DNA of 64,000 bases from the NCBI RefSeq assembly GCF_026210795.1, contig NC_089455.1:62001-126000 (forward strand), read 5' to 3'. A program made the position numbers and the translations under genes. Below the pieces are notes generated by a model, which saw only the letters and a list, made by a program, of their open reading frames with translations, ran no database searches and was not told the DNA's origin. Below are positions 1 to 64,000 of the stretch, piece by piece (positions within the stretch are counted from its first letter, which is position 1; every line of letters starts with the position of its first letter). The stretch comes from Rhizophagus irregularis (taxonomy: Eukaryota > Glomeromycota > Glomeromycetes > Glomerales > Glomeraceae).

Positions 1-2254
1 TTTGCGTATTGACATTCTGGTTCCCCATTGCATTGAAACGCTTGGTTGATAAAAATTTGCCAAGAGTAGATAAATATAATGAGATGGGTGAAACTAGGCA
101 CAATCGCGATGAAGAATACAAAAGATTATTGGGAAAAGACACTTGTCCTTATAATTTCTTGTATAATGGTGAGATTTTTTGTTTAAATTAAATCAGGTTA
201 ATATATTATATCCATACCATTTCATTATTCTAAATTTTTTTTTTTTTTTTTTAGCATATAATGAAAAATGGGCAGCTTATAAAACATTCGTTATGGCTAA
301 TAAGTTCTTCTTAATCTTTCTTGTGTGTGTAATCTCCAAAGATAACTGTCTCTTTAGATCCTTTTCAAGATCACGCATTGAAACTATAAATTATGGTCTT
401 CAAGTTACATTTATGGTCATTTTGTTTGTACTTCATTGGAGAAATGAACCCTTCCTTTATAAGAGTCAGAATTTAAGTGAATATTGGTCAAGAGCTGGTT
501 ATGTCATCACAACCGTATTGGGATTGTTGACCGTTCTTAAAGTGGGACCGGAACGAAAGATAACCATCGCGGTGATCGCTATAAACGTCTTTATATTGCT
601 TATTGTTTTCTGGCATATAGTAATTCACACAGATCGTTACAAGAGTTTTGTTAAAGTTATGAAAAAACGATTAGATTTTTCCTTGAACATTTATTCTCCA
701 AGATTAGATTTTGCCAAACACATCAAACGAAGAGTATGGCAAGAAACGTGGACCACATTATTACTTACATCTGAACAATTTAAAATGCACGAGAATAAAA
801 CGGTAGCATTTTCTCAGAGTCCATTTAGACCTCCATACCTTTTAAATTTTTCTGGAACGGCTGCTGAGAGACATGTAGAAAACTTGAAAATTATTAGACA
901 GATTGGAATTAAGAATTATACTTCAGCAATGGCACCTTTATCAACGTCTCTTATCAAATTAAGATCTATTATAGTTGATAATTTTGTTGGACCTGATATG
1001 TATTATGCACCGGAATTTTTTACACATAAAATTATTAAGACTTGTTTTGGAAAAGCTTATGTGGTGCCATTTCCATTTTCTGTTGTAATGGTTTATGATG
1101 AAGATGAAACGGTTTTAGTTCTAGCAGAAGAATGGGAAATTGAAAGATATGTTCAACAAAATGAGAATAAAGAAATTCAAAGGAGACGTCATGTTCGTCA
1201 AACGTTAAGAGCTTTAGAAGGAAAAGTAATTATTGGACCATCACGTGAAAAAAATGATACAGAAATTCAATATTATCGTGGAATATTATCAATACAAAGA
1301 CATAAGAGATCAAAATGGAGTAATAATTACAATATGAATCCAGGATTTAAAATTACAGTATCATATGTTGATATACAATCACCTAACGAACGTGTTGTTG
1401 GTCATGATGTACTTGGAATTACTGAAGATTTTCAAATGACATCACAATTGAAGAAACTTTTTTCAGATAATAAAGAGACAGTTCATATAGGATTAGCGGA
1501 AATTCAAAAATTGATGGAAGAATATCGACAATATTACCGAGATGAAACAAAATGGAAGGAAGAAACACTTTCATATGGATTTTTCATTAATGTATATGAT
1601 AATCCATCAATACCATTAGAATCACTTCCAGCATTATTAATTACAACCGAAGAAAATCAACTTATTCAATCATTACCTGAAAGTGAATATCCTAGTTTAA
1701 TATATCTTTATGAAAGGATGAGAGTTGTAAATTTATCAAGAGTTCATCAATGGTGGTATCTATTTTGGGAAGATTTATGGAGAAAAAATCATAATGAAAT
1801 GCCAGATTTAATAAAAAATCCGGAAAAGTTTTCACCAGCATATCGTACAAGTTTATGTTATTACCCAATGACGAGAATAGAATTGGAAGAATTTTTAGGG
1901 AAATGTGGAAGTTGGCAAGATGGAGGCAAAAAAGGATTTTTACATTCAGGTACTTTAAATAGGATATATTTATATTTAACCAATGTAGTATTTGGAGGAA
2001 GAAAAAAAGTTACAAGTAAAAAATGGAATATAACAAGAGGGGATACTATTGAAAAAGAATCAATAATACAAGGTCGTAACAAAAGAACAATGAAAGAAAG
2101 GATGATGATTATGAAAGACATTATGTTGAAGAGAAAAAATTTTCAAAGAGCAAGACCTTTCTTTATTTTACGCGAAGAAGAAGATTCTGATTCAGAAAAT
2201 GGTGATAATAGTGATGGATTTAATTCTGCCAGCGAAGAAGAAACTTGGCTGTAA
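1..2254 (+). CDS. Multipass membrane protein of unknown function, 5'-partial
   Basis: Two exons are visible: the start of the window to 168, and 255-2254, joined by a GT-AG intron with a long T tract before the acceptor. The join is in frame and reads ..NFLYNAYNEKWAAYKTF... The frame is open through base 1, so the start lies upstream. Exon 2 begins with about four hydrophobic segments (around KFFLIFLVCVI, TFMVILFVLHW, YVITTVLGLLTVL and IAVIAINVFILLIVFW). About 500 mostly hydrophilic residues follow, and the protein ends in an acidic Ser/Glu/Asp-rich tail. This suggests an N-terminal membrane domain and a long C-terminal part, probably cytosolic. I do not recognise the family and assign no function. 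The coding call is strong because of the long open frame and the clean intron. Confidence 0.8.
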
Positions 2255-3025
2255 AAAAAAAAAATTATTTAATTATATAATTAATTTGGGTTGGGATCTT
2301 GTATAATTAATTAATTGGGTAAATGGGAAATAATAATTTAATTATTTTTAGAAAAAAAAAAAGAATTTTTTTTCTTATATATATATGTTTTATATACACG
2401 TTCAGTTTTTAAGAATAGAATTAATAAAAATTTGTAAAAAAGCATTTTTTATGAACTTTAACAAGACGCAATGAATTGCAAAAAAATGACAAATTATTCA
2501 TTCAAATTATGTATGGTATAATAATTTTACTTACTTTTTTGGGTCGGTTATATTAAGCATACATCATGTGTGCGTACAACATATTCAATATTGGAAATCA
2601 AACAGATTTAAAAAACTTTAACGGAATATCATTAGCATTAGACTGCATTAGGCTGCATTAGGCTAATAAGTAAACATGAATAAATAATTAAGGAGAAAAA
2701 ACAATTAATCCACTAACCAAATATGTTAATGATCTACAGTCATGTTACTAATTATGAATAAATAGTATAAGGTCATTTATTTAATGTAACTTTACATTGT
2801 TGTGATTGTACACATGCCGTTTCTGCGACAATTTCTCCAGCTATTCCAATAATATTAGTTTGTAACACAAAACTGCAAGATTTAATATAAAAAAAAACGA
2901 TTCTATTTTTCCTTTTTTTTTTCCATTATTAGTCCTTTTTTTTTTTTTTTTTAAAAAAAAAGATACATATATATTTTATAATCCTTCACTAAACTCCGGA
3001 CTAATCAGACCAATTATAAATAAAT
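2255..3025. other. Intergenic region
   Basis: AT-rich spacer between two plus-strand genes, with several homopolymer runs before the F-box start at 3026. On the minus strand about 2779-2880 there is a short open stretch ending in TGA that reads NIIGIAGEIVAETAC. It is too short to call a gene. Nothing else is recognised. Confidence 0.5.
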
Positions 3026-4429
3026 ATGGCACAACTTTCTGCTGATTGTCTTAATGAAATTTTTAAATATTTGGATGAAGACGTCACTTTAAATTCATGT
3101 TTATTGGTTAATAGTATTTGGTGTGAAATTTCAGTAAGAAATTTATGGAAAAATGTTAGAAATTATAAAACTTTAATCTCTTGTCTTCCTAAAGAATCTA
3201 AAGAAATTCTACTCAAGAATAAAATCAATATAACAACAACAACGATCACAAATTCACCATTATTTAATTATGTTATATTTATTAAAAGTCTTTCAATATA
3301 TAATATTGATAATATGATTAAAAATATACTTCAAAATTACCAATCTATTACACCACAAAGTTTAAATCATAAGAAATATATAGTTACAAAAGAAATATAT
3401 AAATTATTTATGAATAAAATATCTCTTAGAGAATTATATTTTAATTCATATAAAATAATTAATATACCAAATATAAATTTTATTAATTATAATGGGGCAA
3501 AAGATTGTTTGAGATTTTTATCAAAATTAAGTTGTCGTTCAGATATTTATTCAGAATTTTTTCAACAATTATCACAAATTTGTCATAATATACAATATTT
3601 ATATATAACATTTGAAAAAATAATATCAAAAGGTTTACCAGATTTAATTTCTTCACAAAAAAATTTAAAACATTTATATATAATGCAATCTTATGATTGT
3701 GAAGATTTATCTGATATAATTCATTCTTTAACAAAACTTTATCCTGATAATTTAATTAAATTTGAACTTTATGGTGGGAAACATTTTATACCTTTATCTT
3801 TTATTTCAAAATTTTTAAATTTACAAGAACTTGTTTTATCTTTTGATTATAATTATGCTATTGAAGGTTTTAAAAATTTACATAATGTTAAATTTAATAA
3901 TTTACAAATTTTAAAATTTGAATATGCTTATCCAAAATTTGAATTAATAAAATTTTTAGAAATTAATGGAAAAAATTTAAGAGAATTTTATATAGGTAAT
4001 AATGATGATACTTTAAATTTATCTATATCTGAATTTTGTCCAAATATTAGAAAAATTTTTACTATATTTAAAAATAATGAATTAGGTTCTTTAAAAAATA
4101 TTTTTATTAATTGTAAATATTTGGAAAGTATTAAAATTTGGTGTGGTGATAGATATTTGAATGATAAAAAGGTTTTGGATATAGTTTTAAATCATTCTCC
4201 TAGAGATTTTTATGAATTAAAATTATATTATGTTATTAATGCTCAATCTGAAATAACTCCTGAAGAATTAGAAGATTTTTTTATAAATTGGAATAATCGT
4301 ATACCACAAAAATCTCTTTCTTTTATTATTACAAAAGGTTCTCGAGCAAAAAGTTTAGAAGTACGAAAAGAAAATATGGAAATTATTGAAAAATATAGAA
4401 TGTTGGGCATTATTAAAAAAACTTTATAA
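3026..4429 (+). CDS. F-box protein, tandem copy 1
   Basis: Single exon, 467 residues, starting at the ATG of MAQLSADCLNEIFKYL. The first 45 residues form an F-box (L-x-x-D-C-L-x-E-I-F, then SCLLVNSIWCEISVRNLW), the module that binds Skp1 in SCF ubiquitin ligases. The rest is leucine-, isoleucine- and asparagine-rich with degenerate leucine-rich-repeat spacing, which would be the substrate-recognition part. Known for the family: the F-box recruits the SCF core and the variable C-terminus chooses the target. Inferred: this is one of a lineage-expanded set. It is strongly similar along its length to the next gene (shared YRTL/YKTL, SKLSCxSxIYSEFF and LSFDYNYAIE), so the two are a tandem duplication. 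The target is unknown. Confidence 0.9.
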   Translation: MAQLSADCLNEIFKYLDEDVTLNSCLLVNSIWCEISVRNLWKNVRNYKTLISCLPKESKEILLKNKINITTTTITNSPLFNYVIFIKSLSIYNIDNMIKNILQNYQSITPQSLNHKKYIVTKEIYKLFMNKISLRELYFNSYKIINIPNINFINYNGAKDCLRFLSKLSCRSDIYSEFFQQLSQICHNIQYLYITFEKIISKGLPDLISSQKNLKHLYIMQSYDCEDLSDIIHSLTKLYPDNLIKFELYGGKHFIPLSFISKFLNLQELVLSFDYNYAIEGFKNLHNVKFNNLQILKFEYAYPKFELIKFLEINGKNLREFYIGNNDDTLNLSISEFCPNIRKIFTIFKNNELGSLKNIFINCKYLESIKIWCGDRYLNDKKVLDIVLNHSPRDFYELKLYYVINAQSEITPEELEDFFINWNNRIPQKSLSFIITKGSRAKSLEVRKENMEIIEKYRMLGIIKKTL

Positions 4430-4936
4430 TAATTTTAATATTTTGTAATTATTTTTTTTTTTATTAAATAAAATTTATATATTTATATTGGATTTTCAGT
4501 AACACAGTGGCTATTACGCGTATTACATATATTAAACACGTATATTACGTATATTACACGTTTTAGTCGTTTTACGTCTTGCATACGTTCTCATACGTCT
4601 GTCTTATACTTGTACTTTTTATAATCTTATAACTCTCATATAACTCTGATAAGTCCAATTTGACAATGTCAACAAGAAGTCAAAAACAAAATGGTAAAAA
4701 AGTTAATATACATAGTACGTGATACGGTGATACAGTGTTATGTAACGCCATTATACATGGTCCAATAAGAATTCTTGTTTTTGTGACACGATTGGACACG
4801 ATTACAAAGATTACAAATAGAAAATAGAAAATAGAAAATAAAATTTTGCTTTTATTTTTTTCTTTTTCCTTATTAAATAATCGTTTGTTAAATTATCAAT
4901 TTATTACCATCAAAAAAAAAAATTTTAATCGTAACT
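4430..4936. other. Intergenic region, presumed promoter of the second F-box gene
   Basis: About 500 bp. Around 4500-4590 there is a run of repeated ATTACGTATATTACACG-like words rich in ACGT. Purine-poor and T-rich runs lie just before the ATG at 4937. No ORF or RNA gene is recognised. Confidence 0.4.
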
Positions 4937-6343
4937 ATGTCTAAACTTCCTGTTGATTGTCTTAGCGAAATTTTTGAATATTTGGAAGAAGATAAATTTA
5001 CTTTATATTCATGTTTACTTGTTGATCGCCTTTGGTGTGGAATTTCAGTTAGAATTTTATGGAGAAAAGTTCGTAATTATAGAACTTTAATCGCTTGTCT
5101 TCCAAAGAATTCAAAAGAAATCTTATATAATAATGGAATTATTGTTTCACCTCCAACTTCAAAAGATCCATTATTTAATTATATAACTTTTATTAAAAAT
5201 ATATCGATTTATAAAATCGATAATATAATTATTATTATTCTTAAAAATTATAAATCTATTTATACACCACAAAATTTAAATTATATAAAATTTATAGTGG
5301 CACAGGAAATTTTTAAATTACTCATGAATCAAATTACTTCATTAAAAGGATTATATTTTGATTCATATAAAAATTTGGATATCTCTAATGTAACTTTTAC
5401 TTCTTATCCTGGAGCAGAAATTTGTTTAAAACATTTATCAAAATTGAGTTGCCATTCTGGTATTTACTCTGAATTTTTTTATCAATTATCCTTAATGTGT
5501 CATAATATACAAACATTAAAGATTAGATTTGAAGAAATTATATCAGATGGTTTAATGGATTTAATATTCGTTCAACAAAATTTGAAATATTTGGAAATAA
5601 TATTATCTTATGAATGTGAAAATTTATCAAATATAATTCCTTCTTTAAAAAACCTTCCAAATACTTTAATTAAATTGGATTTTTCTGGTGGAAATCATAT
5701 TATACCATTATCTTTTATAACAAAATTCAAAAATTTACAAGAACTTATATTATCATTCGATTATAATTACGCTATTGAAGATTTTACAAAATTACAATAC
5801 ATTTCATTTCCACAATTACAAGTACTGAAATTTGATTATGCTTATCCCAGATATGATTTATTAATAAAATTTTTGGAGGTTAATGGGAAAAGTTTAAAAG
5901 AATTTTATATAGGTAATAATGATAATTCTTTGAATCTAGCTATAGCAAAATTTTGTCCAAATCTCAGAAATCTTTTTACTATATTTAGAAAAGATGAATT
6001 AGAAACATTAAAAATGATTTTTAATAATTGTCAATATTTGGAGAGTATTGAAGTTTGGTGTGGAAATGATTATTTGGAAGAAAAAAAATTATTTGATATA
6101 ATTGTAAAATATTCTCCTGAAAATTTTTTTGAATTAAAAATTTATTACGTTATTTTTACAAAATCTGAAATATCAAAGGAAGGATTGGAGGATTTTTTTA
6201 TTAACTGGTCAAACCGCGCAAAACCAAAACCCCTCTCTATGATCATTTTTTTTCATGATTCAAATACGTATAATGAAAATATGAAAATAATTGAAAAGTA
6301 CAAATCGTTGGGTGTTATTAAAAAATTTAAGATCATAATGTAA
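4937..6343 (+). CDS. F-box protein, tandem copy 2
   Basis: Single exon, 468 residues, starting MSKLPVDCLSEIFEYLEED. It has the same plan as its upstream neighbour: an N-terminal F-box (PVDCLSEIFEYL, SCLLVDRLWCGISVRILW) and a long degenerate leucine-rich repeat C-terminus. Matching blocks run from end to end (LIACLP, DPLFNYITFIK, LSFDYNYAIEDF, EFYIGNNDNSLNL, FCPNLRNLFTIF, LEDFFINW). The pair therefore arose by direct tandem duplication, and both copies remain open. Role inferred from the family: substrate receptor of an SCF E3 ligase. No substrate or pathway can be named. Confidence 0.9.
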   Translation: MSKLPVDCLSEIFEYLEEDKFTLYSCLLVDRLWCGISVRILWRKVRNYRTLIACLPKNSKEILYNNGIIVSPPTSKDPLFNYITFIKNISIYKIDNIIIIILKNYKSIYTPQNLNYIKFIVAQEIFKLLMNQITSLKGLYFDSYKNLDISNVTFTSYPGAEICLKHLSKLSCHSGIYSEFFYQLSLMCHNIQTLKIRFEEIISDGLMDLIFVQQNLKYLEIILSYECENLSNIIPSLKNLPNTLIKLDFSGGNHIIPLSFITKFKNLQELILSFDYNYAIEDFTKLQYISFPQLQVLKFDYAYPRYDLLIKFLEVNGKSLKEFYIGNNDNSLNLAIAKFCPNLRNLFTIFRKDELETLKMIFNNCQYLESIEVWCGNDYLEEKKLFDIIVKYSPENFFELKIYYVIFTKSEISKEGLEDFFINWSNRAKPKPLSMIIFFHDSNTYNENMKIIEKYKSLGVIKKFKIIM

Positions 6344-9300
6344 CATGAATAGATCATCATCATCTGTATATAATTTTATCATTGTTAATAATAAAAATGT
6401 CTGTTATTTCAACTCAATAATGACATGAACTTCGGATGGTAATTTGCCAATACAGTATTTATTTTCTTTTTTTTTCTTGTGCTTTTTCCCTGTTCTAATC
6501 TTTCCTTTTCTAATTCTTTTGATTAGAATTTCTCATTTTTCTCTTCTTCGGAAGAATAAGTTTAAAAATACCTATGTCACGGTTTTTGGAGAAAAAGTAT
6601 CAGTATATTCTATTAGTAGATTTTAGTAGATTATAATTCTGGTCAAGCATCTAATTTTGGCGCATTATGATAAACAAACTACCAAACATATTTAGTAAGA
6701 AATTGTGATTCATTCCAAAAAAATTGGTCGGAAAATTTCTTACTCTAAATTATATATTGTTAATCATGCTAACATTATAGTACTGGCCTGAATTATATTA
6801 GTGTACCCTAAAATATTGGTATATAAACCAGATTTTTATATACATTACTATAAAGGGAACAGATTGGTACATTATATTGCAAAATAATATAAAAAGGTTT
6901 TAATTAATTGTAAAATAAAGGGAATGTAAAAACATTATTATAAGCAAATATTAATATATATTGTATTGATATATAGAAGTTTAACTGTAATTTATAAAAC
7001 TTCTAATTTTATAATTTTATTTATAAATATACATATAATTAAAAAAGAAAATATATTTAAATACTATAATAGAAAAGTATTGGACTACTGATAAAACAAA
7101 AAAAAATATTAAAAATAATAATTATCATTTTAAAAATATTATAAGAATTAAAAAGCAACATTCAAAACTTTAGTTTCTATCAATTATTGCATTAAATAAG
7201 TTATTTAAAAAAGAATCCCAAAAAATTTTCAGATAAGTAAGGTTCTAAATTCTAATAATAGAATCCAAAAAATCATGTAAATCCTTTTTTTTAAATAATA
7301 TTAACGTTTTCTTTTTTCAAAAGCAAATTCTAAAAAAAACTTAAAATTTATAGTAAATTTTTTTTTAGCTGGATTTTATCTCTATATATTATTTAAAGTT
7401 TTTTTGAAAAAGTTTAGTATATATTTAATAGTTAAAGATTATATTAAAAAACCTTATATAAAAAACTATACATTACAATCTTTCGGATTAAAAATATTAT
7501 TATAACAATAATTTTTTTTTTCTTTAATTACTCTATACTATAAAAATATTTTATCTGTTTTTTCTGTAAAATCTCTATAAAAATGAAGTCTTTCATAAAT
7601 CCATTTACAGAAATTTAATAAAATATAATTTAAAATAATGAATTTTAAATTTTTATTAAAAAATTAAAAACAATATGTATCTTTTTAACAGTTTATTTTT
7701 TTAATATTTTTTTTATATCAATTATTTATTTTTACTAAGATTTTTCTTAAATTCAAGAACTACTTTACAAAAAATCACAAATTTTTTGAAATATTATTAT
7801 AAATCTAAAATAATTGTGCAATAATTTCTAAAATATATAAAATTTATCAAAAATTCAAAATATATTTGAAATATTTTTGAAATTAATATATTAAAATAAT
7901 ATTAAAGTTAATTATATTATAATAACAAATAAAATAATTATAAAAATATTGATATTATTTTGAATTATTTTTATAAAATTAGATACAAGTATAATTATAA
8001 AAGTATAATAAAAGTATTTTGATATATTAAATGTATTTTAATTATATTTCAAAATCATTAATTAAATTATTAATTACTTAGCTATCAATGCCTATTTTTT
8101 TGATTACCATATAATAATCCTATAATGTATATTTTGTAATAATTGACAATATAATTGCCATTATAAATTAATATATATTAAAATACCATATTACAATGAA
8201 ATGTAAAAAAATAATAATTTTGTAATATATGACAATTATCCTTTTATATTAGTTACAATATTAACTGTTAATATTAAATATCATACTTGTTAATAGACTT
8301 ATTAATATATATGTTATTAAATATGATATTTACATGACATGTCAAAAATTCTTATTAATATTATTTAAAAAGCATTATAAAATACTACCAAAAAAATCAA
8401 AATCATTATAAAATTAATTCAAAAAATAATATTTTTAGTTAAATATATATTTTTAAATATATATAGTTAATTTTTTTATAATTGTTTATAAAATTTTATT
8501 ATATATTTAATTTAATATAGCTTAAATAAGTTATAATTTTAAAAAGATATATATAATACAACTATTTATATTTTTTTTTATTTTTGTTTTTATTTTTGCT
8601 AACTGCTGCGTATTTATTAAGAAAAAGTCAAAGTTTTTACAAATATATATAGTACATAAGAAGACTAACTAAGATTAAAGAAGTAAAATAAACTACTTAT
8701 CATTTCCTAAAAAATCTTACGTGTACACAATCAGGCAGTTATATGGCTATACAAGTATAGTTTAAGATACTAAAAACTTTTTTTAACCCTTTAGGTTTCA
8801 TTTTTTTTTATTATATATAATAAAATTAATAAGAAAATATATATTTATGTAAAATAAAATATTAAAAGTTCTTATCAGTTGGAATTAGATCTACTGTATA
8901 TTTAAAGAAAATTTATATAGTATATACATTTATAAAAATTATACTTATAGAAGTATTATTATATAATTAATTTGCATTCAAAATAAAATTATCTAAATAA
9001 TAACTTCTATTAATTTTATTATAATTTAATAAATTTATTACTATTTAAATAATATTATCTGATTAATTTTTTTATTTACTTATTAAATAAGATAATTTTT
9101 TTTAATATTCTTAACATTTTTTAATAATCTTTAATATTTTTAATGCCTTTAACATTTTTTAATATTTTTTTAATACTTTTTTTTTAGATTTTTAAAAGTA
9201 AATTTTTTTTAATAATATTTATTTTCTTTTTATTTACTATTATTCTTTAATTATCTATTTTCTTTTTATAAATTTTTTAACTTTGGTATTTTAATATATA

Positions 9301-9631
9301 GTAAAATTTAATATATAAATAAATTACAGTCAACTTTCTATAAATATACCCTCTATAAATATACATTCTCTATAAATGTATCTTTTATCTAGTTCCAACT
9401 TGGACCTTAATGCTAAATACACAGTTTATATATATATATATTTTGCACCTTTTATAAAAAAATTTTATATAATTTACTTGTAAAATTTTTGTATTACCTT
9501 AATTTTAGATTAATATCATATAGATTTATATAAATTTTATAAATGCACATTCTCTTTAAATGTACTTTTATATCTAGTTCCAAAAGGAATGCATTTATAG
9601 GATTAGTAAAATTTATTAAAAATCTATTATA

Positions 9632-9815
9632 CAGTCAGAACTCGATATACCGATATTTGATATACTGATACATTATTAAAAACTTGATATACCAATAAAA
9701 TTTTACATTCCCACTATATGTGAGGACATATAAATATTGGTATAATTTGATATAACGATATTTTTTAAATTTTTTCTTATAAGTCCCAACATATTATTAT
9801 ATAAAGGTTTAACTG
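9632..9815. mobile_element. Small TA-flanked element, Tc1/mariner-like MITE
   Basis: The left end reads CAGTCAGAACTCGATATACC after TA. The right end reads ATAAAGGTTTAACTG before TA. The ends are imperfect inverted repeats (CAGTYARAMCT core) and internal words such as GATATACCGATA recur. The same terminal motif bounds elements at 11482 and 51668. About 184 bp, non-coding. The TA target duplication and CAGT ends fit a non-autonomous Tc1/mariner-type element. Confidence 0.55.
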
Positions 9816-11481
9816 TATTAAGAAATCTATTATATTAAATAATAAGTTGTTTTTAAATTCCAATTTTAATATATTAAGACTTTACTTATATTTCACTCTA
9901 ATTAAAGTTTTTTAAAATATTAGAAACTAGTTTCTTTACAATAATTAACCAATTTTTTTTTTTTTTTTTATTTGAATTTTTTCTATTTTAGCCAGATTTT
10001 TCTTTGGACTTTCTCTTTAGATTTCTTATTAAATTTTTTTTTCATATCATTTCTTAGATTTTTTTTTTGGATTTCTTTTTTGAATTTTTTTTATATTTTT
10101 TTTTAGTTAAAATTTTTTATTTTCTTTATATTTTGACTTTATAATAATATAATTTCATTTTTACTTTATATTTGATTTTTTTTTTGTTTTAATTTTAGTT
10201 ATTTATTTATCTTTTTATTTTGGTTTTAGTTTATTCTAACCTTATATATTTTTATTTTCAGTTTTATTTAATTTTATTTTAATCTCAATTAATTTTATCT
10301 TTGATTTATTCCAATCTCAATTATTTTTGACTTCAATAGTAATTATCAAGAGTTTGTAAAATTACATAAACTATAATATGATATAATAAAATTATAGATT
10401 TTTAAATAATGTATTTTAGTTTATAAATGCTTAAATTAAAAATTTATATAAAATTTTTAATGTTTTATGTGATTTATTATAAGTGAAATTAATAAAATTA
10501 TATATGAGTAAAAATCAAGGTAATTTTATATGAAAAGCAAATTAGCAACAGTTTAAAATTTAAATAATTATAATATAAAATATATGATATATAGTCAACT
10601 TTAATTATAAATATATTTTATGAGAATTTTTCTTAAATACATATTTTTTAATTCCAATTTTTATATATAAAATATTTCTTTTATAATCATTTCCTAAATA
10701 TTAGCTAATATACTGTATGCTATGACCTTAAAGATTTTAAATATAAATGTGACATTTTTGTTTTTAACGTCAATTCCTCTAGAATTTTTACATATCTAAT
10801 TAAAGATTCAAAGTGTAAATTGGATCATTGCCACGACTGTTATTAGATTGATTAATAAGGTGATATGCCACTCAATAATCAATAGCAGATCATCATTTAT
10901 TTGAAATTTTACATGTCCCTTCATTACCAAAAAATGGATGGTAGAATATAATGAGAGTGATTTTAATATTTATAACTAAAACAGACTTGGAAAAAGAAAA
11001 AACAACCAGATCACCTAAGAACCAAAGTACTACTTGCAAGAATTACAAAAAAAAGTCATAAAAATAAATGATCATATTATTAGTATATATAATTAATAGC
11101 CGTTTGTTCATTGTTACTTATATATAGGATGTCATAACTCATGAGTATACTGGTCTTATTTGCATATTTGTAAAACTTTGAAAGAAATGATATTAGTTTT
11201 ATAAAAATGATAAAATGGTTAAAAAGAAACTTTTTTTCACAACTCTATTTATTTAATTTTTCAGAGGAGCACTAATAAATGAAAAATATACATAATTATT
11301 TTATTTTCAATTATATAAATAGCATTTCATAATGTCAAATGATAAAAAATTTTATGGTTATAAGAATTAGCAAAAAATGTGATTGAGACGAAAGGTTATA
11401 AAGTATATGCTATATAAAAGGAACAAATAATAATCTTTTTTTAGGGAATAAAAAAAAATATGTAAAATAAAGTTATGAGTA

Positions 11482-11620
11482 CAGTCAAACCTTAATATAG
11501 TGAATCCTTGATATAGTGAATTTTTCAGACAATTATAATAACTTTCCTCTCGCTATAACGAATTAATCAATCAAATCTCTTAAAATCTTTACTATAGTTT
11601 TATAGCAAAGTTAAGGTCTG
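11482..11620. mobile_element. Degenerate TA-flanked element, same terminal family
   Basis: The left end CAGTCAAACCTTAATATAG follows TA at 11480. Towards the right an inverted, decayed partner GTTAAGGTCTGA is seen near 11608-11619. The repeated ATATAGTGAAT and CTATAACGAAT words match those in the 51.7-52.0 kb element. The right boundary is uncertain. Confidence 0.35.
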
Positions 11621-12489
11621 AACCTTATAGGGGTGATATTTTATAGGGAAAAGTTTTTAATATACCATTTACATCACAATAAAACTATTGAATTTTGAAA
11701 TACTCAAAAATAACGTCTAATGACAAAACTTCATTTGTCGACCAATATTACTTATTGATTGTTATGTCCATAAAATAATATAAACCACATATGCATCTTT
11801 TAACATCATCAAATCTAAAATGATTCTTATAATACACTTTCTGTAAGTAATTGATAAAGTTTATATTTTGGAAAAGGCATAATAATGTTTTATCTACCAG
11901 TTTTTCAAAAATAGGAGGACTATTATTCAATAATATCTATCATAAAAAGATGAAAATAAAAATAAAAAAATTTGAAAATTGGATGGCAAAAACAGCAAAT
12001 GAATACTGAAATCTTTACCTTTGAGTGAATAAATTCTAGTGCATCTCTTATACTACAAGTATTTTCCAAATATAATATTGATTGATGGCATTCTTTTTTT
12101 TTTACTATTGCTTATTTTTTGGCCTCCTCTTCTTTAATTATCTTAAATTTCTTAGCTTCATTCATTTTCATTATCCTTTCTATCATTTTTAACTTATCAT
12201 TCTCCTTTAACTCTATTATCTTTAATATTATCTTGTATTTTTCAACATCCAACTTCTTCACAAGCTGAAAAACTTTATGTTTAATACTGTTCTGAATAGT
12301 CAGGTTATCATCAAATTCAGTCAAATCTATATAATCAGGTGCACCTTTTTTACTGGATTCATGAATATTGCCTATCTTTGTCAGGTCAATATTGTTGAGT
12401 TTATATTTAATATTATTCTCAAGTTCGGTCAAGTCTATATAATTAGGTGCATCTTCACTGGGTTCGTGATTATCATCAAATTTAGTTAA

Positions 12490-12765
12490 GCTGTTCCAAC
12501 TTGATTATTTGTTTAACATCCCCCATCCCCCTCTATCTTTTAAAAAATTTGAGATCTAATAAACACATATTTTTAAATACCCCCTCTATTTTTGAAAAAA
12601 TTTAAAAGCAAATAAACATATAGTGATAAATATTCCCTTTAAATTTTACCTGAAATTTTCAAATTTTCCTATGTTTATTTATTTAGTTTGTTTAACTTAA
12701 GCCCCCCTCCCCCTTAATTTTTTCAAAAGATCTGGACGTTAAACAAACAATTAAATTGGAACAGC
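12490..12765. mobile_element. 276-bp inverted-repeat element (MITE) inside the IDLTE repeat gene
   Basis: The left end GCTGTTCCAACTTGATTATT and the right end AATTAAATTGGAACAGC are inverted repeats that extend about 28 bp with few mismatches (both continue into a GTTTAAC/GTTAAAC word). The interior is non-coding with C-rich runs. It interrupts the repeated IDLTE coding motif. I cannot identify a convincing target-site duplication, so the superfamily is open. Confidence 0.6.
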
Positions 12766-12861
12766 CTGATTATCATAAAGTTCAGTTAGGTCTATATAAT
12801 TGGGTGCATCTTCCCTGGTTTCATGATTATCATCAAATTTGGTTAGGTCTATATAATTGGG

Positions 12862-13171
12862 ATTTACCCCAGTATCACAGACACTTTTATAATTAAAATT
12901 TCACCCCACGTGACCGGTGACATTTAAAGGAATGTGAAAAAAATAATTTTGCGAGGCAAAAAAAAAAACAGAGTCCTTCAGATGCAAATGTATCGTTCTT
13001 GTACCATCAGGTGCTATTTTCTTCTACCACCTTACTGTAAAAATATATTATGCGGTGAAGATCGACATGCATATGGTAGAAGAAGATAGTATTTGCCCCT
13101 CAGATAAATATAAACAGTGAAAACGCGGTGGGTGTGATGCCGGTGATGAATATTACAAAATCACGTAAGAT
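12862..13171. mobile_element. Probable insertion flanked by a 10-bp direct repeat
   Basis: TATAATTGGG occurs at 12852-12861 and again at 13172-13181 (and a third time at 13182). It brackets about 310 bp that break the IDLTE repeat frame. The flanking word belongs to the host motif (the antisense of PNYI), so it could also be host repeat rather than a target duplication. The ends show only weak inverted symmetry. A 9-11 bp duplication would suit a Mutator-like element, but this is tentative. Confidence 0.3.
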
Positions 13172-13379
13172 TATAATTGGGTATAATTGGGGTGTATCAT
13201 CACGGGGTTCATGATTATCGTAAAGTTCGGTTAGATCTATATAATTGGATGCAGCTAATCTTTTTTCTTTTTTTGTTCTCTTTAACCTAAAAATAAAATA
13301 GGAGTTAGTGAAAGTGTTTCACTAAGTAGTCATATATACAAACGTAAGTTTCCAAATAAGGAAAGTTCATAGCCAATTC

Positions 13380-13680
13380 CTCCTCAAGAATCAGCAGACC
13401 TTATTTGAAAAACTTCATTGGTTGCATTTCATTGTAGGCCAGGCAATCCCATGTTAAATTGTGGGCCGAACAACCATATGATTGAATGGAATCGCCCTTG
13501 AGCGATCTCACAACTTACATATAATCACCCTTGAGCAATCTCACAATTGCACTTCCTATTGTAGGCCGAACAACCATGTAGAATGAATGGAATTACCTTC
13601 GCAATATGTTTATATATGATGTAACCTTTTCACTGCACCACTAAACAGATTGTTCCAGTAATCTCACAAAGAAACCCCAA
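13380..13680. repeat. Short imperfect repeats
   Basis: Words such as ATTGTAGGCC, GGGCCGAACAACCAT, TTGAATGGAAT and CCCTTGAGCGATCTCACAA recur two or three times within 300 bp. The stretch is noticeably less AT-rich than its surroundings. It lies in the putative first intron of the decayed IDLTE-repeat gene. Its origin is unknown. Confidence 0.4.
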
Positions 13681-13795
13681 TGGAAAGGAGTTTGTCTACC
13701 TGTATGGGTTCATTTCTTATTCTTATTGCCTCTTCCCGACTTCTTTTCTCACGTCCACGTTTGTTCTTTTTATGACGGATAATTGACAGTGACAT

Positions 13796-15310
13796 TGCTT
13801 AAGTAAAGATATTAGTGCTTTGATAATTTAAAAAAGAAGTATGTAAGTTTATAAAAAAAAAAGGGTTTTTTTTACGCTCCCAGATGGTATCAGTGGGAGA
13901 CAGGAAACGCGTATATATAATTTGATATCACGTTTTATCATGTTAGCACGTTAGCAGAATTAGCAGAAATAGCAGGAACAAAAGAAACGCGTACGCATAA
14001 TTTATACCAGTGAGATAATCAGAATACAAAAATAGGTTATTATTTGCGGAATATACGTTTTATTTGATTTTATTTTACTTGCATTATTGCATATTATTTT
14101 TTTGATCATTAAGCACCAGTTAAAAACGTATTCATATTACTCCTTCAGCAACGAGTAAACTACTATCAATAAAGAAATATAAACATCCAAGTGATCTGTG
14201 TAATCATACATTACGTAAAAAAAATCATTTTTCCATAAAAAACGTTGGTAGAATTTGTATATTACGAAATTTTATTTTAATTTCTTACTTCTTTAGTTTT
14301 AATTAAATTTACTATTTATTAATTAAAAATTTTTTTTAAAAAAATATAAATAAGACCCGAATTCATAAGGAGGGTGTGGTGGGCCGCTACTCTATAATTG
14401 ATTAGGATTAGGATTATTAAATAGATTAATTAAATAGATTACTAAATAGATTAATAGATTAAATAAATTTTACAACCATTTTTTTTTCAAATTCGTCTAG
14501 TAAAATCTAACCAAAAAAGAGTATACCTGGCAAGTGTTTTGATGATCTTTCAATACTACATCACAGAAATTATACCATACATAATAGGAAAAAAATAGTA
14601 GCTGTTTTCTATATACTGATAACATTTATATAAACAAATAATCAACCGTGTTTCATTACCTTTACTCTCATCGCAACATAATTCAGTAAGCTTGTCAACG
14701 AAAGAAACTTTCTTTCTCTTGAAGACTGCAAATATGACAGCAGGCGCAGTAAAATAAACATGAAAAAGTTAACACTAAAGTACCTTGGTAACGTAACAAG
14801 GAAGAAATTTACTATTAGAAATTACCTTTTGCAACTTTTTGAAAAAATGACATATTTGCGTTTGAAGTAATGAGTAAGAGAAAATATTCGAAAGAAATTT
14901 TAAGAAAATTTTCTTTTTAGCTATCTAATTTATAATGATTTAATCAATCAATCAATCAATCAATAATATAATTAGTAATTTTATGTCATAAATTGACATG
15001 TAAAAAATTTATTGTAAAAAATTTATTATACTCAGAACATATGATAGCTACGACCATGGACGAATTTTTTGAGAAATTCTCTTCTAGTTAGCATTAAAAT
15101 GAGCATTGTGAGCCATTGTGAGCCGATTGAATACTTTTTAATTGAATTTATTCAATAAAAACATGAAATAAACATCAACAGCGATGGGACCGGGATACGA
15201 ATTTTTTGAGAAATTGCTCTATAACTAATATATTTGTCTGTGTCGGTTTAGATTATGGTAATAGTTATCATGTTTATATATTTCTTGTTCCTTATGCAAA
15301 TTTGCTTCAG
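13796..15310. other. Intergenic region without a recognised gene
   Basis: Contains short simple repeats: ATTAGGATTAGG and AAATAGATTA words near 14395-14470, (AATC)n at about 14941-14965, and a direct repeat ACGAATTTTTTGAGAAATT near 15059 and 15196. No coding or RNA gene is supported. Confidence 0.5.
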
Positions 15311-15797
15311 AAGATGCTGAGCAACTTCACAGTAAACTCATAGAAGCTAAATTAAAGGTAAGTAATTTTCTAGTAAATTATGTCTTCCATTAGCTATGGA
15401 ACAAAACTTACTAATCGATTCTGGTCTTGGTTCTGTGGACGGAGATTACGAACTTTTGAAGGCTCTAGGATTAATAGACGATGAAGAAACGGAGATAAAT
15501 TGATGGGTATGACAAAATCGAGGCAGATGAAGATGACGAAGATGACGATGATGATGATTGGAATGAATTCGAGACCGATGATGAAGATGACAAGGACAAT
15601 TATTGGGACCCTAGCAAAATGTATACCGGATGGGATTATTTAGCTCATTTTGGGGAAGATGCTTGGAATAAACTTAGCTCGGTTGGCTCACCATCGAAAT
15701 ATTGTATTTAGGGAATTCACCAGACATCTTCCAAATATATCTGAGCAAGAAAAAAATGGATTATTCGACACATTTTCTAGATCTGATGCATGCCCAT
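15311..15797 (+). pseudogene. Frame-disrupted remnant of an acidic protein gene
   Basis: A possible exon at 15311-15357 (..EDAEQLHSKLIEAKLK) is followed by a GTAAGT donor. An ATG at 15396 starts MEQNLLIDSGLGSVDGDYEL and stops at a TGA near 15503. Directly after, in another frame, comes an Asp/Glu-rich run and then WDYLAHFGEDAWNKLSSV. The sense then shifts frame once more to FREFTRHLPNISEQEKNG and stops at about 15797. The parts read as one coherent protein broken by at least two frame changes. The family is not recognised. It converges on the next pseudogene. Confidence 0.45.
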
Positions 15798-15801
15798 GAT
15801 C

Positions 15802-16321
15802 CTATTCCAACTTCGTAAATCTAATTCTAAACTCAGCATTCTCAGACTCAAGTTTAGTGATAGCTGACTTATATTTCTCTAGCTTCACTATTTTGGCGTT
15901 AAGTTTACCAATCTTGGCTGGAAAATCTGTTATAGCTTTCACTTATCGTTATTTCTGGCATTAAGCTTCTGTCTTAACTCCATATTCTCAGCCTTGAGCC
16001 TGGCATTTTCTTGCCTGAGTTCATCAAATTCGTATGACATTTTTGATACACGATGGGAATTATTCAATGTTATGTGGAAAATGTAAAGACGCTTTATTAA
16101 TACAGAGAAAAAAATAAATACAAATGTGGGACTTTGCCCAGGATACATAAAGTTTCTATTATACATGCTTATTTTTTCGAACGATATTCCTCTATTCTAG
16201 CTTTTTTCATTGTTTTCATTGAGGCTTCCGCGCATGCCCTGCTACGTTTTCACGCCATTGTGTAACGTTTGATATTCCCAATTATTTGTCGTACACATTT
16301 CTGACGCGCAAGAGGAGGCAT
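15802..16321 (-). pseudogene. Remnant of a basic/coiled-coil protein gene
   Basis: Three pieces lie in order on the minus strand. From the ATG at 16321: MPPLARQKCVRQIIGN.., an Arg/Lys-rich segment with an in-frame TGA, ending KKARIEEYRSKK at 16169. From the ATG at 16040: MSYEFDELRQENARLKAEN, a heptad coiled coil that stops at 15939. A continuation after a one-base frame slip reads KAITDFPAKIGKLNAKIVK..ESENAEFR and ends at 15802. The coiled-coil opening resembles, from memory, N-termini common in predicted proteins of Rhizophagus. A stop and a frameshift make it a pseudogene, although the pieces could also be exons. Confidence 0.5.
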
Positions 16322-16943
16322 TTTAGTTCTAAAAAAATCGCGATTAGCCATTGACCGACTGTAATAAAATAATATAATTAATATAGAAAAGAAATTTGGC
16401 AATTTGAAAAATTTGTGAATTTTTTTTATGAATGCACCTAATTTTTTTTTTTGTGTACATTAATTCAGTAACTAATACTTGTTCTCAACTTTTACCTGGA
16501 ACTTCAATTTTCCATAACGTTGAGTTCGTTAAGAGCAAAATTATCGAAGCTTTGCTTCCTTTCTTGATAACTTTCACGTCATCAAACCAAAGTACAAGTG
16601 TTACAAAGTTACAACACAAGAATGACAGTTTTGTAAGATGACAAACATGAAACAATTACCCCTCGTTCTATGGTGTTACGATTTACGAGCTAAGAAAGTA
16701 AAGTGATACAGGTCAATATAACTTTTGCGAAACCGAGATATGTGAAAAATATTGCCTCAATAACAAATTACAAAAAAGTTTAATTAATCTTTTATTTATT
16801 TAAAAAGTACACAACTATAAACAAAATATATTACAAAGTGGAAAAAAGCGTGAAATTAACCAGCATTCACCAATAATAATGAAGAATTTATGGAAAGTCT
16901 AAATCTAAAATCTAAAAGTCCTTTGTTACCCACTCATTTAAAA
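16322..16943. other. Intergenic region
   Basis: Holds the 3' flank of the SET-domain gene on the minus strand. A 69-codon open frame at 16432-16641 (+) has no recognisable domain and poor composition, so I do not call it. Confidence 0.45.
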
Positions 16944-18332
16944 CTATACGATTTTGAGTGGATCCATGTGTATTTGATTTGAAACTACATTATCCTGTAA
17001 TGATGACGTCTGTTCTAAAACAGAACGACATTTAGCCATAAGATCTGAAGCATCCTTATAATCTTGAACGAATGTGCTTTCATATTCAAAATCCTCAAAG
17101 ACACGTTCAAGGAAATACAGCCCGTTAGCATATTCGCCAGCATGAATCAATACATTAGCTACTCTCAACACAAAAACGCTCAGATATCTTTGAGTGTCAA
17201 ACCCGTATTTTTCATACCAGTTCAAAATTTGATCGAGGTTTTGAATTATAGCATTCTTGGACTGGAATATACCATTAGATGCATCGAAAAGGATAAGAAT
17301 CTTTAGAATAATGATATAAGTCCAATGACGAGTACCAATGTGAGATATGCAAGCATTGTAGAGTTCAATTAATTGAGAATGATCTATAAATGGGAGAATG
17401 TTTAATTTTTCTTCTAGAGCAATAATTTGATTTTCTAATTCTGTTTCTCTTACAAACAATCCATGAAGTCTTGGGCTGTTATCTTCAAAACGTGAATTAC
17501 ACATATCGCAAAGCCAATAATTCTGTGCCGTTGATGCTTTGTTTTCATTTGTAGACAAAATTGGATACCGATATATATATCCACCATTCATTCTTCTATG
17601 ATTTTTACAAATATTACAATTTGGACAAGGTAAACCACGTGATACATCCATCCTTTCGGTACATCTTGGACATTCACATGTGAACAACTTAGCGCGTTGA
17701 AGAATCCTGTGTCTCGCTCCTCTTGAGAGGATACTATCTTTACCAAGATAATCTGTAGTAATCTGTTCACCCTTCGATATTCTTTTGACAGCTGTATGAA
17801 CACCAAGTCCGTCAATAGACTGATAAAAAGTATTTGCTTCGCAAGAGTGATTCATTTTACTGCCAAATACGAAAATGGCTGAACCATCAAAATCGAAAGA
17901 ATGAGAATTCAAAGTGAATATCATGAAGACCTTACGGAAAGTTTCTTCAGGTATGTCTGCCCAAGCTTCAACTCGGTTTATACAAGTTTTGATAATCTTG
18001 TCAACATATGTTGAACCAATAATAGACCATGCTGACTCAAGTTGATCTTGAGGGGGAAGATAAAAATTATTTAATATGGCATTTTGAATCTCTGGAGAAG
18101 CATCAAAAAATGTTTTGAATTTTGAGAATACACTCAAATCTATATCAAATGTACATGAGAATGCACGATCACGTTTCGAAGATAATGGGTGTACAACTAT
18201 AAAAGGTTTTTCCGATAATACAATTTCGCCTTTTTCAAAATCGCGTGTAGCGTATAAACCATTTCCATATTTTTCATTATATTTAACTTCAATACCGTCA
18301 ATACCGTCCATAATTTTATATGTAAAGGGCAA
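16944..18332 (-). CDS. SET-domain protein, SMYD-like without MYND finger
   Basis: Single exon, 462 residues, from the ATG of MPFTYKIMDGIDGIEV. The SET domain is split as in SMYD/SET5-type proteins. SET-N motif YGNGLYATRDFEKGE is at about 22-36. The core NHSCEANT is at 161-168 (S-adenosylmethionine and active-site region). GEQITTDYL is at 188-196, and a cysteine-rich post-SET FTCECPRC is at 217-224. Further cysteine pairs follow (CPNC, CNIC, CDMC), and the C-terminus is helical. Known for the family: lysine methylation of histones or other proteins. The insert between SET-N and SET-C lacks the CxxC MYND zinc finger. Substrate and compartment are unknown. It diverges from the Cdk gene across a spacer of 1.1 kb. 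Confidence 0.88.
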   Translation of the reverse strand: MPFTYKIMDGIDGIEVKYNEKYGNGLYATRDFEKGEIVLSEKPFIVVHPLSSKRDRAFSCTFDIDLSVFSKFKTFFDASPEIQNAILNNFYLPPQDQLESAWSIIGSTYVDKIIKTCINRVEAWADIPEETFRKVFMIFTLNSHSFDFDGSAIFVFGSKMNHSCEANTFYQSIDGLGVHTAVKRISKGEQITTDYLGKDSILSRGARHRILQRAKLFTCECPRCTERMDVSRGLPCPNCNICKNHRRMNGGYIYRYPILSTNENKASTAQNYWLCDMCNSRFEDNSPRLHGLFVRETELENQIIALEEKLNILPFIDHSQLIELYNACISHIGTRHWTYIIILKILILFDASNGIFQSKNAIIQNLDQILNWYEKYGFDTQRYLSVFVLRVANVLIHAGEYANGLYFLERVFEDFEYESTFVQDYKDASDLMAKCRSVLEQTSSLQDNVVSNQIHMDPLKIV

Positions 18333-19457
18333 AAAAAAAAAATGGAATATTGTTTGAAAAGTAAGGGATTTTTTTTTTTGAATTGTGGAAAAAATTAAAA
18401 AAGTGGGGTTGTATTTATAATATTTATCAATTAACGATGCAAAATGTAGATTAAGAGAGATAATGGATACGAGTGGCGTAACATCTGTCGAAAGAGGAAA
18501 AAATTCTCAAAGAAGCACAGAGAAACATCTTACATAATATCAATTTATCTGAAAAAAAATGGGGAACGTGATCAGCTGATGGGGTTCAATTTCCTTTATG
18601 GTAATAGGCAAGTGAAAAACATAAAACAGTGATGCAATGTTATGCAAAAGAAACAATTGGATTTTCTATTAACTTGTGAATGCGTTACCCGAGTTTTACA
18701 CGACGAATAATTAACAGGTGAAAAAAAATCGGCAATGTACGAAATTGTGCATGAATATAAACTTTTTTTTTTCAACAATGGGTGCATTATAAAGAATTTT
18801 GTTATAGCAGCGCGATGGTTCACTTGCAAGTCTAAAGTCCATTAAAATTTGCAAGTTCTTAAAATACCCATTGTTTTCATTTATTCAGAAAGAAAAAAAA
18901 ATTTTTTAAAGAATGATGAAAATGCTACGATTGTGGTGTTATTATTATTACTTTTTTTTTTTTACATTGTTGTATTGTTTTAATTTGACACGCATGTGTT
19001 ACTTTCCCTGCCATTAAGATACAAGTTATAGGATCGATCTGATTCGTTGAAACCAATGTGATTCGATTTTTTTTTCTGTCCTTTTATCGGATTCATATGA
19101 ATTCTTTGCAGATTTGTTATTAAGTTTTTCTCGTGAAACTAAGATTAGTGTAATGTAATTTCTTGGTTCACACAGTTTTGTTCTCATGATCTATTGGAGA
19201 GATATTTCTGGTGCAACCATTGTATTGTAACACTAATATTAGGCTGGAATTTTGGCTGGAATTTTACGGCTGCTATTTAGCATTAGCCGTGTTTATGAAT
19301 AAATGAAAATTACGATGTATAGTATAGTGTGAATTTACTAGAACTAGAATAGATTTTCTAGTATGACGAAATAAACAATTATTTTATTCAAATTCATTAT
19401 TTTCATATAATTCGTTACTATTTTTATTTTATAGAAATTTATTCATAATAATTTGAA
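18333..19457. other. Divergent intergenic region between the SET and Cdk genes
   Basis: 1.1 kb that must contain both promoters. Long T and A homopolymers are present. A 77-codon frame on the minus strand at 18596-18829 has no conserved features and is not called. Confidence 0.5.
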
Positions 19458-21322
19458 ATGGACAAATATCAAGTAATATTTTTATTTTATAACTTTTTAG
19501 GTTATTATTTGTGTCAATAAAATTATTTATTAACAATAATTATTTTAATAATAGAAAATTGAAAAATTGGGAGAAGGTTGGTTAAATTTCATATCTTTCT
19601 TTTAGTTGTATCAAGAATATACTAACCTTTGGTTGGATCTTGGTCGGATCTTTCGAATGAAGGAACGTATGGTATCGTTTATAAAGCACAGAATCGAGAT
19701 TCAAACGAAGTAGTTGCGTTGAAACGGATAAGGTTAGATAACGAAGAGGAAGGGGTATCGTATTTGTTTCAACTCTATTTATACTTTAATTGATTCAATT
19801 AGTTTAATCTTAATTAATTAATTATATTATTAGGTACCCTGTACTGCAATTCGTGAGATATCATTGTTGAAAGAATTAAAACATCCAAATATAGTGAGGT
19901 GAATAATTTAGTCGGTTTTATATTTTACCGATTTGGATTGATTAAAATTAATTTATTTAATTTCTTTAAAAAGACTTTATGATGTCTTACATACGGAAAA
20001 GAAACTGACATTAGTTTTTGAATATTTGGATTCGGACTTAAAGAAATTCTTAGATACATATGGAGGCGATCTGGATAAAGACACAATTAAGGTATTGTTT
20101 TTTTTTCATTTTTTAATGTTATTATAATTTTTTTTATTTATTTTATTATTATTTATTTTAGCAATTAATGTATCAACTCCTGAAAGGGATTGCGTTTTGT
20201 CATGAACATAGAGTTTTACATAGGGTAGGATATTAATTTATTTTGAAATTCATAAGTTGAAAATTATTTATCTATATATTTTATACTAATTAAAGTAAAA
20301 TTTACAGGACCTGAAACCACAGAATTTACTTATTAATAAGGTGAAAAATTTCACATAATTTTTAATTATTTTAATTAAATCACATTTTAACATAAATTTA
20401 TTCAATTAAGAGAGGAGAATTGAAATTGGCGGATTTTGGTCTTGCGCGTGCATTTGGAATTCCTGTTAGAAGTTATTCACATGAGGTTTATTTAAATTTT
20501 ATTTGATATTAAAAAAAAAAAAAATAATAATTTAAAAAGAATATTATAATTAATGAATTTTTTACTTAGGTTGTAACGTTATGGTATCGTGCACCTGATG
20601 TATTAATGGGATCAAGACAATATTCAACATCTATTGATGTTTGGTCTGCTGGGTGTATATTTGCAGGTTAGAACAATCAGTTATAATAGATTTTTATTTA
20701 TGTTTATTTATATTTATCATTTTTTTTTTATAGAAATGGCTTCTGGTAGGCCCCTGTTTCCAGGAAGCTCAATTAAAGATCAGTTACTGCGAATATTTAA
20801 ATATCCTTTATTTTAACAAACAATCCTATTTTCCAAGTCTATTTTATCATATATTTATATCCTTAGCCATTTTAGTACAGTTTTAGGAACCCCGACAGAG
20901 GAAACGTGGCCTAGAGTATCACAGTTGCCAGAATACAAAGTATGTTTTCATCTAGTGATGGATAAATAAATTATTGCATCTTTAATTAAGTATTTAATAT
21001 ACAAAATATTTCGAAAATATTTTGTAGAGTGATTTTGCTATTTATAATCGAATTCCACTAGAATCACTTCTTCCAAAACTTGATTCATCAGGAATTGATT
21101 TATTAAGTGTGAGTTAAATCATCTTTCTTAGGTAAAATATTTTTGATTAGAGAAGTCAATGTTAATCCTTAAAAAAAATTTTTTTTTTTTGATTGCTAGC
21201 AGCAATTAATAGAATATCAACCAGAAAAGCGTCTTAGTGCAGAAGATGCACTTCAACATCCATATTTCGAGGAAATTCGTAAAAAGGAACAATCAACACA
21301 AGCAGCAGCATCATCCGTGTAA
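19458..21322 (+). CDS. Cyclin-dependent kinase, Cdk5/Pho85 type, 13 exons
   Basis: Exons: 19458-19472, 19555-19576, 19663-19754, 19834-19898, 19974-20091, 20162-20224, 20308-20340, 20411-20485, 20570-20666, 20734-20800, 20879-20939, 21028-21108, 21203-21322. The joined frame gives 302 residues. All kinase landmarks are present: GEGTYG loop (Thr/Tyr at the inhibitory positions), VALKR lysine, cyclin-binding helix [31 protein letters not shown] and [11 protein letters not shown], ending [12 protein letters not shown]. The T-loop has Ser where Cdk1/2 have the CAK threonine, as in Cdk5 and Pho85, so activation probably needs only a cyclin. Expected roles are nutrient and phosphate signalling, polarity and cell-cycle entry. 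Intron 10 (20801-20878) is not GT-AG. The last acceptor is ambiguous by one CAG codon. Confidence 0.93.
20801..20878 (+). other. U12-type AT-AC intron in the Cdk gene
   Basis: The 78-nt intron begins ATATCCTTTA, matching the U12 donor consensus, and ends AC. CCTTAGC at 20861-20867 is one base from the U12 branch consensus (TCCTTRAY), with the adenine 13 nt before the 3' end. No GT usable in frame exists at the upstream exon end. AT-AC splicing gives [14 protein letters not shown], the exact spacing of Cdk family members. The alternative AT-AG ending at 20875 would insert one extra residue. The other 11 introns in this gene are ordinary GT-AG. Confidence 0.85.
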
Positions 21323-21603
21323 TTTTTCATATTGTTATTTTTATTATCAATTCTTCCATTAAAAAATTCAATATCCTTCCCCTCATATAATCCGCATTCC
21401 TAAGTTTTATCCAGATAAGATTTGTGTTAATTCAATAATATATATACACAATTTAGCAAACTATATCATTATTTTTTATATATACTGTATTAGTTACAAA
21501 TACCAAAAAAAAATTGGTATAATTTAATAATGTTTCTTAAATAACAAGATATATTCAATAAAAGAAATAATTTTTTTTTTAATAGAAATATATAAAGTAA
21601 GTA

Positions 21604-22504
21604 TTAGATAACAATTTCACCTTCAATGGATTTTTGATCTAAGCCTAATTTCTTTAAACAGGTAAAATATCTTTCTAAACTTTGCGTTTTTAAATATTTT
21701 AAAATACGCTGCCTTTTATGCACCATATATCTTAAAGCTCTATAATTATGCTTATCTTTATGATTATTTTTAATATGCTCATGAAGATTTAAAATTTTAG
21801 CAGTCCAAACAGCAGCTATTGTTAAAATTAATACGTTAATTTGGAAATACTAATGATAAAAAAAAATAATAATTTTCATTAATTTACTTACCTTGAACTT
21901 CAGCACTACCAGTATCACCTTCTTTTCTAGCAAATTCTTTTATAGCTAATTGAATATTATGTAATAAAATACCTTTAGAGCTAGCATTATGTAGACCAGT
22001 TAAATTTTTAAGTATTTGAACTCTTCCTAATTCTTTTTCTGGTTCTGTTGTAGAATTTTCTATTATAATATCTGGTGCAATTTTAAATAAAAATTCTTCA
22101 TCTTTTCCATCCAAAAAAAAATTCCTATATTGTTTATTTTCAGATAATGAAAGAGTTGAGGGAGATGATGTAGAATTAGCTGAAGTATAAATTTGTGAAG
22201 GACGTAAAAGTGAATTTGTAAATGGTGTTGGTATTCCTGTTATAACATTGGATCTTTTCGAATTTTCTTGTTGCAATTTTGATATTTTTTTTGCAATATT
22301 TCGACGTTTTATTTCTCTTGGATGACTTTTTTGTATGAGAGTTGTAGAGTGAAATAAACGCGCTATATTCAATTTTTTTCTTTTTTAGTTTTTAAAACGA
22401 GTTTGAAACCAGAAGGAAATAATATTTGAAATTAATTTACCCTTCAACGTTGTAAAGAGTTTATTACTTGAAGGAAATAAATATCTTTTATAATAAGAAA
22501 ACAT
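21604..22504 (-). CDS. Mitochondrial small-subunit ribosomal protein uS15
   Basis: Three exons: 22504-22441, 22362-21892 and 21815-21604, all with GT-AG introns. The first exon, too short to stand alone, supplies ATG and a mitochondrial presequence (MFSYYKRYLFPSSNKLF..), and the second continues ARLFHSTTLIQKS. The S15 signature runs across exons 2 and 3: GDTGSAEVQ-AAVWTAKILNLHEH, NNHKDKHNYRALRYMVHKR, QRILKYLK, LERYFTCLKKLGL. The fold binds 16S-type rRNA at the platform of the mitochondrial ribosome. The long linker between presequence and core is Ser/Asn-rich, as in other fungal homologues. The gene converges with the Cdk gene (281 bp between stops) and diverges from the OMA1-like gene. Confidence 0.92.
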
Positions 22505-23524
22505 ATTATAATAAAAATATAACGGCACAGAAAAAGAGATGAGTGTAAAAAAAAAAATTTTAATCTGACCAATTAAAAATACGCAATGAGTATTTTTTGA
22601 TCGTCAGTACAGAATGTCTTGACGAATATAATCAATCAAGGAAAAATTGCCAATATAATATATACTCCAAAATTAATTTGCTAAATCATTATTTAAAATT
22701 GAAAATTTCTGAAATCTTTCATTATAATGGATTACGAGAATCAACATATAGTATTTTAAATAAACATACAAGCAATGATTGTTCGAACTAGGCCATTCAA
22801 AGTACTGCTTTATGGTTTGCTGTAAATTTTGCCTTTTTATACTGATAGGTAGAATTCCATATAGGACTCGTCATATAAATTCCCTGGAACTCAGTTCCAG
22901 GAATTCAATGTGCGCACACAAAAATTAAAAACTGCTCATGACCAAAATTTTTGCGCCCACAAAAAATTTTTGGTCATGTGCGCAGGATGAGAGGAAAAAT
23001 TAAAAAAATTAAAGGATATTTAACCAAAAATATTCTTCATATTTTGTTATCATTTGATTCGATTTTTTGATCGTATTCATTATGAATGATTCCAACCGAT
23101 CATAAAATATGTTTAAAACCCTTTTGCAATATTTACAATGAAAATCAAAAAGTGCAAATGTTAAAAACTTTTTTAGATTTTAGATATGAAAAGGATTATT
23201 CTTTCGATTAATGTGTATATTCATTTCGGTGCATTTCATTGTAACGAATCCGAAATCTAATCAATAATCAAGGATCTTACTAAATTTGGTAATCGTTATA
23301 TAACGGATTATCAATTATGGTTGTACTAAGTATATACCATTAGAAGAAACATTTCAAAAGGAATTTTATGTCCGTTTTACTACCGACTCTGTGAAAAATG
23401 TGTTGCGTAAGTAACTTTATCTTCATTAAACACCTATTTATATTAAACCTGATCTAAAATTAAATTTAATTTTTTTAATTTTTTTATTTTAATAAGATCT
23501 TGAAAGCTAGGAAAGCTAGGCGAA
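22505..23524. other. Divergent intergenic region between uS15m and OMA1-like genes
   Basis: About 1 kb. It holds two adjacent short inverted repeats, listed separately. A 64-codon frame at 22597-22791 (+) lacks any recognisable feature and is not called. Confidence 0.5.
22883..22978. repeat. Two adjacent short hairpins
   Basis: CCTGGAACTCAGTTCCAGG at 22883-22901 is a perfect short palindrome around TCA. At 22937-22978, arms CATGACCAAAATTTTT and AAATTTTTGGTCATG flank an 11-nt loop, and TGTGCGCA words lie on both outer sides. They lie in the promoter interval of two mitochondrial genes and could be a small inverted-repeat element or a regulatory structure. Confidence 0.5.
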
Positions 23525-25263
23525 ATGATAAGTTTAAGGGTTGTACATTCGATAAAGGCGAGAGCTGCTGGTCTTCAATGTAGTGGAATAAGACTTATAA
23601 AAAACCAAAAAAGAGCAGAAAATGCGTTACAATACATAAAGCGAACAACTTTAACAAATAATGGTCTACACCTTCCAAGAATTCTTAATAACAACCTTAG
23701 TAGCTTTTCACTTTCAACTTCACAAAAGTTAGTACCAAAGTCATTAATTTATCAGTGTAGACCTTTTCATGCAACACAACCGACTTCAGCGACTTCTTTT
23801 ATAACATTTAAAACAGTCAATGCAGTATTGGTAATACGTAAACTTAGTAATTTATTATTCTCATTTTTACCTCTTGCATTACGTAAACATCCAAAAACAG
23901 GACGACGAAGACGTTTATTGTTATTTATAACAACGGTAATGCCGTTAACAGGGTTTTGTATATTAATTTTAGCAGGTATAGAAAAAGCACCACATACAGG
24001 ACGTCTCAGGTTTAAATTTATGTCGGAAGAAGAAGAAAGTGAACTTTGCGATTTAGCATTTAAAAATGAAGTGGAAAAGTATAAAAATAATTTCCTCTCA
24101 CTAGATAGACTTGAAAGCAAGTTAGTTTATCATGTCGCGAGTAATTTAGTTAAAGGTTTAAACGATGATTTAATGACTTTGAAATCATTCAAAAATTTAA
24201 GTGATAAAGAAAGTGGAGAGAAAGCTGCTAATATTATAGAAGAAAATGTTGATAATATGAGTGATAAAAATACGAATATACAACAAGGTGAAAAAAATCC
24301 TAAACATTTTGAAATTTACGTTATTGAAGAAGATGATGTGTTTAATGCTGTTTCTTTTGGTGCTTCCAAGAAAATTGTCATATTCACTGGTAAAGTTACG
24401 CGTTTATTTTCAAAATTCTCGCGTGAATTCCTTCCTAATATCCTAATATTTAGTCTATTCTGTACGAAATAATTTAATTTAGGTTGGCTCAAATTGATTA
24501 ATTATGATGAAGAATATCTTGCATTCACATTATCTCATGAAATTGCTCATATTATACAGGGTCATTCAAGTGAACCATTTGGAATTAGTCAAATATTGTT
24601 CATGTTTGCAGGTACCCTTAAATTAGATTATTTTCTAATTTATTTAAAATTAGAATTATAACATCTTTTCTCCTTTAATTAGATACGGCTCGCACGTTGT
24701 TATGGTTTCCATTTCTCTCAGCATTGGGACCTTTAATAAATGATTATTTGAATTCAGCAACAGAAAGTTTAATTGAAAAATATACAACAGGAAGGTATAA
24801 TCAAAGAGCAGAAAAAGAAGCTGATATAGTTGGATTACAATTGATGGCACTTTCAGGATATCATCCAAAGAAAGCCGTAGAATTATGGAAATATTTATCA
24901 TCATTAAATAATCCAATTAAGACTGAGACACACTTACAAGATAATGTAATTATTGAAGAGGAAATTGTCCGAACGGATGGAATTGAAGAAAATTATCCTC
25001 TTATTCAAAATTTGCAAGATTTCTTTGCTTCACATCCTTTGGATGAAGTTCGTGCCGATTATTTATTAGATATGTTACCTGAAGCAGAAAAAATCTATGA
25101 CGAAGTTGCTAATAAAGGTGGAAATGCTATATCATTTATTATTGATAATCATGTTGAGGAATTGAATGAACCTATTAAAACCATTAAAAATACTGAAGAA
25201 CAGATTATGTCTAGAATTTGGAATAGTTTAAGATATTTAATTGGATTAAATCCGGAATCATAA
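23525..25263 (+). CDS. OMA1: OMA1-like mitochondrial M48 metalloprotease
   Basis: Three exons: 23525-24389, 24483-24611 and 24683-25263, encoding 524 residues. The N-terminus is basic and hydroxylated (a mitochondrial presequence is likely). One membrane segment lies at about 131-150 (LLLFITTVMPLTGFCILILA), followed by APHTGRLRF as in OMA1 proteins. The catalytic zinc site HEIAH is at 307-311, spliced into exon 2, and the third ligand lies in EKEADIVG (Glu about 377). NAVSFGASKKIVIFTG precedes the active site. Known family role: stress-activated inner-membrane peptidase that processes dynamin-like and prohibitin-linked substrates. A polar insert of about 70 residues before NAVSFG makes it longer than the yeast protein. 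It converges with the carrier gene. Confidence 0.92.
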
Positions 25264-25726
25264 AATAATTTCATACTGTTACACTTAAGCATTTATCTTT
25301 GTATATATATATAGTAAACATTTTAGTAAATCATCATATGTGATCTTAGAAAATCTGGTATTAACTCATTTTTGGTTTTCCACCAATTCCTTTAATTTAT
25401 TTATTTATTTATTTATTTATTACTATATCAGATATATATTTATAATTATATTTCTCATTCATTAATAAAGTAAATGATCTGTTTATTTATTTTTCACAAG
25501 TTTCTACTATTTAACTTATGATACTGCCTTTCAGAAGATTTCAGTTTAAGCGACGTAAATTTTTTTAACGTCATTTTTATTAAATAATATTACCGTAGAA
25601 AGATACCGAAAAAAGTCCTCACATTAAATAATCTATAAATCTTGTCTATTATCTATTTATATAATTAAATATGAATAAATATAATATAAAAATATATGAC
25701 AAAAAAAATAATATTTTTATCTTAAA
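25264..25726. other. Convergent 3' intergenic region
   Basis: 463 bp between the stops of the OMA1-like gene and the carrier gene. It includes a (TTTA)n microsatellite at about 25396-25424. No gene is seen. Confidence 0.5.
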
Positions 25727-26998
25727 TCAAGATAAAGTAGCACTAGCTTTTTCGGATTTAAAAGCTAATCTTTTATCATATAAATTTTTAATTTGTTCAA
25801 GTACCATAAAAGTAACAACAGTATGTGGACCTAATCTTACAAAAGCTGGTACCCAACCTTTAAATAAAGCTAAAGGACCTTCAGCACGAATAATAGTTGA
25901 TAAAACTTGCATAATACTCTATTTAATAAAAGAAAAAGAAGTAAGAAAGAAAATTTTCTTAAATAAATGAATGAATAAATTCTTAAATAATTTATTAAAT
26001 TACCTTTGCTTGTGATGAAGAATTCATAACACGAGTTTTAATAACATCAACAGGAGAACAAACAGTTGTAGCCACCAATCCCTATTAAATAAAATATATA
26101 TAATCAATTATTTAAAACAAATATTAATAAATAAATAAATAAATATATATATATATATAACTTACCGCCATAACGCTACTAACAAAATGAGTGATAATAT
26201 TATCTTTAAAAATTTTAGTAGATAATAACATTTGTTTGGTTTGATCATAAGTAGCCAATTGAGAAGAATTCATTAAAATAGCACGATTCACATTTGGACC
26301 AATTCCTCTTGTTAAACCTCGAAAACCATCTTCTTTTACAATACGATATAATCCATCAAGAGCATGTTTATAATTTCTACGATTTTCTAGTGGTAATTTT
26401 GCATCATTTTGCATACGAACCATAACTAAATCTGCTGGATTACCAAAAGCTCCACCTATAGATCCAGCTATTGATGCGCATAAAATCTTTTTTGTAAAAG
26501 GCAATTGTTCTAGATGAAAAAAAAAAAATGAATTAATTAAATTTATTAAATACAGTACAATCGAAAAAAAGAATATTTACCCTGATTTTTTGATATTAAA
26601 TTTTTCAATTTATCATAAACACCAAATCTCATAGTAGAATAAGTAATTTGTCTTAATATACTAGCGGATAAACCACTATATAATCCTAAAATACCTTCAG
26701 TTTTTATTATTTGTATCATGGTATAAATTGTTGATGCTTTATTTACTCCATGTGTTGTTTGTAACCTTACTTTGGTTAAATCTAATGGATGACTAACTGT
26801 ACAAGCAATACATGATGCCGCCCCTTAAATATTATGAAGGAGAGAGAGAGAAAGATAAATATTTTATTTTGGAATTAAATTAAATCTAAATTAATAAAAA
26901 ACAATTATACCTCCAAACCAAAATGGATATTCAATCCTCCTTGATGCTGAAGAAGGTGAAGGTAATGAAATGATTTTATTTGATTTTACAGAACCCAT
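25727..26998 (-). CDS. Mitochondrial carrier family protein, dicarboxylate-carrier-like
   Basis: Five exons: 26998-26911, 26823-26581, 26509-26166, 26081-26004 and 25918-25727, all GT-AG, giving 314 residues. The three mitochondrial-carrier signatures are present once per repeat: SHPLDLTKVRLQ, NPADLVMVRMQND and SPVDVIKTRVMN. The SILRQITYSTMRFGVYDKLK and RNYKHALDGLYRIVKEDG..LTRGIGPN blocks point to the dicarboxylate/oxoglutarate/UCP branch, with the fungal dicarboxylate carrier (Dic1) as the closest remembered match. It would sit in the mitochondrial inner membrane and exchange dicarboxylates for phosphate. The substrate is inferred from the branch only. The N-terminal Ser/Pro extension is short. 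It diverges from the NoxR gene. Confidence 0.9.
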
Positions 26999-28497
26999 TA
27001 TTATCTATATTTTGTTTCTATTTAAATAAAATTCAAGGAAACAATAATTAAATACAATATTATTATTAAATTATAAAAATTAATGATTATTATTTAAAGG
27101 GAAAACCGGGAAAGAATTTTTTTTTTTCACTTTATTTTTCTTATTTTTAAGTAAAAACTAGCGAAATTAAATCTAAAAAATTGTCATACTAAAAATAAAC
27201 AAAAATCTCATTAATCTCGTTGATATCCGGAACTTTTTGTAATACATCTAATGATCTAATAGTAGATCAAGATTTAGCAATTTTACATAATAAAAAATCA
27301 ATTTGATCTTTTTTGTAAAATAATAGATAATAGATATAATAGATCGACATTTAAAAGTTAAAACTGAGTTTATTGAGAATATGAAACTATGGAAGCATAT
27401 GAAACACACATGAAACGTGTTCACGTTAACAACATCACGTGAATCGTTATAATGCTTCTTAAGAATTCATTTAAAAATTATTTAGATTTGTTTAATATGG
27501 TTACGATTCTCTAATTTGATGCAATTAAAAATATTTTAATTGTTTAAAAAAAATCATGTTAGTCTTCTCTTTTTTGTTGTTGTTGTCGATATCGTTATTT
27601 ATTTGTTTATTTTAATTAAACTAATATTATGGAAATTTCCAAGTTAAGAATACTCTTGTAAGAAGGACCCATAAATTTGCACCAATTAAAGAATAAAACC
27701 ACTGACGTACGTTAAGTACGAGGTTGAGATGAAATTCTTGATTTACATTGCGTTGTTATTTATTTAATGCAATATTAATAGTTTCAGATTTGATATATAG
27801 ATTTACAAAACTGCAAAAGAAAAAAAAAGTTTCAAAAATGAGCTGATATTTATGATGTTTGTTTTGTTTTATTTTAACATGGTATGATTTTTTTTTCTTT
27901 TCCTTTTCGGTTTATAAAAAAAATATTCCCAACTAGTAATAATTTGCATTTTTTTTTTATGGTTTTACGAATTTCTTTTATTGGAATTTTTGTTAATGGG
28001 GACAATCGACATTTTGCATCTTATTACTTAAAGAATATGTTAACAAATTCTTTTAAAGAGAAGAATTCGACAAAAATTTATCGATTAAAACTTTATATTT
28101 GAAATTTTAATTGTTGTTTCGTTTTACTTTTATTCCTGCACGCAAATAACGATTTTAACTTTAAACAATGTATTTAACTTATTATTATTAAATTACTCCC
28201 TTTGTCAATCAAAAAGAATACTAAATACACAATTCCCCGAATTTATAACTTACTGATTTGGTAATTTTGTTGTGTTACTCTTCCCCTTCATGTAACATTT
28301 TTTTTATTATTATATTAGCAGTTTTTCACTAAAAAAAACGATTTTTTTTTTTCAAATAAAGTTTTTTTCTACCTCTCTCTCATAAATATACCTATATTAA
28401 ATATTAAATCATTCTTTTAGAACAATAATTTTTTAAAACATTTTTACTCTTTATTATTATTATTCAACCGGTATCATATATTACACTTTCAAAGTAG
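26999..28497. other. Divergent intergenic region between carrier and NoxR
   Basis: 1.5 kb with AT-rich homopolymers. A 72-codon frame at 27884-28102 (+) is low-complexity (FFSFPFRF..) and is not called. No RNA gene is recognised. Confidence 0.5.
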
Positions 28498-31226
28498 ATG
28501 GCATTGAAGGTTGCTATGACTTTTAAGCAATAAATTTTCTTGTTGTTAAAATTCCATCCTCCTTTACTCCCACTTCTGACAATAATGCTGACGTTTTTAC
28601 ATTTTAAATTATTATTGCTCCTCTTTATAGTACGAGTTAGAACAATGGGGTGCCGCTGTCGAAGCTTATGATGCAGAAGATTTCGATAAAGCTTTGGAAA
28701 TATTTGAAGTATGCTTAAAAACTGATCTAAATAATTCATATAATTATAATTTATCTCTTTCCTTATTCATCTTATATATATTAAATTTATTAGACTATAG
28801 CGGATTCCGCAAAGTTTCACTTTAACATGGGTTTGATATATGCCACTCTCGGTGAACATGAAGAAGCGGTATGTCAATTGAATTTTTTTTTTCTTTTTTC
28901 TTTCTTTTCTGATCTTTATTTATTAATAATTTTAGAATTTGTGTAGTGTCGACAATATAAAAAAGCTGTTAAATTAGATCAATTTTTTGCCGTAGCATAT
29001 TTTCAAAAGGGTGTTTCACATTTTCTGTTGGGTGAATTTGAGAAAGCTTTAGGAAATTTCAATGATTCTTTATTGGTAATTTGATATTTTCTTTTTTATT
29101 CATAAAAAAAAAAATATATTTAGCATTTATTTTAAAAAATTTATTCTTTTTTTTTTATAGTACCTTCGTAAAAATATGCTTATAGACTATGAACAATTAG
29201 GGTTAAAGTTTCGACTTTACTCATGTGAAATTCTATTTAATCGCGGTCTTTGTTACTTATACCTTGGTAAAACGGAGCAGGGTATGGGAGATTTCACATC
29301 ATCCCAAAAAGAAAAACAAACAGAAGAACATGATGTTATTGATGAAGCCATTTCGGTTCAGGGTCAAGTAAGCACTTTTTTTAAAATATTTAATAATTGG
29401 AAATTTTAGTTAATCTTATATTCTTTTAATATTCCCCCGTATTATAGGGTTTCACTGTATTTTCAATTCCAGTTGGAGTAATTTATAGACCTCCTGAAGG
29501 AAAACTTAAGAATGTGAAGACAAAAGATTATTTAGGTAAAGCAAAATTGGTTGCTGCTGTAGACCCTGAAGATGCTTTCACCGGTTTCTCAGGTGCTCAA
29601 CAACAAAAGGTATATAAAATTAATTAAATTTTTATTTTTATATCATTAATTATATATGATGATTAATATGTATAAATTATATATTTGAACCCCAAAATTA
29701 GAAACAACAACAAAATACAACAACACCAATTACAAAGGCTAATACTGAAGGTACTGTTATGCAATTTGAGAGTTCACAATCACGACCGGAATCACCTGAA
29801 CCATCTAGACCTCGATCATTGTCTACCAATGCAAGAGAACCTCCATTTCCCACTAAAGCGGTCAGAAATCCAAGTAAACGACGTCCTCCTCAAATTGAAG
29901 GTTCTCCTACTTTACCATATGCTGATGATAATAAAATTTCTAATGGTTTTATTCCGGGCAGAAGGTCACCTGCTCCTGATGGTATGATGTCATTGATTCA
30001 ATGGGTTTAGGACAAGAAGAGTCAAGTTCTATACAGTTAGAATTCATAATAATATAATTGTTCTAATATTGTAGATAACGGGCGTGGTTCATTAAATCCT
30101 CCTGGTAGATTAAACTCTTTAAGAACTCCTAATCGTGGACCACCGCTTAGAGACGGTCCTATGCGATCTAATTCTTTGAGAGATCCCCCTAATCGTTCAA
30201 ATTCATTAAGAAATGGTCCACCTAGAATGAATTCTTTAAGAGGTAGAGGAAATTCAAGAGCAATGCCTCAAAGATCAAACACACAGGGTCGTGCCCAATT
30301 CTTACAGCAACAAATGTCGAAAATGTCAGTTTCGGATGATGATCAAGGTTATAACGATTATTTCCAGAATGCTGACCAATACTCGAATAATAATCTTGTC
30401 AGTCCACCACTGAGTAATGAAGATTATAGTCAAGTGTATGATTTCAAGTCTGGAGGTGATCCATATTATAATGGAGATGGTGCATATAACTCACCAAATA
30501 ATGGTAATAATATTAGCAATAGAAATCCCGGTCCACCTTTGTCACCTGCTCGTTCACCAAGTTTGCGTGGTCGTGGTGCGAGTTCACCTGGAAGAGCAAT
30601 GGGTTTCAAACCATCTCCTTTATCTTCGCAAGGCGGTTTAATAACTCCACCTATGGCAGATAACGGCGAAGAAAATTATGCCAGTTTAATTTTCGATGAA
30701 GATGGTTATGGTTACGGTGATGACGACGAGACAAAATTCGAAATGCTTCCTCCGCCACAAAAACATATGTCAACACAATCTTCATTCATTAATAATAGTG
30801 GACCATTACAAAAACCAACAAAGGTACGTAATAAATAGATTTTATTTTGTTATCAAAATTTTCACACACTTTCTTATTTCTTCTTTATTTTAGATTAAGA
30901 TTAAATGTTATCATAAAGACACTCGTGTAGTTTTGGTTTCAGCAAATATAAGATACCCAGATCTTATTAAACGGATACAAGAAAAATTTGCTATAGGTGC
31001 ATCGCTGCAATTAAAATATAAGGACGAAGATGGTACAATGGTCACAATGATAGATCAGGATGATTTAGAGATGGCTATATCAATGGTTCCAGATGCCGCA
31101 ACCGATACTGGTAGAATGGAGGTAATTGTTGTGTTTTTATGAATCTCATAATAAAATTCGAAATAATTAGAAATTTATTTATTTAAATATTTTTTTTATT
31201 TATAGATATGGATAGAAATGGAATAA
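28498..31226 (+). CDS. noxR: NoxR, p67phox-like NADPH-oxidase regulator, 10 exons
   Basis: Exons: 28498-28509, 28631-28708, 28794-28868, 28947-29075, 29161-29367, 29448-29609, 29702-29981, 30075-30823, 30894-31121, 31206-31226; about 646 residues. The order is N-terminal TPRs (YELEQWGAAVEAYDAEDFDKAL, then FHFNMGLIYATLGEHEEA, AYFQKGVSHFLLGEFEKAL, LFNRGLCYLYLGK), a short activation region (GFTVFSIPVGVIYRPPEGKL), a disordered Pro/Ser/Asn/Arg region with NSLR repeats, and a C-terminal PB1 domain (KIKCYHKDTRVVLV..LKYKDEDGTMVTMIDQDDLEMAI). Known role: binds Rac-GTP through the TPRs and activates NoxA/NoxB for localised reactive-oxygen production during polarised growth. The 12-nt first exon encodes MALK and uses a weak GTTGCT donor. 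It is chosen because MALK-YELEQW aligns with MSLK-QEIETW of fungal NoxR. Confidence 0.9.
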
Positions 31227-34200
31227 TGACCCCCCAAAAAATAAAAGTAAAAGTAAAAAATAAATTAAAAAAAAAACTTAAATGAGAAATAGAGGATTTT
31301 TTATTAAGATGGGTTCTTCGAGCTGGAACGTATTGTAAAAGATACCTCAGATCCCATTTTATGAGTTAAAAAAAGGTTCAAAAGTATTTTGTACATGATT
31401 GTTTATGAAATGAAAATTGACTTATAATTAATTCTAAAATTAACATGGCTGTTATAATTATTATAATTCTATCGTCATAGCCCAACTAAGGAAAAAACCA
31501 TGCGAATTAATGAATGATATTCTTTTTTATATATTTATGACAATTAATTTAATATATTGAAATATTTTTTTTTTTATATTTACCGTTTAATTTACTAAAC
31601 ATCCTTTTTGTTTAATGTTACCATAACATAAATTTTATCTCATGAAATTTTATGTGTTTTATTACTTTTGAACCTTTATTAATTCGATCACTTAAATTGT
31701 ATTTAGGGACAATTTTCTTTTTTGGACATTTTTTTTATTTAGAATCAGAATTCATTGAATTCATTAAAAAAAAGGAAGATTCTCTTTTACATTATACATG
31801 TATAATTCGAATTTAACAAGATTAAGAGTTGGTTTATTTATCATACACATTTATTTTATTTTATTATTTATAATAATATATATATTTTTGTTTTATTATC
31901 AAATTTTGCTTTTTGAAATTTTAAAAGTGTTGTTTATAGAGAGTAGAATTTATTTTTTTTATATTTTTGCAAGTTTATTCAAAAAAAAAAAGTGTATATG
32001 TATTTATGATAATTTTATTAGTAGTAAGTAATTTAGGCGATGAAAACTTAATTTATAATTAGAACTTATTTAATAATAAATTATGGTTATTTTAGGTAAA
32101 AAAAAAAAAAATCTCACGTGATATCCATCGTACTCTTAATATCTCATTTAGTTATTTTCTAAAAAGTGAAATATCCACCTTCAGATCGTTTCTTTTTCTT
32201 TTTCTTTTTGTTCTCTTTAACTCGGGCGGTGGCGTATGCTCCCATTCCGCAGAATTATTTTTCTGAAGGGTGGGTCCGATTCGTTATTGTTTGGGATAGG
32301 TATTATAGCTCATTCTTTAATAGCCAGTATAACCGGACTTGTGTCGCTCCTGTATCTGTGAAATAGTTTGACTAGAATAACCACACTTCTTAAAGTAAAA
32401 TAAATAAATAAAATAAAATGAAAAGTGAAATAACGCACCGAGGATACGATTTAAGCAAACCTCAGCCCTTCGCTCAAGATATTGATATACTCATTTTCGT
32501 GTACAGCTCCATGTATACGAAATGTACTGTACATTTTGAACAATGTGGCCAAAAATGAAGTTATTGATGCTTTGCATGTATTATTCGATTTCTTAGCCAT
32601 TAAAAGTAAATCTAATGTAGTATGTAAAGGATACAGAAAATGAAAGAATTTACTTGAGAATAATTATAACCTTTATAGTCTCGCGCAAGTTTTGTATGCT
32701 TAATAAACGAATATATTGTATACTCATATTTTTTGCATTGCATTATAACGTTGCTAAAATAAGTATATAATATTGACAGTGCATTACAATATATTTTAAT
32801 TGTTCTAATAATAATGTTAAAGACGATAATATAAAAGTACTTGTATATACTGTAATAACTGTATATAGGTCACAATAAATGTACCTTAATATGATTAATG
32901 GATGGTTGATCAGTTAACGTTGTTTGTGCTCCAATAAGGTATTTTCCCGTTTACTCAGCATAATTTAGTTTTAGGAAGATGGTCTACTTTCAAATTTCCT
33001 TTTTGATGATATCAAGATTTTTGTTGTCATACAGAATTGTGTTAATCAGATTCCAAAAATAACATTTCATTTAAAACTTTGATCTGATTGATTTGAATTT
33101 TAAGTAATTTGGTAACCTTCAATTTATATTGATCTTATTAAACGTATTGGATTAGATGATCAATTAACTTTATTTATAAATTCTTGTTGATGCCAAGAGT
33201 TTGGAAAGGAATGACAAGTTTAAATATTACGTTGTTTAATTCCACATGTTATTTCAACCAATGAAGAAAAGAAAATTTAAAATCTGCTAAGCCTTGCCAA
33301 GAGAAAGTCATGTGACGATCGAAATAATCATGGTTTTATTCTTTGTATACCTGAAACTTACGACATAAAATTTGTAATACCACCATGTGCTGGATCGGTA
33401 CAGATATTCTGCACGAACCTTTGAAACAAGACCGAATAGGTAAAATAATACAAAACGTTTGGAGTAGATCATGTTTCGAGATAGTTGCATAAGAGATCAA
33501 GACTCGCGTAAGCACTGCTTGTATTACTATCTTTAAAATGATTTTATCTACAAACCAATCTTTTCTAATGTAATATCGTCCTACGAATTTCCATTACTAT
33601 AGTATATCTTCTTTTGCTTTGATATAATCAAAACTTTTGTTTAAAGCGGTAGCTGTACTATAAATGATAATTACGATTTATGATCAGTCCATTGTTCTAT
33701 AATTCAAAAAAATAAGGGTATACCATTATTAATAGATAAATAAGTTGATTAATAAATATAAAAGATGATTGAGATCTAATTATATAATTTAATAAAATAT
33801 AAAATATAAAATATAAAATAACTAATTGCTCTTCTTATAATTATTTTTTCTTTTTATACGATAGTTAAACTATTAAATAATTTCCTCTCAATTAAAAAAA
33901 AAAAATGTCAAATCTAACATCTATCATATATTAACTATAACATAATTTTTATATAAAATTTCCTTATTTTTTTCCCTTACGATCTGCGCCTCTTCTCATG
34001 ATATCCAAAAGGAACGATAATTGAGATTCATTTTATGAGTTCAAGAATTACTCAGAAGTGAACCCGTGGACATATCTATGCCTCCTGAATCCACAAATTC
34101 CTCATTTTTCTTGAGAATTATTAATCTTTAAACTATGTACTTAAGTACAGAGAACGGAAACACAACAATAATAAATACTATATATATTTTGTCAAGATAT

Positions 34201-35212
34201 TGGTATTTTCTATGATACCTTATAGAAGAATCTGGAATAACGTATGAACTTATAATTGATTGCATATATTTTATGATGAATTCAAAAACTATTTTATAAT
34301 AGACTGACTAAGAGCTAAGTGTCATTATTGACACCTTTATTAACCTCGCATGGGTAGGTTATAGGATGCGGACAATTATGAAATCATATTATAATTGGAT
34401 TGGTACCATTTGGTAAAAAATTTCAAAAATTTCATTATAATTTTTACTGAAGTAACTCGTCAACTTGAGTAAGGATTTATAATGAATATGAATGGTATTG
34501 ATTATTGGATTTCAGGTGGATTGGCTGATTACTGAAGATTTGCCACAAGGAAACGACATGGCTAAAATTTTTCTTCGAAGCGACTGTTCGAGGTCATGTA
34601 CACGTTCTGAGCGACCTTGAACTAGGATACTTTATAATAACAAAGTTCGCATTTGCGCAATTGTTCCCATAGACGATGTTAGCATGAAATCAGGATAGAC
34701 CGTTCAAAGCGAGATAGGAGGGGAAAAACAATGCCAGCAGTGGCACAATGACAACCAAACAATAACTTACATGAAATAATGACTACTATATGATTACTCT
34801 TAACTTTCTTAAATAGAATTTTTTGATAACAGAAGTGATTTTTTTGATATACCAATGCTTTATTCACAATTTATTTATATGTTTTCCTTGTATTAATATG
34901 AATTTTTAAATTCTTTTTTAATATATTGCACTTCAATTTCCAGATTTGAGTAATGCAAATGATAAAAAGAAAAAAAAATTTTATTTACTTATAATAGAAT
35001 TTGTTAATAAAAATGTTCAAGATATAGAATGAGAATAAAAAAAATTGTAAAATGTTCAGAATAATTCGCAAAAAAATTTTATAATCGATTCCCTTATTCA
35101 ATATTTACTCCTAATATATTTCTCTATAATGAACCCTTCTTTCTATTAAATAAATTAAAAATAATTATCAATTAGAATATTTAGATTAAATTTTTTTAAA
35201 AAAAAATCAATT
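31227..35212. other. Gene-poor 4-kb region with possible gene relics
   Basis: No intact gene. Pockets of higher GC and apparent coding texture occur at about 32215-32365, 33300-33490 (frame fragment NNHGFILCIPETYDIKF ending in a stop) and 34520-34745. All are broken by stops, and I cannot name a family. (AAAAT)n at about 33795-33820. Confidence 0.4.
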
Positions 35213-36844
35213 TTATATCTTACCAATTAAAACAGGCCAAGGATCCTCGTAATTTTGATTGATTGAAGGTATAACACATAATAATTTCTTACATAAATTA
35301 TGATCAAATTCAATTCTAGTATCTTTACCAATCCTTAATTCTTTCAAACGTTTTCCAGTATCTCTAGCATAATCACCTATAGCTTCAAGTAAAGTATCAT
35401 CAAATTTTTCCACATCTAAACTTAAAATTTCTAATTTTGCAATAGTATTTTCTAATATACAAGTTAAAGATTCAGGAGCGATATTATATCTACTTTCTAA
35501 TTGTAAATGTAAAAGATTTGTAGGTAAAAGTTGACCAATTTGTTGACAAACTGTTATAGAAAATAAACGACTACTAATTCCCACATCACTTAAAGATAAA
35601 TGTGAAAGAGAAGTTGAACAAGAGATCCACTCAAGTTGTTGTATAGGAGGTATAGTTCTAATAGATAATGAACTTAAATTAGGAATTTGTGTATTAATAA
35701 TTTGGGATAATTCAGGATTAAAAAAATCAATAACTAATTCTTTTAAACGATTTTTTGATATCATTATAATAGTAGTACAAGTTAAATCTGAAAGAAAAGT
35801 TTCACTATTATTTTCATTATTTAAAGTTAATTTGTTAATAGTAAGTTGAAATGATTTATATAAAGAATCTGGTAAAGTAATATCTTTTTCTTGATAACAA
35901 TTTATAAATTTCAAATTTTTTAAATTTGAACATTTTGTTAAAATTTCTAAAGAATTCCAATCAATAAATAATTTTCGAAAATCCAAACTTGTTAATGAAA
36001 TTACTTGACTTGTAAGTGAAGAAAAAATTGAAGCAGATCTTGAAGGATTAAAAGAACCAACTAAAGGAGATAACATATTAAAACTTGATAAATTATTTTG
36101 AGATTCGATTAATTTTGGAATTTGTTGAGATAAAGGACAATCAAAATATGGAGTAACAATAATATGATTAATATATTGAGAATTATTAATTATAGTTGTT
36201 AATAAATTAGATAAATGACCTTGATGATCCACATATGTACAATCTATATGAAGTTCATTTAAACGTGAAACAGCTCTTTGAATTCCAGAGAAAGAAACGA
36301 AATCAGTATTATTATTATCATAACAAAGTTGTTGTAATTCACAATCTAATTTTTTAAACCCATTACATTTGTTAAATAACATTTCCAAAATTAAAGATTC
36401 AACATTTTGAAATTGAGCTTTACGTTTAAGCATATAATCAGTATTCTTTTCCCACCATTGACAGATTGATACTTGTAAATTTCCAATATGAAGTTCTTTT
36501 AAATAAGTTGGATAATCGAATAATGTTTTTATATTTTTAATTTTATGACCTTCATCGATTAATTGTTGAGTTGCTTCATCAGAAAGACAAGAAATATAAG
36601 TTCTAATAAGTAAATAACCTTTTTCATTATCATTTCCATCAAATCTCATATTATTAAATGGATGAGACCATAATAATGAAATAGCCACTTGACACCAAGA
36701 TCTATTCACTAAAGTCCAAGAATAAAGAGATGCTTGATCATTTTCTCTATCAAGACTTTTTAAAATTTCTTCAATGCAATCTGATGTAAGTTTTGGTGTA
36801 TCAATTTTTCCTTTTGTTCTAAATCCTAAAGGTGTGGGACTCAT
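35213..36844 (-). CDS. F-box protein
   Basis: Single exon, 543 residues, starting MSPTPLGFRTKGKIDTPKL. The F-box is at about 18-60 (LTSDCIEEILKSL, SLYSWTLVNRSWCQVAISLLW) and is followed by SHPFNNM, a motif also met in the gene at 40465 (ESPFYSM). The C-terminus is a series of leucine-rich repeats (LSSLSIRTI, LSHLSLSDVGISS, LLHLQLESRYNI, LEILSLDVEKF). It is a different subfamily from the tandem pair at 3-6 kb because its spacing and N-terminus differ. Inferred role: SCF ligase substrate receptor, target unknown. Confidence 0.9.
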   Translation of the reverse strand: MSPTPLGFRTKGKIDTPKLTSDCIEEILKSLDRENDQASLYSWTLVNRSWCQVAISLLWSHPFNNMRFDGNDNEKGYLLIRTYISCLSDEATQQLIDEGHKIKNIKTLFDYPTYLKELHIGNLQVSICQWWEKNTDYMLKRKAQFQNVESLILEMLFNKCNGFKKLDCELQQLCYDNNNTDFVSFSGIQRAVSRLNELHIDCTYVDHQGHLSNLLTTIINNSQYINHIIVTPYFDCPLSQQIPKLIESQNNLSSFNMLSPLVGSFNPSRSASIFSSLTSQVISLTSLDFRKLFIDWNSLEILTKCSNLKNLKFINCYQEKDITLPDSLYKSFQLTINKLTLNNENNSETFLSDLTCTTIIMISKNRLKELVIDFFNPELSQIINTQIPNLSSLSIRTIPPIQQLEWISCSTSLSHLSLSDVGISSRLFSITVCQQIGQLLPTNLLHLQLESRYNIAPESLTCILENTIAKLEILSLDVEKFDDTLLEAIGDYARDTGKRLKELRIGKDTRIEFDHNLCKKLLCVIPSINQNYEDPWPVLIGKI

Positions 36845-38147
36845 GTTATTCTAAAAAATAAAAATTGAAATTTGTTAAAATAAAATAAAAATTATTATAT
36901 TAAAAAGAAAAAAAAATTTAAAAAAATTATCCACTCACATTTTCTTAAAAGTGATATATAATAAAAGTTTGTGTAAAGTTTATTATAATGATAGATTAAA
37001 TAAATCTCTTTTTTTTTTTTTTTTGTATTTGAAGTGAAAGAAGAAAGAAAAAAGAAAAATTGTAAGAATGTCTGCCTCTAATTCGTTCAAAAAATTGAAA
37101 TGATTTTTATAAGTAAATATTGAGGTTTATATATTTTGATAACAAATTTCGATTACTAAATTCGAGCAACAATTCATAAGACAGTAATGCGCAAACATGT
37201 ATGAAATGTACACATAGTTAACCAATTATACCAATTAATTTTTATTTTTGAACCAATGATCGACAGGTAAGAAATTCATGCTCTAATCCATATTTCCAAT
37301 TTTAGTAATGATAAAAAACACAATGTCGTAATTCCTCAAAGAATTATGAAAATCAACTTTAAAAGAGGCAATAGCTTCTTTTTAGGTTATATATCACATG
37401 ATCGTCAACGAAAATTTTCCCATCAGGCCACCACGAAAAAAAAAAATATTTTCTTTCTGTTCTTTAATAGTTGATAATAATATAATATAATAAAAAATAT
37501 AATAATAATCATCTTATCATCCTTTTTTTTTTCACTAATTTTTTTGAATCATTTCATATATATATTGGTGAGTAAAGGGAAAAAATTTTTTCAATGCAAG
37601 CAATGCATGGGAACTTTATTTTTTTCGAAATTTATTAAATTTATTAGATCGACCTTTTTTTCCTAAATGATTTACATTTTACACTCGTTTATATAAAAGA
37701 AAGGATGGAAATAATCATATAATCGATTATTTCTTGCATAATTATTTATTTAATATATACAAGTACAGAGAAAATTCTCGCCTCTTTTTTTTTTTAGGTT
37801 TTATTTCCTTTTATATTAAACTCATTCGTGTATCTATTTCGCCTTCTCGCATATACGATTTAAACTGCATAACCAATTGTAGGTTCGTGGCATTTTAAAT
37901 AAACTTTAAATAAACAAAGAAAATCGTTAAATCGTGGCGCAGCAAACCACTTTGAGTAAAATTAATGTCAGATATCAAATCTAATCATTTTATTATTTAA
38001 TATCTATATTGTCATTGTTATTATTGTTGGGAAAAAAAAAAAAAAATTTGTACATATTTATATTGAAAATAAATAATATAATTAAAAAAGGTATAAAACT
38101 AAAATAATACAAAAATTATTTTTTTTATGATGAGAATCTTATCTAAT
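36845..38147. other. Intergenic region
   Basis: 1.3 kb between two minus-strand genes. Long T and A runs at 37009-37024 and 37785-37795. It carries the promoter of the F-box gene. No coding or RNA gene is recognised. Confidence 0.5.
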
Positions 38148-39131
38148 TTACGGTAGAACATTTCCATTTAAACTAATTGTCTTTATTATTGTTCTCATCA
38201 TATCCTGTGAAAAAAAAAAGGGTTATTGTGCATCAAAGGAAATCATATTTGGCTTCATTATTCGAATATTGTCCAATTAAAAGTATCAACGAACTAGAAA
38301 AAAAAACAATACTTTTTTTTAATCTGAATCTTTTTTTAAAAAAAATCATTGTGAATGATAAAAATGATAAAAAATGACGAAAATCATACCTCATTAATAT
38401 GCAACCATTTTGAACTACTACAGCTACCCCAAAATAATACTCATTATCGGATGTATAATAATGATTTATAAGATACTTGTATACGAAATAAAACTACAAA
38501 AAAAGAAAATATGAAATTTTCATTTTACAATCCATTAAATTATAATAAATTAAAAGATAAATTATTATAATCATTATAAAATATATTTACCACTGAACCT
38601 ATTAAACCACCAACCAAAAGAGTGAAACCAAAAAATAAGTATAGGCGTGCTCTCCAGAGCATCCTACGTGGAAATATATAAAATTCACCACTAAAAATAG
38701 ATTTATCAATCAAAGCCACTCTGAAAATAAAAAGTTTAAACAGTTAACTATTTGTCTCTGTAATTATTATAAATAAAGATATCGTCTAAAAGATTTATTA
38801 TATTTACATAATCATTCCAAGAGTCGTTATAATACCAGTTATAACTTCTTCAATAGTAACGTTAACGCGGTTGTATACTAAAGCATCAATAAATGCCCAC
38901 CATCCTATAGCAAACTTATAAAAGTAAAATTTGTTTTTGATTTAGAATAAAATAAACCTTTTTTTTCTTAATAAAAAAAAAAAAGGAAATTTTTCTTACC
39001 AATCCTCCAGATAAATATACTGCAATAAGTTTTGTTTGGGGTAAACGATAACATATTCGTCCATTATCAAATTCAGAAACTGGAGATAAATTTGAAGGAG
39101 TGGAGGAAGAAACGAGAAGTCGATGAATCAT
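38148..39131 (-). CDS. TMEM50/Vps68-family (UPF0220) membrane protein
   Basis: Exons: 39131-39000, 38914-38808, 38720-38591, 38493-38390 and a short last exon. About 172 residues with four predicted membrane segments. Family marks: LIAVYLSGGLFAIGWWAFIDALVYN, TGIITTLGMI, RRMLWRARLYLFFGFTLLVGGLIGSV and YYFGVAVVVQNGCIL, matching the order in human TMEM50A and yeast Vps68. Known role of Vps68: vacuolar and endosomal protein sorting. The 3' end is uncertain. The acceptor at 38194 gives a tail RTIIKTISLNGNVLP stopping at 38148, of family length. The stronger-looking acceptor at 38205 stops after two residues. The chosen start ATG is the first in frame with a normal codon. Confidence 0.85.
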
Positions 39132-40464
39132 GATGAGATTATGATTATATTTTTTAGGATTTTTTTTTTGTGTTTTTTTCCTCGTTAATTTCTGGTTCCT
39201 ATTGAGAAGTATTTTTTTAAAATGAAACAAACTAAATAAATAAATAAAATTGCTTTTTATATACGGTATTTAATTTTACCTAATAGATTTACTGATGTGG
39301 CAATAAATTTTTTAAATAGGAAATAAAATTCCGGCTGCGGCTCTTTTTGTCAATAAAAATTAATAATAAAATGCATAAAAAAAAGTTTATGTTAATCCTG
39401 ATTTGCTGCAATTACAAAAAACGCCATTCTTTCAATCGCGTAGTTCAAATATGGTTAGATGTTGGTTGATTAATTTCGTACCATTAGTGCCTCAAGTATC
39501 ACCACGTGAAGCCTTCTCACACTATATATACATTTTGTGCTTCTCACATGGCTAAATAACGTTTAGTGTTAATTAATTATTAATTTATTGGTTGAGCGAT
39601 TATTTTTTTACTCAAACAACAAGTTCTTTTTAATGTTTGATTCATGATATTCATATGAATATTTATTATTCCCTTTTTTTCCCTATTTTTTAAAGAAATT
39701 TTGGATCTTGTTTTGATAATTATTTTTGTGATTGAAAGATTGAAATGAGTTCTGGATATACATTTTTGCGATCAAAAAATATATATATACGTAATAATTT
39801 TTTTTATTTTAACGAAATAGTCAAAAAAAAGTCTATTTATTAATAGAATTCCCACAATGATTATCAAAAAAACGATTCCCTTAAAATCAGAAGGTTTTGA
39901 TTCTTATCTTGGCGTAACATTCTTTATCATTTCTCATTGTAAAGTATCTTTATTTGTATAAATAAAAAAAAAACTTGATTTAAAATTCGAATTTTCCCTA
40001 AATTCTCATGCGGTTAAATTTAGTAGTTTAATAGTCTAATATTTGTGTGACCATAAAAAGTTGTAAAACATGATAAACTAAAATATTTTTAATATATTCC
40101 TCTGAATCTCGGAAATTGTTTAATGTTACGACTGTGACGTAAATTCTATATCCTACGTCATCAAACATACTGCGTCCAATAAAGTGTATGTCTATCAGCT
40201 TCCTATTATGGATACCAATTAAAAAAATTGAGATCTTTTTTAATCGATAAATCGATAAATCGATAAGAAAATCTTTTTTAATTTTTTACTTTTTTTTTCT
40301 TACGATTCAAAATTCGAGAAATAAATTAGGTAAGTTATTTTAATTCAAAATATCGTTCATTACTTTTATATAAATCTTTTTTTTTTTACATTTAAAATAA
40401 ATATATAAATCTATATTTTTTTTTCCCTTCAAAAAAAAAAACTTAGCGAATTTAATGAATATCA
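39132..40464. other. Divergent intergenic region
   Basis: 1.3 kb between the TMEM50-like gene (-) and an F-box gene (+). AT-rich, with an ATCGATAA triplet repeat at about 40242-40266. Nothing coding is supported. Confidence 0.5.
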
Positions 40465-42294
40465 ATGAGTTTTCCACTTCCAATCGAATTATTAAGAGAA
40501 ATTTTCATAAATCTTCATAGTGAAGAAGATCATGCTGATTTATTCTGTGTCGCATTTGTAAATCGGGAATGGTGTAAAACTGCAATTCCTCTCTTATGGG
40601 AATCTCCTTTTTATTCAATGACAAAAGAAACTATTTGGAGATGTTTAAATATTCGTACTTATATTTCTGGAATTAAAGAGGAATCAAGAAAAATTTTAAT
40701 AGAAAATGGAATGGATCTTAGATCTTCACCTGTTGGTACAGCTTTCGATTATACTTCTTATTTACAAAAAATTGATTTATGGAATATTAAAACCGCAATA
40801 AGACATTATCTTATTGAAACACAAAAAAGGGGTCTAGATTTTGCTTTATCTAAGACAAGATTATTATTTCAAATTTTATATATGCACTTTTTAGATCGTA
40901 GTAGAGGAATAAAAAAAATTGTAATTAAGAATGCTCAGAATATGATATGTTTAATGGATGATCTTATTACTTTATCATTTTTAAAACAAAGTTCAAATAA
41001 ATTTAGTGGATTAAAAGAATTTCATTCAGATCTTTATGCTGGAAATGATTTTTCAAATTTTTATAAATTGATGTCAGGATGTTCAAAAAATATCGTTCGA
41101 ATGAATATTCATGTAAAGACTATACAAGAAGGAGATGCATTAGCAACACTTGTTAAATCACAAAATAAATTGAAACATCTTAAAATTACTTCTCAATCAG
41201 ATTGTTATATTCCTGTACTTCAAGCGATTGAATATCAAAAATCTTCTATTTTATGTCTTAGATTAAAAGATCTTAACTTTCAAAATATTACAAAGAGAGC
41301 TTTAGAAGGATTAATCTCATGTAATTTATTAAGATCTCTTTCACTTTTAAATTGTACTGGATTTAAAATTGTGAATCTTCAACCTTTATCTTTCGCTTTT
41401 CCTAATTTACAAAAATTTGAATATGGATGTGATTATAATCAAGAAAAATTTCCAGAGGAATTTATTATTGGAATAATTCAAACTTCTGGTCATAAGATGA
41501 AAAAATTGATCTTTAATGATTTGAAAAATAATAAACATTCCCCTGATTTAATTCATGCTATCAAATTTTATTGTCCAAAAATTCAAAAATTAAAATTACA
41601 AAGAATAGCTTTTTATCAAGCATTAACCTTATTTCAAAATTGTATTCATTTAAAACAAATACATTTTGATGGTAGAGAAATATTTGATACTGATTCTCTT
41701 TTATACAAATTATCACAAAATGTTCCTCCTTCTCTTGAAATTATGGAAATTATAATGTTATTTCACAAACCTTGGAAAATTTCTCCTGATACTCTCGAGA
41801 AATTTCTTAAAAATAGTAGTCCATCATTTAAATTATTGAAAATATATCATGATAGTACTAGTCCCATATTTATTGGTCCTAAAAAGATTACAACTTTTAA
41901 TGAACAACATTTTAATTTAATCAAGAAATATGGAGTTAAATTATATATGTCTAGCTCGTTTGATCCCGAATATATTAATCCAATTATTATTCCAGGTAAT
42001 AATAATATAATTAATTAATAAGATGTAATTTTTTAAAATATATTAATATATTTCTTTTTTTTTTTTGTAGAAGAACCTAAAACGATAAGGCGCAAGTATC
42101 AAAGTGCGATTATAGATGATGATTTGGATTTGGATTTTATATCAACGACGGAATTTCACTCTCCTTCAATAATCTTTAATATTCATACTACAAATTACAC
42201 TAATCATAACGTTCATATTCATAATACTTCAAACAGTTCTCAACCAATAAGACGTGTTTCATCATTTTTTTCATCCTTTTTTGGATCATATTAG
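40465..42294 (+). CDS. F-box protein with spliced C-terminal tail
   Basis: Two exons: 40465-41995 and 42071-42294, giving 584 residues. The F-box (LPIELLREIFINLHSEED, LFCVAFVNREWCKTAIPLLWESPF) is at the N-terminus and leucine-rich repeats fill the middle (LRSLSLLNCTGF, IQKLKLQRIAF). The first exon would stop soon after 41996 if unspliced. A GTAATA donor after CCAG and a T-rich TTTGTAG acceptor restore a long frame, EPKTIRRKYQSAIIDDDLD.., with an Asn/His/Thr-rich stretch and the ending RRVSSFFSSFFGSY. That tail is unusual for this family. Inferred role: SCF ligase receptor, target unknown. Confidence 0.88.
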
Positions 42295-43217
42295 GGTTTA
42301 AGAATCATTTGTGTGAGATGGGTATTGATTTTAAGTGAATAGGTAAAAAAAAAAAAAAAGTATTTATGTGGGAAAATGAAAAATGATTGATGGAATTTTT
42401 ATTAAGGATGGAAAAAGAATGTGATCTAAATTTACAGTAATAAAAAAAAAAATTATTAATGATTCATCATATTGAAATCATATGAAAACTATTATAGTAC
42501 TAATAGATTGGTAGCTATATCGGTCGAAGATCATGTATATTAAAGAGATGTTAGTAGCGTTCAATTAATTTGGTCAATTTGTCCAAATATATATGAGTGA
42601 TTATAATTGATTTGATCGATCATCGCCATCATCGCCCAAAAAACGAAAGAATTACACGTCTATTTACGTCTATTACTTAAATGCATCAAATGTATCATCA
42701 TTTGTATCATTTATTTGTTTATAAAATAAAATCAGCCTACAAAGTATTACAATTGAGATATTACCAATTTAGAAATTTATAATAAGTAATACGGTTATAA
42801 CAAATATTATAACTTTATCATATTGATTATCATAGTTTTGATGAGATTCATATCGACCTTCCTATTACTGTATTAAAAAAAAAAAGTAATTTAGATTTGT
42901 TTTGTCATACGATTACACAAAATCAAGGATCCCGCGCCGAATTTTTTTTGGAATGTTACATTTTACGCATTTTTACTATGCCAAATTTATCTAACTTTAA
43001 AAGTTGTAAATCTCGAAACGCGTAAAAATAATATGAAACGAAAAAATTTTAATTATTTTCAATAAAATAAAATATTTTGATCGTGCTTCGATATCTTTAT
43101 TATTAAAAGAATAACTTATTGTCAATAATTGGTAAATGATTATAATTTTATTTAATCATTTAATCTATTATTACTTATTTGTAATTTATATAAATTCTTT
43201 CATATTCCATAAACTGA
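42295..43217. other. Convergent intergenic region
   Basis: About 0.9 kb between the stop of the F-box gene and the stop of the Aurora gene. AT-rich. No feature is recognised. Confidence 0.5.
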
Positions 43218-44378
43218 TTACTTATTCTTCAAAATCCATGGGTGTGTCGTAACTTGATCGAGGGGCAAACGTTTCTCAGGATCGGACTGTAATAAAGACG
43301 AAATAAGATCTTTAGCTTCCAAAGAGATTTGATCTGGTATTTTATAATCTACTGTGGCAATTTTTTGATAAGTTTCACGTAAGTCTTCAACCATGAAAGG
43401 AGGCTCCCCAACCAAAAATTCATAACACAACACTCCAAGCGCCCACGCATCTATCTTTTGGCCATAACCCATGTCTTTGATCATTTCAGGTGCCAAGTAA
43501 TCAGGCGTACCACAGAATGTCATACGTCTCTGGCTTGCGTCTGGTGTATGAATCGCCCATCCGAAATCCGAAATCTTTATTTTACCATCACTTGACAATA
43601 GTATATTTTCTGGCTTCATATCTCGATGAATTACTTTTTTCTTTTGAAGATAGACAAGAGCAGCTGCTATCTGAGATATATAACTTGCTGCTTTATGTTC
43701 TGTAAAAGGCCCATCTTTTTGAAGATTCTTATACAATTCTCCATTTTCGGCATATTCTAACACCAAAAATACGCGATGCTTATCGTGAAAGTATCCATAT
43801 AAGCGTAAGATATTAGAATGTCTCAGATGAGACTGAATCTCCACTTCGCGTTTTAGTTGTTCTATCATATTATTTTCTCGAAATTCTTTTTTAAATATTA
43901 CTTTGATAGCAACAATCTTCTTACTATCCTTTTCTCTTGCCATATAAACACGACCGAAACGCCCTTCACCAAGAGGGTTCCCCATTTCAAAATCATCTAA
44001 ATGCCACACTCTAGGCTCTATTCTTTTTGAAGCGTTACTATGAGTTTGTGGTTTCGTTGATTTGTCAGCGGTTTCATCATCAATTGATAATTCGGATTTT
44101 TGGCCGTGTTTAATAGAACTCGAGACTTTTCCAGATTTGACAATTGACTTCTGTTGATTATCTGGTTTAATTTTTTTTGAAATTGAATTTTCCCTAACAG
44201 ACTTTACGGTACCGTTAACAACAGTTTTTGGCGCTAGAGCAACGCGCTTTGCAGAACACTCAAATCCGGATTCAATTTTGAGTTTATCCATGCGCTCTTC
44301 TAGTTGTTTTAAGTTATAAGCTTTATTGTTTTTCTGGTGAAATTTCGCGTTTAGAGAGGTATTGTTAGACAATTCCAT
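43218..44378 (-). CDS. Aurora/Ipl1-type mitotic serine/threonine kinase
   Basis: Single exon, 386 residues from the ATG of MELSNNTSLNAKF; the frame extends upstream but only through hydrophobic, T-rich sequence without support. A disordered basic N-terminus (1-125) precedes the kinase domain. Landmarks: GEGRFGRV at 137-144, VAIK lysine 159, HRDMKPEN at 251-258, DFGWAIHTP at 271-279, activation threonine about 287 in RRMTFCGTPDYLAPEM, and GVLCYEFLVGEPPF. WHLDDFEMGNPLGEG and DFGW with LCYEFLVG are typical of Aurora kinases, which act in chromosome segregation with INCENP. TFCGTPDYLAPE replaces the usual TLCGTLDYLPPE. The gene has no intron, unlike the Cdk gene here. Confidence 0.9.
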   Translation of the reverse strand: MELSNNTSLNAKFHQKNNKAYNLKQLEERMDKLKIESGFECSAKRVALAPKTVVNGTVKSVRENSISKKIKPDNQQKSIVKSGKVSSSIKHGQKSELSIDDETADKSTKPQTHSNASKRIEPRVWHLDDFEMGNPLGEGRFGRVYMAREKDSKKIVAIKVIFKKEFRENNMIEQLKREVEIQSHLRHSNILRLYGYFHDKHRVFLVLEYAENGELYKNLQKDGPFTEHKAASYISQIAAALVYLQKKKVIHRDMKPENILLSSDGKIKISDFGWAIHTPDASQRRMTFCGTPDYLAPEMIKDMGYGQKIDAWALGVLCYEFLVGEPPFMVEDLRETYQKIATVDYKIPDQISLEAKDLISSLLQSDPEKRLPLDQVTTHPWILKNK

Positions 44379-46223
44379 GTTCTCGTTTTGTTTTAGAAAA
44401 AAGAATAAAGTGAACTTTTTAAAAAAGAAAAAATATATTTTTAAGATATAAGATATAAGAAAAAAAAATAATACTATGATATATATATATACAAATTGGA
44501 CTGATGTTATTATCACGTGATTCAATAGTTTTTCCTACACATTTTTTAGTCCGTATATACTTATTTAATTTTTATTTTTATTTTACAGAGTAAACCAGTT
44601 ACATAGAATACACGAAACTATAATATAAAATATTCCACTTTATTAATTATAAGTACAATCACCCTCTTCCATTATTCACTTTTCTTTTTCTCCTTGATTT
44701 CTCAAACAAGAATGTCATTTGATACTGGACACGTTCATCAACAAATTCAATAAATTCTGAAGCCTTCCGCTTTTACAGAAACATTACAGATTTGGAAAAA
44801 ACACCATTTTTGAAAACATCTAAAGCAATAAATCACGTGATTTGATAAATATAAACTTGAAAACCATAAAATAAGACTACTCTATAAGTTTACTTAAGGA
44901 AAAAAAGTAGATTTTGAATACTTTTTTTTGACTTTACATATGAGCAAAAGAATATTTAAAAATGGATCAAATAATTAAAATTCATCATCATACCAAAATC
45001 TTATAAATTGCTAAATTTGTTAAGAGGCAATATTATGTAATCATAAATTTTGCTCATAGACAAAGTTAAAATTAAAATAATAATCTACCGATGATTAATT
45101 CACGATTAATATTTAATTATATAGACTCCAATTTTTACAATTACTTTACAATTAAAATAAATTATATACAATTTATATATGAAATACATTAACATTATTA
45201 AATAACAATCATTAGTATTATATCATTCTAATAGTTAGTGTTAGTTTAGTATAATTATACTTATAAAAAAAACAAAATTTAAATAAAGGCTGATTTAATA
45301 AATTTATAAATTTTTTACTCAACTAATTATATAATTGGATAAAATTAGCATCACATGACAAAATAAAATAAATTTATTTCTTGTGATATTCATTCAATTT
45401 GCAAGAAGATGAGAAAATAATATTTAATTTATGACCTCTTTTTTTGTTAGTAATACACATTTTTTTATTATAATATCGTAATATAGTTACAATTATAATT
45501 AAAGACACTGGTCAAAATTATTTCTTTCAGCATTAATACCTTTCGTTAAAAGTCATCTTTATCACGTAATTCATCATACATTTAACTGATTAAAAATTCA
45601 GAAAAATTTCAGCATAAATTAACTGGTCGATTTTTGGTTGAGTTATAACATAAAAAAACTATAAATCAATCAATTCTTTTTTTTTATTAATTTTTATTAA
45701 TAACAATGATCAATTTAAAACTTTTTTGACAATTTTTAACTGATTTTTTAATTATTTAATATTAATAATAAATAATAATATGACATATAAGTAAAATAAG
45801 AAAACACTGAAGTTAAAGATTCATTAAATTTTATTGTAAATTAATTTATTTGTATTATTTATTATTAAATAACCAATTCCATAAATTTTGTTAAACAATT
45901 ATTATAAAGAAAAATTCTGTAACTTTAGTAAATTACTGAATGTGAAACTTGCAATTTAATAGATTTATTACTATAAAATATTCAGTTGTATTGCAGTTAA
46001 AGAAATTTTATATTTAATGGGCATAAATTGGCAAAAAGTTATATACTGAAATAATACAATACTTACTTTCAGAAAAAATCTGTTTTCCATAATTCAATAT
46101 TGCATGTTTCTGATTCTTCAATATTATTAATACTAAAATGATACCTAAGGATGCTTATTAAAACTATTTTTTCAAAATTTTAATTTAGTTAAAATTCAAT
46201 CTAGAACTATTTTTTATAATAAA
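44379..46223. other. Gene-free AT-rich region
   Basis: About 1.8 kb of AT-rich sequence with the Aurora promoter at its left edge. At 45509 stands CACTGGTCAAAAT, which matches the end motif of the repeats to the right (TTTTGACCAGTG near 57970). It may be an old element end. Confidence 0.5.
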
Positions 46224-46429
46224 CACTGGTTGAAATAGTCCAAATCGGCTAGAAATCAGATGTCCAATTTTAGGCTGAATTTGGTGATAAAGATAGCTGA
46301 ATTGTCAATCCAAAAAAAGTTCTGATTGGCAGGCTGATTGATGCCAATCAGAATGTCCGAATTGTATCTGGATTGCTTAGTATTTTTAATTTGAATTGTT
46401 TAAAAAATATATTCATAAATTTACCAAAT

Positions 46430-46870
46430 TGCAGTGAATTTATTCGAATTATGATAAATTTTAATAAATTGCGATAAATTTTAATTTGAATTACAGTAAA
46501 TTTTAATCTGAATTGTGGTAAATTTTATTCTGAATTGTGATAAATTTTAATCTGAATTGCAGTAAATTTTCTATTCTAAATTGTGGTAAATTTTATTCTG
46601 AATTGCGGTAAATTTAATCTGAATTGCGGTAAATTTTCTATTCTGAATTGTGGTAAATTTAATCTGAATTGTGGTAAATTTTATTCTGAATTGTGGTAAA
46701 TTTATTCTGAATTGTGATAAATTTTATTCTGAATTGCGTCTGAATTGCAGTTAATTTTATTCTGAATTGCATCTGAATTGCAGTAAATTTGATTCTGAAT
46801 TATATTGTAAATTGCAGTAAATTTTATTCTGAATTATATCACAAATTACAGTAAATTTTATTCTGAAAAT
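46430..46870. repeat. Tandem array of about 22-bp units
   Basis: About 20 imperfect copies of TCTGAATTGTGGTAAATTTT (variants GCGG, GCAG). Spacing is 20-25 bp. The array sits just inside the left end of the composite element, where subterminal repeats would be expected. Confidence 0.8.
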
Positions 46871-47149
46871 TTAAAATATTATATATACATATAAAACAAT
46901 TTCACCCAAAAATCAATATTCCAGTTGCCTGAAAAAAAGAAAAAAACTTGAAAGGTGAAGTAGCTCTGTAGCTGTTTAAAATCACCTTACCAAATTTTAA
47001 ATTTCTATGCGTCTAAAAGATCCTAGAATAATGTTAAAAATGTTAATTACGTAAATAATAAAATACTTTTTTATAAAAGTTTTGAATTTTTTTATTTCAG
47101 AACTAATCTGGGAATTCGATATATGTTAAATTCCTTAATTCCCATTCGT

Positions 47150-50100
47150 TTCTACAAATTGAAGATAATTTTCCTATAAAAAAAAAAAAAACATTAAAAT
47201 ACCCTTTTTTTTAAGTTTTAAGTTTCAAAAATCAAATGTTACCTGTAAGATGGCAAATTGGAGCTGATTTCCCTACAAAAAAATAATAAAATATAATAAA
47301 AAATGTTAAATTAAACATTTTTTATTAAGTTTTGTCAAAAAGTTTTGAAAATCAAAACTTTACTTGCAGGATTCTGGTATCCAAATTGGAGCCGATTTTC
47401 CTGCAAAAAAAAATAATAAAAAATAATTAAAAAATGTTAAAATAAATATTTTTTTTATTAAATTTCAAAAATACGAAACTTTACCTATAGGATTGGCCAA
47501 ATCGGAGCTGACTTTCTATAAAAATATAAAAACGTTAAAAATAAATGTTTTTTATGAAAGTTTTGAAGTTAGAAACTTTACCTATAGGATTGGCCAAATC
47601 AGAGCCAATTTCCTATAAAATAATATAAAAAACGTTAAAATTAACATTTTTTTATTAAGTTTCAAAAATATGAAACTTTACCTGTAGATTTGGCCAAATC
47701 GGAGCCTTGTACTTTGGTGTTCTGGACCTACAAAATTAAAAACGAACATTAGTTACCATTCGTTAAAATAAAATAAAAAAAAAATTTTTTTTTTTGAAGT
47801 TTCACCTTCAAAATACCGTCCAGAAGGCTGAAATCCTAAAAAAGGAAGAAAATCAAAACGTTAATTAATGTTTCATTCAAATAAAAAAAAGAAAAAATGC
47901 AGAATTTCGAAGAGATACCTTCAAAATTCTATTCAGACATATGGAAATCAGAAAGCCAAAAACTTAAAATAAAAGAAAATTAAAACGTTAATCAACATTT
48001 CGTTTAAATAAAAATACAAAAAAAAAATGCGAATTTTGAAGAGATATCTTCAAAATTCCATCCAGATATATGGAAACCAAAAAGCCAAAAACCTAAAATA
48101 AAAGAAATCAAAACGTCAGTCAACGTTTTGTTCAAATAAAAAAAGAAAAAAAAACATAAAATTTCGAAGAGTTACCTTTGAATTCCATCCAGATAGACAG
48201 AAACTAGAGAGCCAAAAACCTAAAAAAAAAATTGAGGAGTTCAGAACCTGGTTTCAGATTCCTGCACTTACAAAAAAAGAAAAATTCAAATAAACAAAAG
48301 TTAGTCAATATTTTGTGTATAAAAAAGAAAAAAAAATTTTCTACCTTTAAAATGCTGCTCAGGAAACCATGAACCTACAAAAAGTAAGAACGAATGTTAG
48401 TTGGCATTCGTTAAAATAGAGTAAATAAAATAAAAAATTTCAAAGGTTCATATTTTTGGCGAAATTTGTCTTTCAGCTTTCTGGTCTTACAAAAAATAAG
48501 AACGAATGTTAGTTAATTTTCATCAAATAAACAAAAAAAAACTTTTTTTCAAAAGTTTCACCTTCGAAATACCGTCTAGGAAGCTGAAAACCTAAAAAAA
48601 AAGAAAACTGAAATGTTAGTTAACGTTTCGTTCAAATAAAAAAAGAATAAAAAATCAGAATTTTGAAGAGTACTTTCAAAATTCCATCTAAACATACGGA
48701 AACTGGAGAGTAAACCTAAAAAAAAAAGAAAATAATGAAATGTTAGTCAACGTTTTATTCAAATAAAAAAAGAATAAAAAATCAGAATTTCAAAGAGGTA
48801 CCCTTAAAATTCCATCCAGACATACGAGAACCGAAGAGCCAAAAACCTAAAAAAAAAAGAAATCTGAAACGTTAGCCAATGTTTTGTTCAAATAAAAAAA
48901 GAAAAAAAAATTGGAATTTTGAAGAGATACCTTTAAAATTCCATCCAAACATATGGAAACCGGTGAGATCCCCCAATTCCCTTTGTCATCAATTTACAGA
49001 GTTGCCACATCGAACGGGCATTCCCATGGTCGAACGAACGAATAAACGAACGAACGAACAATTAAACGAGCGAACAATTAATCAACAACATAATTAACAA
49101 ACAATATAATCAACGAACAATATACAACAACATATACAACATTCTTGGTTTACAAAATAAATAGCGTTAGTAATATAAAACATTAAACGATATAAAATAA
49201 ATTTTACTTCTCTAAATTTTCCCCAAATTATATCCACTTTTACCTTTAATTACAAACTTCGATAGCTCTCGCTACGAATTATTACTTTTCAAAAATATAT
49301 ATTTAATTCATCTTAAAATTTTCATTTATTTAATTAAAATTAATTAAGCGAACATTAATTAAAGTTTAGGGCGAACCTATTACCTTTAATTAATATTATA
49401 CTTCATTAACAAATAATTAAATTTAACTTATATTTTTTTATTGAGTTCTGTGGATGAGAACTGTGGAATTACCTTGAATTCCGTTCTCTATATATACAAT
49501 TTTTATGCTACTTCTATTCTATCTATATACTATCTTTTATGTTCTTTATATATTATCTTTGAACTATCTTTCTAATATACTATCTATATTTTAAATACGC
49601 TATCTTTTAATATGCTATCTTATATATTATTTTATATATTATCTTTTCTATTATTCGAATATTACATCGTAAAGAAATAATTTATAACCCATCCTTTGTG
49701 GCTGTGTTATCTTTATATATGTTCTTTTTAATATGTTATCTTTATATTCCATCTTTATACTTTCTTTTCATATTATCTTTTATATTATTTTGTGTTCTTT
49801 AATCTTTCCGACATTATTTTATATGTTCTTTTAATCTACTTTATGTGTTTTGCTTATAATCTATCTTTTGTGGCTTATAATTATTCTTTCTTATCGTTCT
49901 TATTGTTAAAGATCGCTAAGCCGCAAATGATTGACTCTATTTATCCTATTGGTTCTTTGTCAATCATTCAATAAATATTACATCATGTAGATCATTACTC
50001 TTCTTAAATGTTTATCCTTTTCGGCTAATTATTTATCCATCCACACCAATCCACGATTAATTTGTTCGTTCTTAATACTTGATAATTACATTTGGCGGTT

Positions 50101-51345
50101 GAATTTTATCATCCTTTCGTGCTTGATATTCGGCCGTTTACACCGGAAAGCAAAACCTAAAAAAAAAGAAAATTGAAAAAATCAGAATTTCGAAGAAATA
50201 CCTTTAAAATTCCATTCAGACATACGAAAACTGGAAAACCGAAAACCTAAAAAAAAGAAAATCGAAACTTTAGTAATGTTTCGCTAAAATAAAATAAAAT
50301 AAAATAAAATAAAAAAAAATTGAAGTCACCTTCGAAATGGAGTCTAGGATCGTGCCTTCAGTGTTTTGGACCTATAATAGAATAAGAAAACTGAACATTA
50401 AAGAACGTTCGTTAAAAAAAGAAATTTTCGAAGGTTAACTTTGAAATGGGACCGTTCTATACCTATAAAAAAATAAAAAACGAATGTTAGCTAACGTTCG
50501 TTAAATAAAATTAATAAAAAAAATTTCAAAGGTTTATTCCCTTTGAAATGGAGTCCAGCGACATCCTGGACCTACAAAAAAAAAGAAAACAACATTAGTT
50601 ACCTACCTAACGTTCCGCATTAAATAAAAATAAAAAAAATTTTGGACTTTACCTTCCTTTCAAGTCTTCAGAAGGTTTCTAAAAGTAAAAAAGAAATTGG
50701 AACGTTAGTAATATTTACTAACGTTCATAGTTTTAAAAAAATTTCATGTCTCTTTATTTACCTTTTAAGATGTTTTGTCAGTTACGAAGCATCTTAAGGG
50801 TCTACAATAAAAAAATAAGAAAGTGAAACGTTAATAAATGTATACTAATGCTCCAATTTAAAAAAAATAATCCTTTCTACCTGTTCCATTAGTTCCAAGG
50901 TTGCCTAAATAAAATTTTCTGCCATTCGCATGAGAATCAGAATGTAAAATGGTGCAGTTTCTACAAAATAAAGGAATTTTTTTATAAAAAAAAAGAAGGA
51001 TATCCGATAATCTATACTTTATCAGATTTATCAGATATCCGATATTCCATCTGATCAAATTCGATACAAAGCAAAAAAAAGAGCCAGTTTTTGGAAGAAA
51101 AAAAAATACCAGCATACCGATTTACCATTAAAAATTAGGTATATTTTGCAGAAAAAACTTGCCGATTGCTCCAATTGCTTTCTTTTTTTTTCTTAAATTT
51201 TTAAAACTTTTTAAAATCCTTTGATATGTACAAATAAATATTTCATTAAATCGGAATGTCAGAACCTGCAAATAATATAAAAAAATAATAAAAAAAAATA
51301 TTTTTATTATTTTCATTTCGTTACAGTAAATCGGAATGCTGGAAC
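47150..51345 (-). repeat. Minus-strand tandem array of intron-like units with mini-exons
   Basis: Read on the minus strand, more than 20 diverged units repeat this order: T-rich tract, AG acceptor, exon-like block, GT donor, spacer, branch-like CTAAC inside a palindrome (GAACGTTRACTAACGTTC), and the next T tract. Exon-like blocks are often exactly 45 or 30 nt: GTTTTTGGCTTT..GAATTTTGAAG blocks near 48855, 48100, 47975 and 50245, and GTTTTCAGCTTC..TCGAAG blocks near 48590, 48395 and 47855. Translated in phase 0 these stay open, for example VFGFLVSIYLDGILK and VFSFLDGISK. The donor lies in a second palindrome with arms GAATTTTGAAG and CTTCAAAATTC. Some units have lost the splice bases or carry stops. 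A solo LTR (48964-50142) interrupts the array. Confidence 0.75.
48964..50142. mobile_element. Putative solo LTR inside the intron-like array
   Basis: A 1179-bp insertion starts TGAGATCCCC and ends GGCCGTTTACA. It is flanked by CCGG at 48960-48963 and 50143-50146 (ACCGG if the final A is counted). TG..CA ends and a 4-5 bp duplication fit an LTR. It splits one mini-exon of the array, and removing it restores a normal unit. The inside is non-coding, with CGAACGAACG repeats and CTTTTATATTATC-rich sequence. Confidence 0.6.
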
Positions 51346-51667
51346 CTATGAATAATAAAAAAAATTTTTTTTTTCTTCAATACTAGCATACTAAGACTCC
51401 AGAAAATACTTATATAGGTAAGGTCCCAAAAATTTTTTTTATTAGTAGCTCTAAGCATAGGTTTTTATTATGATTACTAAGCATTGTTGATATCTAACCT
51501 TAAAAATTATATAAAAATAAGAAAATCAATCTTCTAACCTAATTAAATTTTTATTATAACACATATAATTTATAAAATATATTTATTAATTAATATATTT
51601 TATTAAATCCAATTTTAAATATGTTGTGAAGCTAAACTAAACATAATATACAAGTAGATTAACAATA

Positions 51668-52027
51668 CAGTCAAACCTTTATATAACGATATGTCAGGAC
51701 ATATATGAAATTTTTAGGAAATATCGTTATATCAAAGTTATATCAATATTTATATGTCCTCACATATAGTTGGAAAATAAAATTTTATCAGTATACAGTC
51801 AAAGTTCTCTATAACGAATCCCATGGGCCGGAGATTAAAATTCGTTATAGTAAGAAATTCGCTATACTAAAAGCCATTTTATTATAAATACTAAGATCTG
51901 TACCTGAACTTTTCTTCATTATAGCAAATTATTCGCTATATAAAAATTTGCTATAGAGAACTTTGAATGTATCAAGTTTTTAATAGTATATTGGTATATC
52001 AAATATCGGTATATCGAGGTTAGACTG
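51668..52027. mobile_element. TA-flanked Tc1/mariner-like element with a second one nested in it
   Basis: The left end CAGTCAAACCTTTATATAAC and the right end ATATCGAGGTTAGACTG are inverted, with TA on both outer sides. Internal words (TATAACGATA, CCTCACATATA) match the element at 9632. It is non-coding. An inner element at 51796-51969 splits it. Confidence 0.65.
51796..51969. mobile_element. Nested TA-flanked element
   Basis: The left end CAGTCAAAGTTCTCTATAAC and the right end GCTATAGAGAACTTTGAATG form an inverted repeat of about 20 bp, flanked by TA at 51794 and 51970. About 174 bp, inserted within the 51668-52027 element and therefore younger. Confidence 0.65.
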
Positions 52028-52036
52028 TATTCAATT

Positions 52037-52615
52037 ATCGCTGTTTTCAAATTAGTGAAACCCCTGTATGTCACCTCTAAGGAAATCGATTTTCAAAAAT
52101 TCACGAAAACCCAGAATTTTTCTGAATAACTATGTAGAAAAAGGTCAATTATTAGCGATTTCCAGAGGAAATCTTGGGAAATTCTCAATTATAAAGGTAG
52201 TTTGCTTATAAAAAAGTGTTTATCACACGTCAAATGATCAAAAATAGGCAAAAAAAATGGCGCAAATCGCATAAACTATTCGCAAATTTGTATAAACTAT
52301 TTACAAATAGTATAGGTTAATTCGTAAATAGCCAAAAACAGCCAAGAATAGCCAAGAATAGCCAAGAATAGCCACTGCTTTTCGCGCCATTTTTTTTGCC
52401 GATTTTTAGCATTTCGACTCGTATCGTTACATAAAGTTTTATCACTTACTTATAAGCAAACTATTCGAATAATGAGAATTCCTGAGATTTCCTCTAGAAA
52501 TCACTAGCAATTGGACCTTTAATACAAAGTTATTCAGAAAAATTCTGGGGTTTCCACATTTGCGAAAACTGATTTTCTTAGTGGGTAACGTGCGTAGCAA
52601 TTTGAAAACAGCGAT
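52037..52615. mobile_element. 579-bp element with inverted arms of roughly 230 bp
   Basis: The ends ATCGCTGTTTTCAAATT and AATTTGAAAACAGCGAT are perfectly inverted. Similarity continues inwards for about 230 bp (CCCAGAATTTTTCTGAATAA, GAGGAAATC, GTTTGCTTATAA, AAAAAAAATGGCGC and their complements). The centre has four AGAATAGCCA repeats. It is non-coding. The long terminal repeats would fold into a large hairpin. The target duplication is not clear. Confidence 0.65.
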
Positions 52616-52639
52616 AATAAAGTTAATAAACAGTAAAAG

Positions 52640-53160
52640 AAAAATCTGAAATTAATATTATTACAAAAAATGTAAATTTCTCCATAAGTATTATACTTAC
52701 ACCCATAAAAATTAATATGTAAGTAGTTTTGACTTTGCTGAACAACTTTCAAAGAAAGTTGATTTCATTTGACCAAAAGGGTGTAATTATGCTCTGAAGT
52801 TGTAAACGAAGAAATGAAAAATTCAGAAGTTAGTATCATTATGAAAAATGCACTTTTTTCCATAAGTATTATACCTACACTCATGAAAATTAATATATAA
52901 GTAGTTTTGACCTTGCTGAACAACTTTCAATTAATTTAGAAAGTCAATTTCATTTGACTGAAGTGGTGTAATTACGCTCTGAAGTTGTAAACAAAAAAGT
53001 GAAAAATTTAAAAGTTATTACCGTTATAAAAAATATGCTTTTCTATATAAATATCATACTTAGCCTTATAAAAATTAAAATACAAGTAGATTTAACTTGC
53101 TGAACAACCTTATTTAAGCATAAAAGATAATTTGATATAACCAAAATGGTGAGTAGTGAA
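52640..53160. repeat. Three diverged copies of a 190-bp repeat
   Basis: Landmarks recur in order three times: AATATGTAAGTAG / AATATATAAGTAG / AAATACAAGTAG, TTGCTGAACAAC (three times), CTGAAGTTGTAAAC and CCATAAGTATTATAC. No ORF. It lies just before the plus-strand intron-like array. Confidence 0.65.
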
Positions 53161-53310
53161 ATTATATTTTAAAGTAAAACATATTTACAGTAATTTTCAC
53201 TAGTCGAAATCAAAACTTTCGGTCATGTGACAAATCGGCTGATCTGTCACACATTTCGGCCAAATTTTGGAAATTATTAAAAATTGGCTAAATTTCGACA
53301 TATATGATTT

Positions 53311-55710
53311 ATTTTTTAATATGAACGGTTACTAACCGTTCTTTTTTTTTTCTTTTTTTATAGGTTCGGCTTTCAGGTGGGCTTCCGAAGTACAGAAACT
53401 CCAAAGATTTATAAGTACGAATACTTTGGAGTTTTATTTTATTTTTTAATATGAACGGTTACTAACCGTTCTTTTTTCTTTCTTTTTTTATAGGTTCAGC
53501 TTTTGGGTGGGCTTCCGAAGTACAGAAACTCCAAAGTATTCGTAAGTACAAATACTTAGTTTTATTTTGTTTTTTTTTTAATATGAACGGTTACTAACCG
53601 TTCTTTTTCTTTTATTTTTTATAGGTTTGGCTTTCGGATGGGACTTTTGAGTTCTGAAGAACGAAAAAAACTAAGATTCGTAAGTATATACGAATCTTGG
53701 TTTTAATTTTTTTGTTTTTTTTAATTTTATTAATGAACAGTTACTAATAACCGTTCTTTTCTTTATTTTTTTAGGTTCAGTGGGCTTTCAAAGAACGAAA
53801 ACCCAAAGATAAAGATTTGTAAGTACGAATCTTTATCTTTTTTTAATTTTTTTTGTTTTTTCTTTATTACGAACGTTACTTAATAACCGTTCTTTTCTTA
53901 TTTTTAGGTTACTGAAGCTTATAACAAGAAAACCCAAAGATAAAGATTTGTAAGTACGAATCTTTATAAATTTATTTTTTTATTTTTTTTTAATAAAATA
54001 CTAGTGTTCACCTGTTGTCTACGACAACGGTTAATATGTAATTCCTTTAAATTAAAAGATCTGCAAAGAATTTCTTTTTTTAAAAATTTGAAAGAACACA
54101 ATTTTTTTAATTTCTCTGAAAAGTAACAGAAGACAAAATTTCCTTTTTTGGAAATTTGTATACCTGACAATTTCCTTTTATGGAATCCTGCATAACTCAA
54201 AATTTCAGTTTTTCGCCAGAAATAAAATTTCCTTTTTTGGTCTTGTATAACATTGGTGACGAATAGGAGTAGGGTTACACAATTCAAATGACTTATTTAT
54301 ATAGTTAATCTAAACATAACGCCCACGTGATTGCAGTATTTTTTAATATATAGATTATGAACAGTTATTAATAACCGTTCTTTCTTTATTTTTTAGATTC
54401 GGGTGGGCTTCTGAAGAATGAAAACCTAAAGATAAAGATTTGTAAGTACGAATCTTTATCTTTTTTTTTATTTTTTTTTAATAAAATATTATGAACGGTT
54501 ACTAAGAACCGTTTTTTTCTTTATTTTTTAGATTCGGGTAGGCTTCTGAAGAACGAAAACTTAAATATAAAGATTCGTAAATACGAATCTTTATCTTTTT
54601 TTTATTTTTTTTAATAAAATATTATGAACGGTTATTAATAACCGTTCTTTCTTTATTTTTTAGATTCAGGTGGGCTTCTGAAGAATGAAAACTTAAAAAT
54701 AAAGATTCGTAAATACGAATCTTTATCTTTTTTTTTATTTTTTTTAATAAAATATTATGAACGGTTATTAATAACCGTTCTTTCTTTATTTTTTAGATTT
54801 AGGTAGACTTCTGAAGAACGAAAACCTAAAGATAAAGATTTGTAAGTACGAATCTTTATCTTTTTTTTATTTTTTTTTAATAAAATATTATGAACGGTTA
54901 CTTAATAACTGTTCTTTTCTTTATTTTTAAGTTCCGGTGGGGCTTTCGAAGAATGAAAACCCAAACATAAAGATTCTAAGTACGAATCTTTACTTTTTTT
55001 TTATTTTTTTTAATAAAATATTATGAACGGTTACTAATAACCGTTCTTTTCTTTATTTTTTAGGTTCCGGTGGGCTTCTGAAAATCGGAAAAATGAGAAC
55101 CTTTAAGATTCGTAAGTAATATACTTGTGAATCTTTTTTTTTAAATGTTATGGAACGGTTACTAACCGTTTTTTTTAATTTTTTTTTATAGGTTTGGCGT
55201 CTCAGAGTTTCCGAAGAATGAAAGCCCAAAAAATTCGTAAGTACGAATCTTTACCTTGTTTTTTTTCTTATTATTACGAATGGTTTACTAACCATTCTTG
55301 TATTTTTTTTATAGGTTCGTGAACAGAAAACCAAGATTCGTAAGTACGAATTTTGGTTTATTATTTATTATTTTTTTTAATATTATTATGAACAGTTACT
55401 AATAACCGTTCATTTTCTTTTATTAGGTTTCAGGATCTTTGGAAAAAGTGGAACCAAGATTCGTAAGTACGAGTATGAATCTTTGGTTTATTTTTTATTT
55501 TTAATATTATTATGAACGGTTATTAATAACCGTTTTTTCTTTTCTTTTTTATAGGTTTAGTGTTTCAGGCGGATTCTAAAGAACAGAAAAAAACCAAAGA
55601 TTCGTAAGTAGAATCTTGGTTTTTTTTTTGCTTTTTTTTAATATTTTGAATGGTTACTAACCGTTCTTTTCTTTTTTATAGTTTCGGTGGGTTTCCAAAA
55701 AATCAAGATT
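53311..55710 (+). repeat. Plus-strand tandem array of intron-like units with mini-exons
   Basis: About 16-17 units of 110-150 bp. A typical unit has GAACGGTTACTAACCGTTC (first at 53323-53341, a palindrome with TACTAAC at its centre), a T/C-rich tract, TTTTATAG or TTTTTTAG, an exon-like block starting GTTCGG or ATTCGG, and a donor inside GATTCGTAAGTACGAATC (arms GATTCGTA/TACGAATC). Exon-like blocks are 42-55 nt and exactly 45 nt in four consecutive units (54407-54842). Joined, those four read as a 15-residue repeat, SGGLLKNENLKIKI plus one joining residue, without stops. Other units have shifted lengths or stops. The whole array faces outward to the right end of the composite element, mirroring the minus-strand array. 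Confidence 0.8.
53990..54345. mobile_element. Insertion within the plus-strand array
   Basis: About 350 bp of unrelated sequence between two array units. It contains imperfect repeats of AAATTTCCTTTTTTGG and a 107-codon minus-strand frame that looks fortuitous. The boundaries are approximate. No clear terminal repeats were found. Confidence 0.35.
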
Positions 55711-56081
55711 CGGAATACATGAATTATGTGATTGTGGAATTGTAGATTAGTAATACTTATTTGTAAAATGCATTTATAAATAAAGTTGTGATTTTATTGT
55801 GAATATCAAATAAAATGAGTTGTGGCCGAATATTAGTAAATAAATGTAAATTAAAATTTGCAACATAAAATAAGTAACATTCGGAATACTATTCACCAAA
55901 ATTTGCTATCTGAAATTAGTCCGAATGTTAACTGAATTTTGGCCGAAATTTCAAGCTGAACTTTAGGCGAGTAGAGCGAATTGCAGCCAAAAAATCGGCT
56001 AAAGTTCGATCAGCATTAGACTATAAATCAGCCTAAATCAGCTGGCTGAATTTTGGCCAATTTGGACTATTTTGACTAGTG

Positions 56082-57010
56082 TTTATTTAACAAAATAAAC
56101 TTATATAATATAGTAATTTTATATTAAAAATAATACACTGAGTTTAATAAAAATTAAAAAGATACTATTGAAAGATAATTAATAAAACATTGAAAAAAAA
56201 ACTGAAATTTCATTAAAAAAAAATTTTTGTTTGTGTATTTATATAAAATTGTAAAATATAGTACAAAATTAACACTTACCGTTAGTGAAAATAAAATAAA
56301 AATTAATTATAAATTCAATATATAATATTTTAAAAAGTTCTATAACTATGAAAAATAAGCAACTAAAAACTCTTAGTAATTTAAAATAATACCAAAAATA
56401 TGTAATTTAATTATCTTACATAGTATAAAATTTTCTCAAAATTAAGCATTATAAAATTCTTACATTATAAAATTTTTCTATGTTGGCTAAGCACCTTGGT
56501 ATTTTACATATATAAGCATTTTCCAGGATCCTTGCATACTGATATTTATCAAATCAGAAAAAATTGAGATTCTTTTGTCAATTCACCAATTTAAACCATA
56601 GAGCAATAAAAGAAAATATTTTGTTTTGGAAAAAAAAAGTTAAAAGATTAAAAGTTTTAAACTACAGATTAATATTTATCCAAAAGAAGCAAAAGAAGGT
56701 AAAAATTATACTTTTATTAATATAATACGCATCACGTCTTATTATAATTGATCAGCAAATAGTAAATGTTATAATAGTTTAATTTTGATTGATACCCAAT
56801 TGAAAAATGAGCAAATTTCTTACTATTGAATAAATCAGGTGACAGATTATGATTTAGACTATTATATAGTTTAAATCATCTAACAATAATATATATTAGG
56901 GACTGTTCATGTAATTTTAATAAAGATAACCGAATATTTATTATTTATCATAAATTACATATATCAATAATATGAAAAGATTCAACCATAAATCATTCAA
57001 TATCATATAT
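56082..57010. other. Gene-free AT-rich region
   Basis: About 0.9 kb with no coding frame, RNA gene or clear repeat. Confidence 0.5.
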
Positions 57011-57023
57011 GTCTTATTTCAAT

Positions 57024-57970
57024 CAGTATGCCACAAATCAGAAGTGCTGATTTGTAATTTTAACCAATATTAAGCAAATTTTAGGCTGATTTGCCATTTG
57101 TCCAATTTTTTTTTGTTTAACTAGTAGCATCAATCAGAAATCAAATATGATGATTTTCTGCTGAATTTTTGTTGAATTTTTATTGAATTTTAATAATGTA
57201 TCAAATTTCCATAAATCAGAAATGCTGATTTGTAATTTTAGCCAATTTTGAGTAAATTTTAGGTTGATTTGCCATTTTGTCTGATTTTTTTTTGATTTCA
57301 ACCAGTATCAATCAGCCGTTAATCAAATATGATGATTTTTTTGCCAAATTTTTATTAAATTTTTATTAAATTTTTATTAAATTGTCAATTTTCCATAAAT
57401 CTGAAGTATCATATTTGAATATTAGGTAAATTTTAAGTTGATTTGCCATTTTGTCTGATTTTTTTTTTGATTTCAATTAGCATCAATCAGCCGTCAATCA
57501 AATATAATAATTTTTTGCTAAATTTTTATCAAATTTTTATTGAATTTTTATTTAATTGTCAATTTTCCATAAATTGGAAGTGCATATTTAAATATTGGGT
57601 AAATTTTAAGTTGATTTGCCATTTTGTCTGATTTTTTTTTTATTTCAATCAGCATCAATCAGCCGTCAATCAAATATAATAATTTTTTGCCAAATTTTTA
57701 TTGAATTTTTATTGAATTGTTAATTTTCCATAAATTGGAAGTGCATATTTAAATATTGGGCAAATTTTAAGTTGATTTGCCATTTGTTTGATTTTTTTTT
57801 GATTTTAACTAGCATCAATCAGCCGTCAATCAAATATGATGATTTTTTGCTAGATTTTTATTAAATTGTCTGATTGGTATCAATCAGATGTGCCGATTTG
57901 TAATTTCAGTCAATTTTTGTCTAATTTTTGGCTGATTTTTTATATATCCGATTTTTTTGATTTTGACCAG
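57024..57970. repeat. Tandem array of about 170-bp units ending in an element-like terminus
   Basis: Five to six copies begin at about 57024, 57210, 57390, 57558 and 57727. Shared words are CCATAAATYRGAAGTG, GTAAATTTTAAGTTGATTTG, CCATTTTGTCTGATTTTT and CAATCAGCCGTCAATCAAA. The array ends GATTTTTTTGATTTTGACCAGTG, resembling the right end of the 46-56 kb element. It is non-coding and probably the subterminal repeat of a related element. Confidence 0.7.
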
Positions 57971-58860
57971 TGAAACTTAATTGCTAAAACTATTTTTATG
58001 CTTTTCCAAAACTAATTATAATTTAGAAAAGTTTTGGATTTACTAATTTTTTCATTAAAAATAAAGTTTTTGAGTTTTGGATTTTTAAATTTTATTGTTA
58101 AATGAGTTTTGGGTAGCAACATTAATGATATCAAATATTTGCTATATCTGCTAATCAGTACTATCTAATAAAAGCTAAATAATGTTCAGTAAGTCCATTT
58201 AGTAAATTAATTTCATGTTTGAAATAATACTGAACTTATCCAGAATAATGATTAACTTCTCTATTAGTCGTTATGAATTTGGCCAATACATATGAACTTT
58301 TTATGTATCAAAATGATAACATAGAGTTAAATACCTCAAATACAATATGACATCTTTCAAATTTATCCATTTTTATATAAATAGTTATTACATCTTGCTT
58401 TATAGCATTAGATAATTTTCAGAAATTATACATTTCATAGTAGATTTCTGAATATTTTTTGAATTTAGCTAAAACCTTTTCATTTTATTTGAAGCGTTAT
58501 TTTTTAAATTTAACTAAAATCTTTTTATTTTATCTAAAGTATTATTTTTAAATTTAACTAAAATCTTTCTATTTCATCTAAAGTGAATTGATTATTTTCT
58601 GATAATAATTCAATAATAGGATGATTTTTGAGTAATTTAAAACCTTTTATTTGAGTAGGACCCTGGACAATTATAATCAAGATCATATTCCTTATATTAA
58701 GAATTTTTAAAAATTTATTATTGCCATTTTGAATTTATTTTAAAAGATATAAATGTAAAATTTTAATAAAATAGGTACCTTCCTACTATTTATAACTTTG
58801 TAATTTAAAAAAGTATATTTAATAATGTAATTTTTATTTTTTTGAATATTTTTATGTATA
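57971..58860. other. Gene-free region
   Basis: AT-rich. Around 58455-58590, AATTTAACTAAAATCTTT-like words repeat about three times, 50 bp apart. No gene is recognised. Confidence 0.45.
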
Positions 58861-59156
58861 CAGAACCCCAGACATTACATATACAACTCAGTGGCAACTT
58901 TTCTCAGATTTACCTAAATTTTACAAAAAAAAAATCAGTTTTTTTGCAATTATCTCAGCATCCAGTGGTCCAATTTGTATAAACTTTTTTTTATTTTGTA
59001 GCTCTCATCGAGCTCTACAAAATAAAAAAAATCTGCATAAATTAGATCACTGGATACTGAGATAATCGCAAAAAATGGAAAATAAAAAAAAAGCAAATTG
59101 GGGTTTTTTTTTGGCAAAAAGTCAGTTGTAAATTCTATAAGAGATGTCCAGAGTCC
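58861..59156. mobile_element. 296-bp palindromic element with 8-bp duplication
   Basis: TATGTATA flanks it at 58853-58860 and 59157-59164. The ends CAGAACCCCAGACAT and ATGTCCAGAGTCC are imperfectly inverted. The middle is a long palindrome centred near 59007, with arms ATTTTGTAGCTC/GAGCTCTACAAAAT continuing out to CTCAGCATCCAGTG/CACTGGATACTGAG. It is non-coding. The duplication length suggests hAT-like transposition. Confidence 0.6.
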
Positions 59157-59373
59157 TATGTATACCAATAGTGAAAAAGTGTATATTTTTTTGCCAAATT
59201 GCTTTATTACACAACATTATTTCTAATTTTAATCAGTAAATTTGCATAATTTTGGTATCAAAAAATTCTTTTCTTTAAAAGAACCATTTTTTTCTATATT
59301 ATTTTATAATATTAATTTAAAACATAGTCAGATATAATTTCAACTATAATTATCTGAAATCCTGTCTGAGTAC

Positions 59374-60602
59374 TATACTTGTGTCCAAAATTATTTTAGT
59401 ATTACAGAAATACGGAATTACGTAATTCTGTAATTATTAAGTAATTTATTAGAAAAACTCCGTATTCCATAATTAATTTTGGACTCTGTAATTAATTTCG
59501 TATTATGAAAATATTTGGCCAAAATTAGCCTTAATTTTGGCCGATTTATATATATAAACTTTAACAAATAATAACTCAGCACCCAGTGATCCATTTTGGA
59601 TGATCTTACTACCATTTGATTCGTCTTGATAAGATGATTCTAATGGTAGTAAGATTATTTAAATCCAATCACTAGATCGCACTCTGATACCAATAACTTT
59701 TAAATATTTATAGCGTAATAGCTCTACCAATTTCAATACTAGAAAGATGATCTTACCGCCATTAGAATCGTCTCGTCATGATTAGAGCTCTAAATGAGTC
59801 GAGTTGAGTCGAGTTATATGTAAACTTGATTCAACTCGAGTTAAATCGAGTCGAGTTGAGTCGAGTTAAAATTATAAAAAAATATAAACTCGACTCGATT
59901 CGCGTCGAGTTGGCCCGTCAAACCAAATCAAATCGAGTCGAATTAAATCATGTGATTTTATTTAGCTATGCCAATCATTTTCTTTTTTTGGTGATAGCCA
60001 TTCCACAAAATTCCATTTTTGTAATTTTCAAAAAAATTTTGTCTTGGATTTTATGTAACATAATTTCCAAAAAAGGAAATTCCATAAATTTGGCCGGAAT
60101 TATGTTTAATTCAGCTTAACTCGACTCGACTCGATTTTATTAAATTATCAACTCGACTTGAATCAATTCAATTTGATTGTAATTTTCAACTCGACTCGAC
60201 TCGACTCAACCAACTTGCGAGTCAACTCTACTCATTTCAGAGCACTAGTCATGATGAATCGAATGGTGATAAATTCATTTAAATCTAATCACTAGATCAT
60301 GCTTCGACACCAAAATTCATTAAATTTTATAGTAAATTTACTCCATCAATATTGGTGCTATAGAAATGAAACACATATCATTAGATTCGTCTTGATGAGA
60401 CGAATCGAATGGTAGTAAGATCATCGAAATCTATTCACTAGATCCTGAGATATTCGCAATTTCGCACTATTATGCAAATTTTAGAATTTCAGAATATGTA
60501 ATTAATTTCGTAACATGTAATTAATTATGTAATTACATAATTAATTATGATTTCGTAATTTCAGATTTCAGATTTACCAATTGAATTTTGGAAACAACTA
60601 TA
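59374..60602. mobile_element. 1.2-kb inverted-repeat element with 8-bp duplication
   Basis: CTGAGTAC flanks it at 59366-59373 and 60603-60610. The ends TATACTTGTGTCCAAAATT and AATTTTGGAAACAACTATA are inverted. Inside are copies of a palindrome of about 50 bp, for example CTTACTACCATTTGATTCG / CTAATGGTAGTAAG at 59604-59655 and its relatives near 59750 and 60380. No transposase is present. It is probably a non-autonomous hAT-like element. Confidence 0.65.
59783..60247. mobile_element. 465-bp hAT MITE nested in the previous element
   Basis: A perfect 8-bp duplication GTCATGAT lies at 59775-59782 and 60248-60255. The ends TAGAGCTCTAAATGAGTCGAG and CTACTCATTTCAGAGCACTA are inverted, and TAGNG matches the hAT terminal rule. 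Subterminal regions are full of TCGAGTCGAGTTGAGTCGAG-type repeats. The element splits one of the palindromes of its host element, so it inserted later. The 97-codon frame inside is fortuitous. Confidence 0.8.
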
Positions 60603-60758
60603 CTGAGTACTAGAAGTAATGATATTTTTGATTCAGTTATTATTCATTAATTGATACATTAGTTTTGGTTTAATTTTTCTGTTACTGTTTAGTAATAATC
60701 CTAAGGGTTGTATTTAAAAGAAAATTTAAAACTAATAATAATAATAATAATAATAATA

Positions 60759-61748
60759 CAGTCAACTCTCTTTATAGTCACACATTTGGGACAAGCCATT
60801 TTCCGTGATTATAAAAAAGTGTGACTATATACAAAACATATATAAAAATTAAATTTTTAATACATTTTATTATACTTTATTAAAAAATATATGTATATAT
60901 TGTTAAATCAGCAACCAGTAATCGTAGAAAGATACAACACAACTTGTTAGAATCGTCTCATTAAGATGAATCGAATGGTGGTAGTTTCATCTTTCTACGA
61001 TCACTGGCTGATAAGATATTTAGCAAAACGTCTAAAATCAATATTTTAATATTTCTTGATTTACATTTACTGCGCCACTAAACATTTTGCTTAATTTCTC
61101 GGCATCTAGTAATTGTAAAAATATGATTAATAGCTCTTTAGAATCTTCTAATCGAGACGAATTGAATGGTGGTATGATTATCTTTCTAGGTGCAATAAAT
61201 CGTGACTTATCTGATAATTTATCATTTTTTTGTATAACTCGCGATCTATCGCACCTAGAAAGATGATCTTACCACCATTCGATTCGTCTTGATTAGGCGA
61301 TTCTAAAGAGCTATTAATCATATTTTTACAATCACTAGATACTGAGAAATTAAGCAAAATGTTTAGCGGCACGGTAAATGTAAATCAAGAAATATTAAAA
61401 TGCCGATTTTAGACGTTTTGCTAAATATCTCATCAGCCAGTGATCATAGAAAGATGAAACAACTACCACCATTCAATTTGTCTCAATGAGATGATTCCAA
61501 TGAGCTGTGTTACATCTTTCTACGATCATTGAATACTAAGCAATTTATTTTATTCTTTACATAACTGTGACTATAAACAGTATTTTTTAATATGAGATTT
61601 TTGAAAATAGGTGTGATAGTGACTATAGATAGCTAGATTGTGACTATATAGAATAGATTTTAATAATAAAATGGTTTGAACATCTAACTGGTGTGATTAT
61701 ATAATAGAATGTGACTATAACAAGAGTGACTATAAAGGGAGTTGACTG
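60759..61748. mobile_element. 990-bp TA-flanked element with a long internal hairpin
   Basis: The ends CAGTCAACTCTCTTTATAGT and ACTATAAAGGGAGTTGACTG are inverted, matching at 22 of 23 positions, with TA on both outer sides as for Tc1/mariner. About 60910-61545 is a near-symmetrical inverted repeat with arms of some 310 bp around a centre near 61228. The arms contain CATCTTTCTACGATCA, GCAAAACGTCTAAAAT and TTAATAGCTCTTTAGAAT with their complements. A (TAA)n microsatellite precedes it. It is non-coding. Confidence 0.75.
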
Positions 61749-62814
61749 TAATAAAGACTAATGAATATTTCATTTATACATTTAAATGAAAAATATCAGC
61801 ATACAATAGGCTGAAATTATAATAACATTCAGACAAATGAAGCAAAAGATAGGGATTTAGTATAATTTTATTTCTGCTGTATTGTATCTCAATGAGCTTT
61901 ACTATTTTAACAAGTCAAATAAGCTTTTTGCAATATGTTAAATTCTATAATCTGACTTACTAATATTGAATAAATTCTGATAAAATAAATCAGAAATTTT
62001 TTATTTTTAGTTGAGAAATGTTCTTAAAGTGATACTATGATATAAATTGTAAAAAAATTTCACTACTGATCAGCTATAAAGTTAGAAAAGTTTTTTCACA
62101 ATAATTGATTTTGCCAGAAATTTGATCCAAATTAACTGGAACTTGAAATTAATTTATTTGCTTTAAACTTTATTGAATATACTTGAAATTAAGATTTCCT
62201 GATCAACCTAAATTCACTTTACAATCCATTTTGCAATGCTTAAAAATAGACAATATATTAAATCAATAATGGTGAAATGAATTGGATTGAAATAAGATAA
62301 GTGAAGTAGTTTTGACCATCTTATTCCAGTCTGTTTAATGAATCTGTTTCTTGATGTGTTCAAATTATATCATCAATAGCCAAATGTGTTTTGAAGATGT
62401 TTATTTAAATCTCTGGCAATAAACCAATCCTTTATATCTTCCATTCTGGCAAAATTATGCTAATAGTTCTCGTAATTTACTTTTTTCTAATATCAATGAT
62501 AAGAAACTAATGCAGAAATGTGACCACAAATCTTTCTCCTAATAAATATATTATATAATACTATTATTAACACTGCACAAATTTTTTTTTCTAATTGATG
62601 TTTGTATATTTGATTTAAAATAATCCTTTCCAGAGTTATGTCAGTTCATTAACGATTGGTACAAGATAATGATTAATTTTATGTAAACACATTTTATTCA
62701 GATTTAGTAATAGTTTAAGAAGCAGCAAGTTTTCTTACTTAAATTGTATGTTATGCATAAATTATACATAAAACTGAAATTAGTTAATTTTGACTTTCAA
62801 AATAGTCAAAATGG
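61749..62814. other. Gene-free AT-rich region
   Basis: No coding frame, RNA gene or clear repeat is seen. Confidence 0.5.
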
Positions 62815-63705
62815 TCAAAATGATTTTGACTTGAACTCTTCCAAAGTAGAGAATAGAATCGATTCTAGCAAAATCGAATTAATCAAAAATCGAATCAAAA
62901 TCAATTAATTGAAAATCGAATTAAAAAATCGAATCTTTTATTGTATCGCAGTAATTCGATTTTTTTTTAGCATTTATAATATTTTATTGAAATAGTTTTT
63001 AATTAATTAATTTATTTTTTATTATTTTATATAAATTAATTATTTTCATTTAATTATTGCACAGTAAATTACTTTAATTTATACATAAAATAAATAAATA
63101 AATAAGGCGTTGCTAAATCTCACCGCAGGTGTTTTTCACCGCTTAATTTCAGCTGGAATTATAATTTGGCTGGAGTTAATCATGTAATATAATAAAAAAG
63201 TTTGACTTTTAATTAATGGTTAAAAGTGGTCTAAATGATCCACTTTTGGGTCATTTAGACCACTTTTAACCATTACGAAATAAGTGATTTAATGATTTAT
63301 GCAGTGAAGTTACACAAGAATATTTGCTTATAAACAGGCATCTTTCGAACCCATTTGTGAAAAGTTTTTATTAGGTCACATGATTAACTCCAGCCAAATT
63401 ATAATTCTGGCCGAAATTAAGCCAGCAGTGAGATTTAGCAATGCCCATATAAAATAAGCAAAATTACTGTAAAAAAAAAAATAGATTTTTCGCCTATTAA
63501 AATTGTTGCGTCCTAAATTTAATTACGAATGATGATTAATTTTTTTTATGACGCATAGAATCGATTAGAATCGATTTAATCGAAATTGAAAATTGAATCT
63601 TAGAATCAAATTTTGAAATTCGATTAATCACGATTAATCGATTCTTAAATCGATTCTCATTTTGAGAATCAATTTCAATCCCTATTCCAAAGGTTGAAAT
63701 AGTCA
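62815..63705. repeat. Inverted AATCGATT-rich arms around a nested MITE
   Basis: About 62846-62965 and 63545-63690 hold clusters of AATCGATT, ATCGAATTAA and AATCAAAATCAATT words in opposite orientation. Outside them, AGTCAAAATGG.. and ..AAATAGTCAAAATT are loosely inverted. They are probably the arms of one element. The limits are approximate. Confidence 0.4.
63106..63445. mobile_element. 340-bp MITE with long terminal inverted repeats
   Basis: The ends GGCGTTGCTAAATCTCAC and GTGAGATTTAGCAATGCC are inverted. Similarity continues about 75 bp inwards (TTAATTTC, GGAATTATAATTTGGCTGGA, GTTAATCATGT). A second palindrome of about 60 bp sits at 63214-63275 (arms TAATGGTTAAAAGTGGTCTA and complement). 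It is non-coding and the target duplication is unclear. Confidence 0.7.
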
Positions 63706-64000
63706 AAATTATGTCATAGTTATATGATTTTATAGTAAACAATAATATTAAAATTCAAAGTTAATGAACTTTACATTCAGTAATTCAATTTTTATGATCT
63801 TTACATGGTTAGATTTAGCTCATTACTAAAAGGATTCCAATGATATATATTTATATTTGTAGCATCAATATTGACAGAGTTATTTACGTTTAAAATTTGG
63901 TATTAAATAGTCTTATAATTTTTATAATTTTAAAATTTGAATTCTGCATCCAGTTATTCCAGTAATTCAATTTTTATGATCTTTATGTAATTGGATTCAG
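63706..64000. other. Gene-free end of window
   Basis: A repeated word, TTCAATTTTTATGATCTTTA, occurs at about 63785 and 63968, with CAGTTATTCCAGTAA before the second. No gene is seen. Confidence 0.4.

Follow-up and report, generated by a model that had tools for sequence, protein, structure and literature searches.

A tandem array of intron-like units forms one part, the body, of a terminal-inverted-repeat DNA transposon, and it is near-certain that the array is not free-standing. The window, the whole stretch of DNA that was analyzed (C27:62001-126000, 64,000 nucleotides), contains one copy of this transposon, here designated family A. Family A is probably a non-autonomous CACTA-like cut-and-paste transposon, with a body composed of tandem non-coding units, each consisting of a U2-type intron (∼87 nt) and a mini-exon. 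From their sequence, the units are likely to be spliced in the host. The genome searched comprises 146,748,485 bases in 32 contigs, and the features of the window are collected in Table 1.

Table 1. Coordinates of family A and family D features in the window
Feature	Position	Strand	Remarks
Family A element, terminal-inverted-repeat DNA transposon with CACTA-type ends	53198..56081 (2884 bp)	+	Genome-wide flank matches stop at or near both positions; boundaries and target-site duplication by script
Left terminal inverted repeat	53198..53210	+	CACTAGTCGAAAT; CACTGGTCGAAAT in most copies
Right terminal inverted repeat	56069..56081	+	ATTTTGACTAGTG
Target-site duplication, left copy	53195..53197	+	TTT; T-rich site, weak taken alone
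Target-site duplication, right copy	56082..56084	+	TTT
Array block 1	53311..53990	+	Five intron/mini-exon units
Predicted exons, block 1	53364-53410, 53494-53541, 53625-53679, 53775-53818, 53908-53949	+	
Non-array stretch splitting the array in the window copy	54000..54340	none	By eye
Array block 2	54344..55727	+	Eleven units
Predicted exons, block 2, first six	54397-54441, 54532-54576, 54664-54708, 54797-54841, 54932-54975, 55064-55111	+	
Predicted exons, block 2, last five	55192-55236, 55315-55339, 55427-55462, 55555-55603, 55682 onward	+	
Tail beyond the last acceptor	55728..55830	+	AATAAA motifs (poly(A)-signal-like) at ∼55779 and ∼55809; by eye
Family D element around the family A element	46224..57972 (11749 bp)	-	Related terminal inverted repeat; target-site duplication AAA/AAA
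Family D array	46900..51000	-	Diverged intron/mini-exon units

Ends, copies and transposase

The element boundaries were located by searching the genome with the sequences flanking the array. With the left flank as query, 40 of 164 candidates were scored, including the window copy, and the 39 non-self matches start at query positions 38-54, most of them at 47-50 (window 53196-53199). None of the 39 begins more than 11 bases away from the start of the element, and each of them ends at 53312, the boundary of the array. With the right flank as query, 40 of 78 candidates were scored, and most matches end a few bases from 56081. A further 28 copies were fetched on the basis that both ends lie on one strand within ∼7 kb (a demand that selects full-length copies), and were taken together with the window copy. 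An exact 3-bp target-site duplication (TSD) is found directly outside the CACTGGTC...GACCAGTG-type ends in 25 of these 29 full-length copies, with varied sequences (AAT, ATT, TGA, CCC, TGG, AGA and others), and is missing in L011, L017, L021 and L026. The 29 elements are 2.2-7.1 kb long, and every one contains the array, with 9-19 units each. Two longer copies (L029/L030 and L031/L032) lie outside the 29-copy TSD count. The preliminary description had offered, as one of two readings, a repeat family that acquired splice signals; the intron/mini-exon build of the units is supported, as are the dispersal of the family and its spread together with the exons. The description had overlooked both the position of the array between terminal inverted repeats (TIRs) with a TSD, and the palindromes that contain two of the splice signals.

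The family A terminus is mostly CACTG, and CACTA in the window copy; CACTG ends occur within the CACTA superfamily. TIRs of the CACT(A/G) form are common to families A, B and D, with CACTGGTC- or CACTAGTC-type ends and single-base variants in some copies. Such ends, together with a 3-bp duplication, fit the CACTA superfamily as portrayed in passages of two papers (PMC2613891, PMC4219821). Repeated motifs are present in family A, but they fill the body.

None of the tnp2 transposase (PF02992) matches listed for the genome falls within the 28 family A loci (by eye), and the window element has no open frame longer than 110 aa, as expected of a non-autonomous copy. A 6.4-kb CACTA element at L042 (395-6838) encodes a tnp2 frame of 774 aa (PF02992, E 7.8e-18) between CACTGGTC ends flanked by the TSD ATT. 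It has 11 terminal bases in common with family A, including the same terminal octamer. Since L042 is the only one of the seven transposase loci fetched (L042-L048) with a CACTGGTC end pair and TSD, and only 11 terminal bases are common, a mobilizing partner of family A stays hypothetical. L011, with 7 kb between family A ends, was considered as an autonomous copy and rejected, because its coding part comes from another family, with relatives (L035-L037) that lack the branch hairpin. This coding insert (L011 1656-4913) belongs to another repeat family, with 145 genome matches to one of its frames and no confident Pfam match. A further long insert, from ∼2000 in L031 to ∼6500 in L032, looks Polinton-like by eye, its frames resembling DNA polymerase B, ATPase and integrase. 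A long palindrome, AAAAGTTTAAAAAAGGATCATCCTTTTTTAAACTTTT, lies ∼170-210 bp from the left end and ahead of a pyrimidine-rich stretch in several family A copies, L017 among them; it is interrupted in L005 and L020.

The predicted intron/mini-exon unit and its hairpins

Sixteen units make up the array of the window copy on the plus strand (53311-55727), in agreement with the ∼16 units first reported; a non-array stretch separates the first five from the other eleven. The array is also detected by TRF. The non-array stretch is possibly a small nested element; a 17th hairpin match within it, at 54026, was dropped and is not a unit. A tail with AATAAA motifs comparable to that of the window copy is present in the eight copies inspected.

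The preliminary description assigned to each unit the words TACTAAC, TATAG or TTTAG, and GTAAGT. The acceptor holds, with TAG in 15 of 16 units, as does a branch motif of the general form YTNAY (15 of 16, counted by eye), while the exact words are less regular: TACTAAC occurs in only 6 of 16 units, the others having TACTAAT, TATTAAT and similar (counted by eye), and GTAAGT in 11 of 16. With two instances of GTAAAT, the GT donors amount to 13 of 16; units 1 and 11 have ATAAGT and CTAAGT, and the best donor match of the last unit is GTGATT. A consistent absence of the donor from the last unit, considered early on, was refuted by GTAAGT in the last unit of seven of the eight copies inspected; L023 has ATAAGT at this site, and GTAAGT is absent there in the window copy, L033 and L034.

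The order and spacing of the signals, also claimed at the outset, are confirmed by a strict ordered pattern (YTRAY, no AG, YAG, 25-60 nt, GTA[AT]G), for which the window element has 11 hits on its array strand and 0 on the opposite strand (mean 0.28 and maximum 2 in 40 dinucleotide shuffles). The corresponding counts are 326 vs 3 in the 28 related family A copies, and 13 vs 0 in the family B copy L033.

Units were parsed in 35 sequences, comprising the window copy and L001-L034 (the arrayless L035-L037 and later loci were excluded). Of 512 branch hairpins found, 509 gave parsed units, all of which contain the branch hairpin by construction, because units were located by it. The acceptor is TAG in 495 of the 509, and the first AG lies 12-25 nt past the branch hairpin in 503. 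The donor was called as the best match within range, with a scoring that favored GT, and by this measure GT is present in 470/509 units (GTAAGT 319, GTAAGA 54, GTAAAT 31, with ATAAGT in 27). The predicted introns have a median length of 87 nt and a range of 73-105 nt (n=359). For comparison, introns in one actin-family gene of the host measure roughly 50-125 nt and have donors of the form GTGAGT or similar to GTAAAT (by eye, approximate).

Clustering of the 449 complete units yielded 22 unit types with ≥4 members, together 405 units. Their consensuses have mini-exons of 36-56 nt, and retain the TAG acceptor in 22/22 types and YTNAY in 22/22 (one type is misparsed, with its own hairpin still within the tested stretch). 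An earlier count of GT in 22/22 types took GT sites only, so that it held by construction, and it was repeated without that demand. The best donors are then GTAAGT in 17 and GTAAGA in 4 of the 22 types, the remaining one having GTATGA in place of GTAAG; shuffled units contain GTAAG in a mean of 0.7/22 (maximum 4). The units thus have a GT donor, branch motif, pyrimidine tract and AG acceptor in the order and spacing of a U2-type intron.

Two of these signals lie within palindromes. The branch motif is inside the palindrome GAACGGTTAC-TAACCGTTC, and the donor inside AAAGATTCGTAAGTACGAATCTTT, which spans the exon end and the donor as AAAGATTC-GTAAGTAC-GAATCTTT; the TAG acceptor and the pyrimidine tract are outside both. 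The exact 19-mer of the branch palindrome has 165 occurrences in the genome (0 for the reversed control), and RNA folding of three unit-length stretches gave z-scores of -3.54, -3.39 and -2.91. When the loop is left unrestricted, 494 branch hairpins are found, of which 397 have CTRAY on the array strand and 0 on the opposite one; the looser YTNAY is found in 478 and 94, respectively. An earlier loop pattern that omitted G, and therefore favored one strand, had given 407 vs 0.

At the donor, the exon-end 6-mer has its complement within ∼20 nt downstream (≤1 mismatch) in 338/409 units, vs 68/409 for interior exon 6-mers. The stems vary by unit type (CCAAGATTC/GAATCTTGG, CCAAGTTTC/GAAACTTGG, AAAGATTC/GAATCTTT), as do the loops (GTAAGTAC, GTAA, GTAAGTAAGTAC, GTAAGTATATAC and others). 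The two arms of a type pair at 7.55 of 8 bases, vs 6.68 of 8 when arms are swapped between types; the value for a type's own arms is reached by 0/10000 permutations (one misparsed type included). Most donors therefore sit at a hairpin with co-varying arms. Hairpins over donor sites usually hinder splicing.

The suggestion that splice bases should be better conserved than their neighbors is supported by the unit types, where they are kept almost throughout, and not by decayed copies. In the 263 donor sites (of 600) that have the same loop, losses number 26 for the donor G and 27 for the base that mirrors it. A raw mirror test on the donor (33 vs 153 mismatches) was discarded because it mixed loop-length variants; its effect is gone in the same-loop subset. 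In 511 copies of the branch hairpin, six of the nine mirrored positions show no difference, positions 3 and 8 have more losses on the arm that bears the branch motif (30 vs 3 and 10 vs 0), and position 9 has fewer there (42 vs 97). Among 154 distinct branch hairpins, position 3 alone falls below p 0.05, again being worse kept on the branch-bearing arm. Dead copies would decay neutrally after landing, so that equal decay leaves room for selection on the source copies. When five exons were joined into a 190-nt query, 121 matches were obtained with 40 of 41 candidates scored; 0 of them cross an exon junction, and no spliced genomic copy was found.

Families B and D

Two further families have ends related to those of family A and a common layout, family D more loosely. 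Family B (L033 and L034) starts with CACTAGTCGAAAAAGG or a one-base variant and contains units of the family A kind, with GTATAC before the first acceptor. Both elements have TSDs, TAT and GGC (2/2, by eye). End searches scored 40 of 134 candidates at one end and 40 of 111 at the other, and many of the right ends are 95-98% identical, suggesting recent spread. Nearby transposase matches were the reason for fetching L033, L034, L038 and L039; of these, L033, L034 and L039 (cut off) are subfamily B elements, and L038 shows one unit and the right end. The family B elements at L033 and L034 lie near tnp2 transposase matches, and as they were chosen for this closeness, no enrichment is claimed.

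In the window, the family A element is nested inside an 11.7-kb family D element. Family D (L051) and family A (L005) are identical over the outermost 18 bases on the left, and on the right they agree at 25 of the outermost 26. A TSD is present in three of four family D elements (AAA in the window, ACT in L050 and GAT in L051) and absent in L049. The units are diverged from those of family A, the longest match being 69% over 216 nt among the matches listed. The strict pattern gives 2, 1 and 2 hits in three family D sequences, vs shuffle maxima of 3, 1 and 2. A looser pattern was picked after inspecting family D, and as a post hoc choice provides weaker evidence. With 100 shuffles each, it gives 9 hits in the whole window element (shuffle mean 1.17, maximum 7), 9 in its array part (0.75, maximum 3), 3 in L051 (0.11, maximum 2), 12 in L050 (0.31, maximum 2) and 10 in L049 (0.37, maximum 2), with 0 on the opposite strand of each sequence. 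One unit type of family D has its donor ahead of the hairpin and not in the loop (by eye).

Family D also contains repeats of other kinds. In its left subterminal part (window 57519-57867; L051 3062-3720), a TIR-like unit of 160-175 bp, TGCTGGTTGAAATCAAA..., forms a tandem repeat, giving the impression that the end of the transposon was itself amplified. Near the right end, a 22-bp repeat, TTTATTCTGAATTGTGGTAAAT, in tandem (window 46427-46867; a similar block is found in L051) could be a putative subterminal binding-site array. Three adjacent units of L051 (4680-4960) share a lost donor, CATGCAAAG for CAGGTAAAG, which suggests local multiplication of units after mutation.

Proposed mechanism, rival explanations and known systems

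In the proposed mechanism, the array would be transcribed from left to right, as suggested by a pyrimidine-rich stretch before the first acceptor and by the AATAAA motifs near the right end, close to which the transcript would terminate. Pyrimidine-rich stretches precede the starts of many fungal genes; that of family A is seen in the copies inspected and is lost in the window copy. In the typical unit, the exon end and the beginning of the intron pair into a hairpin with the donor GTAAG at the start of its loop; a second hairpin, inside the intron, has the branch motif in its loop region. A spliceable body might let the element lie in, or produce, transcripts without long unspliced filler, and an autonomous CACTA relative would presumably mobilize family A in trans. 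It may well be, although with slightly less than even odds, that families A, B and D form a CACTA-like clade of an arbuscular mycorrhizal fungus in which the body came to yield a spliced, non-coding transcript of many exons, its donors and branch sites placed in hairpins. These elements would then be selfish multipliers of intron/mini-exon cassettes that use the host spliceosome in their life cycle.

The main rival explanation is that the palindromes act in DNA, as overgrown CACTA subterminal repeats that bind transposase or an accessory protein, with the splice words as unused by-products of palindrome cores and T-rich spacers. There is precedent for this, as TNPA-like proteins bind subterminal motifs of CACTA elements that are repeated and can form stem-loops, according to passages of two papers (PMC2613891, PMC4219821). 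The co-varying arms of the donor hairpin fit such a role, as do the equal conservation of most mirrored branch-hairpin positions on both arms and the unfavored donor G in decayed copies. It does not account for the TAG acceptor and pyrimidine tract, which are outside the palindromes yet kept in 22/22 unit types, for the strand-specific order of the signals (326 vs 3 in 28 copies; CTRAY 397 vs 0), or for repeats that fill the body beyond the ends, and the family D unit type with its donor before the hairpin (by eye) also argues against it. We therefore consider it unlikely as the explanation of the array, although a DNA-binding role of the hairpins may hold alongside splicing. Descent of an ordinary AT-rich satellite from one chance unit, with splice-like words recurring by copying, is considerably less probable. 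The units are indeed AT-rich and related by descent, and repeats do copy chance words, but here the words are kept even where stem, loop and exon vary from one unit type to another, the stems co-vary, and the sister family D keeps the layout, although 69% over 216 nt is its longest listed match to family A.

Introner-like elements, in which the whole element would be one intron of a host gene, provide a parallel in that TIRs, TSDs and element-borne splice signals are known in introners, as stated in passages of one paper (PMC9860276). In family A, the signals are internal, repeated 9-19 times and absent from the ends, and the 29 elements span 2.2-7.1 kb, making this reading slightly less probable than the satellite. 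The preliminary description had supposed that the repeat is removable from whatever transcript it has entered; this is not supported, and self-removal of a whole family A element by splicing is improbable, because in the six copies inspected no GTAAG-type donor lies ahead of the first acceptor (by eye). Least probable of all is the other reading first put forward, taken as a gene whose many mini-exons would encode a repetitive protein. Exon lengths leave remainders of 0, 1 and 2 in 199, 90 and 120 cases (n=409), so that the frame shifts from unit to unit, although the class with remainder 0 is the largest. The longest open frame of the joined exons is below the best of 50 shuffles in 35/35 sequences (by a single residue in L020, L027 and L033). 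Stop triplets on the exon strand of 356 distinct exons are fewer than in shuffles (487 vs 538.6, sd 12.0), as a coding sequence would have it, but the reverse strand has fewer still (254). The mini-exons are non-coding, and the gene reading, in its coding sense, is abandoned.

If the units are spliced, family A would exemplify a DNA transposon able to bring as many as ∼19 intron cassettes to a new place in one step, and would be a direct source of new exons and introns. It would also offer a natural series of hairpin-held donors and branch sites, in which the effects of RNA structure on splicing could be studied. Transposons that become introns are already known. Searches of the open-access literature listed no described element that has a body of ready-made introns and exons.

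Several known systems share features with family A. Introners are likewise mobile DNA with splice signals, some with TIRs and TSDs in the passages available (PMC9860276), but supply one intron per insertion, whereas each family A element has many tandem introns and exons. Stwintrons are fungal, sequence-similar introns with symmetrical forms, as described in parts of two papers (PMC8469720, PMC9024468); they are nested introns, in contrast to the tandem arrays with mini-exons of family A. The CMC families annotated in R. irregularis, Plavaka among them, belong to the same superfamily and, probably, the same species, judging from passages of the annotation paper (PMC11075540). According to these passages, that annotation accepted DNA families only when a transposase domain was matched, and its MITEs had lengths of 50 bp to 1 kb (PMC11075540); as so described, both are set apart from family A, the elements of which are longer and have no domain found. 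With CACTA elements (En/Spm, CMC), family A shares CACT-type TIRs, a 3-bp TSD and internal stem-loop repeats, in addition to the octamer common to the tnp2 element found here. It differs from them in having no transposase found and in its unidirectional, body-filling repeats with a full intron grammar. Family A is CACTA-like by its ends and new by its body.
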